The position numbers were made by a program, and so were the translations under genes. Below are positions 1-64,000 of a stretch of DNA of 64,000 nt, in pieces (the first letter of the stretch is position 1; each line of letters opens with the position of its first letter). The DNA comes from Saccharomonospora piscinae (GTDB lineage: Bacteria; Actinomycetota; Actinomycetes; Mycobacteriales; Pseudonocardiaceae): NCBI RefSeq assembly GCF_005862235.1, contig NZ_VCEK01000002.1, positions 62,001-126,000 on the forward strand, written 5' to 3'. Below the pieces are notes generated by a model, which saw nothing but the letters and a program-made list of their open reading frames with translations, was not told where the DNA came from and did no database searches.

Positions 1-41
1 TCGGGAGGTTTCCTGATCGGGACGGGTTAGCCTCTCCGGCG

Positions 42-959
42 ATGCCCCAGAACGCTTCGATGTCCCCGGAAGTCGCGACAGCTCTCGACGCCACCACGCT
101 GCTCGGCTGGTTCGACCGCCATGCCCGGGACCTGCCGTGGCGCGATCCCGAACGCACCCCGTGGGGGGTGCTGGTCAGCGAGATCATGTTGCAGCAGACC
201 CCGGTGGCCAGGGTGCTGCCGGTGTGGCGGGAGTGGCTCGACCGCTGGCCCACGCCGCAGGACCTCGCGGCCGAGAGCCAGGGCGAGATCGTGCGCGCCT
301 GGGGCAAGCTGGGCTACCCCCGGCGTGCGCTGCGGCTGCACGCCGCGGCCCGCGCGATCACGGAGCACCACGGCGGCGAGGTGCCGTCGGACGTCGAGAC
401 CCTGCTGGCGCTGCCGGGTATCGGCGCCTACACGGCGCGCGCGGTCGCCGCCTTCGCGTACGGCAGGCGCACACCGGTGGTGGACACCAACGTTCGTAGG
501 GTGGTCGCGAGGGCGGTTCACGGCGCCGGTGACGCCGGTCCGCCGTCCACCCGGCGCGATCTCGACGACGTCGACGCACTGCTTCCGGAGGGCCCCGACG
601 AGGCCCGCGCGGCACGGTTCTCGGCGGCGCTGATGGAGCTCGGTGCGTTGATCTGCACGGCGCGCTCGCCGCGGTGCGCCGACTGCCCTTTCTCCGCTTC
701 CTGCGCATGGCAGAAGGCGGGCCGACCTGCGTATTCGGGGCCGGCCAAACCCACACAGCGCTACGGCGGCACCGATCGGCACGTGCGCGGTCTGCTGCTC
801 GACGTGCTGCGCGCGACGACCGAGCCGGTGACGAAGGAACAGCTCGATGTGGCGTGGCCGAAAGCGGGTCAACGCGACGCCTGTCTGGACTCGCTGCTGA
901 CCGACGGGCTGGTGGAACAGACGGGAGACGGGCGTTTCGCGCTGCCGGGTGAGCATTGA
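42..959 (+). CDS. mutY: A/G-specific adenine DNA glycosylase MutY
   Basis: Base-excision repair enzyme that removes adenine mispaired with 8-oxoguanine. The 305-residue product carries the MutY signature SEIMLQQT with the catalytic Glu at residue 47, a helix-hairpin-helix (LPGIGAYTARAVAAFAYG), the HhH-GPD aspartate in VDTNVRRV, and a C-x6-C-x2-C-x5-C iron-sulfur loop (CTARSPRCADCPFSASC). It lacks the C-terminal NUDIX-like 8-oxoG recognition domain of E. coli MutY; short forms like this are usual in actinobacteria. The start is ambiguous: ATG at 42 and ATG at 60 are both possible and neither has a convincing ribosome site. Order mutY-hydrolase-mhuD-amidase-clpC matches the mycobacterial neighbourhood. 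Confidence 0.95.
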   Translation: MPQNASMSPEVATALDATTLLGWFDRHARDLPWRDPERTPWGVLVSEIMLQQTPVARVLPVWREWLDRWPTPQDLAAESQGEIVRAWGKLGYPRRALRLHAAARAITEHHGGEVPSDVETLLALPGIGAYTARAVAAFAYGRRTPVVDTNVRRVVARAVHGAGDAGPPSTRRDLDDVDALLPEGPDEARAARFSAALMELGALICTARSPRCADCPFSASCAWQKAGRPAYSGPAKPTQRYGGTDRHVRGLLLDVLRATTEPVTKEQLDVAWPKAGQRDACLDSLLTDGLVEQTGDGRFALPGEH

Positions 960-1018
960 CACAAAAGGTGGGTTAGTTGGCAAGATCTTCACCACGTCGT
1001 TGCGAGGGAGAGATCATC

Positions 1019-1951
1019 ATGGCCGACACACCCGCCATCAACCGCCGCACGCTGTTGCTCGGCGGCGGACTCGCCGTCAGTGCCGTCGGGGCCGCGCTCA
1101 CCCTGCCCGCCCAGGCCACGGCAGCACCCCGCCCACAGGCTCCTCCGCTGGTCTACGGCACCGGCTACTGGGGCGCCAGGCCGCCGAGCGCGCCCATCAC
1201 GATGCTGAACCACGCGCCGACCTACATCGTCGTGCACCACACGGTCAACCCGGGCAACACCACCGACTACTCACTCGAACGTGCCTTCGCCATCTCCCGC
1301 AGCATCCAGAACTTCCACATGGACTCCAACGGCTGGATCGACAGCGGCCAGCAGTTCACCATCAGCCGCGGTGGCCACATGACCGAAGGCAGGCACCGCA
1401 GTTACGAGGCGGTCGCCGGTGGCACCCAGCACGTCATGGGAGCCAACGTCGGCAACCACAACAGCGAGGTCATCGGCATCGAGAACGAGGGCCTCTACAC
1501 GGACGTCGACGTCACCCCGGCGCTGTGGGACTCGCTCGTCGAACTCGTCGCCTTCATCGCGTCGCAGTACGGCATCAGCCCTGACCTGATCAGGGGCCAC
1601 CGCGACTTCAACGCCACCGCCTGCCCCGGCGACGTGCTGTACGCGAGGCTGCCCGAGCTGCGGGATGCGGTGGCGGCCAGGCTCGGCGTCGCGACCGCCC
1701 GCCGGACCGAGCCGTCGCTGCTGCTGCGCCCCGGCGACCGGGGCGAGAACGTGCGGATCGCGCAGACCCGGCTGCGGGCACACGGTTACGCGGTGCCCAC
1801 CGACGGCGAGTTCGACGAGCGGACGCGCGACGCCGTGGCGGAGTTCGCGGCGAGCCACGGGCTCGACAAGCCCACGTGCCTGGCAAGCGCCATGGCCGAC
1901 GAACGCGGGTTCATCGGGCCCGACGTATGGAACCTGCTCGCGCCGCAGTGA
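1019..1951 (+). CDS. Secreted PGRP-type N-acetylmuramoyl-L-alanine amidase with peptidoglycan-binding domain
   Basis: Predicted cell-wall hydrolase, 310 residues. The ATG at 1019 is chosen because GAGGGAGAG (1004-1012) lies 6 bases upstream; an earlier in-frame codon at 977 has no such site. The N-terminus is a twin-arginine signal (NRRTLLLGGG followed by a hydrophobic run ending near TAAP). The amidase_2/PGRP core shows zinc-ligand motifs IVVHHTV and RGHRDFNATACPGD, and the C-terminal third (from about RRTEPSLLLRPGDRG) looks like a PG_binding_1 repeat. M. tuberculosis Rv3594 is a comparable neighbour. It cleaves the MurNAc-L-Ala bond in known family members; the substrate here is inferred. 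Confidence 0.9.
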   Translation: MADTPAINRRTLLLGGGLAVSAVGAALTLPAQATAAPRPQAPPLVYGTGYWGARPPSAPITMLNHAPTYIVVHHTVNPGNTTDYSLERAFAISRSIQNFHMDSNGWIDSGQQFTISRGGHMTEGRHRSYEAVAGGTQHVMGANVGNHNSEVIGIENEGLYTDVDVTPALWDSLVELVAFIASQYGISPDLIRGHRDFNATACPGDVLYARLPELRDAVAARLGVATARRTEPSLLLRPGDRGENVRIAQTRLRAHGYAVPTDGEFDERTRDAVAEFAASHGLDKPTCLASAMADERGFIGPDVWNLLAPQ

Positions 1952-1959
1952 AGCCGCGC

Positions 1960-1996
1960 CGATGTGCTCGGGCGTGCTCAGCGTCCGAGCACATCG
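1960..1996. terminator. Bidirectional hairpin between convergent genes
   Basis: Perfect 12-bp inverted repeat: CGATGTGCTCGG at 1960-1971 and CCGAGCACATCG at 1985-1996, with a 13-base loop. It sits just after the amidase stop and overlaps the last codons of the convergent hydrolase gene, so it can serve both transcripts. There is no U-tract, as is common in high-GC actinobacteria. Confidence 0.75.
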
Positions 1997-2754
1997 GACA
2001 GAAACGCCTCCACCGCGCCCCGGTAGGTCTCGGGCCGGTCGTCGTGGACGACGTGGCCGGCGCCCCGCACCACCACGTGCCGCCCCTGCGGGACACGCCG
2101 GGCCAGCTCCGCCTGCTGCCCCTCGGGCATCGCCGTGTGCTCGGCCTCCACCACCAGCAGCGGGCAGCGCACCCGCTCGGCGTGGTCCCAGTAGGAGCGC
2201 TCACCCCACTCGCCCGCGATCGCGTACAGATCGTCGAGATCGGCGATGAGGTGGTAGCCGTCGTCGCGCTCCTCGACGCACTCGACGAAGTAGTCGCCGA
2301 CGTCACCGAAGAAATCCCGGACGTGCGCCAGCGAGCGGAACGGCACGGGCCACGACGCGAAGTGGCCCCGCCACGGCCGCACGGTCCTGCCGCGCTGGTC
2401 GGGTGCCATGTCCTCGACCACCACCGCGGTCACCAGCTCGGGCGAGCGCGCGGCCGTCACCCAGGCGTGCAGTCCGCCCATCGAGTGCCCGATCAGCACG
2501 GCGGGCCCCTCGTCCAGCGTGCGGACGAGCGCGGCGACGTCGTCGGCGAACTCCTCGGTGGTCGCCGGGCCACGGCGCGGCGCCCGGCCGTGGCCCCGCG
2601 CGTCGAGCCCCACGACGTGACCGTACGCGGTGAGCCACCGCGCCGTCCGCCACCACGTCGTCGCGCGTCCCATCAGCCCGTGCAGCAGCACGACCGGACG
2701 CCCGGTCCCGCCGAAGTCGACCACACCGGCGCCCGGCGGACCCGAATCGGGCAT
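1978..2754 (-). CDS. Alpha/beta-fold hydrolase
   Basis: 258-residue serine hydrolase of the alpha/beta family. The oxyanion HG motif (VVLLHGLMG), the nucleophile elbow GHSMGG and the C-terminal catalytic His (GAGHVVHDD) are visible. The substrate is unknown. The ATG at 2754 is preferred over an upstream extension because GGAGG (complement of 2763-2767) lies 8 bases before it. The equivalent gene in M. tuberculosis is Rv3591c, next to mhuD. The start is only 13 bases from the divergent peptidase start, so its promoter must lie inside that gene. Confidence 0.88.
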   Translation of the reverse strand: MPDSGPPGAGVVDFGGTGRPVVLLHGLMGRATTWWRTARWLTAYGHVVGLDARGHGRAPRRGPATTEEFADDVAALVRTLDEGPAVLIGHSMGGLHAWVTAARSPELVTAVVVEDMAPDQRGRTVRPWRGHFASWPVPFRSLAHVRDFFGDVGDYFVECVEERDDGYHLIADLDDLYAIAGEWGERSYWDHAERVRCPLLVVEAEHTAMPEGQQAELARRVPQGRHVVVRGAGHVVHDDRPETYRGAVEAFLSDVLGR

Positions 2755-2767
2755 TAGGCTTTCCTCC

Positions 2768-4201
2768 ATGATCGACCGCCACCGGTGGGCGGTCTCGCTG
2801 TGCGGACTCGCCTGCATCGCGACCGCCTGCACCGCCCCGGAGCCCCCCGACGACACCGGCCCCGTCCGTACGGGAGACCGCCACGGGTCCGAGGGAATCG
2901 GCGATCCGTATTACCCCCGTGCTGGCAACGGCGGCTACGACGTCGAAGACTACGCGGTCACCGTGCGCTACGACCCGGAGCGGGACCGGCTCACCGGGGA
3001 CACCACCGTCACCGCGACCGCCACGCGTGAGCTGACCCGGTTCAACCTGGACCTGCGCGGCTTCGCCGTGTCGTCGGTGGAGGTCGGCGGTGAACCGGCC
3101 GATTTCACGCGGGAGGGCGACGCGGAGCTGGTCATCACACCGGCCGACCCGCTCGCGGAGGGCGAGACGATCGAGACGCGCGTGCGCTACGACGGCGAAC
3201 CGATCGCGGCGGACGCGGGGCAACTGGGCGGAAACGGCTGGTACCGCACGGACTCCGGCGGCGCCTTCGTCCTCGGCGAACCGGAATCGGCGTCGTACTG
3301 GTTCCCCGTGAACGAACACCCCAGGGACAAGGCCACGTTCAACCTCACCGCCTCAGTACCCGAAGGCTGGACGGCCGTCAGCATCGGCACCGGCGGCGAG
3401 CCGACCACCCGCGACGGCTGGACCACGAGCACCTGGACCGAACCCGACCCCGTCGCCAGCTACCTCACGGTGTTCGCCGTGGACCGGTTCACCGTCGAGA
3501 CCGGCGAGCTGCCCGACGGCACCCCCGTCCGCAACGCCTTCGCCCCCGGAGCCGACGACGCGCGCGACGACGCCGCCAGGGTGCCGGAGATCGTCGACTT
3601 CCTGAGCGAGCACTTCGGGGACTATCCCGCGAGCACGGCGGGCGGCATCTACCTCGACCACGCGACCGGTTTCGCCCTGGAGACCCAGGGCACGCCCACC
3701 TACCCGGCGGGGCCCACGACCGACCTGGTCGTCCACGAACTCGCCCACCAGTGGTACGGCAATTCGGTGTCGGTGCATTCGTGGGCCGACATCTGCCTCA
3801 ACGAGTGCTTCGCCAGCTACGCCACGTGGCTGTGGGCCGAGCGGCAGGGCGCCGACCTCGACGCCTTCTACCGGGACAGCATCGAGTCGAGCCGCGACAA
3901 CTCGGCCTTCTGGCAGGCCGAGCTCTACGACATGGGCGCGGGCAACGAGTTCGGAGCCGTCTACAGCAAGGGTCCCCTGGCGCTGCACGCGCTGCGGTTG
4001 CGGATCGGCGACGAGGCGTTCGCCCGGGTCCTGCGCGAGTGGCCCGCCGAACACGCGGGCGGCAACGCGGCCTGGGAGGAGTTCGAACGCTTCACCGAGA
4101 AGATCGCGGGCGAGGACCTCGACGACTTCTTCTCGGCCTGGTTCCGCGAGTCCGGCCTGCCCGCCGACGAGCACCTCCATCCGAGGCCGCCCGGGGGTTG
4201 A
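2768..4201 (+). CDS. M1-family zinc metallopeptidase, likely exported
   Basis: 477-residue gluzincin aminopeptidase. The zinc site is HELAHQWYGN followed about 18 residues on by the third ligand Glu in NECFASY, typical of M1 enzymes. An N-terminal beta-sandwich region precedes it; the C-terminal HEAT-like domain of large aminopeptidases N is missing, so this is a compact form. The N-terminus has a hydrophobic signal ending in CIATAC, a weak lipobox, suggesting an exported lipoprotein. The ATG at 2768 is the only sensible start but has no ribosome site, since the bases upstream are the hydrolase leader; leaderless translation is possible. Confidence 0.88.
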   Translation: MIDRHRWAVSLCGLACIATACTAPEPPDDTGPVRTGDRHGSEGIGDPYYPRAGNGGYDVEDYAVTVRYDPERDRLTGDTTVTATATRELTRFNLDLRGFAVSSVEVGGEPADFTREGDAELVITPADPLAEGETIETRVRYDGEPIAADAGQLGGNGWYRTDSGGAFVLGEPESASYWFPVNEHPRDKATFNLTASVPEGWTAVSIGTGGEPTTRDGWTTSTWTEPDPVASYLTVFAVDRFTVETGELPDGTPVRNAFAPGADDARDDAARVPEIVDFLSEHFGDYPASTAGGIYLDHATGFALETQGTPTYPAGPTTDLVVHELAHQWYGNSVSVHSWADICLNECFASYATWLWAERQGADLDAFYRDSIESSRDNSAFWQAELYDMGAGNEFGAVYSKGPLALHALRLRIGDEAFARVLREWPAEHAGGNAAWEEFERFTEKIAGEDLDDFFSAWFRESGLPADEHLHPRPPGG

Positions 4202-4239
4202 GGCGGCACCGGCGGCCACAGCACCGCTACCGTGGCGGT

Positions 4240-4548
4240 ATGGCTGTTGTGAAGATCAACGCGATCTCCGTGCCCGAGGGCGCGGGTCCGGAACTCGAGA
4301 AGCGTTTCGCCGCCCGGCTGCACGCCGTCGACGACCAGCCGGGTTTCCTCGGCTTCGAACTGCTGCGCCCGGTCTCCGGCGACGACCGCTACTTCGTGTA
4401 CACGAAGTGGGAGTCCGAGGAGCACTACCAGGCATGGGCCGACGGCCCGGCGAGGCAGGCGCACTCGGGTGAGCGCGCCAAGCCGGTGGCCAGCGGCGCG
4501 AGCCTGCTGGAGTTCGAGGTCGTCCAGAGCACCGAACCCCGCTCGTAG
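4240..4548 (+). CDS. mhuD: MhuD-like heme-degrading monooxygenase (ABM fold)
   Basis: 102-residue antibiotic-biosynthesis-monooxygenase-fold protein. Asn7, Trp66 and His75 fall at the same residue numbers as the active-site Asn7, Trp66 and His75 of M. tuberculosis MhuD (Rv3592), and the neighbourhood is also shared, so I assign it as an MhuD orthologue. MhuD is a cytosolic dimer that opens heme to mycobilins and releases iron without CO. The stop overlaps the GTG start of the downstream sirtuin (TAGTG), so the two are translationally coupled. No iron-box was identified upstream by eye. Confidence 0.87.
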   Translation: MAVVKINAISVPEGAGPELEKRFAARLHAVDDQPGFLGFELLRPVSGDDRYFVYTKWESEEHYQAWADGPARQAHSGERAKPVASGASLLEFEVVQSTEPRS

Positions 4549-5366
4549 TGCGGGACGAGTACCGGCGCGCGGCCGAGGTACTCCACTCGGCCGACGCGCT
4601 GCTGGTGTGTGCGGGTGCGGGCATGGGCGTGGACTCCGGGCTGCCCGACTTCCGCGGCGACGAGGGCTTCTGGCGTGCCTACCCGCCGTACGCCCGGCTG
4701 GGGTTGCGATTCGTCGAGCTGGCCGACCCGGACCACTTCGCGGACGACCCGGAGCTGGCCTGGGGTTTCTACGGCCACCGGCTCGCGCTGTACCGGACCA
4801 CGCGCCCGCACGCCGGATTCGACATCCTCCGCGCGTGGGGCGAGACCAAGCCGGGCGGCGTCGCCGTGTTCACGTCGAACGTCGACGGCCAGTTTCAGCG
4901 CGCCGGGTTCGCTGACGTGGCAGAGGTCCACGGCTCGATCCACCACCTCCAGTGTCTCGCCCACTGCGGCGCGGGGGTCTGGCCTGCCGACGACGTCGTC
5001 GTGGACGTGGACACCACCACCATGCGGGCACGCCCGCCGCTGCCGTCGTGCCCGCACTGCGGCGGCCTCGCCCGACCGAACATTCTGATGTTCGGCGACG
5101 GTGACTGGCTCGGCGACCGCTCACAGGCCCAGCTCGACGCCTACACCGCCTGGCGGCGCGCGGCGCGGTCACTGGCCGTCGTGGAACTCGGGGCCGGGCT
5201 CGCCGTTCCCACCGTCCGCAGGCAGGCCGAGCTGGCCAGCGCGGCCGGGGGCACGCTCGTGCGGATCAACCCGCGAGAACCGCAGGTGCGCCACGGCCGG
5301 GGCGTGTCGCTTCCCGTCGGCGCGCTGGAGGCGCTCACGGCGCTCGACGCCCTGCTGAACTCCTGA
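4548..5366 (+). CDS. Sir2-family NAD-dependent protein deacylase, atypical
   Basis: 272-residue sirtuin. The NAD-binding motif is GAGMGVDSGLPDFRG where most sirtuins have GAGxSxxSGIPDFR, the second is TSNVDG (usually TQNID), and the catalytic His is in EVHGS. A zinc ribbon is formed by CLAHC and, later, CPHCGG. Motif changes place it among the divergent bacterial sirtuins; whether it deacetylates lysine or acts on another acyl or ADP-ribose group is unknown. The GTG start at 4548 overlaps the mhuD stop. It converges with the next gene with one base between stops. Confidence 0.88.
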   Translation: MRDEYRRAAEVLHSADALLVCAGAGMGVDSGLPDFRGDEGFWRAYPPYARLGLRFVELADPDHFADDPELAWGFYGHRLALYRTTRPHAGFDILRAWGETKPGGVAVFTSNVDGQFQRAGFADVAEVHGSIHHLQCLAHCGAGVWPADDVVVDVDTTTMRARPPLPSCPHCGGLARPNILMFGDGDWLGDRSQAQLDAYTAWRRAARSLAVVELGAGLAVPTVRRQAELASAAGGTLVRINPREPQVRHGRGVSLPVGALEALTALDALLNS

Positions 5367-5367
5367 G

Positions 5368-6363
5368 TCACTCCGGCAGACGCAGGTGCGCGACCACCGC
5401 ACGGTGATCGCTTCCCTCGACCACGGGCGCGTCGAAGTGCAACACGGCCGCCTCGTCCGCCACGAGCACGTGATCGATCGGCACCGGCGGGCCGATCCTG
5501 CGCCGGGGCCACGTCGGCGTCAGCGCGGCACCGCGCTGTTCCGCGGCGTCGACGTAGCCGGTCTCCAGCAACGCCCGCAACGCCGCGTGGTCGAGAGTCG
5601 CGTTGAAGTCACCCGCCAGCACCCGCACGACGTCACCGGAGCCGGGTGCGGGCAGGGCCGCGAGGTCCGAGCGCCACCCGTCGGCATCGGTGACCGGGGG
5701 CACCGGATGGACGGCGACCACGTCCACCGGCGTGCTGTCGGGCAGCATGACGCGGGCACTGGGCTGGGAGAACGTCGACGGCCCCGTGGCCTCCAGTTCC
5801 TCCATCGGATACCGGGACAGGATCGCCGAGCCCACCCCGGCACCGGCGGGATAGGCGATCTCGTACGGCAACAGGCTCCGCAGGCCGGCCTCCCGGAGTG
5901 CGGTCCGTGCCGGGCCGTCGAGTTCGAGCAGCGAGAGGACGTCGACGCGGTGTGTCCGCACCAGGTCGACGACCGCCTGCGGATTCGCCTTCCCGAAGTA
6001 CAGGTTCAGCGCCGCCACGCGCACCTCGGGGCCGGTCACGGCCGGCTGGGTGTCCGGGACGACACGAGGCACCAGCGGCGCCGCGAGCAGCAGCGCCAGT
6101 ACCACCGAGACGCCACCCCGCCACCACCGCCTGCGCACCAGCAACGCCAACGCCCACAACGCCGCCGCGAGCGCCACGTAGGGCGTCAGAGCCAACGCGG
6201 CGGCCGTGACGCGACCGCCGTCGTGGCCGAACACCTCCGACACGACCAGGCGAAGCGCGGCGAAGACACCGAGTACGCCCCACACCACGACCGAGCCCGC
6301 GAACCACCACCCGCGACGCGCGCGTCGGGGCCCACCGCCCGGGGCACTCTCCACCGCCACCAC
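5368..6363 (-). CDS. Membrane-anchored endonuclease/exonuclease/phosphatase-family protein
   Basis: 331 residues. The first about 100 contain three predicted membrane helices after an Arg-rich N-terminus; the rest is an EEP catalytic domain facing outward if topology follows the usual rule. Visible EEP motifs are ALNLYFG, LLELDG (metal-binding Glu), GDFNAT, PIDHVL and GSDHRAV. Members hydrolyse phosphodiesters or phospholipids; the substrate here is unknown. GTG at 6363 is used; GTG at 6360 is an alternative. Confidence 0.85.
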   Translation of the reverse strand: MVAVESAPGGGPRRARRGWWFAGSVVVWGVLGVFAALRLVVSEVFGHDGGRVTAAALALTPYVALAAALWALALLVRRRWWRGGVSVVLALLLAAPLVPRVVPDTQPAVTGPEVRVAALNLYFGKANPQAVVDLVRTHRVDVLSLLELDGPARTALREAGLRSLLPYEIAYPAGAGVGSAILSRYPMEELEATGPSTFSQPSARVMLPDSTPVDVVAVHPVPPVTDADGWRSDLAALPAPGSGDVVRVLAGDFNATLDHAALRALLETGYVDAAEQRGAALTPTWPRRRIGPPVPIDHVLVADEAAVLHFDAPVVEGSDHRAVVAHLRLPE

Positions 6364-6444
6364 ACGAGCAGCCTGCCAGACGGCCGGACGGCGCCCGGAT
6401 CGGTACTCCCTCGCCCACCGCGCAACCGCGCGACACGACGGGGA

Positions 6445-6500
6445 CTGCGGACACGGCTACGCAGCCTGCGGACACGGCTACGCAGGCTGCGGACACGGCG
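6445..6500. repeat. 21-bp tandem repeat, 2.7 copies
   Basis: Two copies of a unit reading CTGCGGACACGGCTACGCAG plus one variable base (6445-6465, 6466-6486) and a partial third copy (6487-6500). It lies between the EEP gene start and the clpC terminator. No function is evident. Confidence 0.7.
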
Positions 6501-6504
6501 CGAC

Positions 6505-6547
6505 GACGGCGGGCCCCCCCGCGCTGATCGCACGAGGGCCCGCCGTC
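6505..6547 (-). terminator. clpC transcription terminator hairpin
   Basis: Perfect 12-bp inverted repeat GACGGCGGGCCC (6505-6516) and GGGCCCGCCGTC (6536-6547) with a 19-base loop, starting 19 bases past the clpC stop. No U-tract follows on the minus strand. Confidence 0.75.
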
Positions 6548-6565
6548 ACGGTTCTTCTGTTGTGG

Positions 6566-9118
6566 TTACTCCTGCTCCGGCTCGCCGGACTCCTCGCTGC
6601 CCGCCGCGGCGATGCTCACCGGCGGCGCGTCGGGGACGTCCAGCGGCTTGGCCTCGCCGCGGAAGGTGAACCGGGCCTGGTCGTCGTTCACGTCGCCGAC
6701 CTCCCAGTTCTCCACGTCCACGATGATGATCTGGCCGGGCTGAACCTCGCCGAACAGGATCTTCTCGGACAGCTGGTCCTCGATCTCCCGCTGGATGGTG
6801 CGACGCAGCGGCCGGGCACCGAGCACCGGGTCGAAGCCGCGCTTGGCCAGCAGAGCCTTGGCCCTGTCGGTGAGCTCCAGGGCCATGTCCTTGCCCCTGA
6901 GCGCCTCCTCGACCCGCGAGGACATCAGGTCCACCATCTCGATGATCTGATTCTGCGTGAGCTGGTGGAAGACGATGATGTCGTCGATCCGGTTGAGGAA
7001 CTCGGGCCGGAAGTGCTTCTTCATCTCCTCGTTGACCTTTTGCTTCATCTTGTCGTAGCGGGTTTCCTCGTCGGAACCCGAAGAGAAGCCGAGGCTCACG
7101 GACTTGGAGATGTCCTGCGTGCCCAGGTTCGAGGTGAAGATCAGCACCGTGTTCTTGAAGTCGACCGTGCGACCCTGACCGTCGGTGAGCCGACCGTCCT
7201 CAAGGACCTGCAACAGCGTGTTGTAGATCTCCTGGTGGGCCTTCTCGATCTCGTCGAAGAGCACCACGGAGAACGGCTTGCGGCGCACCTTCTCGGTGAG
7301 CTGACCGCCCTCCTCGTAGCCGACGTAGCCCGGAGGGGCACCGAACAGCCGCGAGGCGGTGTAGCGGTCGTGGAACTCACCCATGTCGATCTGGATGAGC
7401 GCGTCGTCCTCACCGAACAGGAAGTTCGCCAGCGCCTTCGACAGCTCCGTCTTCCCGACACCGGACGGACCGGCGAAGATGAACGAGCCCGACGGGCGCT
7501 TCGGGTCCTTCAGGCCCGCCCGCGTACGGCGGATGGCCTGCGACACGGCCTTGACCGCGTCCTCCTGGCCGATGATCCGCTTGTGCAGCTCGTCCTCCAT
7601 GCGGAGCAGCCGGGTGGTCTCCTCCTCGGTGAGCTTGAACACCGGGATACCGGTCCAGTTGGCGAGGACCTCGGCGATCTGCTCGTCGTCGACCTCCGCG
7701 ACGACGTCCAGGTCACCGTCCTTCCACTGCTTCTCGCGCTCGGACTTCTGGCCGAGGAGGGTCTTCTCCTCGTCGCGCAGCCGTGCGGCCCGCTCGAAGT
7801 CCTGGGCGTCGATGGCCGACTCCTTCTCCCGGCGCACGTCGGCGATCTTCTCGTCGAACTCACGCAGGTCCGGCGGCGCGGTCATCCGGCGGATGCGCAT
7901 GCGCGCACCGGCCTCGTCGATGAGGTCGATCGCCTTGTCCGGCAGGTACCGGTCGTTGATGTAGCGGTCGGCCAGCGTCGCGGCGGCCACCAGTGCCGAG
8001 TCGGTGATCGACACGCGGTGGTGGGCCTCGTAGCGGTCGCGCAGACCCTTGAGGATCTCGATGGTGTGCTCCAGCGACGGCTCGCCGACCTGGATCGGCT
8101 GGAACCGGCGCTCCAGCGCGGCGTCCTTCTCGATGTACTTGCGGTACTCCTCGAGCGTGGTCGCGCCGATGGTCTGCAGCTCACCCCGGGCCAGCATCGG
8201 CTTGAGGATGCTCGCCGCGTCGATCGCACCCTCGGCGGCACCCGCGCCGACGAGCGTGTGCAGCTCGTCGATGAACAGGATGATGTCGCCGCGAGTCTTG
8301 ATCTCCTTGAGGACCTTCTTCAGCCGCTCCTCGAAGTCACCGCGATAGCGGGACCCGGCCACCAGCGACCCGAGGTCGAGGGTGTAGAGCTGCTTGTCCT
8401 TCAACGTCTCGGGCACCTCGCCCTTGACGATGTTCTGGGCCAGCCCCTCGACGACGGCGGTCTTGCCGACGCCGGGCTCACCGATCAGGACAGGGTTGTT
8501 CTTGGTGCGGCGGGACAGCACCTGCATGACCCGCTCGATCTCCTTGCTGCGCCCGATGACCGGGTCGAGCTTGCCCTCACGCGCCGAGGCGGTGAGGTTG
8601 CGCCCGAACTGGTCGAGCACGAGCGACGACGACGGGGTGCCCTCGCCACGGCCCGCACCGGCCTCCGCAGGCTCCTTGCCCTGGTAACCGGACAGCAACT
8701 GCAGCACCTGCTGCCGCACCCGGTTCAGGTCGGCGCCCAGCTTGACCAGCACCTGCGCGGCCACGCCCTCGCCCTCGCGGATCAGGCCCAGCAGGATGTG
8801 CTCGGTACCGATGTAGTTGTGCCCGAGCTGCAGCGCCTCGCGCAGCGACAGCTCCAACACCTTTTTGGCACGCGGCGTGAAGGGGATGTGCCCGCTGGGG
8901 GCCTGCTGGCCCTGGCCGATGATCTCCTCGACCTGCTGGCGGACACCCTCCAGCGCGATACCCAACGACTCGAGCGCCTTGGCGGCGACACCCTCACCCT
9001 CGTGGATCAAACCCAGGAGGATGTGCTCGGTGCCGATGTAGTTGTGGTTGAGCATCCGGGCCTCTTCTTGGGCCAGGACAACCACCCGCCTCGCGCGGTC
9101 GGTGAACCTTTCGAACAT
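6566..9118 (-). CDS. clpC: ATP-dependent Clp protease ATPase subunit ClpC
   Basis: 850-residue HSP100 unfoldase that feeds proteins to ClpP; close in length to mycobacterial ClpC1. It starts [10 protein letters not shown], with two Clp-N repeats (about residues 1-145), NBD1 Walker A GEPGVGKT at 213-220, a UVR segment in the middle domain ([15 protein letters not shown]), and NBD2 with Walker [12 protein letters not shown] at 9118 is chosen over a longer reading because a GAGGGAGTGGGA ribosome site lies directly upstream and the protein begins as in ClpC1. It is monocistronic, with a terminator downstream and a 500-base gene-free region upstream. ClpC1 is the target of cyclomarin and lassomycin in mycobacteria. 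Confidence 0.98.
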
Positions 9119-9618
9119 TCCCACTCCCTCGACTGCTGCGCCGGCGGCCCGATCTCGGTCCGGCTCGCTGGCCGGTGAGCTCGGCACCGTGTGACCACTG
9201 TAGTAGCCGAGCGCGTGTGTCGGCGTACCACTGGTGCGGATCGATGCCGTGGGGTGGAGCTCCACGGACCCGCTGGCACACGCGAGAGACGCGCTCACAG
9301 TCGACTCATTGCTGGCTGCTGACGTACGGAACAACGAACGGACCCGTGGCGGAATTCCGGTGAGCCGCCCTGTCCGCTCACCGCGAACAGGCGACTGCCA
9401 GGGCTCGCCCGTCCGGACGGTACCGCTGGGACCGCGGGGTCCGCAGGGGCCGCAGGGGCCGCAGGGTCGACGGCAGGTGTCTCGCGTCTTCCGGAAACCA
9501 CGCGGGCTCCCCCCATCGGAGTAGCGGCGCCGAACACGTCATCACGGACGGCGTTCAGCGTGATACTCACCACAGCAGCACAACTGGCCGTGGGGCCCTG
9601 GATACGAGAGCCACCGCG
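9119..9618. other. 500-base gene-free region upstream of clpC
   Basis: It holds the clpC leader and promoter on the minus strand; I could not place a convincing -35/-10 pair or a ClgR or HAIR operator. Around 9440-9467 there is a GC-rich 9-bp tandem repeat (GGGGCCGCA-like units) that would read as a short collagen-like Gly-Pro-Gln run on the plus strand. No reading frame here has a ribosome site or a recognisable product. Confidence 0.5.
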
Positions 9619-10197
9619 TCACACGTCTGCCACGGCCGGGTCACGGCCGGCGAGCCCCAGTACCCGCGCGAGCGGCGGCGCGCCGACCTCCACAGCAACC
9701 TCGGGACCGAACACTCGATTCGCCCTGCCCTGTGGGCCGAGTACGCGCAGCGCACCCGCAACGGCGTCGACCGCGACCGGTTCACCGCGGTAGTCGAGCC
9801 CGGCGGCGACGGCCAGGTCCCACCCGTGGAGGACGAACTCGCACAGCGCCATCGCGCCGATCATGCGCGCGGGAAGTTCCTGCTGCTCGAACATGCGCGT
9901 GCCCACCCACGCTCCGGGCTCGGCCAGGACCGCCGCCAGCCTGCTCGCCTCCGTGAGCACCCGCTCCCGCGGGTCGGCGCCCGTCGGGACAGCCCACGAT
10001 TCGGCGAGTTCCGACCCGCTCGCGGCGGCGCGCAGGCGCGGCAACCAGTGGCAGAGGTGCCCCAGCAACGCGGCCACGTCGAAGTCTTCACACGGGGTCG
10101 GCGCCCGGAGCGCATCAGCGGGCAGAGCGACGACGACGTCCGAGAACGCCGCCACGGCCGGACGGACGGCGGCGCTGGACTCCGGAAGGTCGATCAT
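9619..10197 (-). CDS. TIGR03086-type DinB/MDMPI-like metal-binding protein
   Basis: 192 residues, DinB_2/mycothiol-dependent maleylpyruvate isomerase N-terminal fold. The typical TPCEDFDVAALLGHL segment with the first metal His, and the HGWDLA motif with the second, are visible. Family members are thiol-dependent transferases or isomerases using mycothiol; the substrate here is unknown. ATG at 10197 gives the canonical N-terminus. It is divergent from the AraC gene with 72 bases between, which suggests direct control by that regulator. Confidence 0.82.
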   Translation of the reverse strand: MIDLPESSAAVRPAVAAFSDVVVALPADALRAPTPCEDFDVAALLGHLCHWLPRLRAAASGSELAESWAVPTGADPRERVLTEASRLAAVLAEPGAWVGTRMFEQQELPARMIGAMALCEFVLHGWDLAVAAGLDYRGEPVAVDAVAGALRVLGPQGRANRVFGPEVAVEVGAPPLARVLGLAGRDPAVADV

Positions 10198-10269
10198 GGG
10201 TCTATTCCACTGCCCGCGGCAGGCTGCTGTCTTGCAGAAACGCGACAGCCCGGCCGTAGGCTCGCCACC

Positions 10270-11082
10270 ATGGCACGCGCGCTGCAGGGGGTTCTCCACC
10301 GAAACGCCGCCGCGTCGAAGTTCACTCTCACCCAGCACGCACCCGCGCCCGCACTGCGAGAGCAGCTGGAGTACCACTGGATCGTGCGCTGGGGCCTGCC
10401 CGGTGCCACCGTCCACGAGCAGCGCGTCCTACCGAACCTGTCCACGCACGTCGTGTTCGGGACCGAGGCGGCAGGGGTCTGGGGGCCGGCCCGCTCGCTG
10501 TTCTCCATCACCCTGCGCGGGAGCGGGATGGCACTCGGTGCGCGCGTGCGGCCAGGCTGTTGCGCCGCGCTGCTCGGCAAGCCCGCCACGGCATTCGCCG
10601 GACACTCCGTCCCGCTGGTCGACGCACTCGGCCCTTCGGCAACACCCGCGACCACCGCCGCGAACGGGTCGGTGCCCGACGCGGAACTGGTGGGGCTGGT
10701 CAACGACGTGCTCGCCGCCGGTGCCCGACCGCTGTCCGCCGCCGAGCGGAACGCGCGCGACGCCGTGCGTCTTCTCGCGCACGATCCGAGCATCACCCGT
10801 GTCGGCCAGCTCGCAGCCGGAACGGGAATGACGGTGCGAACACTGCAGCGGTTGTTCGCCGCCCACGTCGGAACGAGCCCGAAGTGGGCCGTCCGCATCC
10901 ATCGGTTGCACGACGCCGCCGCGCGACTGGCCTCCGATTTCGTACCCAGCCAGGCCGGACTCGCCGCCGAACTCGGCTACAGCGACCAGGCGCATTTCGT
11001 CCGGGATTTCACCACGGTGGTCGGCACGCCACCGGCGTCGTACGCACGGCAACAGAAAGTAACCGAACAGGTGCGGAACTGA
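10270..11082 (+). CDS. AraC-family transcriptional regulator
   Basis: 270 residues. The N-terminal part (about 1-160) resembles the sensory half seen in DUF6597-type AraC regulators; the C-terminal part (about 165-260) has two helix-turn-helix units with LAAGTGMTVRTLQRLF and the AraC signature LGYSDQAHFVRDFTTVVG. ATG at 10270 follows the short divergent promoter region shared with the DinB-like gene, its likely target. The effector is unknown. Confidence 0.88.
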   Translation: MARALQGVLHRNAAASKFTLTQHAPAPALREQLEYHWIVRWGLPGATVHEQRVLPNLSTHVVFGTEAAGVWGPARSLFSITLRGSGMALGARVRPGCCAALLGKPATAFAGHSVPLVDALGPSATPATTAANGSVPDAELVGLVNDVLAAGARPLSAAERNARDAVRLLAHDPSITRVGQLAAGTGMTVRTLQRLFAAHVGTSPKWAVRIHRLHDAAARLASDFVPSQAGLAAELGYSDQAHFVRDFTTVVGTPPASYARQQKVTEQVRN

Positions 11083-11083
11083 A

Positions 11084-11118
11084 TACGGCCTCCCGGGTGT
11101 GTCACCCGAGAGGCCGTA
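11084..11118. terminator. Bidirectional terminator between the AraC gene and lsr2
   Basis: Sixteen-base arms TACGGCCTCCCGGGTG (11084-11099) and CACCCGAGAGGCCGTA (11103-11118) pair with one mismatch around a 3-base loop, directly after the AraC stop and just before the lsr2 stop of the convergent gene. Confidence 0.85.
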
Positions 11119-11132
11119 GTTCATGATGTCGT

Positions 11133-11480
11133 TCAGTTCCGCCTGTGGTAAGCATCGACGACCTCGGACGGGATGCGTCCACGATCCGAGACCTCGTAAC
11201 CGTTCTTGCGCGCCCAGGCGCGAATTGCCTGGTTCTGCTCCCTGTCCACGCTGGCGGAGCGTGCGTTCGCTTTCGCGGCGCCCTTGCTGGACGGCCGCTT
11301 ACGGCCACCGGCCCTGCGAGCGTGCTCGACGTACTGGGCGAGGGCGTCACGCAATTCTTCCGCATTTTCGGAGGAGAGATCGATCTCGTAGCTCACTCCG
11401 TCAAGACCGAACTCGACCGTCTCTTCCGCCTCCGACCCGTCCAGATCGTCCACGAGTGAGACGAGGACCTTCTGCGCCAT
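11133..11480 (-). CDS. lsr2: Lsr2 nucleoid-associated protein (H-NS-like xenogeneic silencer)
   Basis: 115 residues. The N-terminal dimerisation domain (about 1-60) starts [15 protein letters not shown], followed by a basic linker and a DNA-binding domain whose R-G-R minor-groove clamp is at residues 100-102 (SDRGRIP), matching R97-G98-R99 of M. tuberculosis Lsr2. It bridges DNA and silences AT-rich, often acquired, genes. AGGAGG at 11487-11492 (complement) sits 6 bases before the ATG. The leader is strikingly AT-rich for this chromosome, consistent with self-binding. lysS, which lies next to lsr2 in mycobacteria, is absent here. Confidence 0.98.
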
Positions 11481-11553
11481 CTTATTCCTCCTGCTGAAGC
11501 CATGCCGAGATCACGTGGTGTCCACGCCCGAGCCAGAAGTCTTGACCGAGCTT

Positions 11554-11583
11554 ATTGTTACCCGCTCGCGCACAATAACGCAA
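11554..11583 (-). promoter_or_regulatory. Candidate lsr2 promoter with overlapping palindrome
   Basis: On the minus strand TTGCGT (complement of 11578-11583) is followed 17 bases later by TAACAAT (complement of 11554-11560), a plausible -35/-10 pair about 75-100 bases upstream of the start codon. TTATTGT (11552-11558) and ACAATAA (11572-11578) form a 7-bp inverted repeat over the -10 and spacer, a possible operator or Lsr2 site. Read by eye only. Confidence 0.4.
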
Positions 11584-11661
11584 ATCAACTTCGTCGATTG
11601 TCTCGGGCACCCGACTCGTCGTTGACTCCGTCTTATGGGCCTTATGCGAGGCAACACAATC

Positions 11662-12468
11662 TCAGGCTCGCGCGTGTCGACCCGGCCCGGTGTTCCTCTC
11701 GAAAACCAGCCGCAACCCCAGCAAGGTGAGATGGGGCACGTGCTCACCGATGGTTTCCGACTCCTCCAGCACCAGCGGAGCGAGACCCCCGGTGGCGATC
11801 ACATGGACCGGCGCTCCCGACGCCGCCGTCAACTCCCGTGAGATGCGTCTGACCAGCCCGTCGACCTGCCCGGCGAAACCGTACAGAATCCCCGATTGCA
11901 GGCACTCGACGGTGTTCTTGCCGATCACCGACCTGGGCGGGACGAGTTCCACCGTCCGGAGTGCGGCGGCTCGCGCGGCGAGGGCATCCACCGAAATGTC
12001 GATTCCCGGCGCGAACGCACCACCCAGGAACTCGCCCCTGGCCGAAATGGCGTCCACGTTGGTGGAGGTGCCGAAGTCGACCACGACGCAGGCCGTGTTG
12101 TGCAGGTGGTGGGCCGCGAGGGTGTTCACGAGCCGGTCGCCGCCCACTTCCTTCGGGTTGTCCACCAGCAGTGGAACCCCGGTACGCACTCCCGGCTCCA
12201 CGATGACTTTCGGGGTGTCGGGATAGTAGCGGTCGAGCATCACCCGCAGTTCCCGCAGCACCGCGGGCACCGTGGACAGCGCGCTGATTCCGGTGACCTC
12301 GTCCGCGTGCTCACCGAGCAACCCGCGCATGGTCAGCGCGAGCTCGTCGGCCGTCATGTGCGGGTCCGTCCGCATCCGCCAGTCGCGCACCAGCCTGGCC
12401 TCGTCACCGCGACCGGCGTGCAGGCCGAGAACGATGTTCGAGTTCCCGACGTCGACGGTGAGCAGCAC
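11662..12468 (-). CDS. coaX: Type III pantothenate kinase
   Basis: 268 residues, ASKHA-fold kinase making 4-phosphopantothenate for CoA. Phosphate-1 motif DVGNSN (residues 6-11), GGDR in the pantothenate-binding stretch, phosphate-2 motif DFGTST and the GGAFAPG loop are visible. Type III enzymes need a monovalent cation and are not feedback-inhibited by CoA. It starts with GTG directly after the panD stop codon, so it is part of one operon with panD and panC. Confidence 0.96.
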   Translation of the reverse strand: MLLTVDVGNSNIVLGLHAGRGDEARLVRDWRMRTDPHMTADELALTMRGLLGEHADEVTGISALSTVPAVLRELRVMLDRYYPDTPKVIVEPGVRTGVPLLVDNPKEVGGDRLVNTLAAHHLHNTACVVVDFGTSTNVDAISARGEFLGGAFAPGIDISVDALAARAAALRTVELVPPRSVIGKNTVECLQSGILYGFAGQVDGLVRRISRELTAASGAPVHVIATGGLAPLVLEESETIGEHVPHLTLLGLRLVFERNTGPGRHARA

Positions 12469-12972
12469 CTAGTTCTCCGCCTGCAACAGCGCGTCGAGGC
12501 GGGCCGCGTCGACGGTCTCCGCCCGCGCGGGCAGCGTGGTGCGCCGGGGGACCTCGACGCCGACGGCGGTGGCACCGCTGGCGAGCCCGTGGCCCTCGGG
12601 CACCTCGGCGGGATCGCCACCCCGGGTGACGATGCGGTTGTCGCTGTCCACGAACACGATGCTCGGCACGTAGGACGCCGCCTCCGCGGAGTCCATCTGC
12701 CCGTAGGCGATGAGGATGACGATGTCGCCGGGATGGACGAGATGGGCGGCTGCCCCGTTGATACCGATGACGCCGCTGTCGCGCTCGCCCTCGATCACGT
12801 AGGTCTCCAACCGGGCTCCGTTGGTGACGTCGACGATCGTCACCAGCTCGCCGGGCAGCAGGTCGGCCGCGTCCAGCAGCGTGCGGTCCACGGTCACCGA
12901 GCCGACGTAGTGCAGGTCGGCCTGTGTCACCGTCGCCCGGTGGATCTTCGACTTCAGCATGGTTCGGTACAT
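12469..12972 (-). CDS. panD: Aspartate 1-decarboxylase proenzyme
   Basis: Makes beta-alanine from aspartate after self-cleavage between Gly24 and Ser25 (HYVGSVT), which creates the pyruvoyl cofactor. At 167 residues it is about 25-40 longer than common PanD because of a C-terminal tail after [13 protein letters not shown] at 12972 is supported by GGAGAGGGAG upstream; the internal ATG at 12960 has none. In Mtb the PanD C-terminal tail is where pyrazinoic-acid-resistance changes map, so tail length is of interest. Confidence 0.96.
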
Positions 12973-13002
12973 CGCGGGACTCCCTCTCCTACCCCTGGGT
13001 CC

Positions 13003-13905
13003 TCACTGCTCGATGCCGTGTTGGGCCGCCGCGCCCACCAGCACTCCGACGTTGTCGATGAGCCGGGTGGTTCCGAGTTTCGCCGCGACGAGCAACCGGG
13101 CCTCGCCGTCGGTGGGGGGCGGTCCGAACTCGGGATCACGCAGTTCGAGGTACTCCACGGCCACCTCCGGCCTGGCGGCCAGCGTGGCGCGCGCGGCGTC
13201 GAGCACCGCCGCCGCACCGTGGCCGCCCGCATGGGCACCCGCGGTCAGAGCCGCCGACAGCACCACCGCCTGCTCACGCTGCTCGGCCGTCAGGTAGGCG
13301 TTGCGGGACGACAGCGCGAGGCCGTCCGGTTCCCTGAGCGTGGGAACGCCGAGCACCCGCACGTCCAGATCGAGGTCCCGCACCATGCGCCGCAGCAGGA
13401 CGAGCTGCTGGTAGTCCTTCTCCCCGAACAGCGCGTGGTGCGGACGGACCAAGTTGAACAGCTTCGCGACGACGGTCAGCACGCCCGCGAAGTGGCCGGG
13501 GCGGGCGGCGCCCTCCAGCTCGTCCCCGAGTGGCCCGGGATGCACGGTCACGGCCGCGCCGGGCGCGTAGAGCGCCTCGGCGGACGGGGTGAACGCGATG
13601 TCGACACCCATCTCCTCCAGCACCGCGAGATCGTCGTCGAGCGGACGGGGATAGGCGTCGAAGTCCTCGTCGCGCCCGAACTGGAGCGGGTTCACGAAGA
13701 CGGAGGCCACCACCACCGTGTTGGGCAGGCGCTTGGCCCGGCGCAACAGTTCGCGGTGACCGGCGTGCAGCGCGCCCATCGTCGGCACGAGCGCCACGTT
13801 GCGGCCCACGGCCCGCAGGGCGGCGCAGACCTGACGGAGGTCGGACGGCGCCCGGTAGGTGTTCAGCTGCCCCCGGCTGAACTTCGGTGTGGTCTTCGGT
13901 GTCAC
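13003..13905 (-). CDS. panC: Pantothenate synthetase
   Basis: 300 residues; joins pantoate and beta-alanine using ATP. It shows the nucleotidyltransferase HIGH-like motif PTMGALHAGH, FVNPLQFG, GEKDYQQL, and the KMSKS-like LSSRNAYL. The GTG start overlaps the stop of the upstream DUF2520 gene (GTGA), which argues for coupled expression. Confidence 0.97.
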   Translation of the reverse strand: MTPKTTPKFSRGQLNTYRAPSDLRQVCAALRAVGRNVALVPTMGALHAGHRELLRRAKRLPNTVVVASVFVNPLQFGRDEDFDAYPRPLDDDLAVLEEMGVDIAFTPSAEALYAPGAAVTVHPGPLGDELEGAARPGHFAGVLTVVAKLFNLVRPHHALFGEKDYQQLVLLRRMVRDLDLDVRVLGVPTLREPDGLALSSRNAYLTAEQREQAVVLSAALTAGAHAGGHGAAAVLDAARATLAARPEVAVEYLELRDPEFGPPPTDGEARLLVAAKLGTTRLIDNVGVLVGAAAQHGIEQ

Positions 13906-14831
13906 TGGCCCTCACGTCCGTCGTCGAGCAGTTCGGTGATCGCGGCGGCGTCGTCCTGCCCGAGCAGCCCGGCCCGGTGCGCCCGCGTGGCCGTGCGGCC
14001 AGCCAGCGCGGTGTAGGCGGGCAAGAGCTCGGGCGCGCGCTCGGCGAGCACCCGCAGATGCGTGTCGACGGTGCCCGTGTCGCCGCGCGCGACCGGACCG
14101 GTGAGCGCCCGGTCGCCGTGCCGCAGCGCGTTGTCCAGCGCGGCGGACAGCAGCGGGGCGAGCAACCGTTCCGGTTCGCCGACGCCACCACGGCGCAACA
14201 ATTCCACACAGTCGGCGACCAACGTCGCGAGGTGGTTCGCACCGTGCGACAGCGCGGCGTGGTAGAGCGGGCGGGCGGCGGCGGGCAGCCGCACCGGCTC
14301 CGCCCCCATCTCCACGGTCAGCGCCTCGCCCACGTTCCACGCGGCGTCGTCGCCGTCGGCGGCGGTCACGCCGACGGTGCACGAGTCGAGGCGCTGGAGG
14401 TCCTCGGGCGCTCCCGTGAACGTCATCACCGGATGCAGCGCCAGGGGCAAAGCGCCCGCGTCGACAGCGGGACGCAACACGTCGATGCCGTGCGCGCCGC
14501 ACGTGTGCACCACGATCTGGCCCTGGCGGAAGGCACCGGCTCGGGCGAGGCCAGCCACCATCGGAGCGAGGACGTCGTCCGGCAACGCGAGCAGCACCAG
14601 ATCGGCGCTGGACACCACCTCGTCGGGCGGTCGCAGCGGCACCCCGGGCAGCAGCCGCTCCGCGCGGCGTACCGATGCGTCGGACACCCCGGACGCGGCC
14701 ACGACGGTGTGCCCGGCGCGCGCCAGCGCCGCACCCAGCACACTGCCGACGCGGCCCGCCGACACCACACCGACGGCGAGTCTTGCGGGGCGGTTCACCG
14801 CCTGCCCCACTGGACGTTCATCGCACGACAC
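13902..14831 (-). CDS. Rossmann-fold DUF2520 protein of the pantothenate operon
   Basis: 309 residues. An NAD(P)-binding Rossmann unit begins VGVVSAGRVGSVLGAAL, followed by the DUF2520 helical domain from about residue 130 (LHPVMTFTG, then the YHAALSHGANHL segment). The overall plan resembles ketopantoate reductase or 6-phosphogluconate-dehydrogenase-like enzymes. It overlaps panC by 4 bases, and the orthologue Rv3603c sits in the same place in mycobacteria. The reaction is unproven. GTG at 14831 is listed; GTG at 14798, preceded by GGGGCAGG, is an equally good start. Confidence 0.85.
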   Translation of the reverse strand: MSCDERPVGQAVNRPARLAVGVVSAGRVGSVLGAALARAGHTVVAASGVSDASVRRAERLLPGVPLRPPDEVVSSADLVLLALPDDVLAPMVAGLARAGAFRQGQIVVHTCGAHGIDVLRPAVDAGALPLALHPVMTFTGAPEDLQRLDSCTVGVTAADGDDAAWNVGEALTVEMGAEPVRLPAAARPLYHAALSHGANHLATLVADCVELLRRGGVGEPERLLAPLLSAALDNALRHGDRALTGPVARGDTGTVDTHLRVLAERAPELLPAYTALAGRTATRAHRAGLLGQDDAAAITELLDDGREGQ

Positions 14832-14931
14832 TCCCGGACTCGTTCCAGTCCCGCTCGGTCGGCGCGGGTACCGGACGACGGCGCGAGACTAGTCCGGCGC
14901 GAACCACCGCGCGCCCGCGAGGTGATGAGCT

Positions 14932-16155
14932 TCACCCGTCGGTGCGGCGCGTGGCCAGCCGAACCGCCTCGCGCCGGGTGTGCCGCAACACGGCCAGCAA
15001 CTCGGCCTGCCTGCCCTCGGGCGCGGCGTCGCCCGCCCAGCGGCGCGCGAACGCCAGCTCCGTGACGGCGGCCTGGTAGGCGGCCACGGCTCGGCCCGCG
15101 GCCCGGCCCGACTCCGCACGTGCCTGCCTGCGCCAGCGCGCCCGTTCCCGCAGCTCGCTCAGCAGGGGCACCTCGGACGGCGCGATCCAGCCCGCCTCGG
15201 CCATGCCGGGCAACGCGGCGGCGATGATGCGCTGCTCCCTGCGGCGCTGCCACAGCATCACCAGCACCACCGACACGAAGATCGGCATCATGATGAGGAA
15301 GTAGACGTCGAGGAACACGTCGGCGCCGCCCAGCGTGGCCGACGCGTTCCACAGCGCGTGCAGCAGGACGGCACCCACGTAGGCCGCCAGCGGGATCGCG
15401 ATCTTCGCCGACCGGCGACGCGACCGCACCACCAGCCCGACACCGAGTCCGATCACGACAGAGAAGAGCGGATGCGCGAACGGGGACAGGACACCACGGA
15501 GGAGGAACGCCGCAAGGACCCCCGCGGACGACAGTCCATCGCCCAGTCCGTGTTCGACGAAGGCGCGGCCGAAGTAGTAGATGTTCTCCGTGAAGGCGAA
15601 CCCCGCCGCGCTGAACCCGGCGTACACGATGCCGTCGACGACCCCGTCGAACTCGTGCGAGCGCCGCCACATGAGCGCCACCACGGGAACGGCCTTGGCC
15701 GCCTCCTCCACCAAGGGCGCCGACACGATCGCGCTCACCGTGCCACCGCTACCGGTGCCCAGCAGCAGGTCACCCACGGCCTCGGCGGTGTCGTTCACCA
15801 GCAACGCCGTCAGCGTGGCGACACAGGCGCCCCACCCGAAGGTGAACAGCAGCAGCCTCGCGGGCTCGGGCTCCCAGCGGTCGATCCACAGAAACGCCGC
15901 CACCACGACCAGCACCGGCAGTACCGCGGCGACCACCCCGATGAGCACGGCGAGCACGCCGACGCGCACGGTGGCCAGGCCCAGCACCAGCAGGCCGCAC
16001 ACGGCGAGACCGACGATCCCCGCCACCGGAAGCAGCACGGAGACCCGGCGCGGCGGGTGACGGCGAAGGTGGGCGGGTGACGGCGTGGGCTCGTCGGTGC
16101 GGGCCGACCCGGAATCACCGGGCGATCCGGGCTGGTCTGCGGTGGCTCCCCTCAC
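14932..16155 (-). CDS. PrsW-family intramembrane metalloprotease
   Basis: 407 residues with about eight membrane helices. The family motifs are present: VEEAAKAVPVV (EExxK), FAFTENIYYF, AHPLFS and LHALWN. In Bacillus, PrsW makes the site-1 cut in the anti-sigma factor RsiW; actinobacterial members have no assigned target. The C-terminal about 110 residues are a soluble Arg-rich helical region outside the conserved core. The start codon is GTG. Confidence 0.85.
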   Translation of the reverse strand: MRGATADQPGSPGDSGSARTDEPTPSPAHLRRHPPRRVSVLLPVAGIVGLAVCGLLVLGLATVRVGVLAVLIGVVAAVLPVLVVVAAFLWIDRWEPEPARLLLFTFGWGACVATLTALLVNDTAEAVGDLLLGTGSGGTVSAIVSAPLVEEAAKAVPVVALMWRRSHEFDGVVDGIVYAGFSAAGFAFTENIYYFGRAFVEHGLGDGLSSAGVLAAFLLRGVLSPFAHPLFSVVIGLGVGLVVRSRRRSAKIAIPLAAYVGAVLLHALWNASATLGGADVFLDVYFLIMMPIFVSVVLVMLWQRRREQRIIAAALPGMAEAGWIAPSEVPLLSELRERARWRRQARAESGRAAGRAVAAYQAAVTELAFARRWAGDAAPEGRQAELLAVLRHTRREAVRLATRRTDG

Positions 16156-16197
16156 GCGGGCACTCTAGCGACCCGCGCGGGGAGCTGGTCGTGGCAG

Positions 16198-17925
16198 TCA
16201 GTCCGCGGCGCGGCGGCGACGGCGCGGCGAGGCACCGCTCGCGCCGTACGCGGCGAGCAGGTCGCTGACGGACCGACCCTCCGCGTGCGACCCGGCGGGC
16301 TCCGCGTCGTCGAACTCCGGCTCCGGTGCCCTGCGCCTGCCCGCCCCCGGTTCGGCATCGCCCTCCGACGAGGTGCCCAGCCAGGAGGGCTGCTCGTCGT
16401 CGGCCCGGTAGCGCCTGCCCCGGCCGGACTGCGGTGTGGTCTCCGGCGCCGTGGTCGAGCCGTTCGCCCTCGACGCGGGCTCGTCGGCGGGCTCGGCACG
16501 CCGCCTGCGGCCACCGGAGGGCCGGGCGTCCCGGATCTCCGGTGGCAGAGTCGGGTTGGGTTCCGGTGCGACCGGCTCGGCCGGTTGGGCACGCGACACC
16601 ACCGGAGCACCGGCCACCGTGGCCTCCGAACCGGACCCCGTGGATTCGGTGGCCCCTGCCGCCGCCGAGGGCTCGGCCGGCTGGGGCTGGGCCTGCTGGG
16701 CCGGTTTCGGGGCCTCGGCCGGTGGAGGCCGCCGGGTGACCGGCGCGCGCACCTCGGTGGGAGGTTGCGCATCCGCCGTCCTCGGCGGCACGGGACGGGC
16801 GGGCGGGCCGCCACGGCGCGGCGGGATGGGCGGCGTCACGGCGGTCCTGCCCTCCACCGGCGACTGTGTTCGGGTCGGGGCCTCCTCGACGGCGGGCTGC
16901 GGTCGACGAACAGCCGCGGGCCCCGAAGGGGCCGAGCCGCCCGCGGCAGCAGCGTCCACCGGGGCGACCGCGGGCCGGGAACGCTCGACGGGACGCTCGG
17001 CGGCCGGTTCCGGCGCGCGGCGCGGCGCGTACTGCGCGGGCGGTGGCGTGCCGGGAGGACCGGCGACGGGCCGCTGGTTGGAGCGCGACCGTTCGGACCT
17101 GGCACGGTTCGCGGCCTCGCTGGCACGCGCCATCGCCGCGCCCGGCTTCGGCTGCACCCGCCGCGTCGGGGGATCGACCGGCTGCTGGTTGGGCCTGCTG
17201 TCCTCGGCGGGACGCGACGGCCTCGGCACGAAGCGCGTGCGCGGCGGGCCCGGCTCCCGACGGCGGGGCTGCTCCGCCCTCGCGACCATCGGCTCGTCGG
17301 GCTCGGCGGGCTCGGGCGCGGGTTCCGCGTCCCGGTCGCGGACGCGGCCGATCAACTCGGTCGGCTGGTCCACGACCTCCGCGTCCGCTCCGACCGTGAG
17401 CTGGGCGGGCCGCCCGTTGCCCGGTTCCCCCGCCGCGACGAGCTTGGGTTCCTCGCCGAGCTTGCGCATGCGGGTCGACTGCGCCGTCAGCGCCACCCGC
17501 TCCCACAGCACCTCACCGCCGAAGAGGTTCTGGAGGTTCTCGCGCAGGGTGCGCATCTCCTCTCGCAACGCCTCCAACTCGTCGCGGCTCTCCGACTCGA
17601 CCCGCCTGCGCGTCTCCGACTCGATCTCCAGCTCGTGCTCACGCCGCGCGGAGATCTCCTTCTGCAGTTCGAGTTCGTAGATCTGCTGGGCCTTCGAGGC
17701 GGATTTCTCGCTCGTCGCCGCCTGCCTGCGGTACTGGGCCGCCATCAGCGCGCCGATCAACGCGGCCCACAGCGCGGCGACGACCGCCAGCCTGATCCAC
17801 CGCAGATCGTCGGTCAGTACCAGGGCGACGGTGGCGCCGAGGGCGAGCAGGAAGCCGACAGCCAGCCACGGTTTGGACGCCGAACGGGCCCGCGAGTCGT
17901 CACCCACGCCAGTCATGCCCCACAC
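16198..17925 (-). CDS. Membrane protein with coiled coil and long Pro/Ala-rich tail (DUF6779-like)
   Basis: 575 residues of unknown function. Two membrane helices near the N-terminus (about 20-62) are followed by a Glu/Arg-rich coiled coil (about 72-140) and then over 400 low-complexity Pro/Ala/Arg residues, likely disordered. It occupies the position of mycobacterial Rv3604c between the DUF2520 and DUF3180 genes. GTG at 17925 has GGAAGG a few bases upstream; ATG at 17916 is an alternative. A scaffold role at the membrane is only a guess from its shape. Confidence 0.75.
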   Translation of the reverse strand: MWGMTGVGDDSRARSASKPWLAVGFLLALGATVALVLTDDLRWIRLAVVAALWAALIGALMAAQYRRQAATSEKSASKAQQIYELELQKEISARREHELEIESETRRRVESESRDELEALREEMRTLRENLQNLFGGEVLWERVALTAQSTRMRKLGEEPKLVAAGEPGNGRPAQLTVGADAEVVDQPTELIGRVRDRDAEPAPEPAEPDEPMVARAEQPRRREPGPPRTRFVPRPSRPAEDSRPNQQPVDPPTRRVQPKPGAAMARASEAANRARSERSRSNQRPVAGPPGTPPPAQYAPRRAPEPAAERPVERSRPAVAPVDAAAAGGSAPSGPAAVRRPQPAVEEAPTRTQSPVEGRTAVTPPIPPRRGGPPARPVPPRTADAQPPTEVRAPVTRRPPPAEAPKPAQQAQPQPAEPSAAAGATESTGSGSEATVAGAPVVSRAQPAEPVAPEPNPTLPPEIRDARPSGGRRRRAEPADEPASRANGSTTAPETTPQSGRGRRYRADDEQPSWLGTSSEGDAEPGAGRRRAPEPEFDDAEPAGSHAEGRSVSDLLAAYGASGASPRRRRRAAD

Positions 17926-17985
17926 CGTACCTTCCGGTGATCTGACCGAGACCTTTCCGGTACTTCGAGCGGTGGCCCTCGTGCG

Positions 17986-18447
17986 CTAATCGGTCGGTGC
18001 TCGCCCGTTGTCCCGATCACTGTTGTCCGGTGCGCGGCAGGAGTGCTCCAGCCACAGCGCAGCGCCGATCAACGCGGCGGCGCAACAGGCGCCGATCACC
18101 GCGGCCGGAAGATCATTGGCGGCGGCGACGATTTCCCCCGATTGTGGGCCGAGGTAGGCGAGCGCGCCCAGCCATGCGCCCAGCATGAGCGACCCCAGCA
18201 ACGACGACGCCTTCGCCAGCGCCACCGCCCGCGCGATCCCGACGCCGGTCACCACCCGCCGCGACGCGATCCGCGACCGGATCGCGAACGCCAGCGCCAG
18301 TTCCCCCGCCGCGAGCACCAGCAACGTCGCGCCCGCGAGCGTGGGAAGGGTTGGCAGGGAACCGAAGGCGACGCGGAACAGGGGGAACGTGACACCGAAC
18401 CCGATCACTCCGGCGACGAGCAGATCCCGTGCCCGCGTGAAATGCAT
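17986..18447 (-). CDS. DUF3180 four-helix membrane protein
   Basis: 153 residues with four predicted membrane helices and a short charged C-terminus. It matches the actinobacterial DUF3180 family by its start (MHFTRARDLLVAGV) and its position next to folK (Rv3605c in M. tuberculosis). Function is unknown. Here its link to folK is broken by the MerR gene on the other strand. Confidence 0.8.
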   Translation of the reverse strand: MHFTRARDLLVAGVIGFGVTFPLFRVAFGSLPTLPTLAGATLLVLAAGELALAFAIRSRIASRRVVTGVGIARAVALAKASSLLGSLMLGAWLGALAYLGPQSGEIVAAANDLPAAVIGACCAAALIGAALWLEHSCRAPDNSDRDNGRAPTD

Positions 18448-18486
18448 GGCCACCACCGTACCGAGGGTCGCGAATCCGTGTTTGAC

Positions 18487-18503
18487 TCTCCACCGACTGG
18501 AGA
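18487..18503. promoter_or_regulatory. Candidate MerR operator
   Basis: Inverted repeat TCTCC-7-GGAGA directly downstream of TTGACT (18482-18487), a good -35 hexamer pointing toward the MerR gene. MerR regulators typically bind such repeats in an over-long promoter spacer. I could not see a convincing -10, so this is tentative. Confidence 0.3.
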
Positions 18504-18534
18504 CACCACCATCGGTCCGGTGACGGGGGCGAGC

Positions 18535-19482
18535 ATGTTCACCATCGGGGAGTTGTCCCGGAGGACCGGTCTGCCGGTCAAGACCATCCGGTTCTACTCC
18601 GACGAGGGTCTGCTGCCGCCCACCGACCGCACCCGCGCAGGGTACCGGCTCTATGACACGCGGGCGCTGGCCAGGCTCGAACTGGTCCGCACCCTGCGGG
18701 AACTGGGGATCGGGCTCGCGGAGATCCGCGCCGTGCTCGGGAGGGCGCGGCGGCTGCCCGAGCTGGCCGCCAAGCACGTCGAGGTGCTCGACGAGCAGAT
18801 CCACGTCCTGCGGACGCGGCGGGCGGTGCTGCGCGCGGTGATGAAGCGGCAATCGGAACCGGACGAGGTGAGGCTGATGAACAAACTGGCGGCGATGTCC
18901 GACGAACAGCGCAAGCGACTCGTCGACGATTTCTGGCACGAGGTCACCGACGGGCTCGACGTGAACCCGGAGTTCTACGACCGGATGCGGCAGGCGAAGC
19001 CGGAACTGCCCGACGATCCGACGCCGGAACAGCTGGAGGCGTGGATCGAGTTCGCGGAGCTGGTGCGGGACCCGGACTTCCGGGCGCTGATCCGCGGGAT
19101 GAGCGAGCAGCAGGCGGCGGGACGCGAGCGCGACGCCGACACCGGCGGTGACGGGTGGGCCGACGCCCTATCGCGGGCGCAGGCCCAGCGGTGGGGCGAG
19201 TGGAGCGGGCGGGCCCAGGCCGCGCTCGACGCGGGCACCCCGCCCGGCTCCGGCGAGGGCCGGGCACTGGCCGACGAGATCGCGCGGGAGGGCAGTGAGC
19301 CCGGCGAGTCCGACGGCCCGGCGCTGCGCCACTCGCTGGCCGACCGCATCGGGAGGGGAGCCGACGCCAGGGCCGAGCGTTACTGGCAGTTGCTCGCGAC
19401 GATCAACGGGTGGCCGCCGATCCCGGCGCGGGTTCCCGCGGCGCTGTGGATCGTCGAGGCCCTGCGAGCCTCGGCGGACTGA
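18535..19482 (+). CDS. MerR-family transcriptional regulator
   Basis: 315 residues. The winged helix-turn-helix begins MFTIGELSRRTGLPVKTIRF with the FYSDEGLLPPTDRTRAGYR wing, then a dimerising coiled coil (about 85-110) and a roughly 200-residue helical C-terminal region that may bind a ligand. No metal-binding Cys cluster is present, so a drug- or metabolite-responsive type is more likely than a metal sensor. ATG at 18535 follows a GGGGGCGAG ribosome site. It is the only plus-strand gene inside the pantothenate/folate block and looks inserted. Confidence 0.88.
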   Translation: MFTIGELSRRTGLPVKTIRFYSDEGLLPPTDRTRAGYRLYDTRALARLELVRTLRELGIGLAEIRAVLGRARRLPELAAKHVEVLDEQIHVLRTRRAVLRAVMKRQSEPDEVRLMNKLAAMSDEQRKRLVDDFWHEVTDGLDVNPEFYDRMRQAKPELPDDPTPEQLEAWIEFAELVRDPDFRALIRGMSEQQAAGRERDADTGGDGWADALSRAQAQRWGEWSGRAQAALDAGTPPGSGEGRALADEIAREGSEPGESDGPALRHSLADRIGRGADARAERYWQLLATINGWPPIPARVPAALWIVEALRASAD

Positions 19483-19986
19483 TCACCGGCGCCGTGCGAG
19501 CACCAGATCGTCGCGGCGGCGCACGGCGGCACGGTCGGCGGCGGGCAGCGCGGCCAGTAGGTCGGCCGCGCTGCCGCGCCCCGGTACCTCGGCCGCCGGA
19601 TCGATCTCCAGCCAGGGGATCAGCACGGTCGCCCGTTCGGGAGTACCGGGATGCGGCAACAGCAACTCGGGGTCGTCGGATCGGACGCCGTCGACGGTCA
19701 CCACGTCGACGTCCAGCGTGCGCGGTCCCCACCGCCGCTCGCGCACCCGCTCCGCCTCGCGCTCCAGCTCCTGCGCGGTGCGCAGCCACGCCCAGGCGTC
19801 CCGGCCCGGATCGTCGACGACACACACGGCGTTGAGGAAGTCCGGCTGGTCGGTCACGCCCCACGGCGCGGTCTCGTACACCGACGACACGGCCACCAGC
19901 GCGTCGCGCAGCCCGGTCACGGCGAGTCGCAGGTACTCCAGCCGGTCGCCCAGGTTCGATCCCAGCGACAGCACCGCACGGCTCAC
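19483..19986 (-). CDS. folK: Hydroxymethyldihydropterin pyrophosphokinase
   Basis: 167 residues. HPPK motifs: LSLGSNLGDR at the N-terminus, SSVYETAPWG, FLNAV, and the ATP/metal site RWGPRTLDVDVV. It transfers pyrophosphate to 6-hydroxymethyl-7,8-dihydropterin for FolP. The GTG start at 19986 follows GGGAGGGACGCG and is 13 bases after the folB stop. It is the last gene of the folE-folP-folB-folK string. Confidence 0.96.
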   Translation of the reverse strand: MSRAVLSLGSNLGDRLEYLRLAVTGLRDALVAVSSVYETAPWGVTDQPDFLNAVCVVDDPGRDAWAWLRTAQELEREAERVRERRWGPRTLDVDVVTVDGVRSDDPELLLPHPGTPERATVLIPWLEIDPAAEVPGRGSAADLLAALPAADRAAVRRRDDLVLARRR

Positions 19987-19999
19987 CGCGTCCCTCCCG

Positions 20000-20365
20000 T
20001 CACCGGTCGCGGCGCACGGTCACCGCCACGTCCGCGAACGTCAGCGGGATCGGCGCTGCGGGCTTGTGGACGGTGACCTCGGTGGCGGCGAGCCGGCGAT
20101 CGCGCATCACCTCGTCGGCGATCCGGCCCGCGACCGTCTCGATCAGGTCGTACGGCGGGCCCGCGACGATGTCGGCGGCCACCCGGGCGAGTTCGCCGTA
20201 GTCGACGGTCTCGGCGAGGTCGTCGGATGCCGCCGCTGCCGACGTGTCGAGCCACACCACGAGGTCGACCACGAACTCCTGGCCGTCACGCTTCTCGTGG
20301 TCGAACACTCCGTGCCTGCCCGTCACCCGCAGGCCGGTCAGCGTGATGCGGTCACCCCCGGGCAC
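20000..20365 (-). CDS. folB: Dihydroneopterin aldolase
   Basis: 121 residues, T-fold enzyme that converts dihydroneopterin to 6-hydroxymethyl-dihydropterin. [16 protein letters not shown] carries the conserved Glu region and the catalytic Lys is in VHKPAAP. Two in-frame GTG codons (20371, 20365) compete; GGAG lies immediately against the first and 6 bases from the second, so 20365 is chosen. The start overlaps the end of folP by 14 bases. Confidence 0.94.
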
Positions 20366-21212
20366 GGCCACTCCGCCACGCCTCGGCGACCAGTACCGCG
20401 TCCAGCGACGCGCCGACGTCGTGGACGCGCACTCCCCACGCTCCCGCGGACGCCGCCAGGGCCGACACGGCCGCCGTCGCCACCTCGCGGCCCGACGGCG
20501 GCCTCGGCTCGCCCTCGGCGTCGGCCAGCAGCCGCCCGAGGAAACGTTTGCGGGACGCTCCCACCAGGACCGGGAACCCGAGCGAGCGCACCGCGTCGAG
20601 GCCGTGCAGCAGCGCCCAGTCGTGCTCGGCCAGCTTGGCGAAGCCCAGCCCGGGATCGAGCACCACGGCGTCCTCGCGCACACCCGCCGCCAGCGCCGCG
20701 TCCACCCGCGCGCTCAACTCGTCCCGGACCTCGGTCACCACGTCGTCGTAGGTCGCCAGTGCGGTCATGTCGCGGCTGTGACCGCGCCAGTGCATCAGAA
20801 TCCACGGCACGCCCGCGTCGGCGGCCACCTTCGCCATGTCGGGATCGGCGAGTCCGCCGGAGACGTCGTTGATGACGCGCGCACCGGCCTCCACCGCAGC
20901 GGCGGCGACGGCGGCACGGGTGGTGTCGACCGACAGCACGATGCCCTCGGCGGCCAGCGTCCTGATCACCGGGAGCACCCTGGCGAGTTCGGTCTCGGCG
21001 TCCACGCGCTCCGACCCCGGCCGCGTCGACTCGCCACCGACGTCGATCACATCGGCGCCCCTGCGCCAGATCGCGTGCGCGTGGGCGAGCGCGTCCTCCC
21101 TGCTCAGGTACCGTCCGCCGTCGGAGAACGAGTCGGGCGTGACGTTGAGAACCCCCATCACCGCACACCGTCCCGGAGCGGGCAGCAGCGGCGCGCCGGT
21201 ACCGGCGCTCAT
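20352..21212 (-). CDS. folP: Dihydropteroate synthase
   Basis: 286 residues, TIM-barrel target of sulfonamides. Motifs: [42 protein letters not shown] and the SRKRFLG phosphate loop. The ATG at 21212 overlaps the folE stop (ATGA), showing coupling. It joins p-aminobenzoate to the pterin made by FolK. Confidence 0.97.
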
Positions 21213-21853
21213 CGACGCCCCTTGATGAGGTCCAGTGCCTCGGCCCGCGACGACGCCGACGTCTGGAGCAGCCCGCGCACCGCCGAGGTCGTGGTGCGGG
21301 CACCGGGCTTGCGCACCCCACGCATGGCCATGCAGAGATGCTCAGCCTCGACCACGACGATCACACCCCTCGGCCGCAGCTTGCGGTTGAGTGCGTCCGC
21401 GACCTGCGAGGTGAGCCGCTCCTGGACCTGCGGGCGCTTGGCGTACAGGTCGACGAGCCGCGCCAGTTTCGACAGGCCGGTGACCTTGCCCTGCCCGTTC
21501 GGGATGTAGCCGACGTGGGCGACGCCGTGGAACGGGGTGAGGTGGTGTTCGCACAGGCTGTACATCGGGATGTCGGTCACGAGGACCAGTTCCTCGTGGC
21601 TCTCGTCGAACGTCCGGTCCAGCACGTGGTCCGGGTCGCTGTAGAGCCCGGCGAACATCTCCCGGTACGCGCGGGCGACCCGCCCCGGCGTCTCCCGCAG
21701 CCCGTCCCGCTCCGGGTCCTCGCCACAGGCGAGCAGCAACTCGCGGATCGCGTGCTCGGCCCTCGCCTGGTCGAACACGGCGTGACCGGTTCTCGGGAGT
21801 TCCGCGTCGACCTCGAGCGGGGAGTGGCCGTTGCCCGTCACGTCGCCCGTCAC
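21209..21853 (-). CDS. folE: GTP cyclohydrolase I
   Basis: 214 residues; first step of folate synthesis. Zinc ligands appear in [10 protein letters not shown] and [24 protein letters not shown] is the family signature. GTG at 21853 is used because AAGGGG lies upstream; GTG at 21841 is an alternative. It starts 19 bases after the ftsH stop, so ftsH and the fol genes are probably co-transcribed, as in mycobacteria. Confidence 0.96.
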
Positions 21854-21872
21854 CTCACTGACCCCTTGCCGA

Positions 21873-24314
21873 TCACGACGGCTCGCGGCCGTTGTCCTGA
21901 TCGTTCTCGTCGTCCCGCGGTCGTGTCCGCTCGCCACCTGCCTGCCGGTCCGGCTGCCCCGCGGGCTGGTCGCGCCAGGGATAGCCGCGGTTGCCGCTCG
22001 GCTGCGTCGCCGGCGTCCACCCCGGAGGGGCACCGTAGTGGGGCGGGCCGTTGCTGGTGCCGCCTGAGTCCGGCCCGCCACGGTCCGGTGTCCAGGACTT
22101 CGCGCCGCCGTTGGTCCGGGGACTGCCGTTGGACGGCCGGTCGCCGGAGGGCCCGGAAGGCGGGGCGTACGGGTTGTACGTCGAGGAGGTGGCCGGGGGC
22201 TCCGGTGACGTGTGCGGTGGGCCGCCGGGCAGATCGTTGCCACCCGGCGCCGTGCCGACCGGGGTCGGCTCCGGCTCGGGCGCGTCCGACGGCTCCGGGG
22301 ATTCCGGGGACTCCGGCGACTCCGGCGACGTGGTCGCCTCGTCCTCGTCCTCGGCGTCCGGGGGCCACGGCTCGCCACGCTCTAACGCCAGCTCCCGCGG
22401 CGTCTTGATGGGCGGCTTGCTCGACGGCAACCGTTCCCCGAACTCGTTGAACGTGGTGATGCGCGGGCGCTTCTCGACGGACTCGAAGACCCGTTCCAGG
22501 TCCCGGCGCTGGAGGGTCTCCTTCTCCAGCACCTCCATCACGAGGTCGTCGAGCACGTCGCGGTAGGCGGTGAGTACCTCCCACGCCTCGGTGTGCGCGG
22601 TCTCGATGAGCTTGCGCACCTCTTCGTCGATCTCGTGCGCGACCTCGAGCGAGTAGTCCGGCTGCCTGCCCGCCGAGCGGCCCAGGAACGGGTCGCCGTG
22701 CTCCTGGCCGTACTTGACCGCACCCAGGCGCGGGGACATGCCGTACTCGGTCACCATCGCCTTGGCGATCTTGGTGGCCTGCTCGATGTCGGACGACGCG
22801 CCCGTGGTGGGCTCGTGGAAGACGAGTTCCTCCGCCGCGCGGCCACCCATCGCGAACACGAGCCTGCCGATCATCTCGGAGCGCGTCATGAGCTGCTTGT
22901 CGTCCTCGGGAACGACCAGCGCGTGACCGCCCGTCCTGCCGCGCGGCAGGATCGTGAGCTTGTAGACGGGCTCGATGTCGGGCATCGCCCACGCGGCGAG
23001 CGCGTGCCCGCCCTCGTGGTACGCGGTGATCTTGCGTTCGTGCTCGGAGATGATCCGGCTCTTGCGGGCGGGACCGCCGATCACGCGGTCGACCGACTCC
23101 TCCAGCGCCGCGTCGGTGATGACCGACCCGTGCTGCCGCGCCGTCAACAGCGCGGCCTCGTTGATCACGTTGGCGAGGTCGGCACCCGACATCCCCACCG
23201 TGCGCTTGGCCAGCGCGTCCAGGTCGCTGTTCTCGGCCAGCGGCTTGCCCTTGGAGTGCACCTCCAGGATCGCCTTGCGGCCACGCAGGTCCGGCGCGGA
23301 CACCGGGATCTGGCGGTCGAACCGGCCGGGCCGCAGCAGCGCCGGGTCCAGGATGTCGGGCCGGTTGGTGGCCGCGATCAGGATGATGCCGCCGCGCGAG
23401 TCGAAGCCGTCCATCTCGACGAGCAGCTGGTTCAGCGTCTGCTCGCGCTCGTCGTGCCCGCCACCGAGTCCCGCGCCGCGCTGCCGCCCCACCGCGTCGA
23501 TCTCGTCGACGAAGATGATGCACGGCGCGTTCTGCTTCGCCTGCTCGAACAGGTCGCGCACACGCGACGCGCCGACACCGACGAACATCTCCACGAAGTC
23601 GGACCCGGAGATCGTGTAGAACGGCACCCCGGCCTCACCGGCGACGGCGCGCGCCAGCAGCGTCTTACCGGTACCGGGCGGGCCGTAGAGCAGGACGCCC
23701 TTGGGGATCTTCGCGCCCAGCGCCTGGTACCGCGCCGGGCTCTGCAGGAAGTCCTTGATCTCGTGCAGTTCCTCGACGGCCTCGTTGGCGCCGGCGACGT
23801 CGGTGAAGGTCGTGGTCGGCATGTCCTTGTTGAGCTGCTTGGCCTTGGACTTGCCGAAGTTCAGGACGCGGTTGCCGCCGCCCTGCGCGCTGTTCATCAT
23901 CCACATCAGGAGCAGGACCAGCAGCCCCAGCGGGATCATGTAGATCAGCAGCTGGCTGAAGAAGCTCTCCTGCGTGACCGTGGTGTTGAACCGGACGTCC
24001 TGCTGCTCCGTACCCGCGTTGAGTAGCTGGTTGTACAGCTGGTCGGAGGCACCGGCGGGGAACTTGGTGATGACCTGCTCGACCTGCTGCCCCTCGACGC
24101 CGATGGAGTCGCCCAGCTGCAGCTTGAGCTGTTGTTCCCGGTCCTCGAGGGTCGCCTCGGAGACGTTGCCGGAGCGGATCTGCTCGATGGCCTGCGACGT
24201 GGGTATCTCGGTGAAACCGCGGTCGCTGTCGGCGAGGGTGCTGATACCGAAGTAGAGCAGCAGAGCCACGAGTATCCACAGCAGTGGGTTCTTGAGCAGG
24301 CGCTTGCGGTCCAT
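21873..24314 (-). CDS. ftsH: ATP-dependent zinc metalloprotease FtsH
   Basis: 813 residues, membrane-anchored AAA+ protease that removes damaged membrane and regulatory proteins. Two membrane helices (about residues 10-28 and 118-138) flank the extracytoplasmic domain; Walker A GPPGTGKT, Walker [12 protein letters not shown], the SRH region and protease motif HEGGH follow. The last about 170 residues are disordered and Pro/Gly/Ser-rich, including a short SPESPESPE repeat encoded by imperfect 9-bp DNA repeats near 22290-22330. Long tails are common in actinobacterial FtsH but vary. Confidence 0.97.
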
Positions 24315-24540
24315 GCGATCCGGCCGTGGTGGCCTCGACCCTCCCTGGCTAGGCGGTGGGTGGTGACGTCCGCCGTCGCGGTGTCGACACGTGCACAGGT
24401 GCTACGGAGTTCCCGGCGTTCCCAAAGTTCACCGTCCCACCAGCGTACCGCCCGGCTTCCGTGAGCTGCCCGGCGATCCTGACATGCTGTCACTGTCAAC
24501 GGCCGAGGTCGTCACCGTGTTCCCCACCTGCGGTGACCGC

Positions 24541-25305
24541 TCAGCGCGTGACCTCGGAGAGTAACTCCCCGAGCCGGTTCCGGAGCGTCTTCGCGTCCGC
24601 CGGGGCGACCGTCACCCACTCGCGGCCGTCGGGTCCCGTGCGGGACAGGCTGAGATAGCGGCCCGAGGCGGTGTCGAACCAGGCCAGCACCGCGGAACGG
24701 CGCTTGCTTCCCAGCTCGTCGCGGCTGTTCGCGGCCAGCTGACCACCCCGCAGCCGGGGCTGGGCGATCAACTGCGCGTACGCCTCGGCCGGGTCGTGCG
24801 CACGGTCGGCCAGGCCACCACGCTTGCGCGGCGACTCCGCCGCCCCGCTGCGCGCGGGCGCGATGCGCAGAGCCGAGTCCAGCGGCAACGTGATGGACGC
24901 CTCGGTACCGCGCGCGGCCGACGGCAGCAGATCGACGATCGCCGAGGCGAGCCCGTCCGCGTACGCGGAGCGCAGCCAGATCCCGTCCGCGTTCTGCACC
25001 GCGAGCACGGCCTGCGCGCCGTCGGCGGCGGCCAGCGCCGACACCGGCTGCTGCCGGAACTCAGGTATGTGGAGCGCATCGATGCTGACCGAGGGCCGGG
25101 CCAGCACCCGCAGCCAGTCCCCCACGGGCGAGGCGTCGATGTTCCGCGCGGCCAGTTCGGTGTGAACCCTGCGGCGCAACGCGGCCCGCTCGTCCTCGGA
25201 CGCCCCGTGCGACGGGACGGACAACGGGTACGGCAGCTCACCGACGCCCGCTTCCTCCCACAGGAGGTCGAAGGCGACGGGTGTGAAGAACTCCTGCGCG
25301 GACAC
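24541..25305 (-). CDS. EspG-like ESX secretion-associated protein (copy 1)
   Basis: 254 residues. It resembles actinobacterial EspG-family chaperones, which bind PE-PPE heterodimers in the cytosol and deliver them to the type VII secretion ATPase. The N-terminal DLLWEEAGVGELPYPL and C-terminal LAWFDTASGRYLSL align by eye with the second copy next door. GTG at 25305 is chosen over a GTG at 25368 because GGGGGAG precedes it and the N-terminus then matches the paralogue. Confidence 0.8.
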   Translation of the reverse strand: MSAQEFFTPVAFDLLWEEAGVGELPYPLSVPSHGASEDERAALRRRVHTELAARNIDASPVGDWLRVLARPSVSIDALHIPEFRQQPVSALAAADGAQAVLAVQNADGIWLRSAYADGLASAIVDLLPSAARGTEASITLPLDSALRIAPARSGAAESPRKRGGLADRAHDPAEAYAQLIAQPRLRGGQLAANSRDELGSKRRSAVLAWFDTASGRYLSLSRTGPDGREWVTVAPADAKTLRNRLGELLSEVTR

Positions 25306-25372
25306 GATCTCCCCCAGGTTGCTGTCGCGGTGGTTCCAGGCGGTGGGCCACCGCAGGATAGCCGTCACAACG

Positions 25373-26164
25373 TCACAGCCGTGCGGTCGTGGCCTCGGCG
25401 GCCGAGGACACCATCTCCGAGAGCCGGTGTCGCAGGGTGGGCGCGTCGGCCGGGGCGATCACGATCCAGTCGCGGCCGTCGGAGCCCCGGCTGGCCTGCG
25501 TGAGGTAGCGACCGGTCTCGGTGTCGAACCAGCTCAGCACCGGCGACCGGCCCTTGGCCCCCGAGCGATTCCGCGCGTTGGCGCCGAGCTGCCCACCGCG
25601 TTCGCGGTTCTGCGCGTGCAGGCGGGCCAGTGCCTTGCGGTCGGAGTCGGCCCGCGCCGTGCTGCCGTCGGACGTGGCGGGCCGCCGCTGCATGAAGTCG
25701 GCCCCTGGCCCGGCCAGCAACTGCTCCAGGGGCACGGTGATGGACTGCTCGCGGCCTCGCTCCGCAGGAGGGAGCTGGCCCACGATGGCGCTCACCAGGC
25801 CGTCCGCGGGGACCCGTTCCAGCCACACCGTGCCGGCCTCCTGCACCAACAGCACCCCGTGCTCGCCCACGGCCGCGGCCACCGCCATCCTCGGCTGGGC
25901 ACCCGGCGCCCCGATGAACACGGAATCCAGGCTCAGCTCTGCGGCGGCGAGCACCCCGAGCGTGTCCTCGACGTGGGGTTGCGGCCTGCCGTCACCGTCC
26001 ACGAGTCCGCGCGAGGCCAGTTCGGTGAGCACCCGGGCCCGGAGCGCCGCACGTTCCTCCAGCGTGTCGCCGTGAGAGCGCACCGTGATCGGGTACGGCA
26101 GCTCACCGAGGTTGCCCGACTCCCAGAGGAAGTCGAGCTCCACCTCGGTGAGCCGTTCGCGCAC
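25373..26164 (-). CDS. EspG-like ESX secretion-associated protein (copy 2)
   Basis: 263 residues, paralogue of the gene just downstream; shared landmarks are LDFLWESGNLGELPYPITV, the PADGLVSAIVGQLP block and LSWFDTETGRYLTQ. Likely a chaperone for the PE/PPE-like pair encoded directly upstream, from which it is separated by 3 bases. The start is GTG. The two copies have diverged well beyond recent duplication, so they may serve different substrates. Confidence 0.82.
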   Translation of the reverse strand: MRERLTEVELDFLWESGNLGELPYPITVRSHGDTLEERAALRARVLTELASRGLVDGDGRPQPHVEDTLGVLAAAELSLDSVFIGAPGAQPRMAVAAAVGEHGVLLVQEAGTVWLERVPADGLVSAIVGQLPPAERGREQSITVPLEQLLAGPGADFMQRRPATSDGSTARADSDRKALARLHAQNRERGGQLGANARNRSGAKGRSPVLSWFDTETGRYLTQASRGSDGRDWIVIAPADAPTLRHRLSEMVSSAAEATTARL

Positions 26165-26167
26165 CTG

Positions 26168-27589
26168 TTAACGCCCTTCGTCGTCGGGGCCCCACGCGCC
26201 CAGCACCGGCGGCGCGGCGGACTCGGTGGCTCCGAAGGTGGCGTCGGGGTCGGGCTCGATCAGGAAGGACGCGTGCGTGTGCTCCTTCTCCTCCTCCTGC
26301 TGCCTGCCCGCGGCGGCCCCGGCACCCATTCCCATGGGCCCGCCGGCCGGAGCGGGCTGGCCTCCGCCGACGACACCGCCGGGGGACGAGACCGGCGCCT
26401 GGTTCTGCACGGGAGCCGCGTTGGTGGGCGCTGCCGCGGCACTGCCGGTCTCGTTGGCCGAGGCCACGGTCTCGGCGCCCTCGGTGGACTTCTTCGAGCC
26501 ACTGCGCTTACCCGACGACAGCGACCGGGCGCCCGCGTAGCCGAGCGCACCGCCTGCCGCGGCGGCGCCGAGCGACTGGCCCACGTTGAGGCCACCCCCG
26601 CCGCCGGCGGCGGGGGCAGGCGCGGACCCCGAACCGGCACCCGCGGCGGTTCCCGCAGCGGCGGACACACTGTGCGGACGGGCACCCTGAGCACCGTCGG
26701 TGCCTCCCGCGACGGCGTCGGTGCCGCCCGCCACGACGGCGGGCGCCCCGGCTCCGGGAGCGACACTGCCCATGCCGGTGCCGGAGACGCCGAAGGTGCC
26801 CATGGCCCCGAGCCTGCCCGCCTCCACGGAGGCGCCCCCGTCCAGCGGCTTGAGCCCCAGCGACTCGGGACCGAAGCTCGGGGTCGTGCCGTCGATCTGC
26901 GACAGCTCCTCGGTGTAGGCCTCAAGGAACGCGATCTGCTGGGCCTTCACCTCCTGGGAGGCGTCGTGCTGCTCCTTGAGGTCCTTGATCATGGCGGCGG
27001 GTCCGCCCGACAGCATCGCCGCGGTCTCGGCGCCGGGGTCGAACTCCTTCGGCTCCGGCATCGACTTGAGCTTCGACGCGGCGGCGGCCTGCTGCGCGAG
27101 CCGGTCCTGCATCGTGCGCGCCGCCTCCGACGCCTGCGCGCTGGAGTTGGCGATTCCCACGAGCGATCCCTGCGCCGCGCCCGCGCCCTCACCGATCCAC
27201 GCCGAACCGAGTTCGGAGATCGCGTTGTAGAGGTCGTCGGCGAGGCGCGTCAGCTCGCCACCGTGGCGTCCCCAGGTCTGCCCGAGCTCCTCGGCGGTGC
27301 CGGGCTCGTTGTTGACCGTGCCGAAGGCGTAGAGCCGTTCGCTCTCGTTGGCCGCCCAGTTCGGGCGCGACCCGATCGCCCGGTCGACGCCGTAGTCGAA
27401 GCCGTCCGCGCGGCCCCTTGCGCGCGCCACGATGTCGGCGACCTCGGCGCCCTCCCGCCGCATGACCGCGTCGGTGTTCACCGGCGCCGACCCCATGTCG
27501 TAGCCACCGCCGGGTCCCGCGGCGCCGGTGGCACCGGTGGTCGCCGTCGACTCGGTGGTTCCGCTGTCGCCGCTTCTGTCCGAGTACAT
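26168..27589 (-). CDS. PPE-like type VII secretion substrate
   Basis: 473 residues. The N-terminal about 220 are helical with a W-x-G turn at W131-I-G133, as in WXG100/PPE proteins. The rest is Gly/Ala/Pro-rich low complexity, with a Glu-rich patch (RQQEEEKEH) near the C-terminus. A ribosome site AGGAGGGGG precedes the ATG. Together with the YxxxD/E protein just upstream it looks like a PE/PPE-type secreted pair. No ESX ATPase or EccB-E genes are nearby, so export must depend on a system elsewhere. Confidence 0.72.
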   Translation of the reverse strand: MYSDRSGDSGTTESTATTGATGAAGPGGGYDMGSAPVNTDAVMRREGAEVADIVARARGRADGFDYGVDRAIGSRPNWAANESERLYAFGTVNNEPGTAEELGQTWGRHGGELTRLADDLYNAISELGSAWIGEGAGAAQGSLVGIANSSAQASEAARTMQDRLAQQAAAASKLKSMPEPKEFDPGAETAAMLSGGPAAMIKDLKEQHDASQEVKAQQIAFLEAYTEELSQIDGTTPSFGPESLGLKPLDGGASVEAGRLGAMGTFGVSGTGMGSVAPGAGAPAVVAGGTDAVAGGTDGAQGARPHSVSAAAGTAAGAGSGSAPAPAAGGGGGLNVGQSLGAAAAGGALGYAGARSLSSGKRSGSKKSTEGAETVASANETGSAAAAPTNAAPVQNQAPVSSPGGVVGGGQPAPAGGPMGMGAGAAAGRQQEEEKEHTHASFLIEPDPDATFGATESAAPPVLGAWGPDDEGR

Positions 27590-27608
27590 TCCGTATCCCC
27601 CTCCTGGC

Positions 27609-27977
27609 TCAGAGCTGCCCGGTGAACGACTCGGCGCTCGACGCGTCGAAGTCCTCGTAGCGGCTCATCGCCGTGAGGATCGCGTGCTCGGCCTGGTCGT
27701 ACTGCGTGTACAGGTTGCGCAGTGCCTGCGCGTACGAGTCGCCCATCCCGGCGGCGCGATCCGCGAACTTGGTCGCGATGGCCTCCCCGACCGGATTGGC
27801 CCCCAGCTTCGGTGAGACCGCGAGGAAACCGGTGTTGTCCAGCAGAGCCGCGACCGCGTCCTTACCGGTACGGATCTTGGCCAGCACGGCCTGCGCGGCG
27901 TCCGGCTCGATTCCGACCTGTCCCTGCGCCGCTGCGGCGCGGAAGGCGGCGGCGTCCGCATAGCTGCTGTTCGGCAT
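27609..27977 (-). CDS. PE-like small helical protein with YxxxD/E secretion motif
   Basis: 122 residues, all-helical appearance. Two overlapping secretion motifs are visible: Y90-TQY-D94 and Y93-DQA-E97. This motif directs type VII export of PE, EspB and EsxB-like proteins. It is the first gene of the cluster PE-like/PPE-like/EspG/EspG. ATG at 27977 has AGGAG 9 bases upstream. The assignment as a PE-type partner is an inference from motif and position, not from clear PE-domain identity. Confidence 0.65.
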   Translation of the reverse strand: MPNSSYADAAAFRAAAAQGQVGIEPDAAQAVLAKIRTGKDAVAALLDNTGFLAVSPKLGANPVGEAIATKFADRAAGMGDSYAQALRNLYTQYDQAEHAILTAMSRYEDFDASSAESFTGQL

Positions 27978-28128
27978 GTGTTCGCTCTCCTGTCCCCAGC
28001 ACAACCCGATTCGGCTCAGCGCCCTGCGATCTTCGCTAAGGTTAACGCACCCGAGGTACCGCTACGACGGCTTCTCGCCGGTTCGGGTTCCGTTTTCGCG
28101 GAAAGTCTTCGCGGGCGACGCCGGACCG

Positions 28129-28683
28129 TTACGAGGAGTAGACCCGGGGGTCCAGCGTTCCGATGAACGGCAGGTCGCGGTAACGCTCCGCGTAGTCGAG
28201 GCCGTAGCCCACGACGAACTCGTTCGGGATGTCGAAGCCGACGTAGCGGACCGGGACCTCCACCTTCACGGCCTCGCGCTTGCGCAACAACGACACCACG
28301 TTGAGCGACGCCGGGTTGCGGCTGGCGAGATTCTTCAGCAGCCAGGACAGCGTCAGGCCGGAGTCCACGATGTCCTCGACGATGAGCACGTCACGGCCCG
28401 CGATGTCGCGGTCGAGGTCCTTGAGGATGCGCACGACGCCCGAGGACGAGGTGGACGAGCCGTAGGAGGACACGGCCATGAACTCCAGCTGTGCCGGAAT
28501 CGGGAGGGCACGCGCGAAGTCCGTCACGAACATGATCGCGCCCTTGAGGACGCAGACGAGGACGAGATCGGACGACACCCGCTCTGCGGGGTAGTCGGCG
28601 GCGACCTTCTCGGCCAGCTCGGCGACCTTGTCCTTGATCTGCTCCTCGCTGATCAGCTCGGAGGCGATGTCGCCGTCGTACAC
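28129..28683 (-). CDS. hpt: Hypoxanthine phosphoribosyltransferase
   Basis: 184 residues; purine salvage of hypoxanthine and guanine to IMP and GMP. The PRPP loop [14 protein letters not shown] is intact, with the flexible-loop SSYGSST segment and C-terminal [19 protein letters not shown] start, 3 bases past the tilS stop; the tilS-hpt pair is conserved in actinobacteria. Confidence 0.96.
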
Positions 28684-28686
28684 GGG

Positions 28687-29712
28687 TCAGCTCCCTCGGG
28701 TGGTGGGTTGGCGTCGGTTCAACGTGAGCTTGTCATGCGCCCGCGACACCTCGGCACCGCCGGGTAGGAAAACTCCGCCCTGGCCGCGCCACCGGCCCAC
28801 GAGCGCGTCCACCGACCGCAGATGCGCGTCGGACAGGTCGCCGACGCCCGCCCCGAGCAGCCACGTCCGCAGCACTCGCCTGCGCACGGCGGGGGGCACC
28901 CCGGCGAGCGCCGCGACGCTCAGGTCACGCCCCGCCTCGGCGCGCCGCGCGACGTCGGCGGCCACGGCGTCGAGCGCGTCGCAGTCCTCCCGCAGCTGCC
29001 GCGCCGTGCGTGCCAGCGCGGCGGACACCCCACCGGCCAGCACGTCCTCCAGCAGCGGAAGCACCTCGTGCCGTACCCGCACCCGCCGGAACCGGGGGTC
29101 GGCGTTGTGCGGGTCGTCCCAGGGCGACACGCCCAGCTCCACGCAGGCCGCACTGGTGACCGACCTTGGCACGTCCAGCAGCGGGCGCGCCCAGGGCGGA
29201 TCCAGCGGCCGCATCCCCGCCAGCGAGCGCGAACCCGAGCCACGTCCGAGCCCCAGCAGCACGGTCTCGGCCTGGTCGTCCCGGGTGTGGCCGAGCAGCA
29301 CGAGTGAGCCAGGACCCGCGTGGTCGCGCAACGCGGCGTAGCGAGCCCGGCGCGCCGCCGCCTCGGGCCCACCGGGCCCGGCCACGGCCACCGGCAGCAC
29401 CGTCGCGGTGGCCACGCCCAGGTTCCGCGCCCGCTCCGCGGCCCGTGCGGCCACCTCGGCCGAGCCGGGTTGCAGACCGTGGTCCACCACGAGCGCGCCC
29501 ACCGTGAGGTCACGCCGCCGCCCGACGTGGGCCGCCGCCTCGGCGAGCGCCAGCGAGTCGGCTCCGCCCGACACCGCGACGTACACGCGACCCGACCGCA
29601 GCGGCGCCGCACACGCGCTGTCGGCGAGCAATGTCCGTACCGCCCTGCGCACTTCGAGGACCGCGTCGAGCGGCCTGCGGGAGAGCCGCTCTACTGCACC
29701 CGGCGCAGCCAT
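28687..29712 (-). CDS. tilS: tRNA(Ile)-lysidine synthetase
   Basis: 341 residues. PP-loop ATPase with the SGGADS motif at residues 48-53; adds lysine to C34 of the tRNA-Ile CAU anticodon so that it reads AUA. Further family landmarks are LGHTRDDQAETVLLGLGRG and WDDPHNADPRFRRVRVRHEVLP. The C-terminal domain is shorter than in E. coli, as in other actinobacteria. ATG at 29712 lies inside the end of the upstream zincin gene (22-base overlap). Confidence 0.95.
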   Translation of the reverse strand: MAAPGAVERLSRRPLDAVLEVRRAVRTLLADSACAAPLRSGRVYVAVSGGADSLALAEAAAHVGRRRDLTVGALVVDHGLQPGSAEVAARAAERARNLGVATATVLPVAVAGPGGPEAAARRARYAALRDHAGPGSLVLLGHTRDDQAETVLLGLGRGSGSRSLAGMRPLDPPWARPLLDVPRSVTSAACVELGVSPWDDPHNADPRFRRVRVRHEVLPLLEDVLAGGVSAALARTARQLREDCDALDAVAADVARRAEAGRDLSVAALAGVPPAVRRRVLRTWLLGAGVGDLSDAHLRSVDALVGRWRGQGGVFLPGGAEVSRAHDKLTLNRRQPTTRGS

Positions 29713-30818
29713 GCCTTCGGGTCCTTGATCTCCGACCGGCTCGGCAGCGTGTTCGGCGAGGTCCACACCGCGTTGAAGCCCGCCATGCCGACGGTGTCGA
29801 TGACCTCGCGGGTGAAGGCCGAGCCGAGGGCGTACTGGCGCACCTTGGCATCGACACCCAGCACCGACCGCAACACGCGGTCGAGCAGGCTGCCTCCGGA
29901 GCGCCGCGCGGTGACCCGCCGCCGGATGGTCGCCACGCTGGGCACGACGGCGGGCCCGACCGCGTCCATCACGTAGTCGGCGTGGCCCTCCAGCAGCGTG
30001 GACAACGCGATCAGCCGATCGAACACCGCGCGCTGGGACGGCGACTGCACCAGTTCGGCCACGCCCAGAGCCCCGTCCCGGCGCGCTCGGCGCAGGTTGT
30101 CCGGCAGTTGGGAGAGCACGGTGGTGAGCCCGTCGGACTCGGCGAAGCCGGTGATCAGGCGCCCCACCTCGTCGGCGAAGTACTCGCGCAGCCACTCGAC
30201 GGCGGTGAACTGCAGGCGGTGGGTGCATTCGTGCAGGCACACCCACATGCGGAAGTCCCTGCCCGGCACGCGCATGGCCCGCTGGGCGGTCACCACGTTC
30301 GGCGCCACCAGCAGCAGAGTGCCCTCGTGGTCGTCGCCGCCGAAGGGGTCGTACTGCCCCAGCACCCGGCTCCCGAGGAAGGCCAGCACCGCCCCGGTCT
30401 GCACCCCGGCGCTTCCGGCCAGCACCGGCGCCAGTGCCCTCCCGGGACCACCGGGCCGCTCCGCCGACGGCATCGCCCTGCTGGTCAGCCGGTCGAGTCC
30501 GGCGGCAGCGGCCCGCACCCAGCCGGGCCGGTCCACGACCTCGCCCGGCCGCAGCGGCAGGCCCGCGCCCAGTCCCGTCAGGTCTCTGACGTGCCGCTCG
30601 GCCTCCGCCGTCAGTTCCCGGAGGTCCGTCACCACACGGTCGGCGTCGGAGCGCTCCATCGCGGGGCCACCCCGGGCGAGGTAGGCGCCGGTGGACGCCG
30701 CGACCGACCAGTCGACCAGCGCGCCACGCCCGTCGCGTTCGCGCACTGCCGCGCTCATGCCCGCCGCTCCGGAGCGGCGGGGGTCACCGTGCCGGGGCTG
30801 CGAGTCGTCACCAGTCAT
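29691..30818 (-). CDS. Zinc-dependent metalloprotease of the F420-associated DUF2342 type
   Basis: 375 residues. The zincin site is HECTH, with LEGHADYVMD downstream supplying the next conserved residues; this is the family often annotated as coenzyme F420 biosynthesis-associated protein or zinc-dependent metalloprotease (Rv3626c in M. tuberculosis). The function is unproven. ATG at 30818 has GAAAGG too close; ATG at 30758 has GGAG at a better distance and a 20-bp palindrome just upstream, so the shorter form is a real possibility. Confidence 0.82.
   Translation of the reverse strand: MTGDDSQPRHGDPRRSGAAGMSAAVRERDGRGALVDWSVAASTGAYLARGGPAMERSDADRVVTDLRELTAEAERHVRDLTGLGAGLPLRPGEVVDRPGWVRAAAAGLDRLTSRAMPSAERPGGPGRALAPVLAGSAGVQTGAVLAFLGSRVLGQYDPFGGDDHEGTLLLVAPNVVTAQRAMRVPGRDFRMWVCLHECTHRLQFTAVEWLREYFADEVGRLITGFAESDGLTTVLSQLPDNLRRARRDGALGVAELVQSPSQRAVFDRLIALSTLLEGHADYVMDAVGPAVVPSVATIRRRVTARRSGGSLLDRVLRSVLGVDAKVRQYALGSAFTREVIDTVGMAGFNAVWTSPNTLPSRSEIKDPKAWLRRVQ
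30761..30780. repeat. 20-bp perfect palindrome at the 5-prime end of the zincin gene
   Basis: CCGCCGCTCC directly followed by its reverse complement GGAGCGGCGG. It either encodes part of the N-terminus or, if translation starts at 30758, forms a structure covering the ribosome site. Confidence 0.8.
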
Positions 30819-30873
30819 CCTTTCGCCGCCTGCGCCGGTCGCATCACCGGCCCGCTCTCGACGCTACCCGTCC

Positions 30874-32841
30874 TCAGCGGCAACCACAGGCGTGCAGAGC
30901 GGCCGGGAACCGGTCGAGCGCCGCGCGCACGGCGTCGGTGTCGGAGCCGACCCCCATGAGCGCGAACACCAGGAGCCTGCCGTCGGCCGTCTGCACCTGC
31001 CCCGCCAGGGTGTGGACGCCGTTCTCGCCCGGCAGCGAGCCCGTTTTGGCCCGCACCCAGCCGCGCCCGTCGTGGGTCGGTCCCTCGCCGTAACGGCCGG
31101 CGAGGGTGCCGCTGCCGCCCGCCACCGGCATCCCGCCCAGCATCGGGCGCAGCCTCGGCTCACCGTCGCCGGACGCGGCCATGGTCAGCAACCGGGTGAG
31201 TGCCACCGCGGACACCGCGCTCTGCGGCGAGAGCCCGCTGTTGTCGCGCAGGTCGACGTCGCCGACGTCCAGTCCGTTGCGCGACAGCACGTCCAGGGTC
31301 GCCTCGGCCGCGCCCTCGAACGAGGGTTCCTTCCCCTCGGCGATGGCCACCTGCCGCCCCAGTGCCTCGGCGAGCAGGTTGTCCGACTCCACGAGCGACG
31401 TGCGCACGAGTTGCGACACCGGCGCGGAACGCACCTCGCCCAGCACCGCCGCGCCCTCCGGGGCCGTGGTAGCCCCGCCCGCCTGCGCCCCGAGTTCGCT
31501 CGCGAGGACCCCGGCGAGGTGCTCCGCGGGATCCGGGCGCCCCGGGGAATGCCCGTTCAGCGGATCGGTGCGGCCACCGTCGAGCATGGCGGGCTCGACG
31601 GCCACCATGTAGGTCGAGGGCACGTCCTCGGGCGCCCAGCCCGGCCCCTCCGTGGGGCCCGTGAAGGCCGAGGTGTCCAGCTCCACACGGGAGACGTCGC
31701 CCCCGGTGGCGTCGCGAACCTGCTCGACGAGGTCGTCGAGGTGCGCCGCACCCGGAAAGATCGACTCCTGACCCGGCGGCAGGGACGACAGCGTGACGTC
31801 GCCCCCGGCGACGAGCACCACCGTGCCCGGTTCCGCGCCCTCGACCACCGTCGTCGGGATGCGCATGTCGTGATCCAGCGCGAGCAACGCCGCCGCGGCC
31901 GTGAAGAGTTTCGTGGTGGAACCGGGAACCCGGGCCTGGCCCGGATCCCGTTCCCAGAGGGCGGTACCCGAGGCCGGGTCCACCACGCTGCCGGTCAGCA
32001 CGGTGAACGCGGGGTCCGACACCAGCGGGTCCAGCGCGGCGGCCACTCCGTCCGCCGTCGGCTGTGAGCCCGCTCCCGACGCGGCGCGGAGCGCGAGCGC
32101 CACCTCGCGAGGCGCGGGCGGGTCCGACTGGGGCAGGTTGGGCGCCCAGGGAAGGCCGAGCCGGTTGGACACGTCCGGCAGGGCCAGCACCCCTCCTGTC
32201 GCCAGCAGCACCACGGCGAGCACCACCGCGAGCACGATCGTCCGGCGGCGGCGTGGCCTGCCCGTGGACTCGCCCTGCGGGGTGTCACCGGGCGGCGGCT
32301 CGGACGGTGCCTGCTCCTCGCCCGCCCGATCCGGGTCGCCGGGCGCGGCACGTTCCCCGGCAGGCGTCCCGGCCGGGCGGGTGGCGGGGCGCGCGGGCTG
32401 TGCTGGTTCGGCGAGTTCGGCGGGTTCCGGCGCGACCGCGCGTTGCTGTTCCGTCCCGCCCGCGCGCGGCTCGATGCGGGTCGGCCATGCCTGGCGGCCC
32501 GCCGGTGGGGCGGCGGCGTCCGGGGGCACGGGCGGAGGTGACAGTGGGGGCGCCTGCTGGGCGGGCCGGAACGCCTGGAACGGCTCGGGCCGCGAGGAAG
32601 GCGGGGCCGACCGCGGTGGGTGGGCCTGCCCTGACTCGTCGCGTTCACGCGGGCCTGGCCGGGGCGCCGGTCGTGGCACCCGCAGTGTGGAATGATCGTC
32701 AGGGTTGTCCGCCGGATTGGCGGGAATGCTCATCCTGTCGGTCTTCTGCTGTTCCGGAGGCTCGGTCTTGTCAGGCGCACGGTCCGGATCATGGTCGCTG
32801 GACGGCCATCTCGGCCCCTGACCGTCTCCCGTGCCAGACAA
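30874..32841 (-). CDS. dacB: D-alanyl-D-alanine carboxypeptidase/endopeptidase (PBP4, S13)
   Basis: 655 residues. Penicillin-binding motifs are STTK (in PGSTTKLF), SDN (VESDNLLAE) and KTG (RAKTGSL), as in PBP4. A single membrane helix (about 203-221) after RPRRRRT is preceded by about 200 Pro-rich cytoplasmic residues, so the enzyme is anchored with its catalytic domain outside. The start is TTG at 32841, supported by AGGAGG (complement of 32846-32851) 4 bases upstream; ATG at 32733 lacks a good site. It is divergent from ppa. Confidence 0.92.
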   Translation of the reverse strand: MSGTGDGQGPRWPSSDHDPDRAPDKTEPPEQQKTDRMSIPANPADNPDDHSTLRVPRPAPRPGPRERDESGQAHPPRSAPPSSRPEPFQAFRPAQQAPPLSPPPVPPDAAAPPAGRQAWPTRIEPRAGGTEQQRAVAPEPAELAEPAQPARPATRPAGTPAGERAAPGDPDRAGEEQAPSEPPPGDTPQGESTGRPRRRRTIVLAVVLAVVLLATGGVLALPDVSNRLGLPWAPNLPQSDPPAPREVALALRAASGAGSQPTADGVAAALDPLVSDPAFTVLTGSVVDPASGTALWERDPGQARVPGSTTKLFTAAAALLALDHDMRIPTTVVEGAEPGTVVLVAGGDVTLSSLPPGQESIFPGAAHLDDLVEQVRDATGGDVSRVELDTSAFTGPTEGPGWAPEDVPSTYMVAVEPAMLDGGRTDPLNGHSPGRPDPAEHLAGVLASELGAQAGGATTAPEGAAVLGEVRSAPVSQLVRTSLVESDNLLAEALGRQVAIAEGKEPSFEGAAEATLDVLSRNGLDVGDVDLRDNSGLSPQSAVSAVALTRLLTMAASGDGEPRLRPMLGGMPVAGGSGTLAGRYGEGPTHDGRGWVRAKTGSLPGENGVHTLAGQVQTADGRLLVFALMGVGSDTDAVRAALDRFPAALHACGCR

Positions 32842-32845
32842 AACC

Positions 32846-32851
32846 CCTCCT
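32846..32851 (-). promoter_or_regulatory. Ribosome binding site supporting the TTG start of dacB
   Basis: AGGAGG on the minus strand, extended by GG, lies 4 bases before TTG at 32841. This is the strongest such site in the region and is the reason the long N-terminal tail is included in DacB. Confidence 0.6.
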
Positions 32852-32994
32852 CGCGGTCAAGGGGGCAGACATCACATTTGCACACCATCAGTGGTCCGCC
32901 TGCCCTGTGCGTGGTCCACACTAGTCATGCCCGAAGTGATCACGTGTGAGCCGCCCGGTTGAGCAGCGGCGCGAGACGAAGCAGCGAGGACGGC

Positions 32995-33498
32995 GTGGAG
33001 TTCGACGTCACCATCGAGATCCCCAAGGGGGAGCGCAACAAGTACGAGGTGGACCACAAGACGGGGCGCATCAAACTCGACCGCACCCTGTTCACGGCCA
33101 CGCAGTACCCGGCCGACTACGGCTTCATCGACGACACGCTGGGGCAGGACGGCGACCCGCTCGACGTGCTCGTGCTCGTGCAGGAGCCCACGTTCCCCGG
33201 CTGCCTGATCCGCTGCCGGGCCATCGGCATGTTCCGCATGACCGACGAGAAGGGCCCCGACGACAAGGTGCTGGCCGTCCCGTCGGACGACCCGCGCATG
33301 GAGCACCTGCGCGACATCCACCACCTCAACGAGTTCCACAAGCTGGAAATCGAGCACTTCTTCCAGGTCTACAAGGACCTCGAACCCGCCAAGAGCGTGG
33401 AGGGCTCGACCTGGGCGAGCCGCGCCGAGGCGGAGGCGGAGATCCAGCGCTCGTACGAGCGCCAGGCCGCCCACGAGGAGCAGGGCGCCGAGCACTGA
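32995..33498 (+). CDS. ppa: Inorganic pyrophosphatase (family I)
   Basis: 167 residues; hydrolyses pyrophosphate in the cytosol. The signature [10 protein letters not shown] with metal-binding aspartates, ADYGFIDDT and the [13 protein letters not shown] start are visible. GTG at 32995 is chosen: GAGGA lies 6 bases upstream and the protein then begins [12 protein letters not shown] like other actinobacterial Ppa. It is complementary to the membrane pyrophosphatase hppA later in the window. Confidence 0.96.
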
Positions 33499-33506
33499 GC
33501 TGAACA

Positions 33507-33558
33507 AGCACTGACACGCTCGGCTGGGGCGACCGTCCCAGCCGAGCGTGTCAGTGCT
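33507..33558. terminator. 22-bp perfect bidirectional terminator after ppa
   Basis: Arms at 33507-33528 and 33537-33558 are perfect inverted repeats (start AGCACTGACACGCTCGGCTG) with an 8-base loop. It ends ppa transcription and also that of the convergent NUDIX gene, whose stop codon overlaps it. It marks the left edge of the accessory island. Confidence 0.92.
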
Positions 33559-34022
33559 CATGCCGACGTGGTCGCGAATCCGTACTCACGCAGAATCCTG
33601 CCGTTGTGAATATCGTTCCACGCTACGCCGAGGAACTCGAGGGCGTCGGAGGGTAACTGGGCCGGATCCGCCCAGACGAGTTCGGTGCATTTCCGCGGCT
33701 CATGGATCTTCGGTGTTCCGTGCCAGGTGGCGGCGGTGAAAAAGATGTCCACGCGAGGTTCTTGGCTCATCCGGAACCAGGTGGTACCTGGCATCAGATC
33801 GGCGTGCTGTAGTGAAATGCCGAGCTCCTCCTCGGCTTCGCGGACGGCGCACGCCGTCGGGGTCTCTCCAAGATCGACGTGCCCTGCCGGCAGACCGAGC
33901 TGACCGTCCGCGTACCCGGACCCGGCACGCCGCATGAGAAGCGTTCTCTCTCGCCGGACGAGGAAGATGTGGACGGCGAGCGGGTAGCGGTCGTGCTTGG
34001 TGTCGAACACGTACGTCGACAT
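33558..34022 (-). CDS. NUDIX hydrolase
   Basis: 154 residues. The Nudix box GHVDLGETPTACAVREAEEE continues LGI and fits GX5EX7REUXEEXGU. The substrate (nucleoside diphosphate derivative) cannot be told. ATG at 34022 follows AAGGAG. It lies 82 bases downstream of the reductase-like gene on the same strand, so the two are probably co-transcribed; a nucleotide-clearing or product-hydrolysing role beside the reductase is inference. Confidence 0.9.
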   Translation of the reverse strand: MSTYVFDTKHDRYPLAVHIFLVRRERTLLMRRAGSGYADGQLGLPAGHVDLGETPTACAVREAEEELGISLQHADLMPGTTWFRMSQEPRVDIFFTAATWHGTPKIHEPRKCTELVWADPAQLPSDALEFLGVAWNDIHNGRILREYGFATTSA

Positions 34023-34104
34023 GCGACTCCTTCGCTGTCCGATCGTGGGCGGGCTCGTACGACAAGAGCACCGGACGCGGGGTAGGTGCTTACGCTTCGT
34101 CAAC

Positions 34105-35820
34105 CTATCCGTTGGTGGGCGCCACAGCCAGCGCTTTCGGCTGGACCGTGCGGGATCCGTCCACGTACGCGGTGATTCCTTTGCAGCCCTGCTGGAACGC
34201 GCTGACGTAGGTGTCGTAGACGTCGATTGATTGTGCCGTGCCGGGCAAGTTCACCGTTTTCGACACAGCTTCATCGACGCAAGCTTGGACCGCTGCGGCC
34301 ATCGCCAGGTGTCCAGACGGGCTGATTTGGGTCGCGGTCGCCAGCACCCCACGCAACCGTTCTGGCAGTGTCGGGTCGGCTGGCAGGCGACCGTGAGTAC
34401 GAACGAACTCAAGCACGTCGGTACGACCCGCGTCTTTCAGCGCGGCGAAAACCCCAGGATGCTGGTGTCCTGGCTGTTCGGACAACCGAAACAGTGGCTC
34501 GATTCCGGTCGAGGCATCCACTACCGGCGCCGAGCGCCCGGTCGGCGGCACGGCGATCGTGGAGGAGTTGCGTAGCTGCCCGGTCGCGGCGATCTTGTCA
34601 GCGAGTACAGCCCAGTCGCTACGGTTGACGCTGTCCACCTCTAATGCCGCGAATCGCCCTAGAAACCGCGGATCGGCATATCGCGACCGGCCGCTCAGCA
34701 CTGCCGGGGCGCCACCCCGGGTGTGCGCGAGTTCGACCGACGCAAGCTTGGAGGTGTAATTGACGAGCGCCAAGACTTCTTGGGTCAGCCGCCGCCCCTC
34801 GGTGCTGTCGTAGGGGAGCCCGGCCGCAAGCAGTAGATCGGCCAGACCGCAGAAGCCAATGCCGATTTTGCGTTTGGCGCCCATAACTCGTGCCGACACT
34901 GGCGAGGGGTAATGGGCGAGACTCGCCTCGACGGCATCGTCCAGCGCTCGCACCAGCGTCCGCGTGGTGTCGGAGAGCGCGTCGGCGTCGACAGGAAACG
35001 CTCCCGTGCCGCTGAAGAACCGACCGAGGTTCAAGTATCCGAACTGGCAGGTTTCACCGGCCGCCAGCCCCACTTCGGCGCAGGGAGCGGTGGAGACGTA
35101 TGTGCCGACTTCGGGAGTCGGATTGCCCTCGTTCATCCGATCGGCGAACAGCAACCCCGGATCGGCGCAGAGGTGGGCAGCCTCTGCTGCGGCGAGCAGC
35201 AGGTTTCGCTCCCGTCCGGGGTAGGAAAGTGCAGCACTCATCTGCTTGTCGGTCACGTTCAGGGAAATGTTGAACTTCCAAACTTCGTCCCGAGAGTCGG
35301 CACCCACCTTGCAGGTAATGAATTCTTGAGCGCGCGGGTGTTCCAGGGACAGGACGGCCATGTTCCCGACCGGCCTATTCTCCAGTCCAGAAGCCGCTCC
35401 CTCAACGGCGATCTCGTTGAGATAGCGCAGTACGCCGACCGGGTCGTTTAACTCGTCGAGCGCAAAACCCGTACCCATCCCCGCCCGGTGGTAGCCATCG
35501 ACGATCGTTTTGACCTGCGCAAGGTCGCCGCGCAGGTCCACGGGCGGAACCGCGCACGCCGCTAGCGGCCGCTCGTTGTACCGGCCGGCGTTGGTCATGA
35601 TCGGCGTGGAGAAAACAATACGTTCGCTATCCAGAGCATGGCCGAGACGCTCGCCGAACACAGCTGCACCCGTCGCGTCGAAGCGGGCGTCAGCGGTTTC
35701 AAGCGCGGCGACAATACGAGTCACCATATCCGGTGCGGTCTCATGCCTAGAGATCATCTGACCATCGCGCAGATATGCTTCACGGCGAGGGCTGCTGGGG
35801 AAGTTCGAACGATACACCAC
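34105..35820 (-). CDS. Compact class II (B12-type) ribonucleotide reductase-like protein
   Basis: 571 residues covering just the ten-stranded barrel core of NrdJ-type reductases. Landmarks: STPIMTNAGR (73-80 region), LAAC with Cys89, HRAGMGTGF, NFNISLNVTD-like KFNISLNVTD, active-site loop STAPCAE with Cys247 and Glu249, ETCQF with Cys258, AVPPTGRS phosphate loop, and the ending SKTVNLP/GCKGITAYVDGSR. The usual Asn two residues before the radical Cys (N-P-C-x-E) is Ala245 here. There is no ATP cone and no C-terminal redox-cysteine tail. Start GTG with GGGAGACG upstream. Host class II enzymes are usually much longer, so this is likely an accessory paralogue. Confidence 0.85.
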   Translation of the reverse strand: MVYRSNFPSSPRREAYLRDGQMISRHETAPDMVTRIVAALETADARFDATGAAVFGERLGHALDSERIVFSTPIMTNAGRYNERPLAACAVPPVDLRGDLAQVKTIVDGYHRAGMGTGFALDELNDPVGVLRYLNEIAVEGAASGLENRPVGNMAVLSLEHPRAQEFITCKVGADSRDEVWKFNISLNVTDKQMSAALSYPGRERNLLLAAAEAAHLCADPGLLFADRMNEGNPTPEVGTYVSTAPCAEVGLAAGETCQFGYLNLGRFFSGTGAFPVDADALSDTTRTLVRALDDAVEASLAHYPSPVSARVMGAKRKIGIGFCGLADLLLAAGLPYDSTEGRRLTQEVLALVNYTSKLASVELAHTRGGAPAVLSGRSRYADPRFLGRFAALEVDSVNRSDWAVLADKIAATGQLRNSSTIAVPPTGRSAPVVDASTGIEPLFRLSEQPGHQHPGVFAALKDAGRTDVLEFVRTHGRLPADPTLPERLRGVLATATQISPSGHLAMAAAVQACVDEAVSKTVNLPGTAQSIDVYDTYVSAFQQGCKGITAYVDGSRTVQPKALAVAPTNG

Positions 35821-35972
35821 GGTTACTCGTCTCCCTGTGCTCGTCTGCCCCCGGCCTGGGGGCGTTGGAGATCAAGACCATCGTGGTGCCCGGGTGTGCC
35901 GCTAGGATGAAAGACCACTCACGGTAAGTTCACGCACACTCACGGATTTATACCGAATCGGAGATGTAGACG
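35821..35972. promoter_or_regulatory. Divergent regulatory region of the reductase and XRE-deformylase genes
   Basis: 152 bases. ACTCACGG occurs twice in direct orientation (35917-35924 and 35938-35945), exactly 21 bases apart, i.e. two helical turns, followed by TTTATACC (35948-35954 area), the most -10-like sequence. A small hairpin GCCCCC-5-GGGGGC (35847-35863) is on the reductase side. This is where the XRE domain would be expected to bind. Confidence 0.45.
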
Positions 35973-37475
35973 ATGCCCACGGGCACGACCGGCCCGGCAG
36001 ACGCCGAGGTGAACGTGTTCGCCGTCGAACTCAAACGCTGGCGCGATGTTCGCGGCCACTCCCGCGCCACCCTCGCCAAGGCCATGGGATACGACCGCTC
36101 GTATGTGTCCAAGGTCGAGTCCGGAGCCGAAAGGCCGTCCGAAGCTTTCGCCGCACACGCGGAGAAGGCGCTGCGTGCTGGCGGGGCGCTGCGCACTGCG
36201 TTTCGGGACTTCGAAACCTCGCGCCCGACGAAGTTGCGTCCCCCCGCGGCTCCACTGCCCGAACCGCACGCGGGAAACGCAAACCTCATTGTGAACCACG
36301 ACGACGCGACCCTGCGTTACGAGAACGGCGGCTACCGGCTCACCCAACGCCGTCATCTGGTAAACCAGAGCAACGAGCCGATCACCCGATACCTGGTCCG
36401 CATCTCCGTGGACCGGTATCCAGGGGACCCGGAACGGTCGAACCAGCTGTACAGCGAGAATCCGCTCACCTGGGATGAGATCGGTCTACGCGCCTGGCAT
36501 GGCCGCAACCGATCCAACCCGATGAACTGGACCGCCCACCACGACCGAGACGCGTTCAAGGAGGTCTGGCTACTCTTCGCTGGCGAACACGGGCACTTCC
36601 CCCTGTATCCAGGGGAAAGCTGCTGGATCGAGTATGAGTACACCGTGAGTGAGAAGCATTGGGGGAACTGGTTCCAGCGTGCCGTCCGGCTGCCGACCCG
36701 CACGCTGTCAGTGTGCCTCGATTTCCCGGCCGAACTCGCCGCACAAGTCTGGGGCCTCCACACTTCGATGACCGCGCAAGCGATGCCGTTCGCCACCGCG
36801 ATCGGCCGGGATGACACCGGAGACAGGCACGTCTTCTCCTGGTCATGCGAAGACCCGCCGTTGCATGCGCGGTATCGCCTCGAATGGCATTTCCGTGGCT
36901 GCGCAGCCACGTCGGGCGGGGCTGGGCCCCGCCCGAGCGAGGTCATGGCCGCTCTGGGCATAGTGCAGGACAGCAACCCTGCACTGCGCCGCGTCGCCCG
37001 GTCCTTCGAACTCCCAGTCGAAGCCGAGGACGCTCACCGCGTCCTGACCGCTCTCAACTCGGCAGCCGAACGTGTCAGCCAGGTCCATACCTTCGGGAAG
37101 GGCATGGGTATTGCCGCACCGCAAATCGGTATCGACCGCGCCGCCGCGATAGTCCATACCCCGGACGGCGAGTTCATCAGCCTATTCAACCCGGTCGTCA
37201 TCGAAGAGGCTGGCGACGTCGACGAGCAGTATGAGGGTTGCCTGAGCTTCTTCGACGTTCGCGGACAGGTTCCGAGAACTCAGGTGATTCACGTCGAGCA
37301 CACCACCCTCGACGGACGGAAGAAGATCACGATGTTCGAGCGCGGTATCGCCCGTCTGGTGGCGCACGAGGTCGACCACCTCCACGGTCACCTTTACACC
37401 GACCGCATGAGGGAAGGCGTCGCACCCATTCCTGTCGAGCAGTACCGAGGCACAGGAACCAACTGGTCGTACTGA
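35973..37475 (+). CDS. XRE helix-turn-helix protein fused to a complete peptide deformylase domain
   Basis: 500 residues in three parts. Residues about 15-68 form an XRE helix-turn-helix (RATLAKAMGYDRSYVSKVES). Residues about 105-310 are a Trp/Tyr-rich, probably beta-rich domain I do not recognise. Residues about 327-485 are a peptide deformylase with all three motifs: GMGIAAPQIG (377-386), EGCLS (421-425, metal Cys423) and HEVDH (465-469, metal His465/His469, catalytic Glu466). Start ATG at 35973 with GGAG 9 bases upstream. Divergent from the reductase gene, suggesting it controls that gene and itself. Catalytic residues look intact, so it may be both enzyme and regulator. Confidence 0.88.
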   Translation: MPTGTTGPADAEVNVFAVELKRWRDVRGHSRATLAKAMGYDRSYVSKVESGAERPSEAFAAHAEKALRAGGALRTAFRDFETSRPTKLRPPAAPLPEPHAGNANLIVNHDDATLRYENGGYRLTQRRHLVNQSNEPITRYLVRISVDRYPGDPERSNQLYSENPLTWDEIGLRAWHGRNRSNPMNWTAHHDRDAFKEVWLLFAGEHGHFPLYPGESCWIEYEYTVSEKHWGNWFQRAVRLPTRTLSVCLDFPAELAAQVWGLHTSMTAQAMPFATAIGRDDTGDRHVFSWSCEDPPLHARYRLEWHFRGCAATSGGAGPRPSEVMAALGIVQDSNPALRRVARSFELPVEAEDAHRVLTALNSAAERVSQVHTFGKGMGIAAPQIGIDRAAAIVHTPDGEFISLFNPVVIEEAGDVDEQYEGCLSFFDVRGQVPRTQVIHVEHTTLDGRKKITMFERGIARLVAHEVDHLHGHLYTDRMREGVAPIPVEQYRGTGTNWSY

Positions 37476-37488
37476 CTCACAAAGAGCA

Positions 37489-37513
37489 CCGCCACCTGAG
37501 CAGCCGGTGGCGG
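37489..37513. terminator. Hairpin between the XRE-deformylase gene and the lipoprotein gene
   Basis: CCGCCACC (37489-37496) and GGTGGCGG (37506-37513) with a 9-base loop, 14 bases after the XRE-deformylase stop; convergent arrangement. Confidence 0.65.
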
Positions 37514-37553
37514 CCGAGTACCCACGAAGGCGACCTACGGGCCGATATTCACA

Positions 37554-38126
37554 TCACGGGACTTCAGGCAATCGCGGCTCCAAGATACCCGAGATTATCT
37601 CGGCGATCTCGCACGAATTATTCACTTCACTTCCACCGAGTACCGTCACATCAACTCGAGAGGAATCGTCCAACCTCAACGCCATCACACAGTCCCCAGA
37701 CGCCGGGTCCTGTGTCGATACAGCAGCGCGTTGATTGACTTCCCTTTGCTTCACACCATTACCGATATCATTTACTGTGTCAATGCCTTGCGAATCGCGG
37801 ACACCGACAGTAAAGGTAAATCCACCCGAACCTGACTCAAAGTCCGCCTGCCAGAAGCACGATCGCGCGCCTCCTCCTTCTTTGTACTCTGAGTCGAACT
37901 CGCCTACATCGGCTAGGTCTACTACCGAAATAAGCTCACAAGGATCGATCGACGCGCTCTCTAAAACAGAAGACGGAACCGTTGCAGGGAGCTCACTCAG
38001 CGACGTGCCTGCCGACGCATGTGGCTCTGCGTAACCACACTCCCCGTTTGAACAACCAGAAATCGTAATCAGAATCAGGAACGTAGCCGCCAAAGTTGCA
38101 GGCGATACCAGCTTAGTACCTATCAA
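37554..38126 (-). CDS. DUF3558-type lipoprotein
   Basis: 190 residues. A hydrophobic signal ends in the lipobox ISGC, so the mature protein is lipid-anchored. The DPCELISVVDLADVG segment and paired cysteines fit the actinobacterial DUF3558 family, whose role is unknown. The gene and its flanks are much richer in A and T than the rest of the window and use codons rare in neighbouring genes, a sign of recent acquisition. TTG at 38126 is the preferred start (GGGCGAAGA upstream); a TTG at 38180 is the alternative. Confidence in the start is low. Confidence 0.7.
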   Translation of the reverse strand: MIGTKLVSPATLAATFLILITISGCSNGECGYAEPHASAGTSLSELPATVPSSVLESASIDPCELISVVDLADVGEFDSEYKEGGGARSCFWQADFESGSGGFTFTVGVRDSQGIDTVNDIGNGVKQREVNQRAAVSTQDPASGDCVMALRLDDSSRVDVTVLGGSEVNNSCEIAEIISGILEPRLPEVP

Positions 38127-38215
38127 TCTTCGCCCAACCTTTGAACCGGCTCGTCTGTGCCATCGAATCGACCCCCACAACCGAAACGGAGCGACATGAC
38201 CGAACGCCGGGGACC

Positions 38216-38243
38216 GGCCCCGCCGACGTTCTCCGGCGGGGCC
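38216..38243 (-). terminator. Terminator of the gamma-carbonic-anhydrase-like gene
   Basis: GGCCCCGCCG (38216-38225) and CGGCGGGGCC (38234-38243) form a perfect 10-bp stem with an 8-base loop just past the stop at 38251. Confidence 0.75.
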
Positions 38244-38250
38244 ACCCGTG

Positions 38251-38781
38251 TCACGTACCGGGGATGATCTCCTTGATTCCCTCGGCGTGCCTGCGCGCGA
38301 GCGAACGGTAGATCTCCGCGTTGTGGTCCACCCACGCCCGGGTGCTGTCGGTGAGCGGAGTGAAGCTCTTGGCCGGGCTGCCCTTGGCGACGGTCTCGTC
38401 GGGAACCCGAGTGTTCGGGGTGACGGTGGCTCCGGCGGCGATCAGGCATCGGGTGCCGACCACCGCCCTGTCGAGCACGATGGCGCCGTTGCCGACCAGC
38501 GCCTGCTCTCCGATGGTGCAGTCGTGGACCAGGCAGGAGTGGCCGATCGTGGCGTTGCGGCCGATCTCGCACACACCGTCGTTCACATGCACCACCGTGT
38601 TGTCCTGCACGTTGGCGCCCTCGCGCACGACGATGCGTCCGAAGTCGCCTCTGAGCACGGTGCCGTACCAGATCGACGCGTGCTTCTCGACGACCACATC
38701 GCCGACCAGCGTGGCGGTGGGGGCGATCCAGGCTTCCGGGTGGACGGTGGGGCTCACGCCCTCGAAGGCGAACATCGGCAT
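38251..38781 (-). CDS. Gamma-carbonic-anhydrase-like hexapeptide-repeat protein
   Basis: 176 residues, left-handed beta-helix made of hexapeptide repeats. The three zinc-ligand histidines of the family appear in TVVHVN, TIGHSC and LVHDC. The loop Glu residues of true gamma carbonic anhydrase (Cam) are not obvious, so this is better grouped with the YrdA/PaaY-like CamH set; activity is uncertain. ATG at 38781 is used; ATG at 38775 is possible. Confidence 0.87.
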   Translation of the reverse strand: MPMFAFEGVSPTVHPEAWIAPTATLVGDVVVEKHASIWYGTVLRGDFGRIVVREGANVQDNTVVHVNDGVCEIGRNATIGHSCLVHDCTIGEQALVGNGAIVLDRAVVGTRCLIAAGATVTPNTRVPDETVAKGSPAKSFTPLTDSTRAWVDHNAEIYRSLARRHAEGIKEIIPGT

Positions 38782-38835
38782 GGGGCCACCCTACGACCGG
38801 GACAAGCCGACGCGGCTGTCGTCCCCGCCACGAAA

Positions 38836-38865
38836 AACGGCCCCCTCGACTGGGAGGGGGCCGTT
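38836..38865 (-). terminator. Rho-independent terminator of tRNA-Thr
   Basis: AACGGCCCCCT (38836-38846) and AGGGGGCCGTT (38855-38865), 11-bp stem, 8-base loop; on the minus strand the stem is followed by a run of U (GTTTTTCG). One of few terminators in the window with a U-tract. Confidence 0.85.
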
Positions 38866-38873
38866 CTCGGCGG

Positions 38874-38947
38874 AGCCGCCTAGGGGAATCGAACCCCTGA
38901 CCTGCTCATTACGAGTGAGCCGCTCTGGCCGTCTGAGCTAAGGCGGC
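38874..38947 (-). tRNA. tRNA-Thr (anticodon CGU)
   Basis: The minus strand folds into a full cloverleaf: acceptor GCCGCCT/AGGCGGC, D-arm GCTCAGACGGCCAGAGC, anticodon stem GCTCA/TGAGC around loop CTCGTAA with anticodon CGT (reads ACG), variable AGGTC-type loop, and T-arm AGGGG-TTCGATT-CCCCT. Discriminator base is U; CCA is not encoded. Confidence 0.96.
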
Positions 38948-39078
38948 GCGCGGGCGTACCCGGCTGCCCACAAGTATAGCGATCCCGTTCGCGGCGTCAC
39001 CCACGGGGGCCGACGTCGTTGGACCGGGCACGACACCGGCGCCGTCGCCGGGGCCCGTCCACTGGGAGGACTTCTCGC

Positions 39079-40755
39079 ATGCGCCGATCGCGCCGGACAC
39101 GCACGACAATCCGGACACGGGAAACACTGCCCCGGCTGCTCGCCCTTCCGTTGTCCGCCGCGCTGCTCGTGCTGTGTGGCGCTCCAGCGGCGGGGCAGAC
39201 GGTGCCGACGACGCCGGAGCCCGACCCCGCCGAGGAGGGTCAGCCTCCGATCTCGGACGAGCAGCGCCCGGCGGGCCGGGTGATGGCCGAGGCGGGCACC
39301 GCGCTCGGCGTGCTGCGACTGCTGCCGGAGGCCATGCCCGCCGAGGCGATCCTGCCCGGCATGGACGAACAGCTGCCGAAGCAGTCCGCACTGGAGGGCG
39401 GCTTCGGCCTGTCGTACGCGCGGGCCGACTCCGAGTCCTACCTGTCCTACGAGCGGTCTCTTGCCGAGGCGGCCCCGTTCGGAGCGTCCGTCGCGGGCCA
39501 CACCCCGCAGGTCCCCGGCTCGGCGCTCCAGGCCGCGCTGCCCGACAACGAGAAGGCACTGTCCACCGGGTTGGAAGCTCCGGACAACCCCCTCGTGCGC
39601 CTCGGTGCGCTCCAGGGGCGGGTCCACGCGCGGTGGAGCGAGGACCGGGGCCCGTGCGTCGGCACCATCGCCGACGCCGGAACCACGGCGGCGGACGTGT
39701 CGCTGGTCTCCGGCCGGGACGCGCTTCCGACGATGCCGGAGGCCGACCCGGACGCGGTCGGCGGAGAGCTGGGCGCCGCGCTGGCGGAGCTGCCCGGGGC
39801 GCTGGCCGACCTCGGCGGGCTGCTCTCGGGCGGCGACTCCGGCGGAGCACTCGTCGGCGTCGACAAGGCACTGTCGACCCGTTCGGTGGTGCGGCTCGTG
39901 GATCTGCCCGGCTCCGACGGCGGCTCCGACGACTCGCGCCGGGCCGTCGAAGCCGTCTCCACGCTCCAGGCCGGGCGCATCACACTGCTGGAGGGCACGC
40001 CGCTCGCGCTCAGCGTCGGGGTGGCGAGCCAGCCCACGTTGCGGGTGGTCTCCACGGGCGAGGCCGAGACCTCCTCGATCGACTACACGGCTCCGGTCCT
40101 CACCGTGCGGCGCGACGGCGAGACGCTGTTCCAGCTCGACGCGGCCAACCCCACCGCCGACATCCCGGTCGGCGTGCCCCTGCCTGGGCTGCGGGCCCTG
40201 CCGGGTTACGAGGACGTCAGGGACGCGCCCGTGGTCGGCGACGTGGCCGAGCAACTGGACGGCAGCCTGACCACGCTGTCGGACGCGGCGGCCTCCCGCG
40301 TGCTGGACATCGGCGTCCTGCGCCTGAGCATCGCCGAACTCGACGAGGCCGCCAGGACGGTCACCGAGCCGTTCGCCGGTCACCAGGTGTCGGCGGTGGC
40401 GCGGATGCTCGACGTGCGGGTGCTGCCCACCGATCGCCTGCGGGACCTGCTTGGTGAGGACGTCGCGGACACCCTGCCCTCGGCTCTGGCGCAGGTGTCG
40501 CTCGGCGAGCAGAGCGCGAACGCGTACGCGCCCGAAGGCGGCGTGGACTGCACCGAGCCGGCGCCACCCGCCGCGCCGGAGGACCCCGCCGTCCCGCCGG
40601 CCGGAGGGGAACAGCCCGGTGTCCCGGATCGGCTCGCCCACACCAATGCCGCGTACTCGACCGTTCCGATCTTCTGGACCGGAACGGCGCTGTTGCTGGT
40701 GGGAGTCGTTCTGGTGGCGAGCCTGCCGCACCGCAGGCCGGGGCGAGCGCGGTGA
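39079..40755 (+). CDS. Secreted, C-terminally membrane-anchored protein of unknown function
   Basis: 558 residues. A basic N-terminus and hydrophobic stretch (LPRLLALPLSAALLVLCG) form a signal peptide ending near APAAG; the C-terminus has one membrane helix (IFWTGTALLLVGVVLVASL) and the basic tail HRRPGRAR. The roughly 480-residue middle would be extracellular; it is Ala/Gly/Asp-rich without repeats or an enzyme motif I recognise. GGGAGGA lies 8 bases before the ATG. No neighbour gives a clue, as it stands between tRNA-Thr and convergent holB. Confidence 0.75.
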   Translation: MRRSRRTRTTIRTRETLPRLLALPLSAALLVLCGAPAAGQTVPTTPEPDPAEEGQPPISDEQRPAGRVMAEAGTALGVLRLLPEAMPAEAILPGMDEQLPKQSALEGGFGLSYARADSESYLSYERSLAEAAPFGASVAGHTPQVPGSALQAALPDNEKALSTGLEAPDNPLVRLGALQGRVHARWSEDRGPCVGTIADAGTTAADVSLVSGRDALPTMPEADPDAVGGELGAALAELPGALADLGGLLSGGDSGGALVGVDKALSTRSVVRLVDLPGSDGGSDDSRRAVEAVSTLQAGRITLLEGTPLALSVGVASQPTLRVVSTGEAETSSIDYTAPVLTVRRDGETLFQLDAANPTADIPVGVPLPGLRALPGYEDVRDAPVVGDVAEQLDGSLTTLSDAAASRVLDIGVLRLSIAELDEAARTVTEPFAGHQVSAVARMLDVRVLPTDRLRDLLGEDVADTLPSALAQVSLGEQSANAYAPEGGVDCTEPAPPAAPEDPAVPPAGGEQPGVPDRLAHTNAAYSTVPIFWTGTALLLVGVVLVASLPHRRPGRAR

Positions 40756-40770
40756 GGGCGCTCAGCCCTC
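40754..40770. terminator. Short hairpin at convergent stop codons
   Basis: GAGGGC (40754-40759) and GCCCTC (40765-40770), 5-base loop, flanked by extra GCGC pairing. It overlaps the stop codons of both converging genes. Confidence 0.45.
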
Positions 40771-41982
40771 GCGCAGGGTGGTGAGCATCGCCTCGACCGC
40801 GATGCGCGGCTTGACGTTCCAGCCGATCGCGTCCCGGCACGCCAGGACGGCTTCGAGCCGCCGCAGCGTCGACGCCGGCGTCCAGTGCCGGGCGGCCTCG
40901 GCGGCGCGCTCGGCGACATCGGGGTGGACCAGCGCCGCGCCCGCACCGCTGTGACACACCAGCACGTCGCGGTAGAACCCGGCGAGGTCCACGAGCGCGA
41001 GGTCCAACGTGTCCCGCTGGGTCCTCGTGGCGCGGGACTTCTGCCGCTTCTCCAGCGCGCGGACGGCGGCGTCGGCCGCCCGGCGCGCCGACGCGACCCC
41101 CTTACCGGTGCCGCCGGAGCCCATCGCGGTGCGCAGCGCGTCCTGCTCGGCCTCGTCGCGGGACTTGCTCTCGTCGCTCGCGTCGGCCTCCGCCGTCGCG
41201 ATGAGGTCGTCGGCGCAGCGGAACACGTCCTCGGCCCGGCGCAGGCCCAGCGGAATCCGCAGCACCGCCGCACGCCGGGCCCGAGCGTTCTCGTCGGTGG
41301 CGAGCCTGCGGGCGCGGCCCACGTGACCGCCGCACACCGCCGCCGCCCAGCGCGCGCGCTCGGGGTCGATGCCGTCCCGCTCGGCGAGCACCGTGGCGAT
41401 CGCCTGCGGCGCCGGGGTGCGCAGCGTGACGAGGCGGCATCGCGAGCGGATGGTCACGCTCACGTCCTCGGGGTGGTCCGACGGCGCGCAGAGCAGGAAG
41501 ACCGTCCGCTCGGGCGGCTCCTCCACCGCCTTCAGCAGCGCGTTCGCCGCTCCTTCGGTGAGCCGGTCGGCGTCCTCGATGATCACGACCTGCCACTGCC
41601 CCGTGGTGGGCCTGCGCGCGGCGGCCTGCACCAGCGACCGCATTTCCGCGACCGAGATCGACAACCCTTCCGGCACCACGAGTTTCACGTCGGCGTGGGT
41701 ACCGGCCAGCGCCGTGCGGCAGCCGGGGCACCCACCGCACCCGCTGCCCACGGTGCACTCCAACGCCGCCGCGAACGTGCGGGCCGCCACCGACCGGCCC
41801 GAACCGGGCGGGCCCGTGAACAACCAGGCATGGGTCATCGACCCCACGTCGGTGGTGCGCCCCTCCACGAGCGCGTCCGCTGCCTCGGCCGCCGCCGCGA
41901 GGACCTCGATGGCGGCTTCCTGCCCCACCAGCTCCGACCAGACCCGGCCTGCCGGTGCGCTCACCTCGGACGCGGTCGTCAC
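40762..41982 (-). CDS. holB: DNA polymerase III delta-prime subunit
   Basis: 406 residues, clamp-loader AAA+ subunit. It has a P-loop GPPGSGRS (Arg replaces the usual Lys, as expected for the non-hydrolysing delta-prime type), a zinc module GCGGCPGC, the sensor region IIEDADRLTEGAANALLK, and RSRCR. The C-terminal part beyond residue 240 is longer than in E. coli. GTG start overlapping the upstream fusion gene stop (GTGA). The pair holB and MFS/tmk next to topA is conserved in Streptomyces. Confidence 0.95.
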   Translation of the reverse strand: MTTASEVSAPAGRVWSELVGQEAAIEVLAAAAEAADALVEGRTTDVGSMTHAWLFTGPPGSGRSVAARTFAAALECTVGSGCGGCPGCRTALAGTHADVKLVVPEGLSISVAEMRSLVQAAARRPTTGQWQVVIIEDADRLTEGAANALLKAVEEPPERTVFLLCAPSDHPEDVSVTIRSRCRLVTLRTPAPQAIATVLAERDGIDPERARWAAAVCGGHVGRARRLATDENARARRAAVLRIPLGLRRAEDVFRCADDLIATAEADASDESKSRDEAEQDALRTAMGSGGTGKGVASARRAADAAVRALEKRQKSRATRTQRDTLDLALVDLAGFYRDVLVCHSGAGAALVHPDVAERAAEAARHWTPASTLRRLEAVLACRDAIGWNVKPRIAVEAMLTTLREG

Positions 41983-44054
41983 GACCGGGTCACCTCCTCA
42001 CTCACCGACGGCAGCGCGGCACGGCCGCCCAGCGCGCCCCGCACCGAAGCCCGGACCCGATCCGCCACCTCGTCCTCGGCTCCGTCGGCGTCCACGACGA
42101 CGTAGCGGTCGGGTGCCGAGGCCGCCATCTCGGCCAGCATCTCCTGCACCCGCCAATGGTGCTCGGCCGCGTTGGTGCCGGTGCCGTCGGCCTGGTCACC
42201 GGGGTCGGTGTCCAGCAACACCGTCAGATCGGGCCGCAGTTTCGCCGTGGCCCAGTCGGTGAGTCCCTCCAGTTCGGCGGCATCGAGTCCGGCTGTGGCC
42301 GACAGGTGAGCCAGCGGGCTGTCGACGTAGCGCTCCATCACCACGATCGCGCCCGCGTCGAGCGCGGGGCGCACGTTCCGTTCCACGATGTCGGCCCGGA
42401 CAGCCGCCGCGGCCAGCGCCCTCGCCCGGGTGCCCGTGAGCGAGGCACCGGACAGCAGCGAGGTCAGCCGGTCGTCGTCGAGCGCGGGGTCGGCGGCGAG
42501 AACGACGGGGCGCGGACCACTACCCAGCCATTCCGCGAGCCGGGCCGCGTGAGCCGCGGTGTCGGCGGCCGTGGTGCCCTCCAACGCGATCAGCAACCCA
42601 CTCGACCGGCGCGGACGGCGGATGACCTTGCGGAGGTCGGCGAACAGCGGTTCGGTGCGCCGCGAGTCCATCTGCCGGTACGCGATCAACCCGACCAGCG
42701 TCGCCAGCACACCACCCGCGAGCAGGACCGGCCGGGTCCCGTCGATGATCAGCGGGTTGCCCCACACGGTGACCTTGCGTGGCCGCAGCAGGCCGATCAG
42801 GCCGGGCACCGCCGAGGTCGTACCGAAGACGATGAGCTTCAGCAGCGACTGGTAGATGGCGTTGATACGGCCCCGGATGCTGTCGTCGACCTGCGTTCCG
42901 ATGATCGTCACGCCAGTGAGGAAGGCCGCGCCGGCACAGGCTCCGACCAGCGCGACGGCCACGAGCGAGATCGCGAGATGCGGCGACAGCGCCACCACGA
43001 CGAGCGCGAGCCCCGCCGACACGATGCCGACGCCGAACAGTCGCTCGTGTGGCAGTCTGCGCGCCAGTTTGGGTGCACCCGTCAGGCCCACGGCCGCGCC
43101 CACGAACACGGCGACGAACAGCAGCCCGAATGCCGCGTCACCACCGCCGAGGCTCGACGAGTACGGCTTCGCCGACCCGATCACCGCGCCACCGGCGGCG
43201 AACGCCCCCGCCATGCCGATGAGCAGCCCTCGGATCAGCGGCGTGCTCTTGACGAACTTGATGCCGTCGCTCACGAGACCGCGCACCCCACCCTGGTCGG
43301 GCTGCGGCTCGGGCTTGCGCTCGGCGGGCACCGGGTGAACGCCCCGCAGCGACAGCTCCGGGATCCGCATGATCAGCAGTGCGCTGACCAGGTAGAGCAG
43401 CCCGTTCAGGATGACGACGACCTTGGCGATGCCGAACTCGCCGAGCAGATCCGGTGGCAGGTTGAACGTCGTGTGGATACCGGTGAGGATCGCGTAGAGT
43501 CCGGCGCCGGTGACCACCGCGACGCCGTAGGTCATCACCATGCCCAGCTGGTTGGCCGTTTCCACCTGGTCGCGTCTGCGAAGCAGGTTCGGCACCGCGG
43601 CGTCCTTCGACGGAATCCACATCATGGCCGCCGAACCGACCAGGAAGTTGCCGATGAACAGCCACAGCGGACTACCGACGATCGCGATCGAAATGAGCAA
43701 CCCGAAACGCGCCAGATCGGCGACCATCATGATCTTGCGGCGGTCGAAACGGTCGGCGAGCATTCCCCCCAGCGGGGCGAACAGCAGACCGGGAAGCAGC
43801 TGCGTCAGGACAATTCCGGCGAAGGCGAAGTTCTGCGCGGTGTAGTTGTCGGTGAACTTCGTGACGAGACCGGTCAACGCGAGCAGCGACAGCCAGTCGG
43901 CGACGCTGCACAGGTACGTGACGCCCCACAGCCGCCGGAACGGCCGGATCGCCAGCACACGGCGCACCCGCGCGAGCGTCGACGCCTCCTGGAACGCGTG
44001 CGACGTCGCGTCGGCGTCCCGTCCCCCCTGCTGTGACTCGCTGATGGACCCCAC
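41979..44054 (-). CDS. MFS transporter fused to a degenerate thymidylate-kinase domain
   Basis: 691 residues. Residues about 35-460 form a 12-helix major-facilitator transporter with the loop-2/3 motif GGMLADRFDRRK. Residues about 485-690 are a thymidylate-kinase-like domain. Its P-loop should read EGxDGxGK[ST]T but is EGTTAADTAA (492-501), with no Lys or Ser/Thr; DRY is changed to ERY (574-576), and the LID arginines are not seen. The late strand LRPDLTVLLDTDP is preserved. The kinase is probably inactive, so dTMP kinase must be encoded elsewhere. MFS-Tmk fusions are known in actinobacteria; loss of the P-loop is the notable point. GTG start at 44054. Confidence 0.9.
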   Translation of the reverse strand: MGSISESQQGGRDADATSHAFQEASTLARVRRVLAIRPFRRLWGVTYLCSVADWLSLLALTGLVTKFTDNYTAQNFAFAGIVLTQLLPGLLFAPLGGMLADRFDRRKIMMVADLARFGLLISIAIVGSPLWLFIGNFLVGSAAMMWIPSKDAAVPNLLRRRDQVETANQLGMVMTYGVAVVTGAGLYAILTGIHTTFNLPPDLLGEFGIAKVVVILNGLLYLVSALLIMRIPELSLRGVHPVPAERKPEPQPDQGGVRGLVSDGIKFVKSTPLIRGLLIGMAGAFAAGGAVIGSAKPYSSSLGGGDAAFGLLFVAVFVGAAVGLTGAPKLARRLPHERLFGVGIVSAGLALVVVALSPHLAISLVAVALVGACAGAAFLTGVTIIGTQVDDSIRGRINAIYQSLLKLIVFGTTSAVPGLIGLLRPRKVTVWGNPLIIDGTRPVLLAGGVLATLVGLIAYRQMDSRRTEPLFADLRKVIRRPRRSSGLLIALEGTTAADTAAHAARLAEWLGSGPRPVVLAADPALDDDRLTSLLSGASLTGTRARALAAAAVRADIVERNVRPALDAGAIVVMERYVDSPLAHLSATAGLDAAELEGLTDWATAKLRPDLTVLLDTDPGDQADGTGTNAAEHHWRVQEMLAEMAASAPDRYVVVDADGAEDEVADRVRASVRGALGGRAALPSVSEEVTRS

Positions 44055-44168
44055 CCCATAACACTCGGCACCGCCGTGCGCTCAGGGTAGCGCCGACCGG
44101 TTCCCCTTCGCCGGTCAGGCGATTGCATCACCCAGCGTGTGTCTTTCGACACGAAATGTGTCGAAACG

Positions 44169-44666
44169 TCAGCCGAAAAGGCCGGTGACGCTTTCCACGA
44201 AACTGACCACGAACTGGATCGCGACCAGAATGAAGATCACGAGGAGGACGAGCGCCACGGCCAGCCCCGTCGATCCCGACGACGGTTTGCGCACGTGCGG
44301 CCCCGGCCTCGACCGGGCACCCGACTGCTTGCGCAGGCGCAGGATCGGCGACAACGCCGACGGGCGGGAGGCCCGCACGGTCGCGGGCTGCTGCGGTGGG
44401 ATCTCGGCCGTCGGTTCGTCGTCGTCGGTGTCCACCGGTGCGGGCTCCCCGCTCGCGGCGGCCTCGGCCTGCTCGGCCTGCTCGGCTTCGAGGAGTTGCC
44501 GGACAGCCTCGCGGTTCACCTCCACGGGCCGCGCGACACCGAGGTGGCCGGAGCCCGCCGTCCCCGAGGGCGTGGGCGACGAGCGACCGTCCGCCGTGTT
44601 GCCGCCCAGCGGATCGCTGAACGGCTTCGGCGGTTCGGGAGCCTGGGTACCGTCCGAGTCCACCAC
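44169..44666 (-). CDS. Tail-anchored membrane protein of unknown function
   Basis: 165 residues: a Pro/Ser/Glu-rich, probably disordered cytoplasmic part with a short helix (EAVRQLLEAEQAEQAEAAA), then a C-terminal membrane helix (GLAVALVLLVIFILVAIQFV). Three consecutive GTG codons (44669, 44666, 44663) follow GGGAGGAC; the second or third is best spaced, so 44666 is given. It lies between topA and the MFS fusion on the same strand. No family recognised. Confidence 0.65.
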   Translation of the reverse strand: MVDSDGTQAPEPPKPFSDPLGGNTADGRSSPTPSGTAGSGHLGVARPVEVNREAVRQLLEAEQAEQAEAAASGEPAPVDTDDDEPTAEIPPQQPATVRASRPSALSPILRLRKQSGARSRPGPHVRKPSSGSTGLAVALVLLVIFILVAIQFVVSFVESVTGLFG

Positions 44667-44790
44667 CACGTCCTCCCTGTCCGCACCCGGCGCGGGCGAG
44701 AGACCTCACCCTGCGTGCCGTTCCGCACGCCGTGCGTTTCCAGGGTAGCGGTCACGGACGTGATCGAGCACCCGTCCGAGGGGAGAAGAA

Positions 44791-47553
44791 TCAGCTCTTG
44801 GACTTCGTGCCCGACGCGGCCTTCTTCCGGGGTGCGCTCTTCTTCTTCGCCGGTCCCTTGGCGCGCTTCTCGGCGAGCAGTTCGGCCGCCCGCTCCTGAG
44901 TGAGGTCATCCACGCTGTCCGACCTGCGCAGCGAGGCGTTGTACTCCCCATCGGTGACATAGGGCCCGAACCGGCCGTCCTTCACCACGATCGGCTTGCC
45001 CGACACCGGGTCGTCCCCCAGCTCCTTGAGCGGGGGCTTGGCCGCCGCCTGCCTACCCCTCCGCTTCGGCTCGGCGTAGATCTTGAGCGCCTCCTCGACG
45101 GTGATCTCGAAGATCTGCTCCTCGGTGGACAACGACCGCGAGTCCTTGCCCCGCTTGAGGTAGGGCCCGTAACGGCCGTTCTGCGCCGTGATCTCCTCAC
45201 CGCTGTCGGGGTCGGTGCCCACCACGCGGGGCAGTGACAGCAACCGCAGCGCGTCGTCGAGGGTGACGTCCTGCACCGACATCGACTTGAACAGCGACGC
45301 CGTGCGGGGCTTGCCCTTCTTGGCCTTGCTCTTCTTGCCGTCCGCGGGCTCCTCCGGCTCGGGCAGCACCTCCGTGACGTACGGCCCGAACCGCCCCTCC
45401 TTGGCCACTATCTCGTGGCCGGTGGCCGGGTCGGTGCCGAGCACCCTGCCTTCCTGCGGGGTCGCGAAGAGCTTCTCCGCGATCTCCACGGTCAGCTCGT
45501 CGGGCGGCAGGTCCTCCGGCAGGTTGGCGCGTTGCGACTGGCCGTCGACCTCGCGTTCCAGGTACGGCCCGTAGCGGCCCACCCGCACGTACACCTGGCG
45601 GCCCTCGCCGTCGGTGAACATCGGGATCGAGTTGATCTCACGGGCGTCGATGTCCTCCACACCCGAGCCGACCAGCTTCTTCAGCCCGCCCTGCCTGCCG
45701 ACCGACCCGTCCACGCCCATCTCGCCGCCGAAGTAGAACCGCGACAGCCACGCGGTGCGCTGCTCGTCACCCGCGGCGATGCGGTCGAGTTCGTCCTCCA
45801 TCGCGGCGGTGAAGTCGTAGTCCACCAGCCGCTCGAAGTGCTGCTCCATGAGCCCGACCACCGAGAACGCCACCCACGAGGGCACGAGGGCCGAGCCCTT
45901 CTTCCAGACGTAACCGCGGTCCTGGATGGTGTTGATGATCGAGGCGTAGGTGGAGGGCCTGCCGATGCCCAGCTCCTCCAGCTTGCTCACGAGGCTCGGC
46001 TCGCTGTAGCGCGCGGGCGGAGACGTCGCGTGGGAGTCCGGGGAGAGTTCGGTCGCCGTCAGTGCCTGGTCGCGCTCCAGCCTCGGCAGCCTGCTCTGCT
46101 TGTCGTCGGCCTCACCGCCCGCCTCGGCGTCCACCGACTCGACGTACGCCTTGAGGAACCCGGGGAACGTGATCGTGCGCCCGGACGCCGAGAACACGCA
46201 CTCCTCGCCGCTGCCGGCCGTGCCGGTGATCTTGACCGACATCGTGGTGCCCTTGGCGTCGGCCATCTGCGAGGCGATGGTGCGCTGCCAGATCAGCTCG
46301 TAGAGCCGGAACTCGTCGGTCTCCAGCTCCCCCGCCACCGCGCCGGGAGTCCGGAACACCTCGCCCGCGGGGCGGATCGCCTCGTGGGCCTCCTGCGCGT
46401 TCTTGACCTTGCGGGTGTACTGGCGCGGCTTGTCGGCCACGTACTCCGAGCCGTACAGCTCCGTGGCCTGGCTCCGCGACGCCGACAGCGCGGACTCCGA
46501 CAGCGTCGTGGAGTCCGTCCGCATGTAGGTGATGTAGCCGTTCTCGTAGAGCCGCTGCGCGATGCGCATCGTGCGCTCCGACGAGAACCGCAGCTTGCGA
46601 CCCGCCTCCTGTTGCAGAGTCGAGGTCATGAACGGCGCGTAGGGCCTGCGTGTGTAGGGCTTCTCCTCGACGCTGCTCACGCGGAACTCACGGTCGGCCA
46701 GCGCCTCGGCCAGGCGGTTCGCGTCCACCTCGCCCAGCACCCGCACGTCCCGCGACTGCTCCTTGAGCCTGCCGTCGGGCCCGAAGTCACGGCCCGTGGC
46801 GAGCCGTGCCCCGTCCACGGCGGTCAGCCGCGCCGGGAACGACCGGGGCGCCGCCGCGTCACCGGAACCACCCGTGTCCATCGTCGCGGAGATGTCCCAG
46901 TACGACGCGGAGGTGAACCGCATCCGCTCACGTTCCCGCTGGACGATGACCCTGGTCGCGACCGACTGCACCCGCCCTGCCGACAGCTTCGGCATGACCT
47001 TCTTCCACAGCACGGGGGAGACCTCGTAGCCGTAGAGACGGTCGAGGATTCGCCGGGTCTCCTGCGCGTCCACCAGATCGGGATCGAGGTCCCTGGTGGC
47101 GTCGGCCGCCGCGCGGATGGCCTGCTCGGTCACCTCGTGGAACACCATGCGCCGCACCGGGACCTTCGGCTTGAGCGCCTCCAGCAGGTGCCACGCGATC
47201 GCCTCGCCCTCGCGGTCGGGGTCGGTGGCGAGGTACAGCTCGTCGACGTCCTTGAGCAGGCTCTTCAACTCGGTGACCGTCGACTTCTTGTCGGCGGAGA
47301 CGACGTAGAGCGGCTCGAAGTCGTTGTCCACGTCCACGCCGAGCCGCGCCCACGGCTGGCCCTTGTACTTCGCGGGCACGTCGGCGGCCCCCCTCGGCAG
47401 GTCACGAATGTGACCGCGAGAGGACTCGACGACGTAGTCGCCGCCGAGGTACGGAGCGATCTTACGGGCCTTGGTCGGTGACTCGACGATCACCAGTCTC
47501 CGGCGACCGTCACCGTTCGTGCCCGCTTTCTTCGTCCGTGTCGATCCAGCCAC
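44791..47553 (-). CDS. topA: DNA topoisomerase I (type IA)
   Basis: 920 residues; relaxes negative supercoils. The TOPRIM domain starts RRLVIVESPTKARKIAPYLG with the acidic DPDREGEAIAWHL; the active-site Tyr is in GYITYMRTDSTTLS. Instead of zinc fingers the C-terminal part has several topo-C repeats (for example GRYGPYL and GRFGPYV units) and a Lys-rich tail (GPAKKKSAPRKKAASGTK), the actinobacterial arrangement that raises processivity. Start GTG at 47553. Confidence 0.98.
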   Translation of the reverse strand: MAGSTRTKKAGTNGDGRRRLVIVESPTKARKIAPYLGGDYVVESSRGHIRDLPRGAADVPAKYKGQPWARLGVDVDNDFEPLYVVSADKKSTVTELKSLLKDVDELYLATDPDREGEAIAWHLLEALKPKVPVRRMVFHEVTEQAIRAAADATRDLDPDLVDAQETRRILDRLYGYEVSPVLWKKVMPKLSAGRVQSVATRVIVQRERERMRFTSASYWDISATMDTGGSGDAAAPRSFPARLTAVDGARLATGRDFGPDGRLKEQSRDVRVLGEVDANRLAEALADREFRVSSVEEKPYTRRPYAPFMTSTLQQEAGRKLRFSSERTMRIAQRLYENGYITYMRTDSTTLSESALSASRSQATELYGSEYVADKPRQYTRKVKNAQEAHEAIRPAGEVFRTPGAVAGELETDEFRLYELIWQRTIASQMADAKGTTMSVKITGTAGSGEECVFSASGRTITFPGFLKAYVESVDAEAGGEADDKQSRLPRLERDQALTATELSPDSHATSPPARYSEPSLVSKLEELGIGRPSTYASIINTIQDRGYVWKKGSALVPSWVAFSVVGLMEQHFERLVDYDFTAAMEDELDRIAAGDEQRTAWLSRFYFGGEMGVDGSVGRQGGLKKLVGSGVEDIDAREINSIPMFTDGEGRQVYVRVGRYGPYLEREVDGQSQRANLPEDLPPDELTVEIAEKLFATPQEGRVLGTDPATGHEIVAKEGRFGPYVTEVLPEPEEPADGKKSKAKKGKPRTASLFKSMSVQDVTLDDALRLLSLPRVVGTDPDSGEEITAQNGRYGPYLKRGKDSRSLSTEEQIFEITVEEALKIYAEPKRRGRQAAAKPPLKELGDDPVSGKPIVVKDGRFGPYVTDGEYNASLRRSDSVDDLTQERAAELLAEKRAKGPAKKKSAPRKKAASGTKSKS

Positions 47554-47811
47554 GCTGTCCCGCTCTTTCGCTCATGAATTCACTCGTTCGACCAGCCAGT
47601 GTGCACGCCGTGCGGTCTCGCTGTCCGCTCAGGTGCTGCAACACACCGGCGCACGCGCGCATTTCCCCGACACGGGCAGAGGTCGTCAGAACCTCCCCTC
47701 CACACCTAGCACGGTGCGCCGCCACCCCGTCGGCCGGGGCACTGCGTGACCGGTCGAACACCATCGGTAGGCCCGAGCGGAACTCACCGGACGCCGCGCA
47801 TCGAGACGGGT

Positions 47812-47833
47812 TCCCCGGGCGGGTCCGGGGAAA
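47812..47833 (-). terminator. Hairpin downstream of the lipoprotein gene
   Basis: TTCCCCGG (47812-47819) and CCGGGGAA (47826-47833) with a 6-base loop, 10 bases past the lipoprotein stop, in the 289-base gap (47554-47842) that otherwise holds the topA leader and nothing else recognisable. Confidence 0.55.
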
Positions 47834-47842
47834 CGACCGGAT

Positions 47843-48469
47843 TCACGACCCCGGGGTCGCGAACCGCGGTGTCCCTCCTGTCTCCGGCCCGGTGAGCCGC
47901 AGGCAGGAGGGCGCCTCGCCGCTCGCGCGGTCGAGCGCGGGAACCGTGTCGAACCCCTCCAGCAGGTTGAGCCCGCCGATGTCGTCCAGCGGCGCGCTCA
48001 CCGCGCTCACGGCGTCCAGTCTCGCCTCGGGTCCCTCGGCCGCCGCGAGTTCGTCGAGCACATTCTGCGCACGGTCGCGAATGTCGGAGTAGCGCTCGAC
48101 CGCGTCCCGGCGGAGCCGCTCGGCCTCCGCCACCGGTGGTGCGCCGAGGCCGCCCAGCCGGTCGAGTGTGCGCTCCAACCCGGTGACCATGACGTCCAGC
48201 AGCTCCCCCGACGTCTCCGACGCCCGCCGGGGACTGCTCGCGTCCACGCTCGGCATCGACGACACCGAGCGCACCAGCTCCGACATCGCGCCGCAGTAGT
48301 CGTCCGCCCAGGCCACGGCGTCGCCGGACTCGGGAGGGGCCGCCGAGGCCGGGGGTGACGGGACGACGTCGGAGCGCGGCGCGGGTGAGGACGCTGCGCA
48401 CCCCGCGACGACCACCACCGCGACAGCCGCCACCGTCGCCACACCGACGCCACTGCCCAACCGGCGCAC
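47843..48469 (-). CDS. Lipoprotein of unknown function
   Basis: 208 residues. Signal sequence with lipobox VAGC, then a Pro/Ser linker and a helical domain with Cys residues near each end (DDYCGAM and PSCLRL) that may pair. GTG at 48469 is chosen over GTG at 48535 because GGAGG (complement of 48475-48479) is 5 bases upstream and the signal peptide then starts MRRLGSGVG. No family recognised. Confidence 0.75.
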   Translation of the reverse strand: MRRLGSGVGVATVAAVAVVVVAGCAASSPAPRSDVVPSPPASAAPPESGDAVAWADDYCGAMSELVRSVSSMPSVDASSPRRASETSGELLDVMVTGLERTLDRLGGLGAPPVAEAERLRRDAVERYSDIRDRAQNVLDELAAAEGPEARLDAVSAVSAPLDDIGGLNLLEGFDTVPALDRASGEAPSCLRLTGPETGGTPRFATPGS

Positions 48470-48537
48470 ACCGACCTCCGCACCACGAGAACGAGCAACA
48501 CGGAAACGAACCAACCGCACTGTAGAGCCGGACACGA

Positions 48538-48593
48538 CCGGGCCGGGCCGGGGCTCGGGCCCGATGGCCCGTGATCACCCCGGCCCGGCCCGG
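48538..48593 (-). terminator. hppA terminator
   Basis: Perfect 16-bp GC-only stem, CCGGGCCGGGCCGGGG (48538-48553) with CCCCGGCCCGGCCCGG (48578-48593), loop 24 bases, 13 bases past the hppA stop. Confidence 0.85.
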
Positions 48594-48605
48594 TGGCCTG
48601 CCCGG

Positions 48606-50891
48606 TCAGGCGTTGGCGGTGTTGCTCTCGGTCGTCGGCGTATCGGTCATCGCCGAGCCCCGGCGCTTCGACACCACGATCGACACCACGATGACCAGCA
48701 CCGAGGCGAGCGCGATACCCAGCCGGATCGGGGTCGAGGCGCTCTCCCCGACCGACAGCGTCACGACGGCGGGCGCGATCAACAGCGACACGAGGTTCAT
48801 AACCTTGAGCAGCGGGTTGATCGCCGGACCTGCCGTGTCCTTGAACGGGTCACCCACGGTGTCACCGATCACCGTGGCCGAGTGGGCCTCGGAGTTCTTG
48901 CCACCGTGGTGACCGTCCTCGACCAGCTTCTTGGCGTTGTCCCACGCACCGCCGGAGTTCGCCAGGAACACCGCCATCAACATGCCCGTCGCGATGGCAC
49001 CACCCAGGTAGCCGGCCAGCGCCCCGGTCCCGAGACCGAAGCCCACCGCGATCGGCGCGAACACCGCCAGCAGACCCGGAGTGGCCAGCTCCCGCAGCGA
49101 GTCGCGGGTCACGATGTCGACCACCTTGCCGTACTCCGGCCGCGTGGTGCCTTCCATGATCCCCGGGATCGTCCTGAACTGGCGCCGTACCTCGTACACC
49201 ACGGCGCCGGCCGCGCGCGACACCGCGTTGATGGCCAGCCCCGAGAACAGGAACACCACCGCGGCACCGATCACGACACCGACCAGCGTGTTCGGCGCGA
49301 TGATGTTGCTGACGAACGCGTCGCCCACGTCGTCGATGGTGGCCCGCGCGTCCGTCAGAGCCCGCCCGATCGCGTCGGAGTACGACCCGAACAGCGCCGT
49401 GGCCGCGAGCACCGCCGTCGAGATGGCGATGCCCTTGGTGATCGCCTTGGTGGTGTTGCCGACCGCGTCCAGCTCGGTCAGGATCTGCACGCCCTCACCC
49501 TCGGTGAGATCACCCGACATCTCCGCGATGCCCTGCGCGTTGTCGGACACCGGGCCGAAGGTGTCCATCGCGACGATGACACCCACCGTGGTCAGCAGCC
49601 CGGTACCGGCCAGCGCCACCGCGAACAGCGCCACGGAGCCACCCAGCAGGTAGGCACCGAACACCGCCGCACCGACGACGAGCGCCGTGAACACGGCCGA
49701 CTCGAACCCGAGAGCCAGACCGGAGAGGATCACCGTCGCCGGGCCCGTCTCCGAGGTCTTGCCGACGTCCTTCACCGGCTTGTGCTCGGTGCCGGTGTAG
49801 TAGCCGGTGAGCCACAGGATGACCCCGGCCAGCACGATTCCGATCAGCACCGAGAGCGTGGCGATCACCGCGGGATTGCCGTCGGCGCCCTCGAACGAGT
49901 CGGGCAGGAACACGAAGGACGCGACCGCCGACAGCACCGCCGAGATCGCTGCCGAGATGTAGAACGAGCGGTTGATCGTCGTCAGTCCGCTCTCGCCCGC
50001 CCTGGCCCGCGTGATGTAGATGCCGATGACCGCCGTGATGACGCCGATCGCCGGGATGATCAGCGGGAACACCAGACCGTGGCCGGTGGTCGCGAAGGCC
50101 GCGCTGCCGAGGATCAACGCGGCGACCAGCGTCACCGCGTACGACTCGAACAGGTCGGCCGCCATCCCGGCGCAGTCGCCCACGTTGTCCCCGACGTTGT
50201 CGGCGATCGTCGCCGCGTTGCGCGGGTCGTCCTCCGGGATGTTCTGCTCGACCTTGCCGACCAGGTCGGCGCCGACGTCCGCCGCCTTCGTGAAGATGCC
50301 GCCGCCGACCCGCATGAACATCGCGATGAGCGCGGCACCAAATCCGAAGCCCTCCAGCACCTTCGGGGCCTGTCCGGTGTAGACGAGCACGACCACCGAG
50401 GCGCCGAACAGCCCGAGCCCCACCGTGAACATGCCGACGACGCCACCGGTGCGGAAGGCGATCCGCATGGCCTTCTCCCGGCCCTCGGGTTCCCTCGCCG
50501 CGGCGGCGACGCGCAGGTTGGCTCTCGTGGACAACCACATCCCGAGATAGCCGATGAAGAACGAGAACGCCGCGCCGACGAGGAAGAACACCGACCGCCC
50601 TATGCGCTCGCCGAGGTTCTCCGCCGGTAGGACGAGCAAGAGAAGGAACACCGCCACACCGAAGATGGCGAGTGTGTTCCGCTGTCGGTTGAGATAGGCA
50701 GCCGCGCCTTCCTGCACCGCCTTGGCGATCTCCTGCATCTTCTCGGTGCCCTGGCCTGCGGCCAGCACCTCTTTGAGTAGGAGATAACCGATGACCAGTG
50801 CTGCAAGGGCGACCGCGGCGACCACGGCGACGATGCCGTAGTCACCTCCGGAGAGCTCCAGCGAGCTCTCCGCGAGGAGTTGCCGGGACAT
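48606..50891 (-). CDS. hppA: K+-insensitive proton-translocating pyrophosphatase
   Basis: 761 residues, about 16 membrane helices. It couples pyrophosphate hydrolysis to proton export. The substrate loop GGGIFTKAADVGADL (197-211), DDPRNAATIADNVGDNVGD and the C-terminal GDTVGDPFKDTAGP are the family signatures. GNTTKA (478-483) has Lys482, which marks the K+-independent subclass. ATG with GGAGGACAACGA upstream. Its presence beside soluble Ppa in the same window means the cell can either waste or conserve pyrophosphate energy. Confidence 0.97.
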   Translation of the reverse strand: MSRQLLAESSLELSGGDYGIVAVVAAVALAALVIGYLLLKEVLAAGQGTEKMQEIAKAVQEGAAAYLNRQRNTLAIFGVAVFLLLLVLPAENLGERIGRSVFFLVGAAFSFFIGYLGMWLSTRANLRVAAAAREPEGREKAMRIAFRTGGVVGMFTVGLGLFGASVVVLVYTGQAPKVLEGFGFGAALIAMFMRVGGGIFTKAADVGADLVGKVEQNIPEDDPRNAATIADNVGDNVGDCAGMAADLFESYAVTLVAALILGSAAFATTGHGLVFPLIIPAIGVITAVIGIYITRARAGESGLTTINRSFYISAAISAVLSAVASFVFLPDSFEGADGNPAVIATLSVLIGIVLAGVILWLTGYYTGTEHKPVKDVGKTSETGPATVILSGLALGFESAVFTALVVGAAVFGAYLLGGSVALFAVALAGTGLLTTVGVIVAMDTFGPVSDNAQGIAEMSGDLTEGEGVQILTELDAVGNTTKAITKGIAISTAVLAATALFGSYSDAIGRALTDARATIDDVGDAFVSNIIAPNTLVGVVIGAAVVFLFSGLAINAVSRAAGAVVYEVRRQFRTIPGIMEGTTRPEYGKVVDIVTRDSLRELATPGLLAVFAPIAVGFGLGTGALAGYLGGAIATGMLMAVFLANSGGAWDNAKKLVEDGHHGGKNSEAHSATVIGDTVGDPFKDTAGPAINPLLKVMNLVSLLIAPAVVTLSVGESASTPIRLGIALASVLVIVVSIVVSKRRGSAMTDTPTTESNTANA

Positions 50892-51184
50892 TCGTTGTCC
50901 TCCTGAGACGTCGCCTGTTGCCTGCGCCGATTCCCTGCCGGGGATGCCGACCGAGTGTGCCGACGCTGACAGTGGGATCTACACCACTAATGGTGTGGTT
51001 CGGCGGAGTCTATTGGTAGTGCGGCCCCGGCGGGCAACAGTGACCCCGGCCGCAGACGGGTTAACGCGGTGTGAAACCGATCACTCACGCCGTGTGTCCA
51101 CAGTCACATCACCGGAATGTGCGAAGCTCAGAAGGTGACGCATGTAGTGACAAGTCGACAAATTCACCTCCGGGGCGGGCGGCC
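50892..51184. promoter_or_regulatory. Divergent intergenic region of hppA and the helicase, with a palindrome
   Basis: 293 bases. It contains the near-perfect operator-like palindrome ACACCA-CTAA-TGGTGT (50981-50996) about 90 bases upstream of hppA, and relatively AT-rich stretches near 51011 and 51145-51165 that could hold promoters. No cspA gene is present here, unlike in mycobacteria. No coding capacity is evident. Confidence 0.4.
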
Positions 51185-53590
51185 GTGACCACCACCCCGG
51201 CGGGACAGGCCACCCGGGCGCGGCAGCTGCTGGACCGCGCGACCGCGGGCGTGCCGCAGGACCGCTACCCCGTCACGCATGTCGCCGACCTTCCCGCGCG
51301 GGAACCGCGCCACGCCACCTGGCCGGACTGGGTCCCGGCCACGATCCGGGACGCGCTCGCTGCCTCCGGCGCCGACCGCCCGTGGACTCACCAGATCGAC
51401 GCCGCATCCCTCGCCTGGTCGGGTCGCAACGTCGTCGTCGCCACCGGAACGGCCTCGGGGAAGTCGCTCGCGTACCAGCTTCCCGTGCTCTCCAGACTCG
51501 CGACGGACGACAGGGCCACCGCGCTGTACCTGTCACCCACCAAGGCGTTGGCCGCCGACCAGCTACGCTCGGTGTCCGATATGGACGTCGACGGTGTCCG
51601 GCCCGCGGCCTACGACGGCGACACCCCGCAGAGTGAACGTGGCTGGGTACGCGACCACGCGCGCTGGGTGTTCTCCAACCCCGACATGCTGCATCGCGGG
51701 ATCCTGCCGTCGCACTCCCGCTGGGCTCGCTTCTTCCGGGGCCTTGAGTACGTGGTCGTCGACGAGTGCCACGGCTACCGGGGTGTCTTCGGCTCCCATG
51801 TGGCCCTGCTGTTGCGCAGGCTGCGGCGCATCGCCCGGCACTACGGCGCCGATCCGGTGTTCGTGCTCGCCTCGGCGACCACGGCCGAGCCCGAGCGGTT
51901 CGCGACGCGACTGCTCGGCGACGACTGCGTGGCCGTCACCGACGACGCCTCACCGCGCGGTGCGCGCACGATGGCGCTCTGGGAACCGCCGCTGCTGCAC
52001 GAGCTGGCCGGCGAGAACGACGCTCCGGTACGACGTTCGGCCGGGGCCGAGGCGGCGCGCATCCTCGCCGAACTCGTCATCGAGGGTGCCCGCACGCTGG
52101 CGTTCGTCCGGTCCCGTCGCGGTGCCGAGCTGACCGCGCTGGGAGCGAAACGCATTCTCGCCGACGTGGCACCCGAGCTGGCCGAGAAGGTCGCCGCCTA
52201 CCGGGCCGGCTACCTGCCGGAGGAGCGGCGCGAGCTGGAGTCGGCGCTCATGGACGGTCGGCTACTGGGCGTGGCGACGACGAACGCACTGGAACTGGGC
52301 GTGGACATCTCGGGCCTGGACTCGGTGGTGCTCGCGGGCTATCCCGGAACGCTGGCGTCGTTCTGGCAACAGTCCGGCCGCGCGGGCCGCTCGGGTGACG
52401 ACGCGCTGGTCGTGTTCGTGGCGCGCGACGATCCACTCGACACCTACCTCGCGCACCACCCGAAGGCGTTGCTGGAGCGTCCCGTCGAGGCCGCCGTGCT
52501 GGACCCGGCCAACCCGTACGTCCTCGCTCCGCATCTCGCGTGCGCGGCGGCCGAGTCGGCGCTCAAGGCGGGCGAGTTGGAGCAGTTCGGCGGCGACGCC
52601 GCCCGCCGGGTGCTGGACGACCTCGTGGCCGACCGCCTGCTGCGCCGCAGGCCGAGCGGCTGGTACTGGACGACCCGCGACCGCCCGCATCACGACGTGG
52701 ACCTGCGCGGGTCCGGCGCCGAGCAGATCGCCGTGGTGGAAGCCGACACCTCGCGACTGCTCGGCACGGTGGACGGCGGGTCCGCCTGCGGGACCGTCCA
52801 TCCCGGTGCGGTGTATCTACACCGGGGCGACTCCTTTGTGGTCGACGAGCTGGATCTGGAACACGGCATCGCGTACGTACACCGCGAGGACCCGGAGTGG
52901 AGCACCTCGGCACGGGACGTGGTCGACATCGAGGTCCTGGAGACCGTGGAACGCCGGGCCTTCGGCGGTGTGACGGTGAACCTGGGTCAGGTGGCGGTCA
53001 CGTCACAGGTGGTGGGCTACCTGCGACGACTGCCGTCGGGCGAGGTGCTGGACCACGTGCCACTCGACCTTCCGGAGCAGGTCCTGCACACCCGGGCGGT
53101 GTGGTACACGGTCGACGAGGAGTTGTTGTGCGGCCGGCGCAGGGGGCCGGGGGGCGCCGGCGTAGAACCGGCGCGCGTCCCCGGCGCCCTGCATGCCGCC
53201 GAGCACGCGGCGATCGGGCTGCTCCCGCTGTTCGCGACGTGTGACCGGTGGGACATCGGTGGCGTGTCCACCGCGGCGCACGCTGACACCGGGGAGGCAA
53301 CGGTGTTCGTGCATGACGGACATCCCGGAGGCGCGGGATTCGCCGACCGCGGTTTTCACGCCTTCGTCCCCTGGCTCACCGCCACGCGGGAGGCCGTGAC
53401 CGCCTGCGAGTGCCCGGCGGGGTGCCCGTCCTGCGTTCAGTCGCCCAAGTGCGGGAACGGCAACGAACCGCTGGACAAGGCTGGGGCGGTGGCCGTGCTG
53501 GACATCGTTCTGGCCACCGTCGGGACGGCGGCCGGGCACGGCCACGATGACGCTCAGGCCGCGGAGGTACCGGCCGACAGCGCCGGGTGA
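51185..53590 (+). CDS. DEAD/DEAH-box helicase of the MrfA/YprA type with DUF1998 domain
   Basis: 801 residues. Superfamily 2 motifs: Walker A ATGTASGKS, DECH box (VVVDECHGYRG), SATTAEP, and motif VI QQSGRAGRSGD. The C-terminal DUF1998 part ends with a four-Cys zinc site (CECPAGCPSC...CGNG). B. subtilis MrfA is a 3-to-5 helicase for mitomycin-type damage repair; the orthologue here is in the place of Rv3649. GTG at 51185 is the first plausible start. The 3-prime end overlaps the convergent Prim-Pol-like gene by 37 bases. Confidence 0.93.
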   Translation: MTTTPAGQATRARQLLDRATAGVPQDRYPVTHVADLPAREPRHATWPDWVPATIRDALAASGADRPWTHQIDAASLAWSGRNVVVATGTASGKSLAYQLPVLSRLATDDRATALYLSPTKALAADQLRSVSDMDVDGVRPAAYDGDTPQSERGWVRDHARWVFSNPDMLHRGILPSHSRWARFFRGLEYVVVDECHGYRGVFGSHVALLLRRLRRIARHYGADPVFVLASATTAEPERFATRLLGDDCVAVTDDASPRGARTMALWEPPLLHELAGENDAPVRRSAGAEAARILAELVIEGARTLAFVRSRRGAELTALGAKRILADVAPELAEKVAAYRAGYLPEERRELESALMDGRLLGVATTNALELGVDISGLDSVVLAGYPGTLASFWQQSGRAGRSGDDALVVFVARDDPLDTYLAHHPKALLERPVEAAVLDPANPYVLAPHLACAAAESALKAGELEQFGGDAARRVLDDLVADRLLRRRPSGWYWTTRDRPHHDVDLRGSGAEQIAVVEADTSRLLGTVDGGSACGTVHPGAVYLHRGDSFVVDELDLEHGIAYVHREDPEWSTSARDVVDIEVLETVERRAFGGVTVNLGQVAVTSQVVGYLRRLPSGEVLDHVPLDLPEQVLHTRAVWYTVDEELLCGRRRGPGGAGVEPARVPGALHAAEHAAIGLLPLFATCDRWDIGGVSTAAHADTGEATVFVHDGHPGGAGFADRGFHAFVPWLTATREAVTACECPAGCPSCVQSPKCGNGNEPLDKAGAVAVLDIVLATVGTAAGHGHDDAQAAEVPADSAG

Positions 53591-54222
53591 GTGTCGGCGC
53601 CCACCGGCGCGGTCGGCGATCCGGCACAGGCGCGCACGAGCACGTCGTGGACCACCTCGGCTCTCGGCAGGCGCCATCCCCAGACGTCGGGCTTGACCCG
53701 CCAGTGAACGACGCCGTGCTGGAACGGGGTGGGTGGCAGGGGAATCCAGCTGCCCTCGCCGTGCCACTCGATGCCCTCGGTCTCGGCCAGCGCCGTGGGC
53801 AGTCGGTCGGCGACACCGGTCAGGAACAGCCAACGGCCGTTCGGCATCGCGACGATGGGCGCGGGCTGCCCCGTGGCTCGCAGCAACACGGCGGCACGCC
53901 GACCCACGTGATCGTCGACCTCCACCGCGTCCACCGTCACCCCGGTAGCGACCAGGAGGCTGTACGGCCTTCCCGTCCACCATGCGGCGACCTGTTGCGG
54001 ATGAGCACCGAGCCGACGTTGCCAGTCCCCGTGCGCCGGAGCGGGCTTCACCCACGGACCGTTCGGGGGTTCGCCGGGGGCGCCCGCCGCCGCTGAAGTC
54101 TCACTGTCCGGATACGTGCCCGGGATCACGGGCCAACCGCGCCACGCGAGCCCGATGGCCTCGGCACGCAGCTCGATACGAAAGGCAGCACGCCAGCTGT
54201 CCGGCCATTCGGTGTCCAACAT
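53554..54222 (-). CDS. Bifunctional DNA primase/polymerase-like protein
   Basis: 222 residues resembling the N-terminal Prim-Pol domain proteins common in actinomycetes: AEAIGLAWRGWPVIPGTYP, the KPAPAHGDWQ segment, VDAVEVDDHVG as the likely remnant of the metal-binding D-x-D region, and PNGRWLFLTGV. It lacks the helicase domain of phage/plasmid primases and its catalytic acidic residues are not clearly conserved, so activity is doubtful. GAGGAGG lies 11 bases before ATG 54222. Confidence 0.75.
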   Translation of the reverse strand: MLDTEWPDSWRAAFRIELRAEAIGLAWRGWPVIPGTYPDSETSAAAGAPGEPPNGPWVKPAPAHGDWQRRLGAHPQQVAAWWTGRPYSLLVATGVTVDAVEVDDHVGRRAAVLLRATGQPAPIVAMPNGRWLFLTGVADRLPTALAETEGIEWHGEGSWIPLPPTPFQHGVVHWRVKPDVWGWRLPRAEVVHDVLVRACAGSPTAPVGADTHPALSAGTSAA

Positions 54223-54566
54223 CTGTACTCGAGCCTCCTCGGGATTGACCGCCAGGGGTCGTGGTGTTGCATCTCACTCAACGGCAACTTGCACACTGCG
54301 GGAACCACCGGCTCGGCAACCGGCATCCGATGCACGACGAGCGAGCACCGCCGCACCATGCGCGCCGAACCGGCCGACCCGCTGACGGCACCGGTCGTCG
54401 AACTCGGGGCTCGCGGACCGGGTGCGAGGCCAGCGCGCCGGAGGGCACCCAAGACCGCCACACCCTGCCGACACCCCCCGGCGACCGGCTCGGCTCCGTC
54501 CGCCCTACCGCTCGTCGCAGCCGAACGACCGCTGCTCGCGGCGAGGGCCAGCGGGCCGGTGTCCGC
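54223..54566. other. 344-base gap before the Tad-like locus
   Basis: Between the Prim-Pol-like gene start and the end of the tadE-like gene, both on the minus strand. Reading frames on the plus strand are shadow-like and lack ribosome sites. I see no tRNA, clear hairpin or repeat; it probably holds the Prim-Pol-like promoter. Confidence 0.4.
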
Positions 54567-54959
54567 TCACCGATGAGGGAGAACCGGCCCTGCTCGCGCC
54601 CTGGCCGTGACGGTGCCGCCCAGCCCGGCGACTCCCCGCACGGGCGCGACGACGACCACGCGGGCATCCCAGCCGTCGAGGGCGCAGTCGGTGAGCCGGG
54701 CCGCCATCCCCTCGGCGAGTTCCTCGGCCCGCGCGCAGGCCACCTCCACGCCGGCCTCGGCACGCCCCGCCGCCGCGAGCGCCGCCAGATCGGCCACCCC
54801 GGCGAGTCGGTGCCTTGTCACCACGACGACTCCCAGCGTCCAGACGATCCCAGCGACCACCAACAGCGCTGCCACGGCACCGGCGGCCCACACCGTCGCG
54901 AGCCCGGTGTCGCGGTCCGCGCCGCCGCCCCGCTCACCTCCTGGCGGCGGCATGTGCAT
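54567..54959 (-). CDS. TadE-like minor pilin / secretion-associated protein (Rv3654c type)
   Basis: 130 residues. RDTGLATVWAAGAVAALLVVAG is a prepilin-like hydrophobic helix following a charged, Gly-rich leader, and the remainder is a small periplasmic/extracellular domain. It corresponds to the last gene of the mycobacterial Tad-like locus (Rv3654c). ATG codons at 54959 and 54953 overlap the tadE end; neither has a clear ribosome site. Confidence 0.72.
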   Translation of the reverse strand: MHMPPPGGERGGGADRDTGLATVWAAGAVAALLVVAGIVWTLGVVVVTRHRLAGVADLAALAAAGRAEAGVEVACARAEELAEGMAARLTDCALDGWDARVVVVAPVRGVAGLGGTVTARARAGPVLPHR

Positions 54960-55335
54960 CACCGCGGGTAACACCGGGTTCCCACTGGGCGTGCGCTTCG
55001 GCTCGGAGGGTGACGCCGGGCAGCAACCCACCCGCCGCATCGACGCTGACCCGGACGACGACGGCGTTCCCGCCGCGCCGCACGGTCATCGTCGCTCCGC
55101 CGGGTGCCAGCGCACCGACCAGACGCTCGGCCTCCGCCGTCGGCGCACCCCGTGCCAGGACACGCGCCGCCTGCGTGGCGGCATCGGTACAGCGCAGCTG
55201 TGTGCCCACGGCACCCAAGGCGGCGATGACCAGAGCGACGACCGTGACCAGCGCGCACAACGCGATGGCCGCTTCCACCGTCACGCTGCCCCGGTCGCCG
55301 GGCACCCGACGCCGTACGACGACCCGCGCGGGCAC
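54934..55335 (-). CDS. tadE: TadE-family pilus assembly protein
   Basis: 133 residues. The TadE signature is DRGSVTVEAAIALCALVTVV, a basic residue followed by G-S-V-T-V-E-A and a membrane helix; two cysteines and an Arg/Gly-rich end follow. GTG start immediately after the DUF4244 stop. TadE-type minor pseudopilins are processed by a TadV-like peptidase, which is not in this window. Confidence 0.85.
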   Translation of the reverse strand: MPARVVVRRRVPGDRGSVTVEAAIALCALVTVVALVIAALGAVGTQLRCTDAATQAARVLARGAPTAEAERLVGALAPGGATMTVRRGGNAVVVRVSVDAAGGLLPGVTLRAEAHAQWEPGVTRGDAHAAARR

Positions 55336-55539
55336 TCAGAAGTCCACGGCGATCGCCTGCTCGACCAGGGTGGTGAGCCCGTCGTACACCGAGTCGCCCG
55401 TGACGACCGCGTAGAGCAGCGCGGCGAACGCGGCTGCGGCGATGGTGCCGACGGCGTACTCCGCCGTCGACATTCCGCCGTCCGGTACACACCCGGCTTC
55501 CCGGCGGCGAAGTGTGCGCGGGCGGAACTGAAGCAACAT
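55336..55539 (-). CDS. Flp-pilin-like DUF4244 protein
   Basis: 67 residues. G22|M23-STAE-Y matches the class IVb prepilin cleavage pattern with Glu at +5 and Tyr at +6, followed by a hydrophobic helix AVGTIAAAAFAALLYAVV. This is the probable major pilin of the locus (Rv3656c position). Its small size and abundance-type gene position between tadC and tadE fit Flp. Confidence 0.85.
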   Translation of the reverse strand: MLLQFRPRTLRRREAGCVPDGGMSTAEYAVGTIAAAAFAALLYAVVTGDSVYDGLTTLVEQAIAVDF

Positions 55540-55572
55540 GGGTTGTCCTTTCGTGCGAGTGGAGGTGGCGTG

Positions 55573-56166
55573 TCAGGGCGTGACGGCGAGACGGTCAGCA
55601 AGACCGAGGACGACCGGGATCACCCCTAGACACAGGAACGCGGGCAGGAAGCAGAGCCCCAGCGGGCCCGCGACGAGCACGCCAGCCCGCTGCGCCCTGG
55701 CCTCGACGCGGTCGGCTTCCGCACGCCGAACGCGGTCGGCGAGTGCGAAGGCCTGCGTGGCGAGCGCACTGCCGGACGACGCGGTACGGCGTGCCGCACG
55801 GGCGAGGTCCGCGGTGTCCGGGTGCCCGTCGGCGTGGCTCCACGCGGTCTCGGCATCCGCCCCGACCGCCAGCGCGTTGGCGGTGCGGCGCAACACGTCG
55901 GCGACCGGTCCGCCCGTGCCCGCCGCGACCGCGTCCACCGCCGTGGCCACGGGCAGCCCTCCGCGCAGACATGCGCCGAGCAGGTCCACGACGAGCGCTG
56001 GATCGGTCTCGGCCGGTCGTACGCCGGTCACGGCCGCGGGGCACACCGGGCTCACGGTGAGGCTCCTGATCCTCCTCAGCCGCGCCCGCGACCGGGGCAC
56101 GCCGAGCATCGGCGCTGCGAACACCACCGCCGCGATCACCAGCAGCGGCACGCTCGCGTGCGTCAC
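55573..56166 (-). CDS. tadC: TadC-like type II secretion F-domain protein
   Basis: 197 residues, short T2SSF-domain inner-membrane platform protein. An N-terminal helix (LLVIAAVVFAAPML), a helical cytoplasmic domain (PALVVDLLGACLRGGLPV) and a C-terminal helix (LGLCFLPAFLCLGVIPVVLG). GTG at 56166 overlaps the tadB stop (GTGA). It pairs with TadB around the TadA ATPase. Confidence 0.85.
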   Translation of the reverse strand: MTHASVPLLVIAAVVFAAPMLGVPRSRARLRRIRSLTVSPVCPAAVTGVRPAETDPALVVDLLGACLRGGLPVATAVDAVAAGTGGPVADVLRRTANALAVGADAETAWSHADGHPDTADLARAARRTASSGSALATQAFALADRVRRAEADRVEARAQRAGVLVAGPLGLCFLPAFLCLGVIPVVLGLADRLAVTP

Positions 56167-56981
56167 GGGAGAACCCGCCCGGTCAGTTTCGAGGTCCACG
56201 CGACACCGGCCAGCTGCAACAGTGCCCCGGCCACGAACAGGACCGAGCCCGTGGGCATCCCCAGCAAGACGCCGACCGGTCCGGCGCCCATGGCCTCCCC
56301 GAGTGCGAGCCCGGCCACCGGAAGGCAGGCGAGTACCGCGGCACCCGCCCGCGCTCCCGCCAGTCGAGCATCGAGCCCGCGGGCCGACCGGGCCGTCGCT
56401 TCGACATCCCGGTAGACCGCGTCGAGCACCTCCGCCAGCGGGATACCGTGCCGGGTGGACAGTGACCACGCCGCCGAGACCCGCGCGAACACCAGGTCGG
56501 CCTGCACCGCTCCGGGACCGGGCGCCTTCTCGTCACTGCGGCGGAGGCCGGTCGGGCTGCCGCGCTGACGCGCCGAAACCGCGAGCGTTCGCCATCGTCG
56601 CCCCAGCCAGGCTGGCGCCTCCCGCGCCACGGCCTCGACGGCCGCCACGGGGTGCGCTCCGGCCCGAATCTCCGTCACCACACCACGGACCGACGCGGCC
56701 AGTTCGTCGCAGGCCAGCACCGTCTCCCGCGCCCGCATTCGGCTACGCCGGTGCAGCAGCACGGCGGCCACGAGAAATCCGCCCCCGATCGTGACGGCGA
56801 TCCCGGCGACGAGTACGCAAGCCAGCGCGGCGACCACTGCCGCCATCCGCCCGAGACGGGGGGTGTACCGCACTTTCTCGCGGCCCGACGATGCCCCGTC
56901 ACGCAGGCCCGCCAACCGGCGAACGCCCGGCTGTGCGGGCCACAGCGTCAGCCCGGTGGCCAGCAGAGCCGGGGTCAGCAC
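56163..56981 (-). CDS. tadB: TadB-like type II secretion F-domain protein
   Basis: 272 residues with membrane helices near 45-75 and two near the C-terminus, around a T2SSF cytoplasmic domain (LACDELAASVRGVVTEIRAG, HGIPLAEVLDAVYRDVE). GTG at 56981 is preferred (GGGAGAGC upstream) and overlaps the tadA end by 7 bases. Confidence 0.85.
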   Translation of the reverse strand: MLTPALLATGLTLWPAQPGVRRLAGLRDGASSGREKVRYTPRLGRMAAVVAALACVLVAGIAVTIGGGFLVAAVLLHRRSRMRARETVLACDELAASVRGVVTEIRAGAHPVAAVEAVAREAPAWLGRRWRTLAVSARQRGSPTGLRRSDEKAPGPGAVQADLVFARVSAAWSLSTRHGIPLAEVLDAVYRDVEATARSARGLDARLAGARAGAAVLACLPVAGLALGEAMGAGPVGVLLGMPTGSVLFVAGALLQLAGVAWTSKLTGRVLP

Positions 56982-58174
56982 GCCGCTGCTCTCCCGGCAT
57001 CGGCCCGGCGGCCCCGGCACGCATCACGACCGGAGACCAGGGCGGCTGTCAGCGGCGAGTCCCTGCGGAGCCGTTCCCCGGGCCGCCACATGGGCTCGAC
57101 GCGGACCACGTGACCCTCCCGGCGCACCATCCCGATCTCGGCCAGTACCCGCCGACCCGACGGTTCACGACGCATGTGCAGCACCACCTGCACCGCCGCG
57201 GCGAGTTGGCTGTGCAGTGCCTCCCGGGACAGACCGCCCAGCGCGGCGAGCGCCTCGAGTCGTGCCGGTACCTCGGCGGGAGAGTTGGCGTGTACGGTCC
57301 CGGCACCCCCGTCGTGTCCGGTGTTCAGTGCGGTGAGGAGTTCCACCACCTCACGTCCCCGCACCTCGCCCACCACCAACCGGTCCGGCCGCATCCGCAG
57401 GGCCTGGCGCACGAGTTCCCGTAACGTCACCTCCCCCGCGCCTTCCACATTGGATGGTCGTGCGACGAGCCGGACGAACTGTGCGTGCCGGGGTTGGAGC
57501 TCGCCGACGTCCTCCACACACACCACACGCTCCGCCGGGTCCACCGCTCCGAGCAGGGCGGCGAGCAGCGTGCTCTTGCCCGAGCCCGTGGCCCCCGAGA
57601 CCAGGAACGCGAGCCTCGCCCTCACGAGCGCGTCCAGCAGTGCCAGCCCGGCGTCGTCGACGGTCCCGAGGCGCCGTAGGGAGCGGAGATCATGGCTGGC
57701 GGGACGCAGGACCCGCAACGACAGGCATGTCCCGTCGGCCGCGATCGGCGGAAGCACGGCATGCAACCGGACCCGGCCCGCAGACCCGCTACCCGGCAAC
57801 CACCCGTCGACGAACGGCTGGGCATCGTCGAGGCGGCGGCCCGCCGCGAGCGCCAGTCGCTGCGCGAGCGCACGCACGGCCTCCTCTCCGGGGAACCGTA
57901 CGCCGGTCCTGCGCAACCCCTCGGGGCCGTCGATCCACACCTGATCCGGTGCGGTGACGAGAATGTCGGTGACGTCCGGCGTGGCGAGCAACTGCTCCAG
58001 TGGCCCCACGCCCACCAGTTCGTCGTCCAGCAGCTTCAGCGCGGCCAGCACGTCGAGGTGCCCCGCGACGCCACCGGCCTCGGCGCGCACCGCCTCGGCC
58101 ACGACGCGGGGATCGGTCGCCTCGTCGGAGCCCGCGAGTCGCGCCTTGACCCGGTCGACCAGCTCAGTGCTCAT
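56975..58174 (-). CDS. tadA: TadA/CpaF pilus assembly ATPase
   Basis: 399 residues, secretion NTPase of the TadA/VirB11 class. N-terminal helical domain (1-100), Walker A GATGSGKS (194-201), Asp box CVEDVGELQP, Walker B RLVVGEVRG, and the His box GTVHANSP. ATG at 58174 with GGAGGGGGAG upstream. It heads the string tadA-tadB-tadC-flp-tadE. Confidence 0.94.
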   Translation of the reverse strand: MSTELVDRVKARLAGSDEATDPRVVAEAVRAEAGGVAGHLDVLAALKLLDDELVGVGPLEQLLATPDVTDILVTAPDQVWIDGPEGLRRTGVRFPGEEAVRALAQRLALAAGRRLDDAQPFVDGWLPGSGSAGRVRLHAVLPPIAADGTCLSLRVLRPASHDLRSLRRLGTVDDAGLALLDALVRARLAFLVSGATGSGKSTLLAALLGAVDPAERVVCVEDVGELQPRHAQFVRLVARPSNVEGAGEVTLRELVRQALRMRPDRLVVGEVRGREVVELLTALNTGHDGGAGTVHANSPAEVPARLEALAALGGLSREALHSQLAAAVQVVLHMRREPSGRRVLAEIGMVRREGHVVRVEPMWRPGERLRRDSPLTAALVSGRDACRGRRADAGRAAAC

Positions 58175-58602
58175 GTCTCCCCCTCCTTGTCCTGTTCGGC
58201 GTGACTCCCTAGCCACATCGCCAGACTCCCCCGGCACCGGCCACCCCCACAACGCCAACCTCAGCGGCCTGTGGACAACCGCGACTCGAACGGGCACTTT
58301 CGGGGCAGAATCGCACGCCACGCGCCAGGACGAAGGACTCTGACGGTGAGCGCGGACAGCGGTGCGCCCGGTGCGCCAGTGCGGTCGCAGTGGCGACGGC
58401 GCGCTAACCACGACCGTCCTCACCGGACTCGACGCGCATCGGAATCGGCGGTGGCCTGGCGGACCGCGCGGTCTTTCCCAATCAGTCGTCCGGTCGGCGA
58501 GCACGACGGCCGACACGGCGCACGACCAACGCGCTGACAGCCGTCGGCCGTTGCACCGACCGCGCCCAGGTTCCCGGGACCGCGGTCGATGTGGACACTG
58601 GC
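58175..58602. other. 428-base gap between ssd/cpaE and tadA
   Basis: Unlike tightly packed Tad loci, this gap separates ssd from tadA. Just after ssd there is an inverted repeat ACGGCCGAC (58506-58514) and GTCGGCCGT (58543-58551) that could end ssd transcription, so tadA likely has its own promoter. TGTGGACAA at 58270-58278 is a perfect DnaA-box (TTGTCCACA) on the other strand; TGTGGACAC (58590-58598) is one base off. No gene is seen. Confidence 0.5.
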
Positions 58603-59667
58603 TCAACGCCTGGTCGCCGCCGTGTGCCCGGCCAGGGACGCCAGCACTGCTTCGGCGGCCCTGGCCAGTCGGCGTTGCGAGCCGAGCCCTCCACCGTCCA
58701 GTGCGCGCCGTACCGCGCGCTCGTCCCGCAACCACGCCAGGACGGGGACGCCCACCGCGTCGGCCACGTCGGCCTCGGTCAGCCCGGAGTCGGTCCGGGC
58801 GCGCACGACCGCTCCGGTGCGCGTGCCGTGGCTCGCGAGCCGTTCCCGGACGCGGCCCGCGGCCACACAGCCGCGCACGTCCGCGGGAACGACCAGGACG
58901 ACGAGGTCGGCGCGGTTCAGCACCTCGTCCGCGGCCGGTCCGGGATGTCGAGGAAGGTCGCACACGACGGTGCGCCCCGCGCGGCGTCCCGCGTCGACGA
59001 CCGCGGCCACCGCGGCCGGCGTAGGGCCTGGTCCCGCACGGTCGCAGGAGAGGACGGCGATGCGGCCCCGGCCCCGGCGGCGCGACGGCAACGCGGCGTC
59101 CAGCTCGGTCATCGACACCCGGCCCGAGGTGACCCGGAGATCGGGCCAGCGCAGCCCGTCATCTGCTTCGGCGCCCAGCACGAGGTCGATCCCTCCACCC
59201 AGGGGGTCGCAGTCCACCAGCAACGCCGCCCCGCCCGTCCGCGCGGCCCGCACACCGGCCGCCGCGGCGAGCACGGAGGTTCCCGCACCGCCCCGTCCTC
59301 CGATCACGGCGAGCACCCGACCCTCGCGGGTGCTCGGGCGTTCGACGACGTCGGCGAGCGCGGTGATCACGGTGTCCTCGTCGGCAGGCAGGACCGCCAC
59401 GCCGTCCACACCCGACGCCACCGCGGCTCGCCAGAGCGCGTCGTCCGGAGCCTCCGCCCGCACCAGGAGCAGTCCGGCGCGCCGGGGCAGGCCACCGTCG
59501 GTGGGGAGCTCGTCGAGCAGCACGAGCGGCGCGTCGCCCCAGTGAGGCCTCGCCGCGGTGAGGTCGTCGACATAGCGTGGCGCGCAGCCGACGGCCGCGG
59601 CCAGCCGGGCGACGTGGTCGCGGACGCCGTGGTCGGCGACCACCACGAGTGGACGATTGTCGGTCAC
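58603..59667 (-). CDS. ssd: CpaE/Ssd-like septum site-determining ATPase of the Tad locus
   Basis: 354 residues, MinD/ParA superfamily. An N-terminal receiver-like domain (1-110) precedes the ATPase with deviant Walker A GGRGGAGTS (123-131), which lacks both lysines of the standard KGGxGK[ST], and VDCDPLGGGIDL. M. tuberculosis Rv3660c (Ssd) has the same place and has been linked to septum inhibition; CpaE in Caulobacter positions the pilus machinery. ATP hydrolysis is uncertain here. GTG at 59667 follows GGGGGAGCCA. Confidence 0.88.
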   Translation of the reverse strand: MTDNRPLVVVADHGVRDHVARLAAAVGCAPRYVDDLTAARPHWGDAPLVLLDELPTDGGLPRRAGLLLVRAEAPDDALWRAAVASGVDGVAVLPADEDTVITALADVVERPSTREGRVLAVIGGRGGAGTSVLAAAAGVRAARTGGAALLVDCDPLGGGIDLVLGAEADDGLRWPDLRVTSGRVSMTELDAALPSRRRGRGRIAVLSCDRAGPGPTPAAVAAVVDAGRRAGRTVVCDLPRHPGPAADEVLNRADLVVLVVPADVRGCVAAGRVRERLASHGTRTGAVVRARTDSGLTEADVADAVGVPVLAWLRDERAVRRALDGGGLGSQRRLARAAEAVLASLAGHTAATRR

Positions 59668-60020
59668 TGGCTCCCCCGATGACGTTCGCGCTGTCCGAAC
59701 CACGGTCACGCGGACCGGCGTGCCGTGACAAGACCGGTCCGCACCGCCTGTGGACATCTCACCGACTGCGCACAAGCCTGTGGACAACTCGGGCGAACAG
59801 CCCCGGGGTGGCGGCCCTCGCCAGGGGGAGGAGCGAGGGCCGCCGGTATCCGGTCCCGGGGGGTCGGACCGGACGTGCCCGGTGTAACCGAGCGCGAACA
59901 CTGTAACCCGGTGAACGGAAAGGGGAGAGCGAACCAACAACGAGTGACACGCCACAGTTCGATCACGGCGCGCCCGGCCGTCACGGCGGTGGCGTGCCGA
60001 GCTTGCAATATCGTGGTGCC
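59668..60020. other. 353-base divergent gap with DnaA-box-like sites and tandem hairpins
   Basis: TGTGGACAT (59749-59757) and TGTGGACAA (59779-59787), same orientation and 30 bases apart, match the TTGTCCACA DnaA box with one and no mismatch. They are followed by two hairpins: a 12-bp perfect stem (59810-59821 with 59833-59844) and TCCGGTCC/GGACCGGA (59849-59856 with 59866-59873). The region lies upstream of both flanking genes, so these are not ordinary gene-end terminators. Confidence 0.5.
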
Positions 60021-60836
60021 GTGCCAGCACGTGACGACGCCCCCACGGCCGCCTTCTTCGACCTCGACAAGACGATCATCGCGTCGTCCAGCGCGCTGGC
60101 GTTCAGCAGACCGTTTCTCCAGCAGGGACTGATCAACCGGCGGGCGGCGCTCAAGAGTGCCTACGCGCAACTGCTGTTCGCGCTGTCGGGCGCGGACGCC
60201 GACCGGACCGAACGCCTGCGCGCGGAGATCTCGCGGATGTGCGCGGGCTGGGACGTCAGCCAGGTGAAGGCGATCGTCGGCGAAACACTGCACGACGTAG
60301 TCGCGCCACTCGTCTACGCGGAGGCGGCCGAGGCGATCGAGCGGCACAAGGCCGAGGGCAGGGACGTCATCGTGCTGTCGGCCACGGGCGAGGAGGTGGT
60401 CCGGCCCATCGCCGAGATGCTGGGGATCGGTCACAGCATGGGAAGCCGCATGGAGATAGTCGACGGCCGTTACTCAGGCAAGGTGGACTTCTACTGCTAC
60501 GGCGAGTACAAGGCGATCGCGGCACGCGACATCGCGGCCGAGCGCGGATACGACCTCGCCGACTGCCACGCCTACACCGACTCGAGCACCGACCTGCCGT
60601 TGCTGGAGGCCGTGGGCCATCCCCACGTGGTCAACCCGGATCGGGCACTTCGCCGGATCGCGCTGGAGCGTGGCTGGCCCGTCCACGCGTACGCGAAGCC
60701 GGTCTCACCGCGCGCCCGCATCCCGTCCGCCTCGACGGCCGTGGCGGTGGGACTGGGGGTGAGTGCCGTCGCCGCCGGGGCGACGCTGTTCGGCCTCTCC
60801 CGGCGCAGGCGCAAGGACCCGCCCGCGACGGTGTGA
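60021..60836 (+). CDS. HAD-IB family phosphatase with C-terminal membrane helix
   Basis: 271 residues, SerB-like HAD hydrolase. Motif I FFDLDKTI, motif II VLSATG, and motif IV DSSTDLPLLEAVG; a single C-terminal membrane helix (VAVGLGVSAVAAGATLFGL) and a basic tail follow. The substrate is unknown; this is the Rv3661 position beside the Tad-like locus. Two GTG starts are possible (59994, 60021); CAATAT about 11 bases before 60021 looks like a -10, so translation there may be nearly leaderless. Confidence 0.88.
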   Translation: MPARDDAPTAAFFDLDKTIIASSSALAFSRPFLQQGLINRRAALKSAYAQLLFALSGADADRTERLRAEISRMCAGWDVSQVKAIVGETLHDVVAPLVYAEAAEAIERHKAEGRDVIVLSATGEEVVRPIAEMLGIGHSMGSRMEIVDGRYSGKVDFYCYGEYKAIAARDIAAERGYDLADCHAYTDSSTDLPLLEAVGHPHVVNPDRALRRIALERGWPVHAYAKPVSPRARIPSASTAVAVGLGVSAVAAGATLFGLSRRRRKDPPATV

Positions 60837-60843
60837 GACGGTC

Positions 60844-60862
60844 GGTGACGGTCGCCGTCACC
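60844..60862 (+). terminator. HAD gene terminator
   Basis: GGTGACGG (60844-60851) and CCGTCACC (60855-60862) with a 3-base loop, 7 bases past the stop codon. Confidence 0.7.
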
Positions 60863-61144
60863 CGGACGGACTCTGGACCGGTGCACCAGCCGGAGCCCTT
60901 GAAGTGATCGCGGTCACTGACTACAAAGGGAAGTGCGGAGGTTCTCTCGGCCAGGGGCCAGGCAGAGGAGAAGCCTGGTCCACCCCGACCGGACGTCCGT
61001 GCGTGAGCGACGGGTACCCACGCGGAGCGCGCCGCGGGAGGCTTGTCGTCGAGGGACTGCGGATCGGGACGCCGGACGCCGAGTCCCCACCAGTGACGAC
61101 TCATATGCACGCTTGGTCGCCCGGCCGTCTCACGCGAACGATGT

Positions 61145-61179
61145 GGCGCCCGCTGGTTCTCCGCGAACCGGCGGGCGCC
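61145..61179 (+). terminator. Strong hairpin with short U-run in the GH3 leader
   Basis: GGCGCCCGCTGGTT (61145-61158) and AACCGGCGGGCGCC (61166-61179), a 14-bp stem with one G-U-type mismatch and a 7-base loop, followed by TTT. It points along the GH3 direction, as an attenuator or the end of a small RNA would. Confidence 0.7.
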
Positions 61180-61307
61180 TTTCGCGTCACGAGTGCCTGG
61201 TTGCGACGTTCGGTCGTTGACCCGCTACGGCTCGGTGAGTAGCTTTCCGGATGCCGATTCGTCCGGGTGGACTTTCCACATCCGCGCGACGCAGACCGGG
61301 AGGCCCC

Positions 61308-63155
61308 GTGACCACCGTTTCAGCCCGGCCGTGGAAGGCCGGAGCCGCCGCACTGCTCGTAGGCTTGCTCTCCGTGACTCCAGGCGCGGCCTCAGCCCAA
61401 CCACCATCGTCCTCACCAGGGGACGAGGCCAGGTCCCCCGGCGGGAGCCACTGGGCCGAGCGCACCCTGCGCGGCATGTCCCTCGAGCAGAAGGTCGGCC
61501 AGCTCTTCGTCGCCGACGTGTGGGGCCTGCACGCCGACGAGACCCATCCCGGCAACCAGGAGAAGTACGGCGTCGACACGGCCGCCGAGGTGGTCTCGAA
61601 GTACCAGGTCGGCGGCGTCATCTACTTCAACCACGGCGGTACCGACAACATCGAGACGCCGCGCCAGGTGGCCCGGCTGTCGAACGGGCTGCAGCGCGCT
61701 GCCCTGCGGTCGTCGAACCCGAGGGTGCCGCTCGTGGTAGCCGTCGATCAGGAGGGCGGCAGGGTCACCCGCATCGCCGACCACGTCACCGAGTACCCGA
61801 GCGCGATGGCGCTCGGTGCGACCCGGGACGTCGGGGGAGCCCGCACCACGGCGGCCATCAGCGCTGCCGAGCTTCGCGCCATGGGGATCACCCAGGACTT
61901 CGCGCCGGTGGCCGACGTGAACTCCAACCCGCTCAACCCGATCATCGGCTCCCGTTCGTTCTCCTCGGATCCCGAACTCGCGGGCGAGCTGGTGGCCGCG
62001 CAGGTAGAGGGCTACCAGGAGTCGGGCAGGGCGGCGCGCACGGTCTCCGCCGCCGCCAAGCACTTCCCCGGCCATGGTGACGCCGCCACCGACAGTCACA
62101 TCGGCCTGCCGGTGATCGACCGCAGCGAAGCGGACTGGCGCGCCAACGACCTCCCCCCGTTCCAGCGGGCCGTGGACGCGGGCATCGACGCCATCATGAC
62201 CGCCCACATCTCCGTACCGAGCCTGGACGACTCCGGCGACCCCGCCACGCTGTCGAAGCCCATCATGACCGGGCTCCTGCGCGAGGAACTCGCCTACGAC
62301 GGCGTGGTGGTCACCGACTCGCTGGGCATGGCGGGCGTGCGGGAGATGTACTCCGACGCCGAGATTCCGGTGCGGGCGCTCGAAGCGGGCGTCGACCAGA
62401 TGCTCATGCCCCCTGACCTCGACGCGGCGATGGGCGGCGTGCTGGACGCGGTGGCCGAGGGCAGGATCACCGAGGAACGCATCGACCAGAGTGTGCTGCG
62501 CATCCTGAAGCTCAAGCAGCAACGCGGCCTCGTCCCCACTCCGTTCGTGCCGGAGGACAGGGTCGACCGGGTCGTCGGCACCGACGAGCACCGCGAGACC
62601 GTGCAGCAGATCACCGACCGGAGCACCACGGTGCTCAGCGACGACGCGAACCTGCTCCCCCTGGCCTCCGACGTCGACGACGTGCTGGTGACGGGCTGGA
62701 ACAACCCGGCGTACCCGGGCTACGCCGCCGAGCCGGTCGCCGCTCTCGCCGAGGCACTGGCGGAACAGGGCGTCGACACCCGGGCGATCTCCACCGGAGC
62801 GGCCCCGGACGCCGAGACGGTGGACCGAGTCGAAGCCGCGGCCGGTGAGGTCGATCTCGTGATAGTCCTCACCAACGGCTTGCGGACCAGCGAAGGGCAG
62901 CGTCAGCTTGTAGAGCGGCTGACCAGTACCGATACCCCGATCGCGGCGGTCGCCGTCCAAGAGCCGTACGACCCCGGTCACGCCGATGTGCCCACCTGGC
63001 TCGCGACGTACGACTGGCGCGACGTCACCATGACCTCGCTGGCGACGGTGTTGCTCGGCCGACAGGCCCCCGAGGGGACACTGCCGGTCTCCGTCCCGAG
63101 TGGATCCGACCCCGACCAGACGCTGTACCCGTTCGGCCACGGGCTGACGTGGTGA
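61308..63155 (+). CDS. Secreted GH3 beta-N-acetylhexosaminidase (NagZ type)
   Basis: 615 residues. Signal peptide to about PGAASA; GH3 barrel with VDQEGGRVTR and the NagZ loop KHFPGHGDAATDSH carrying the Asp-His general acid/base dyad, and nucleophile Asp in VVTDSLGM. A C-terminal GH3_C-like domain follows from about residue 420. NagZ removes GlcNAc from peptidoglycan fragments; export suggests turnover outside the membrane. GTG at 61308 is set by GGGAGG 4 bases upstream. The next gene encodes a NamZ-type muramidase, a functional partner. Confidence 0.92.
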   Translation: MTTVSARPWKAGAAALLVGLLSVTPGAASAQPPSSSPGDEARSPGGSHWAERTLRGMSLEQKVGQLFVADVWGLHADETHPGNQEKYGVDTAAEVVSKYQVGGVIYFNHGGTDNIETPRQVARLSNGLQRAALRSSNPRVPLVVAVDQEGGRVTRIADHVTEYPSAMALGATRDVGGARTTAAISAAELRAMGITQDFAPVADVNSNPLNPIIGSRSFSSDPELAGELVAAQVEGYQESGRAARTVSAAAKHFPGHGDAATDSHIGLPVIDRSEADWRANDLPPFQRAVDAGIDAIMTAHISVPSLDDSGDPATLSKPIMTGLLREELAYDGVVVTDSLGMAGVREMYSDAEIPVRALEAGVDQMLMPPDLDAAMGGVLDAVAEGRITEERIDQSVLRILKLKQQRGLVPTPFVPEDRVDRVVGTDEHRETVQQITDRSTTVLSDDANLLPLASDVDDVLVTGWNNPAYPGYAAEPVAALAEALAEQGVDTRAISTGAAPDAETVDRVEAAAGEVDLVIVLTNGLRTSEGQRQLVERLTSTDTPIAAVAVQEPYDPGHADVPTWLATYDWRDVTMTSLATVLLGRQAPEGTLPVSVPSGSDPDQTLYPFGHGLTW

Positions 63156-63186
63156 CGGCGACCCGACGTCAGGAAACGACGACACC

Positions 63187-64000
63187 ATGACCGTGAATAG
63201 GCGCAGCTTCCTGTCCACGAGTGCGCTGGCCGGCTCCCTGCTCGCCACCTCGGCCACCGCCGCCGCGGCCTCGCCGCCCGACGTTCCCGGCCGTAACCGC
63301 CCACGGGTACGGCCCGGCGCCGACCGTCTCGCCGCCGAGGGCTGGCGACGGCTCGCCGGGCGCAGGGTCGGGGTGCTGTCCAACCCCACCGGCGTGCTCG
63401 CCGATCAGGTACACGTCGTGGACTCCCTGGTGCAAGCGGGGTCACCACCGGTCGCCGTGTTCGGACCCGAGCACGGCTTCCGGGGCAGCGCACAGGCGGG
63501 CGGCTCCGAGGGCGACTACACCGACCCGCGCACGGGCGTGCCCGTGTACGACGTGTACGGCGTCGGCATCGACAAGTTCACCGAACTGCTGCGCAAGGCC
63601 GAGATCGACACGATGGTGTTCGACATCGCCGATGTCGGATCCCGCTTCTACACCTACATCTGGTCGATGTACCGGGCGATGGTGGCGGCGGCCAGGGTCG
63701 GGGCCTCGTTCGTGGTGCTCGACCGGCCGAACCCGGTCGGCGGCGCCGCCGCGGGGCCGATGCTGGACCCGGCGTACAGCTCCGGTGTCGGTCTCAAGCC
63801 GATCGTGCAGCAACACGGCATGACGGTGGGCGAGCTGGCACGGTACTTCGCCGCCGAGTTCCTGCCCGGCGAGGGCGTCCGGCTGGACGAACTCGACGTC
63901 GTCACCGCGCGCGGCTGGCGGCGCGACCAGGTCTTCGCCGAGACGGGACTGGCCTGGACCCCGCCGTCGCCCAACATGCCGACGCCGGACACCGCGCTCG
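63187..64000 (+). CDS. Exo-beta-N-acetylmuramidase NamZ-type protein (DUF1343), cut by window end
   Basis: At least 271 residues; the frame is open to the last base, so the C-terminus lies outside. Twin-arginine signal NRRSFLSTSALAGSLLATSA. DUF1343/GH171 landmarks are VGVLSNPTGV, FGPEHGFRGSAQAG with the likely catalytic Glu, FDIADVGSRFYTYIW, VLDRPNPVGG and QQHGMTVGELA. B. subtilis NamZ (YbbC), encoded beside NagZ, releases MurNAc from peptidoglycan ends; the same pairing here supports the role. Confidence 0.88.
   Translation, partial: MTVNRRSFLSTSALAGSLLATSATAAAASPPDVPGRNRPRVRPGADRLAAEGWRRLAGRRVGVLSNPTGVLADQVHVVDSLVQAGSPPVAVFGPEHGFRGSAQAGGSEGDYTDPRTGVPVYDVYGVGIDKFTELLRKAEIDTMVFDIADVGSRFYTYIWSMYRAMVAAARVGASFVVLDRPNPVGGAAAGPMLDPAYSSGVGLKPIVQQHGMTVGELARYFAAEFLPGEGVRLDELDVVTARGWRRDQVFAETGLAWTPPSPNMPTPDTAL

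What the first reader, a model, noticed from the sequence alone, without database searches (positions are those of the whole stretch)
35973..37475. Peptide deformylase domain fused to an XRE DNA-binding domain and an unknown middle domain
All three deformylase motifs with metal ligands (Cys423, His465, His469) and Glu466 are intact, yet the protein begins with a helix-turn-helix and has about 200 residues of unrecognised sequence between. Ordinary deformylases are roughly 160-220 residues and act on ribosomes. The layout recalls XRE-ImmA/IrrE proteins, where a zinc peptidase domain controls a repressor. A regulator that senses or processes formyl-Met peptides would be a new kind of switch.
Basis: partly seen in the sequence, partly recalled or inferred. 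Interest (0 to 1): 0.85.

Follow-up and report, generated by a model that had tools for sequence, protein, structure and literature searches.

The report
Gene switch carrying a deformylase enzyme
This gene joins a DNA-binding domain to an enzyme of the kind that trims newly made proteins; related genes occur in many actinobacteria, often next to accessory operons and behind a conserved DNA element, so it is probably a local gene switch, and what it senses is not yet known.

Summary
ORF 35973-37475 is one 500-residue protein: HTH_31 domain, ~205-residue middle domain without a Pfam family above cut-off, and a peptide deformylase (PDF) with its motifs intact. The fusion is natural: 57 of the 80 related loci kept have middle domain and PDF in one open frame, 22 have the PDF directly after as a separate reading frame, 1 is frame-broken. 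All three domains are under purifying selection. New here: (1) the middle domain folds like the N-terminal sandwich of M1 aminopeptidases and an Ost1 domain; (2) 36 of 80 upstream regions carry a three-repeat TCAC element, in looser form in many others, and hardly any TCAC where the HTH is replaced (4 of 4); (3) the gene is usually divergent from accessory, often biosynthetic operons, occurs on plasmids, and here lies in an inserted island. Best reading: a portable local autoregulator gated by a deformylase module. DNA binding and regulation are inferred; the formyl-peptide signal is speculation. Eight literature searches found no description.

The parts
35973..37475 (+). HTH - M1-N-like sandwich - peptide deformylase protein, 500 residues
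36018..36200 (+). HTH_31 DNA-binding domain, residues 16-76
   Evidence: E 6.8e-11; helices 15-27, 31-38, 42-50, 57-67 and 72-82 in the model
36285..36896 (+). middle domain, residues 105-308, beta-sandwich like the M1 aminopeptidase N-domain and an Ost1 domain
36945..37448 (+). peptide deformylase domain, residues 325-492 (Pfam match 329-481)
37101..37124 (+). PDF motif 1, GMGIAAPQ (377-384)
   Evidence: G377, G379, A381, A382 and Q384 invariant in 56 of 56
37233..37247 (+). PDF motif 2, EGCLS (421-425), metal ligand Cys423
   Evidence: E421, G422, C423 and S425 invariant in 56 of 56
37365..37379 (+). PDF motif 3, HEVDH (465-469), metal ligands His465 and His469, Glu466
   Evidence: H465, E466, D468 and H469 invariant in 56 of 56
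35918..35945 (+). putative operator: three TCAC direct repeats about 10-11 bp apart, 28 bases, beginning 55 bases before the start codon
35903..35908 (+). -10-like hexamer TAGGAT, in line with TAGGCT in many relatives (by eye; the sigma-70 consensus scan found no promoter)
34105..35820 (-). divergent class II ribonucleotide-reductase-like protein (cargo)
33558..34103 (-). NUDIX hydrolase beside the RNR-like gene (cargo)
33499..38250 (.). inserted island (approximate bounds) between ppa and a hexapeptide-repeat-type protein

Best explanation
A portable, local transcription switch of actinobacteria. The N-terminal HTH binds a TCAC-repeat element between its own -10-like hexamer and start codon, so that it represses itself and controls the divergently transcribed accessory operon (here RNR-like plus NUDIX; elsewhere RiPP-type, deazapurine-type, glycosyltransferase or cell-wall-ligase genes). 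The middle sandwich and the deformylase form a peptide-handling sensor: binding or deformylating an N-formylmethionyl peptide changes DNA binding. SHOWN: the architecture, conservation of the catalytic residues, fused and split forms, the conserved element and its near absence where the HTH is of another kind, frequent divergent placement, signs of horizontal spread. INFERRED: DNA binding, autoregulation, control of the neighbouring operon. SPECULATIVE: that the signal is a formyl peptide and not a PDF inhibitor, metal or redox state.
For: Architecture and intact motifs. Motifs complete in 82 of the 84 family PDF rows, the other two being partial pieces; the 84 lie apart from 13 other actinobacterial PDFs (support 95/80). 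Fused in 57 of 80, PDF directly after in 22 of 80, frame-broken in 1. Element: 36 of 80 upstream regions match the 28-base pattern with at most 3 mismatches; runs of two or more TCAC spaced 9-12 bp in 52 of 80 against 278 of 15383 control windows. Of four genomes searched, three have one exact copy each, at their own gene; two further places, one in G000 and one in G034, have 3 mismatches; the fourth genome (G027) has none within 3. The four loci with an unrelated N-terminal part have 0, 0, 0 and 1 TCAC upstream and 8-9 mismatches. First called upstream gene divergent in 59 of 78 loci and in 8 of 10 plasmid loci read (a ninth has a divergent transposase there). Middle fold shared with domains next to peptide-acting enzymes (their setting recalled). 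RNA of the element folds no better than shuffles (z -0.31), which fits a DNA element.
Against: No binding or enzyme data. The pattern was drawn up from loci that were then counted, and the loci are related, so the counts are descriptive. 13 loci whose HTH is recognisably related also have 8 or more mismatches to the pattern; 12 of these 13 still have two or more TCAC upstream (L072 has one), so the element is looser there and the contrast with the four replaced HTHs rests on few loci. Four plasmid loci show only two adjacent TCAC. Gene calls around the loci are my own crude ones; in 19 of 78 loci the first upstream gene is not called divergent (one of these, L092, wrongly: tblastn shows the RNR there). 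Some neighbours are not biosynthetic, for example a MazF-type toxin and partition genes. Domain arrangement in the model is uncertain (pTM 0.48). The sigma-70 scan found no promoter.
Confidence: 0.5

Rival explanations
1. Target-mimic alarm: the PDF domain is bait for natural PDF inhibitors (actinonin-like hydroxamates) or reports loss of PDF function; binding relieves repression, giving more of this PDF, a spare and perhaps less sensitive deformylase, plus whatever the divergent operon makes.
For: An extra PDF with intact motifs in a genome that has two others; a putative self-regulatory element; actinonin comes from a Streptomyces (passage of PMC5719088); two PDF matches in tandem in L106 and L107.
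Against: The divergent operons are very diverse. I did not search for inhibitor-biosynthesis genes; the annotations read name none.
Confidence: 0.2
2. Enzyme with a passive regulator: the PDF deformylates a peptide product or precursor of the neighbouring operon and the HTH only sets the dose; no signal passes through the PDF.
For: Some neighbours are RiPP-type: lantibiotic dehydratase in L036, LanB/LanC/PCMT-type genes in L034, radical SAM in L037 and L052. Microcin C processing uses a deformylase (passage of PMC12250964). The PDF is a separate gene in 22 of 80 loci.
Against: Many neighbours make no obvious peptide: glycosyltransferases, RNR, deazapurine-type genes.
Confidence: 0.15
3. Metal or redox sensor: the Cys-His-His metal site (Fe2+ in many PDFs, recalled) reports iron or oxidation, not peptides.
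For: Metal ligands intact in the 56 fused proteins aligned and in 82 of 84 PDF rows.
Against: Residues not needed for a metal site, such as Gln384 and Arg430, are equally invariant, and a sandwich of the M1-N type is attached.
Confidence: 0.1

Closest known systems
Peptide deformylase (Def, PF01327)
   Different: Carries HTH and sandwich domains; below NCBIfam's equivalog cut-off (89.6 against 103.95 bits); apart from 13 other actinobacterial PDFs in the tree; the middle domain is absent from 11 of 11 other same-genus genomes searched
XRE-ImmA/IrrE regulator-peptidase pairs (recalled)
   Same: XRE DNA-binding part tied, by fusion or as neighbour, to a metal-dependent enzyme acting on peptides; also found on mobile DNA
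   Different: The enzyme is a deformylase; no ImmA/IrrE domain listed by Pfam
RRNPP peptide-sensing regulators (Rgg, PlcR, PrgX; recalled)
   Same: XRE HTH plus a putative peptide-binding part, sometimes next to RiPP-type operons
   Different: No TPR match; the other parts are a sandwich and a PDF
HTH_31-DUF5753 regulators of actinobacteria (WhiJ type; name recalled)
   Same: Same HTH class, PF13560; such regulators also sit beside graspetide loci (passage of PMC8939145)
   Different: No DUF5753 match; a PDF instead
M1 aminopeptidase N-terminal domain, Ost1 domain, DUF3857
   Same: Fold of the middle domain (that 3kd4_A is of the DUF3857 type is recalled)
   Different: Sequence identity 6-12% in the rows shown; here between an HTH and a PDF

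Membership tests
Peptide deformylase PF01327 | Profile score above the curated cut-off | tested here: met
   105.5 bits against 22.8
Peptide deformylase PF01327 | Motifs GxGxAAxQ, EGCxS, HExDH with metal ligands | tested here: met
   56 of 56; 82 of 84 rows by a looser motif search; two rows are partial
Peptide deformylase PF01327 | PDF fold | tested here: met
Peptide deformylase equivalog TIGR00079 | Score above NCBI's equivalog cut-off | tested here: not met
   89.6 against 103.95 bits
Peptide deformylase PF01327 | Deformylase activity on formyl-Met peptides | not testable with these tools
   needs an assay
HTH_31 / XRE regulator | HTH profile above cut-off | tested here: met
   42.8 bits against 27
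HTH_31 / XRE regulator | Sequence-specific binding to its own promoter | tested here: inconclusive
   conserved element, looser in part of the family; no binding data
XRE-ImmA/IrrE | ImmA/IrrE-type peptidase domain | tested here: not met
   no such family among the Pfam matches of P0001 at E up to 1
RRNPP | C-terminal TPR peptide-binding domain | tested here: not met
   no TPR family; sandwich and PDF in the models
HTH_31-DUF5753 (WhiJ type) | DUF5753 domain | tested here: not met
   not among the Pfam matches of P0001
M1 N-domain-like sandwich | Fold | tested here: met
DUF3857 (PF12969) | Sequence profile above cut-off | tested here: not met
   13.6 bits and 13.9 bits against 24.6; 10 of 49 members match at E up to 0.1, best 0.0016

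The most novel reading that the evidence does not exclude
A formyl-peptide receptor in bacteria: an intracellular one-component regulator in which a working peptide deformylase reads N-formylmethionyl peptides, made by its own operon, by neighbours or by disturbed translation, and thereby gates antibiotic-type and other accessory operons. It would be an actinobacterial counterpart of RRNPP peptide signalling, with the formyl group as a signal that the receptor itself erases.
Probability: 0.2. Interest if true: 0.92.

Novelty: new variant of a known kind. Interest (0 to 1): 0.7.

Why it matters
Deformylases are known as housekeeping enzymes and drug targets. A family in which the enzyme is fused to, or lies directly behind, a DNA-binding domain, with a conserved DNA element, would link nascent-protein chemistry to control of accessory and often antibiotic-type gene clusters. 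It is hidden in databases: 14 of the 20 plasmid rows listed (of 35 records) are annotated only as 'peptide deformylase' (three of these 14 cover 49-70% of the query). If the PDF is the sensor, formyl peptides or PDF inhibitors could be tried to wake silent clusters, and the element would mark which operons it controls. The middle domain puts into a putative regulator a fold that the structure search matched mainly in oligosaccharyltransferase and M1 aminopeptidase structures.

Tried and rejected

Literature: eight searches showed me no description of an HTH-deformylase protein. I saw listings, and passages only of PMC13118837, PMC5719088, PMC8153426, PMC8939145 and PMC12250964. In PMC13118837 the def gene and the helix-turn-helix proteins stand in separate passages. 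The library holds open-licence papers only.

Limits: the 80 loci are the best 80 of 365 confirmed stretches (of 400 that matched a pattern), so distant members are under-sampled. In L087 only part of the PDF matches and no separate PDF gene was called. In the 396-genome phylum sample 3 had the middle domain; in the 297-genome family sample 53 had, of which 8 have only partial or weak matches and one more (G643) a truncated frame, by my reading of the table. Cluster and gene names for neighbours that were not run against Pfam are readings by eye.

Full report

A REAL, WIDESPREAD FAMILY. A scan of the genome collection (84,980 species) with the middle domain gave 400 pattern matches, of which 365 were confirmed as relatives; the best 80 were kept, and by their record titles these are actinobacteria. 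All 80 have a deformylase match directly after the middle domain, partial in L087 and in two pieces in L053. In 57 of 80 it is in the same open frame. In 22 it is in a separate frame; in most of these the PDF gene, as I called it, overlaps the stop of the first by 4 bases, and in L087 no PDF gene was called. In L070 the frame breaks inside the middle domain. L106 and L107 have two PDF matches in tandem. In a tree of 97 PDF sequences the 84 of this family lie apart from 13 other actinobacterial PDFs (95/80); the labels 'fused' and 'split' need 4 and 5 changes; several other PDFs and one family row are long branches whose place is unsure. In the window's GTDB family 53 of 297 genomes searched have a match to the middle domain, the 11 other same-genus genomes none; in the phylum sample 3 of 396. 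35 plasmid records (31 Streptomyces, 3 Nocardia, 1 Nonomuraea) match at E 1e-20 or better, 13 of them over at least 80% of the query.

THE DNA ELEMENT. Upstream of the start the window has CTCACGGTAAGTTCACGCACACTCACGG (35918-35945): three TCAC repeats about 10-11 bp apart, 9 bases after a TAGGAT hexamer. The pattern CTCACGGNNNNYTCACGCNYNCTCACGG with up to 3 mismatches occurs once in the window, exactly (0.03 expected). Of four whole genomes with the gene, G000, G012 and G034 have one exact copy each, just upstream of their gene; G000 and G034 have one further place each with 3 mismatches; G027 has none within 3. Across 80 upstream regions (79 loci plus the window; L070 had no usable start) 36 match with at most three mismatches. 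TCAC occurs 3.4 times per 260 bases around the starts against 0.98 in 15383 control windows of the same loci, and spaced runs of at least two in 52 of 80 against 278 of 15383. Four loci whose N-terminal part is not related to the window's HTH (L080, L105, L110, L112) have 0, 0, 1 and 0 TCAC and 8-9 mismatches. Against a strict link: 13 loci with a related HTH also have 8-10 mismatches; 12 of these have two or more TCAC, so they carry at best a looser form. Of nine plasmid upstream regions printed, eight show two or more TCAC-type repeats by eye, four of these only two adjacent ones; the ninth (L133) has an insertion sequence just upstream. The RNA of this stretch does not fold better than shuffles (z -0.31). 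This is what a binding site of the HTH could look like; no binding was measured.

THE NEIGHBOURS. In 59 of 78 loci the first called upstream gene is divergent, 54 of these within 350 bases (crude gene calls). Pfam on 20 selected divergent-side genes finds Gfo/Idh dehydrogenases, TauD, DegT aminotransferase, radical SAM with and without SPASM, PLP decarboxylase, weak glycosyltransferase matches, Mur ligase, ThiF, a class II tRNA-synthetase domain and a lantibiotic dehydratase, and no family for 5 of the 20. A tally over 70 proteins adds LanC-like, Lant_dehydr_C, PCMT, epimerase and NUDIX. L034 holds, behind the RNR, PCMT-, LanB-, LanC- and SpaB_C-type genes in one direction (assignment within L034 partly by eye). 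Of 35 plasmid records I read ten regions. Eight have an ordinary divergent gene upstream: radical SAM/SPASM with creatininase and glycosyltransferase; 6-carboxytetrahydropterin synthase with QueE and GTP cyclohydrolase, that is, deazapurine-type operons, in three; a methyltransferase; a glycosyltransferase; D-Ala-D-Ala ligase; a hypothetical protein with a MazF-type toxin. One has a transposase there, and one is a truncated regulator without a divergent gene. Several Streptomyces loci lie near integrase-, replication- and GntR-type genes (by eye; the likeness to actinomycete integrative elements is recalled). The common point is accessory, movable and often biosynthetic cargo.

THE WINDOW'S ISLAND. 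G+C is 0.58-0.66 in the 1-kb windows from 33.0 to 39.0 kb, against 0.67-0.76 on either side in the range printed. In 7 of 7 same-genus genomes searched, ppa and the hexapeptide-repeat-type protein lie 115-580 bases apart, against 4758 here, measured between aligned parts. So NUDIX, RNR-like, HTH-PDF and perhaps the DUF3558 gene are an insertion. RNR-like plus NUDIX genes are also beside the HTH-PDF gene in L040 and L092, the RNR-like gene alone in L034; in G012 the pair lies elsewhere in the genome, so it is cargo and not an obligate partner.

HOW IT MOST LIKELY WORKS. Shown: architecture, intact catalytic residues, fused and split forms, a conserved element, divergent accessory operons, signs of mobility. 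Inferred: the HTH binds the element, represses its own gene (the element lies between the -10-like hexamer and the start) and controls the neighbour. Speculative: sandwich and PDF form a sensor whose occupancy by, or turnover of, N-formylmethionyl peptides sets DNA binding. That the catalytic residues do not vary suggests that catalysis, and not only binding, matters. A precedent for formyl peptides in RiPP biology is microcin C, whose formyl group is removed by a deformylase in the target cell (passage of PMC12250964). That def mutations protected Methylorubrum from formaldehyde (passages of PMC8153426) leaves a one-carbon signal possible.

KNOWN OR NEW. It may work like, but is not, an XRE-ImmA pair or an RRNPP regulator (tests above). 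Its enzyme part is a PDF by profile, motif and fold, but under NCBI's equivalog cut-off. Eight searches of the open-licence library showed no paper on an HTH-deformylase protein. I therefore call it a new variant of a known kind: a local regulator with an enzyme as its probable sensing part.

Noticed in passing
34105-35820 (-): Class II RNR-like protein of 571 residues, third RNR-type match of this genome. It and four relatives have APCAE where the genome's other class II RNR has NPCSE (Asn to Ala beside the presumed radical cysteine, site recalled); the cysteines of AAC and ETCQ are kept in all five, and the long C-terminal part is missing. Its substrate may not be an ordinary nucleotide.
   Followed up: partly
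33558-34103 (-): The NUDIX protein matches PADLOC's candidate defence family PDC-S07 (E 1.5e-9); this may only be general NUDIX likeness.
   Followed up: no
L034 1373-9486: The RNR-like gene heads a run of PCMT-, LanB-, LanC- and SpaB_C-type genes: a radical enzyme possibly recruited to a lanthipeptide-type cluster (partly by eye).
   Followed up: no
L129 about 8500-10763: RNR-like plus NUDIX pair of G012, unlinked to that genome's HTH-PDF gene, so the pair seems to move on its own.
   Followed up: partly
L106 10663-11846, L107 1086-2257: Two PDF matches in tandem after the HTH-middle gene; the second copies branch outside the other fused and split rows except L029's.
   Followed up: no
L105, L110, L112 (Frankia) and L009 (G046): Same middle domain and PDF but a different N-terminal domain; upstream of L110 and L112 there is a shared GGCATAGCGTCGT-ATCCTGA-like stretch and no TCAC element (by eye).
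   Followed up: partly
L064 7188-9570, L050 7998-8342: Small ORF beginning MYPYGFADDPIASHSAQFGLG, followed in L064 by a 317-residue protein and a PIMT-type methyltransferase, resembling a graspetide operon (reading recalled).
   Followed up: no
Streptomyces and Kitasatospora loci within L093-L113: A recurrent operon (glycosyltransferase-like genes, a 234-residue unknown, a P-loop-kinase-like gene) lies divergent from the split HTH/PDF pair in 13-14 loci.
   Followed up: partly
L037, L043, L140: CRISPR-type genes or repeats lie within about 10 kb: annotated type I-E genes in L140, Cas-like proteins or repeat-like ORFs by eye in L037 and L043.
   Followed up: no
37554-38180 (-): DUF3558 gene in the lowest-G+C part of the island.
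   Followed up: no
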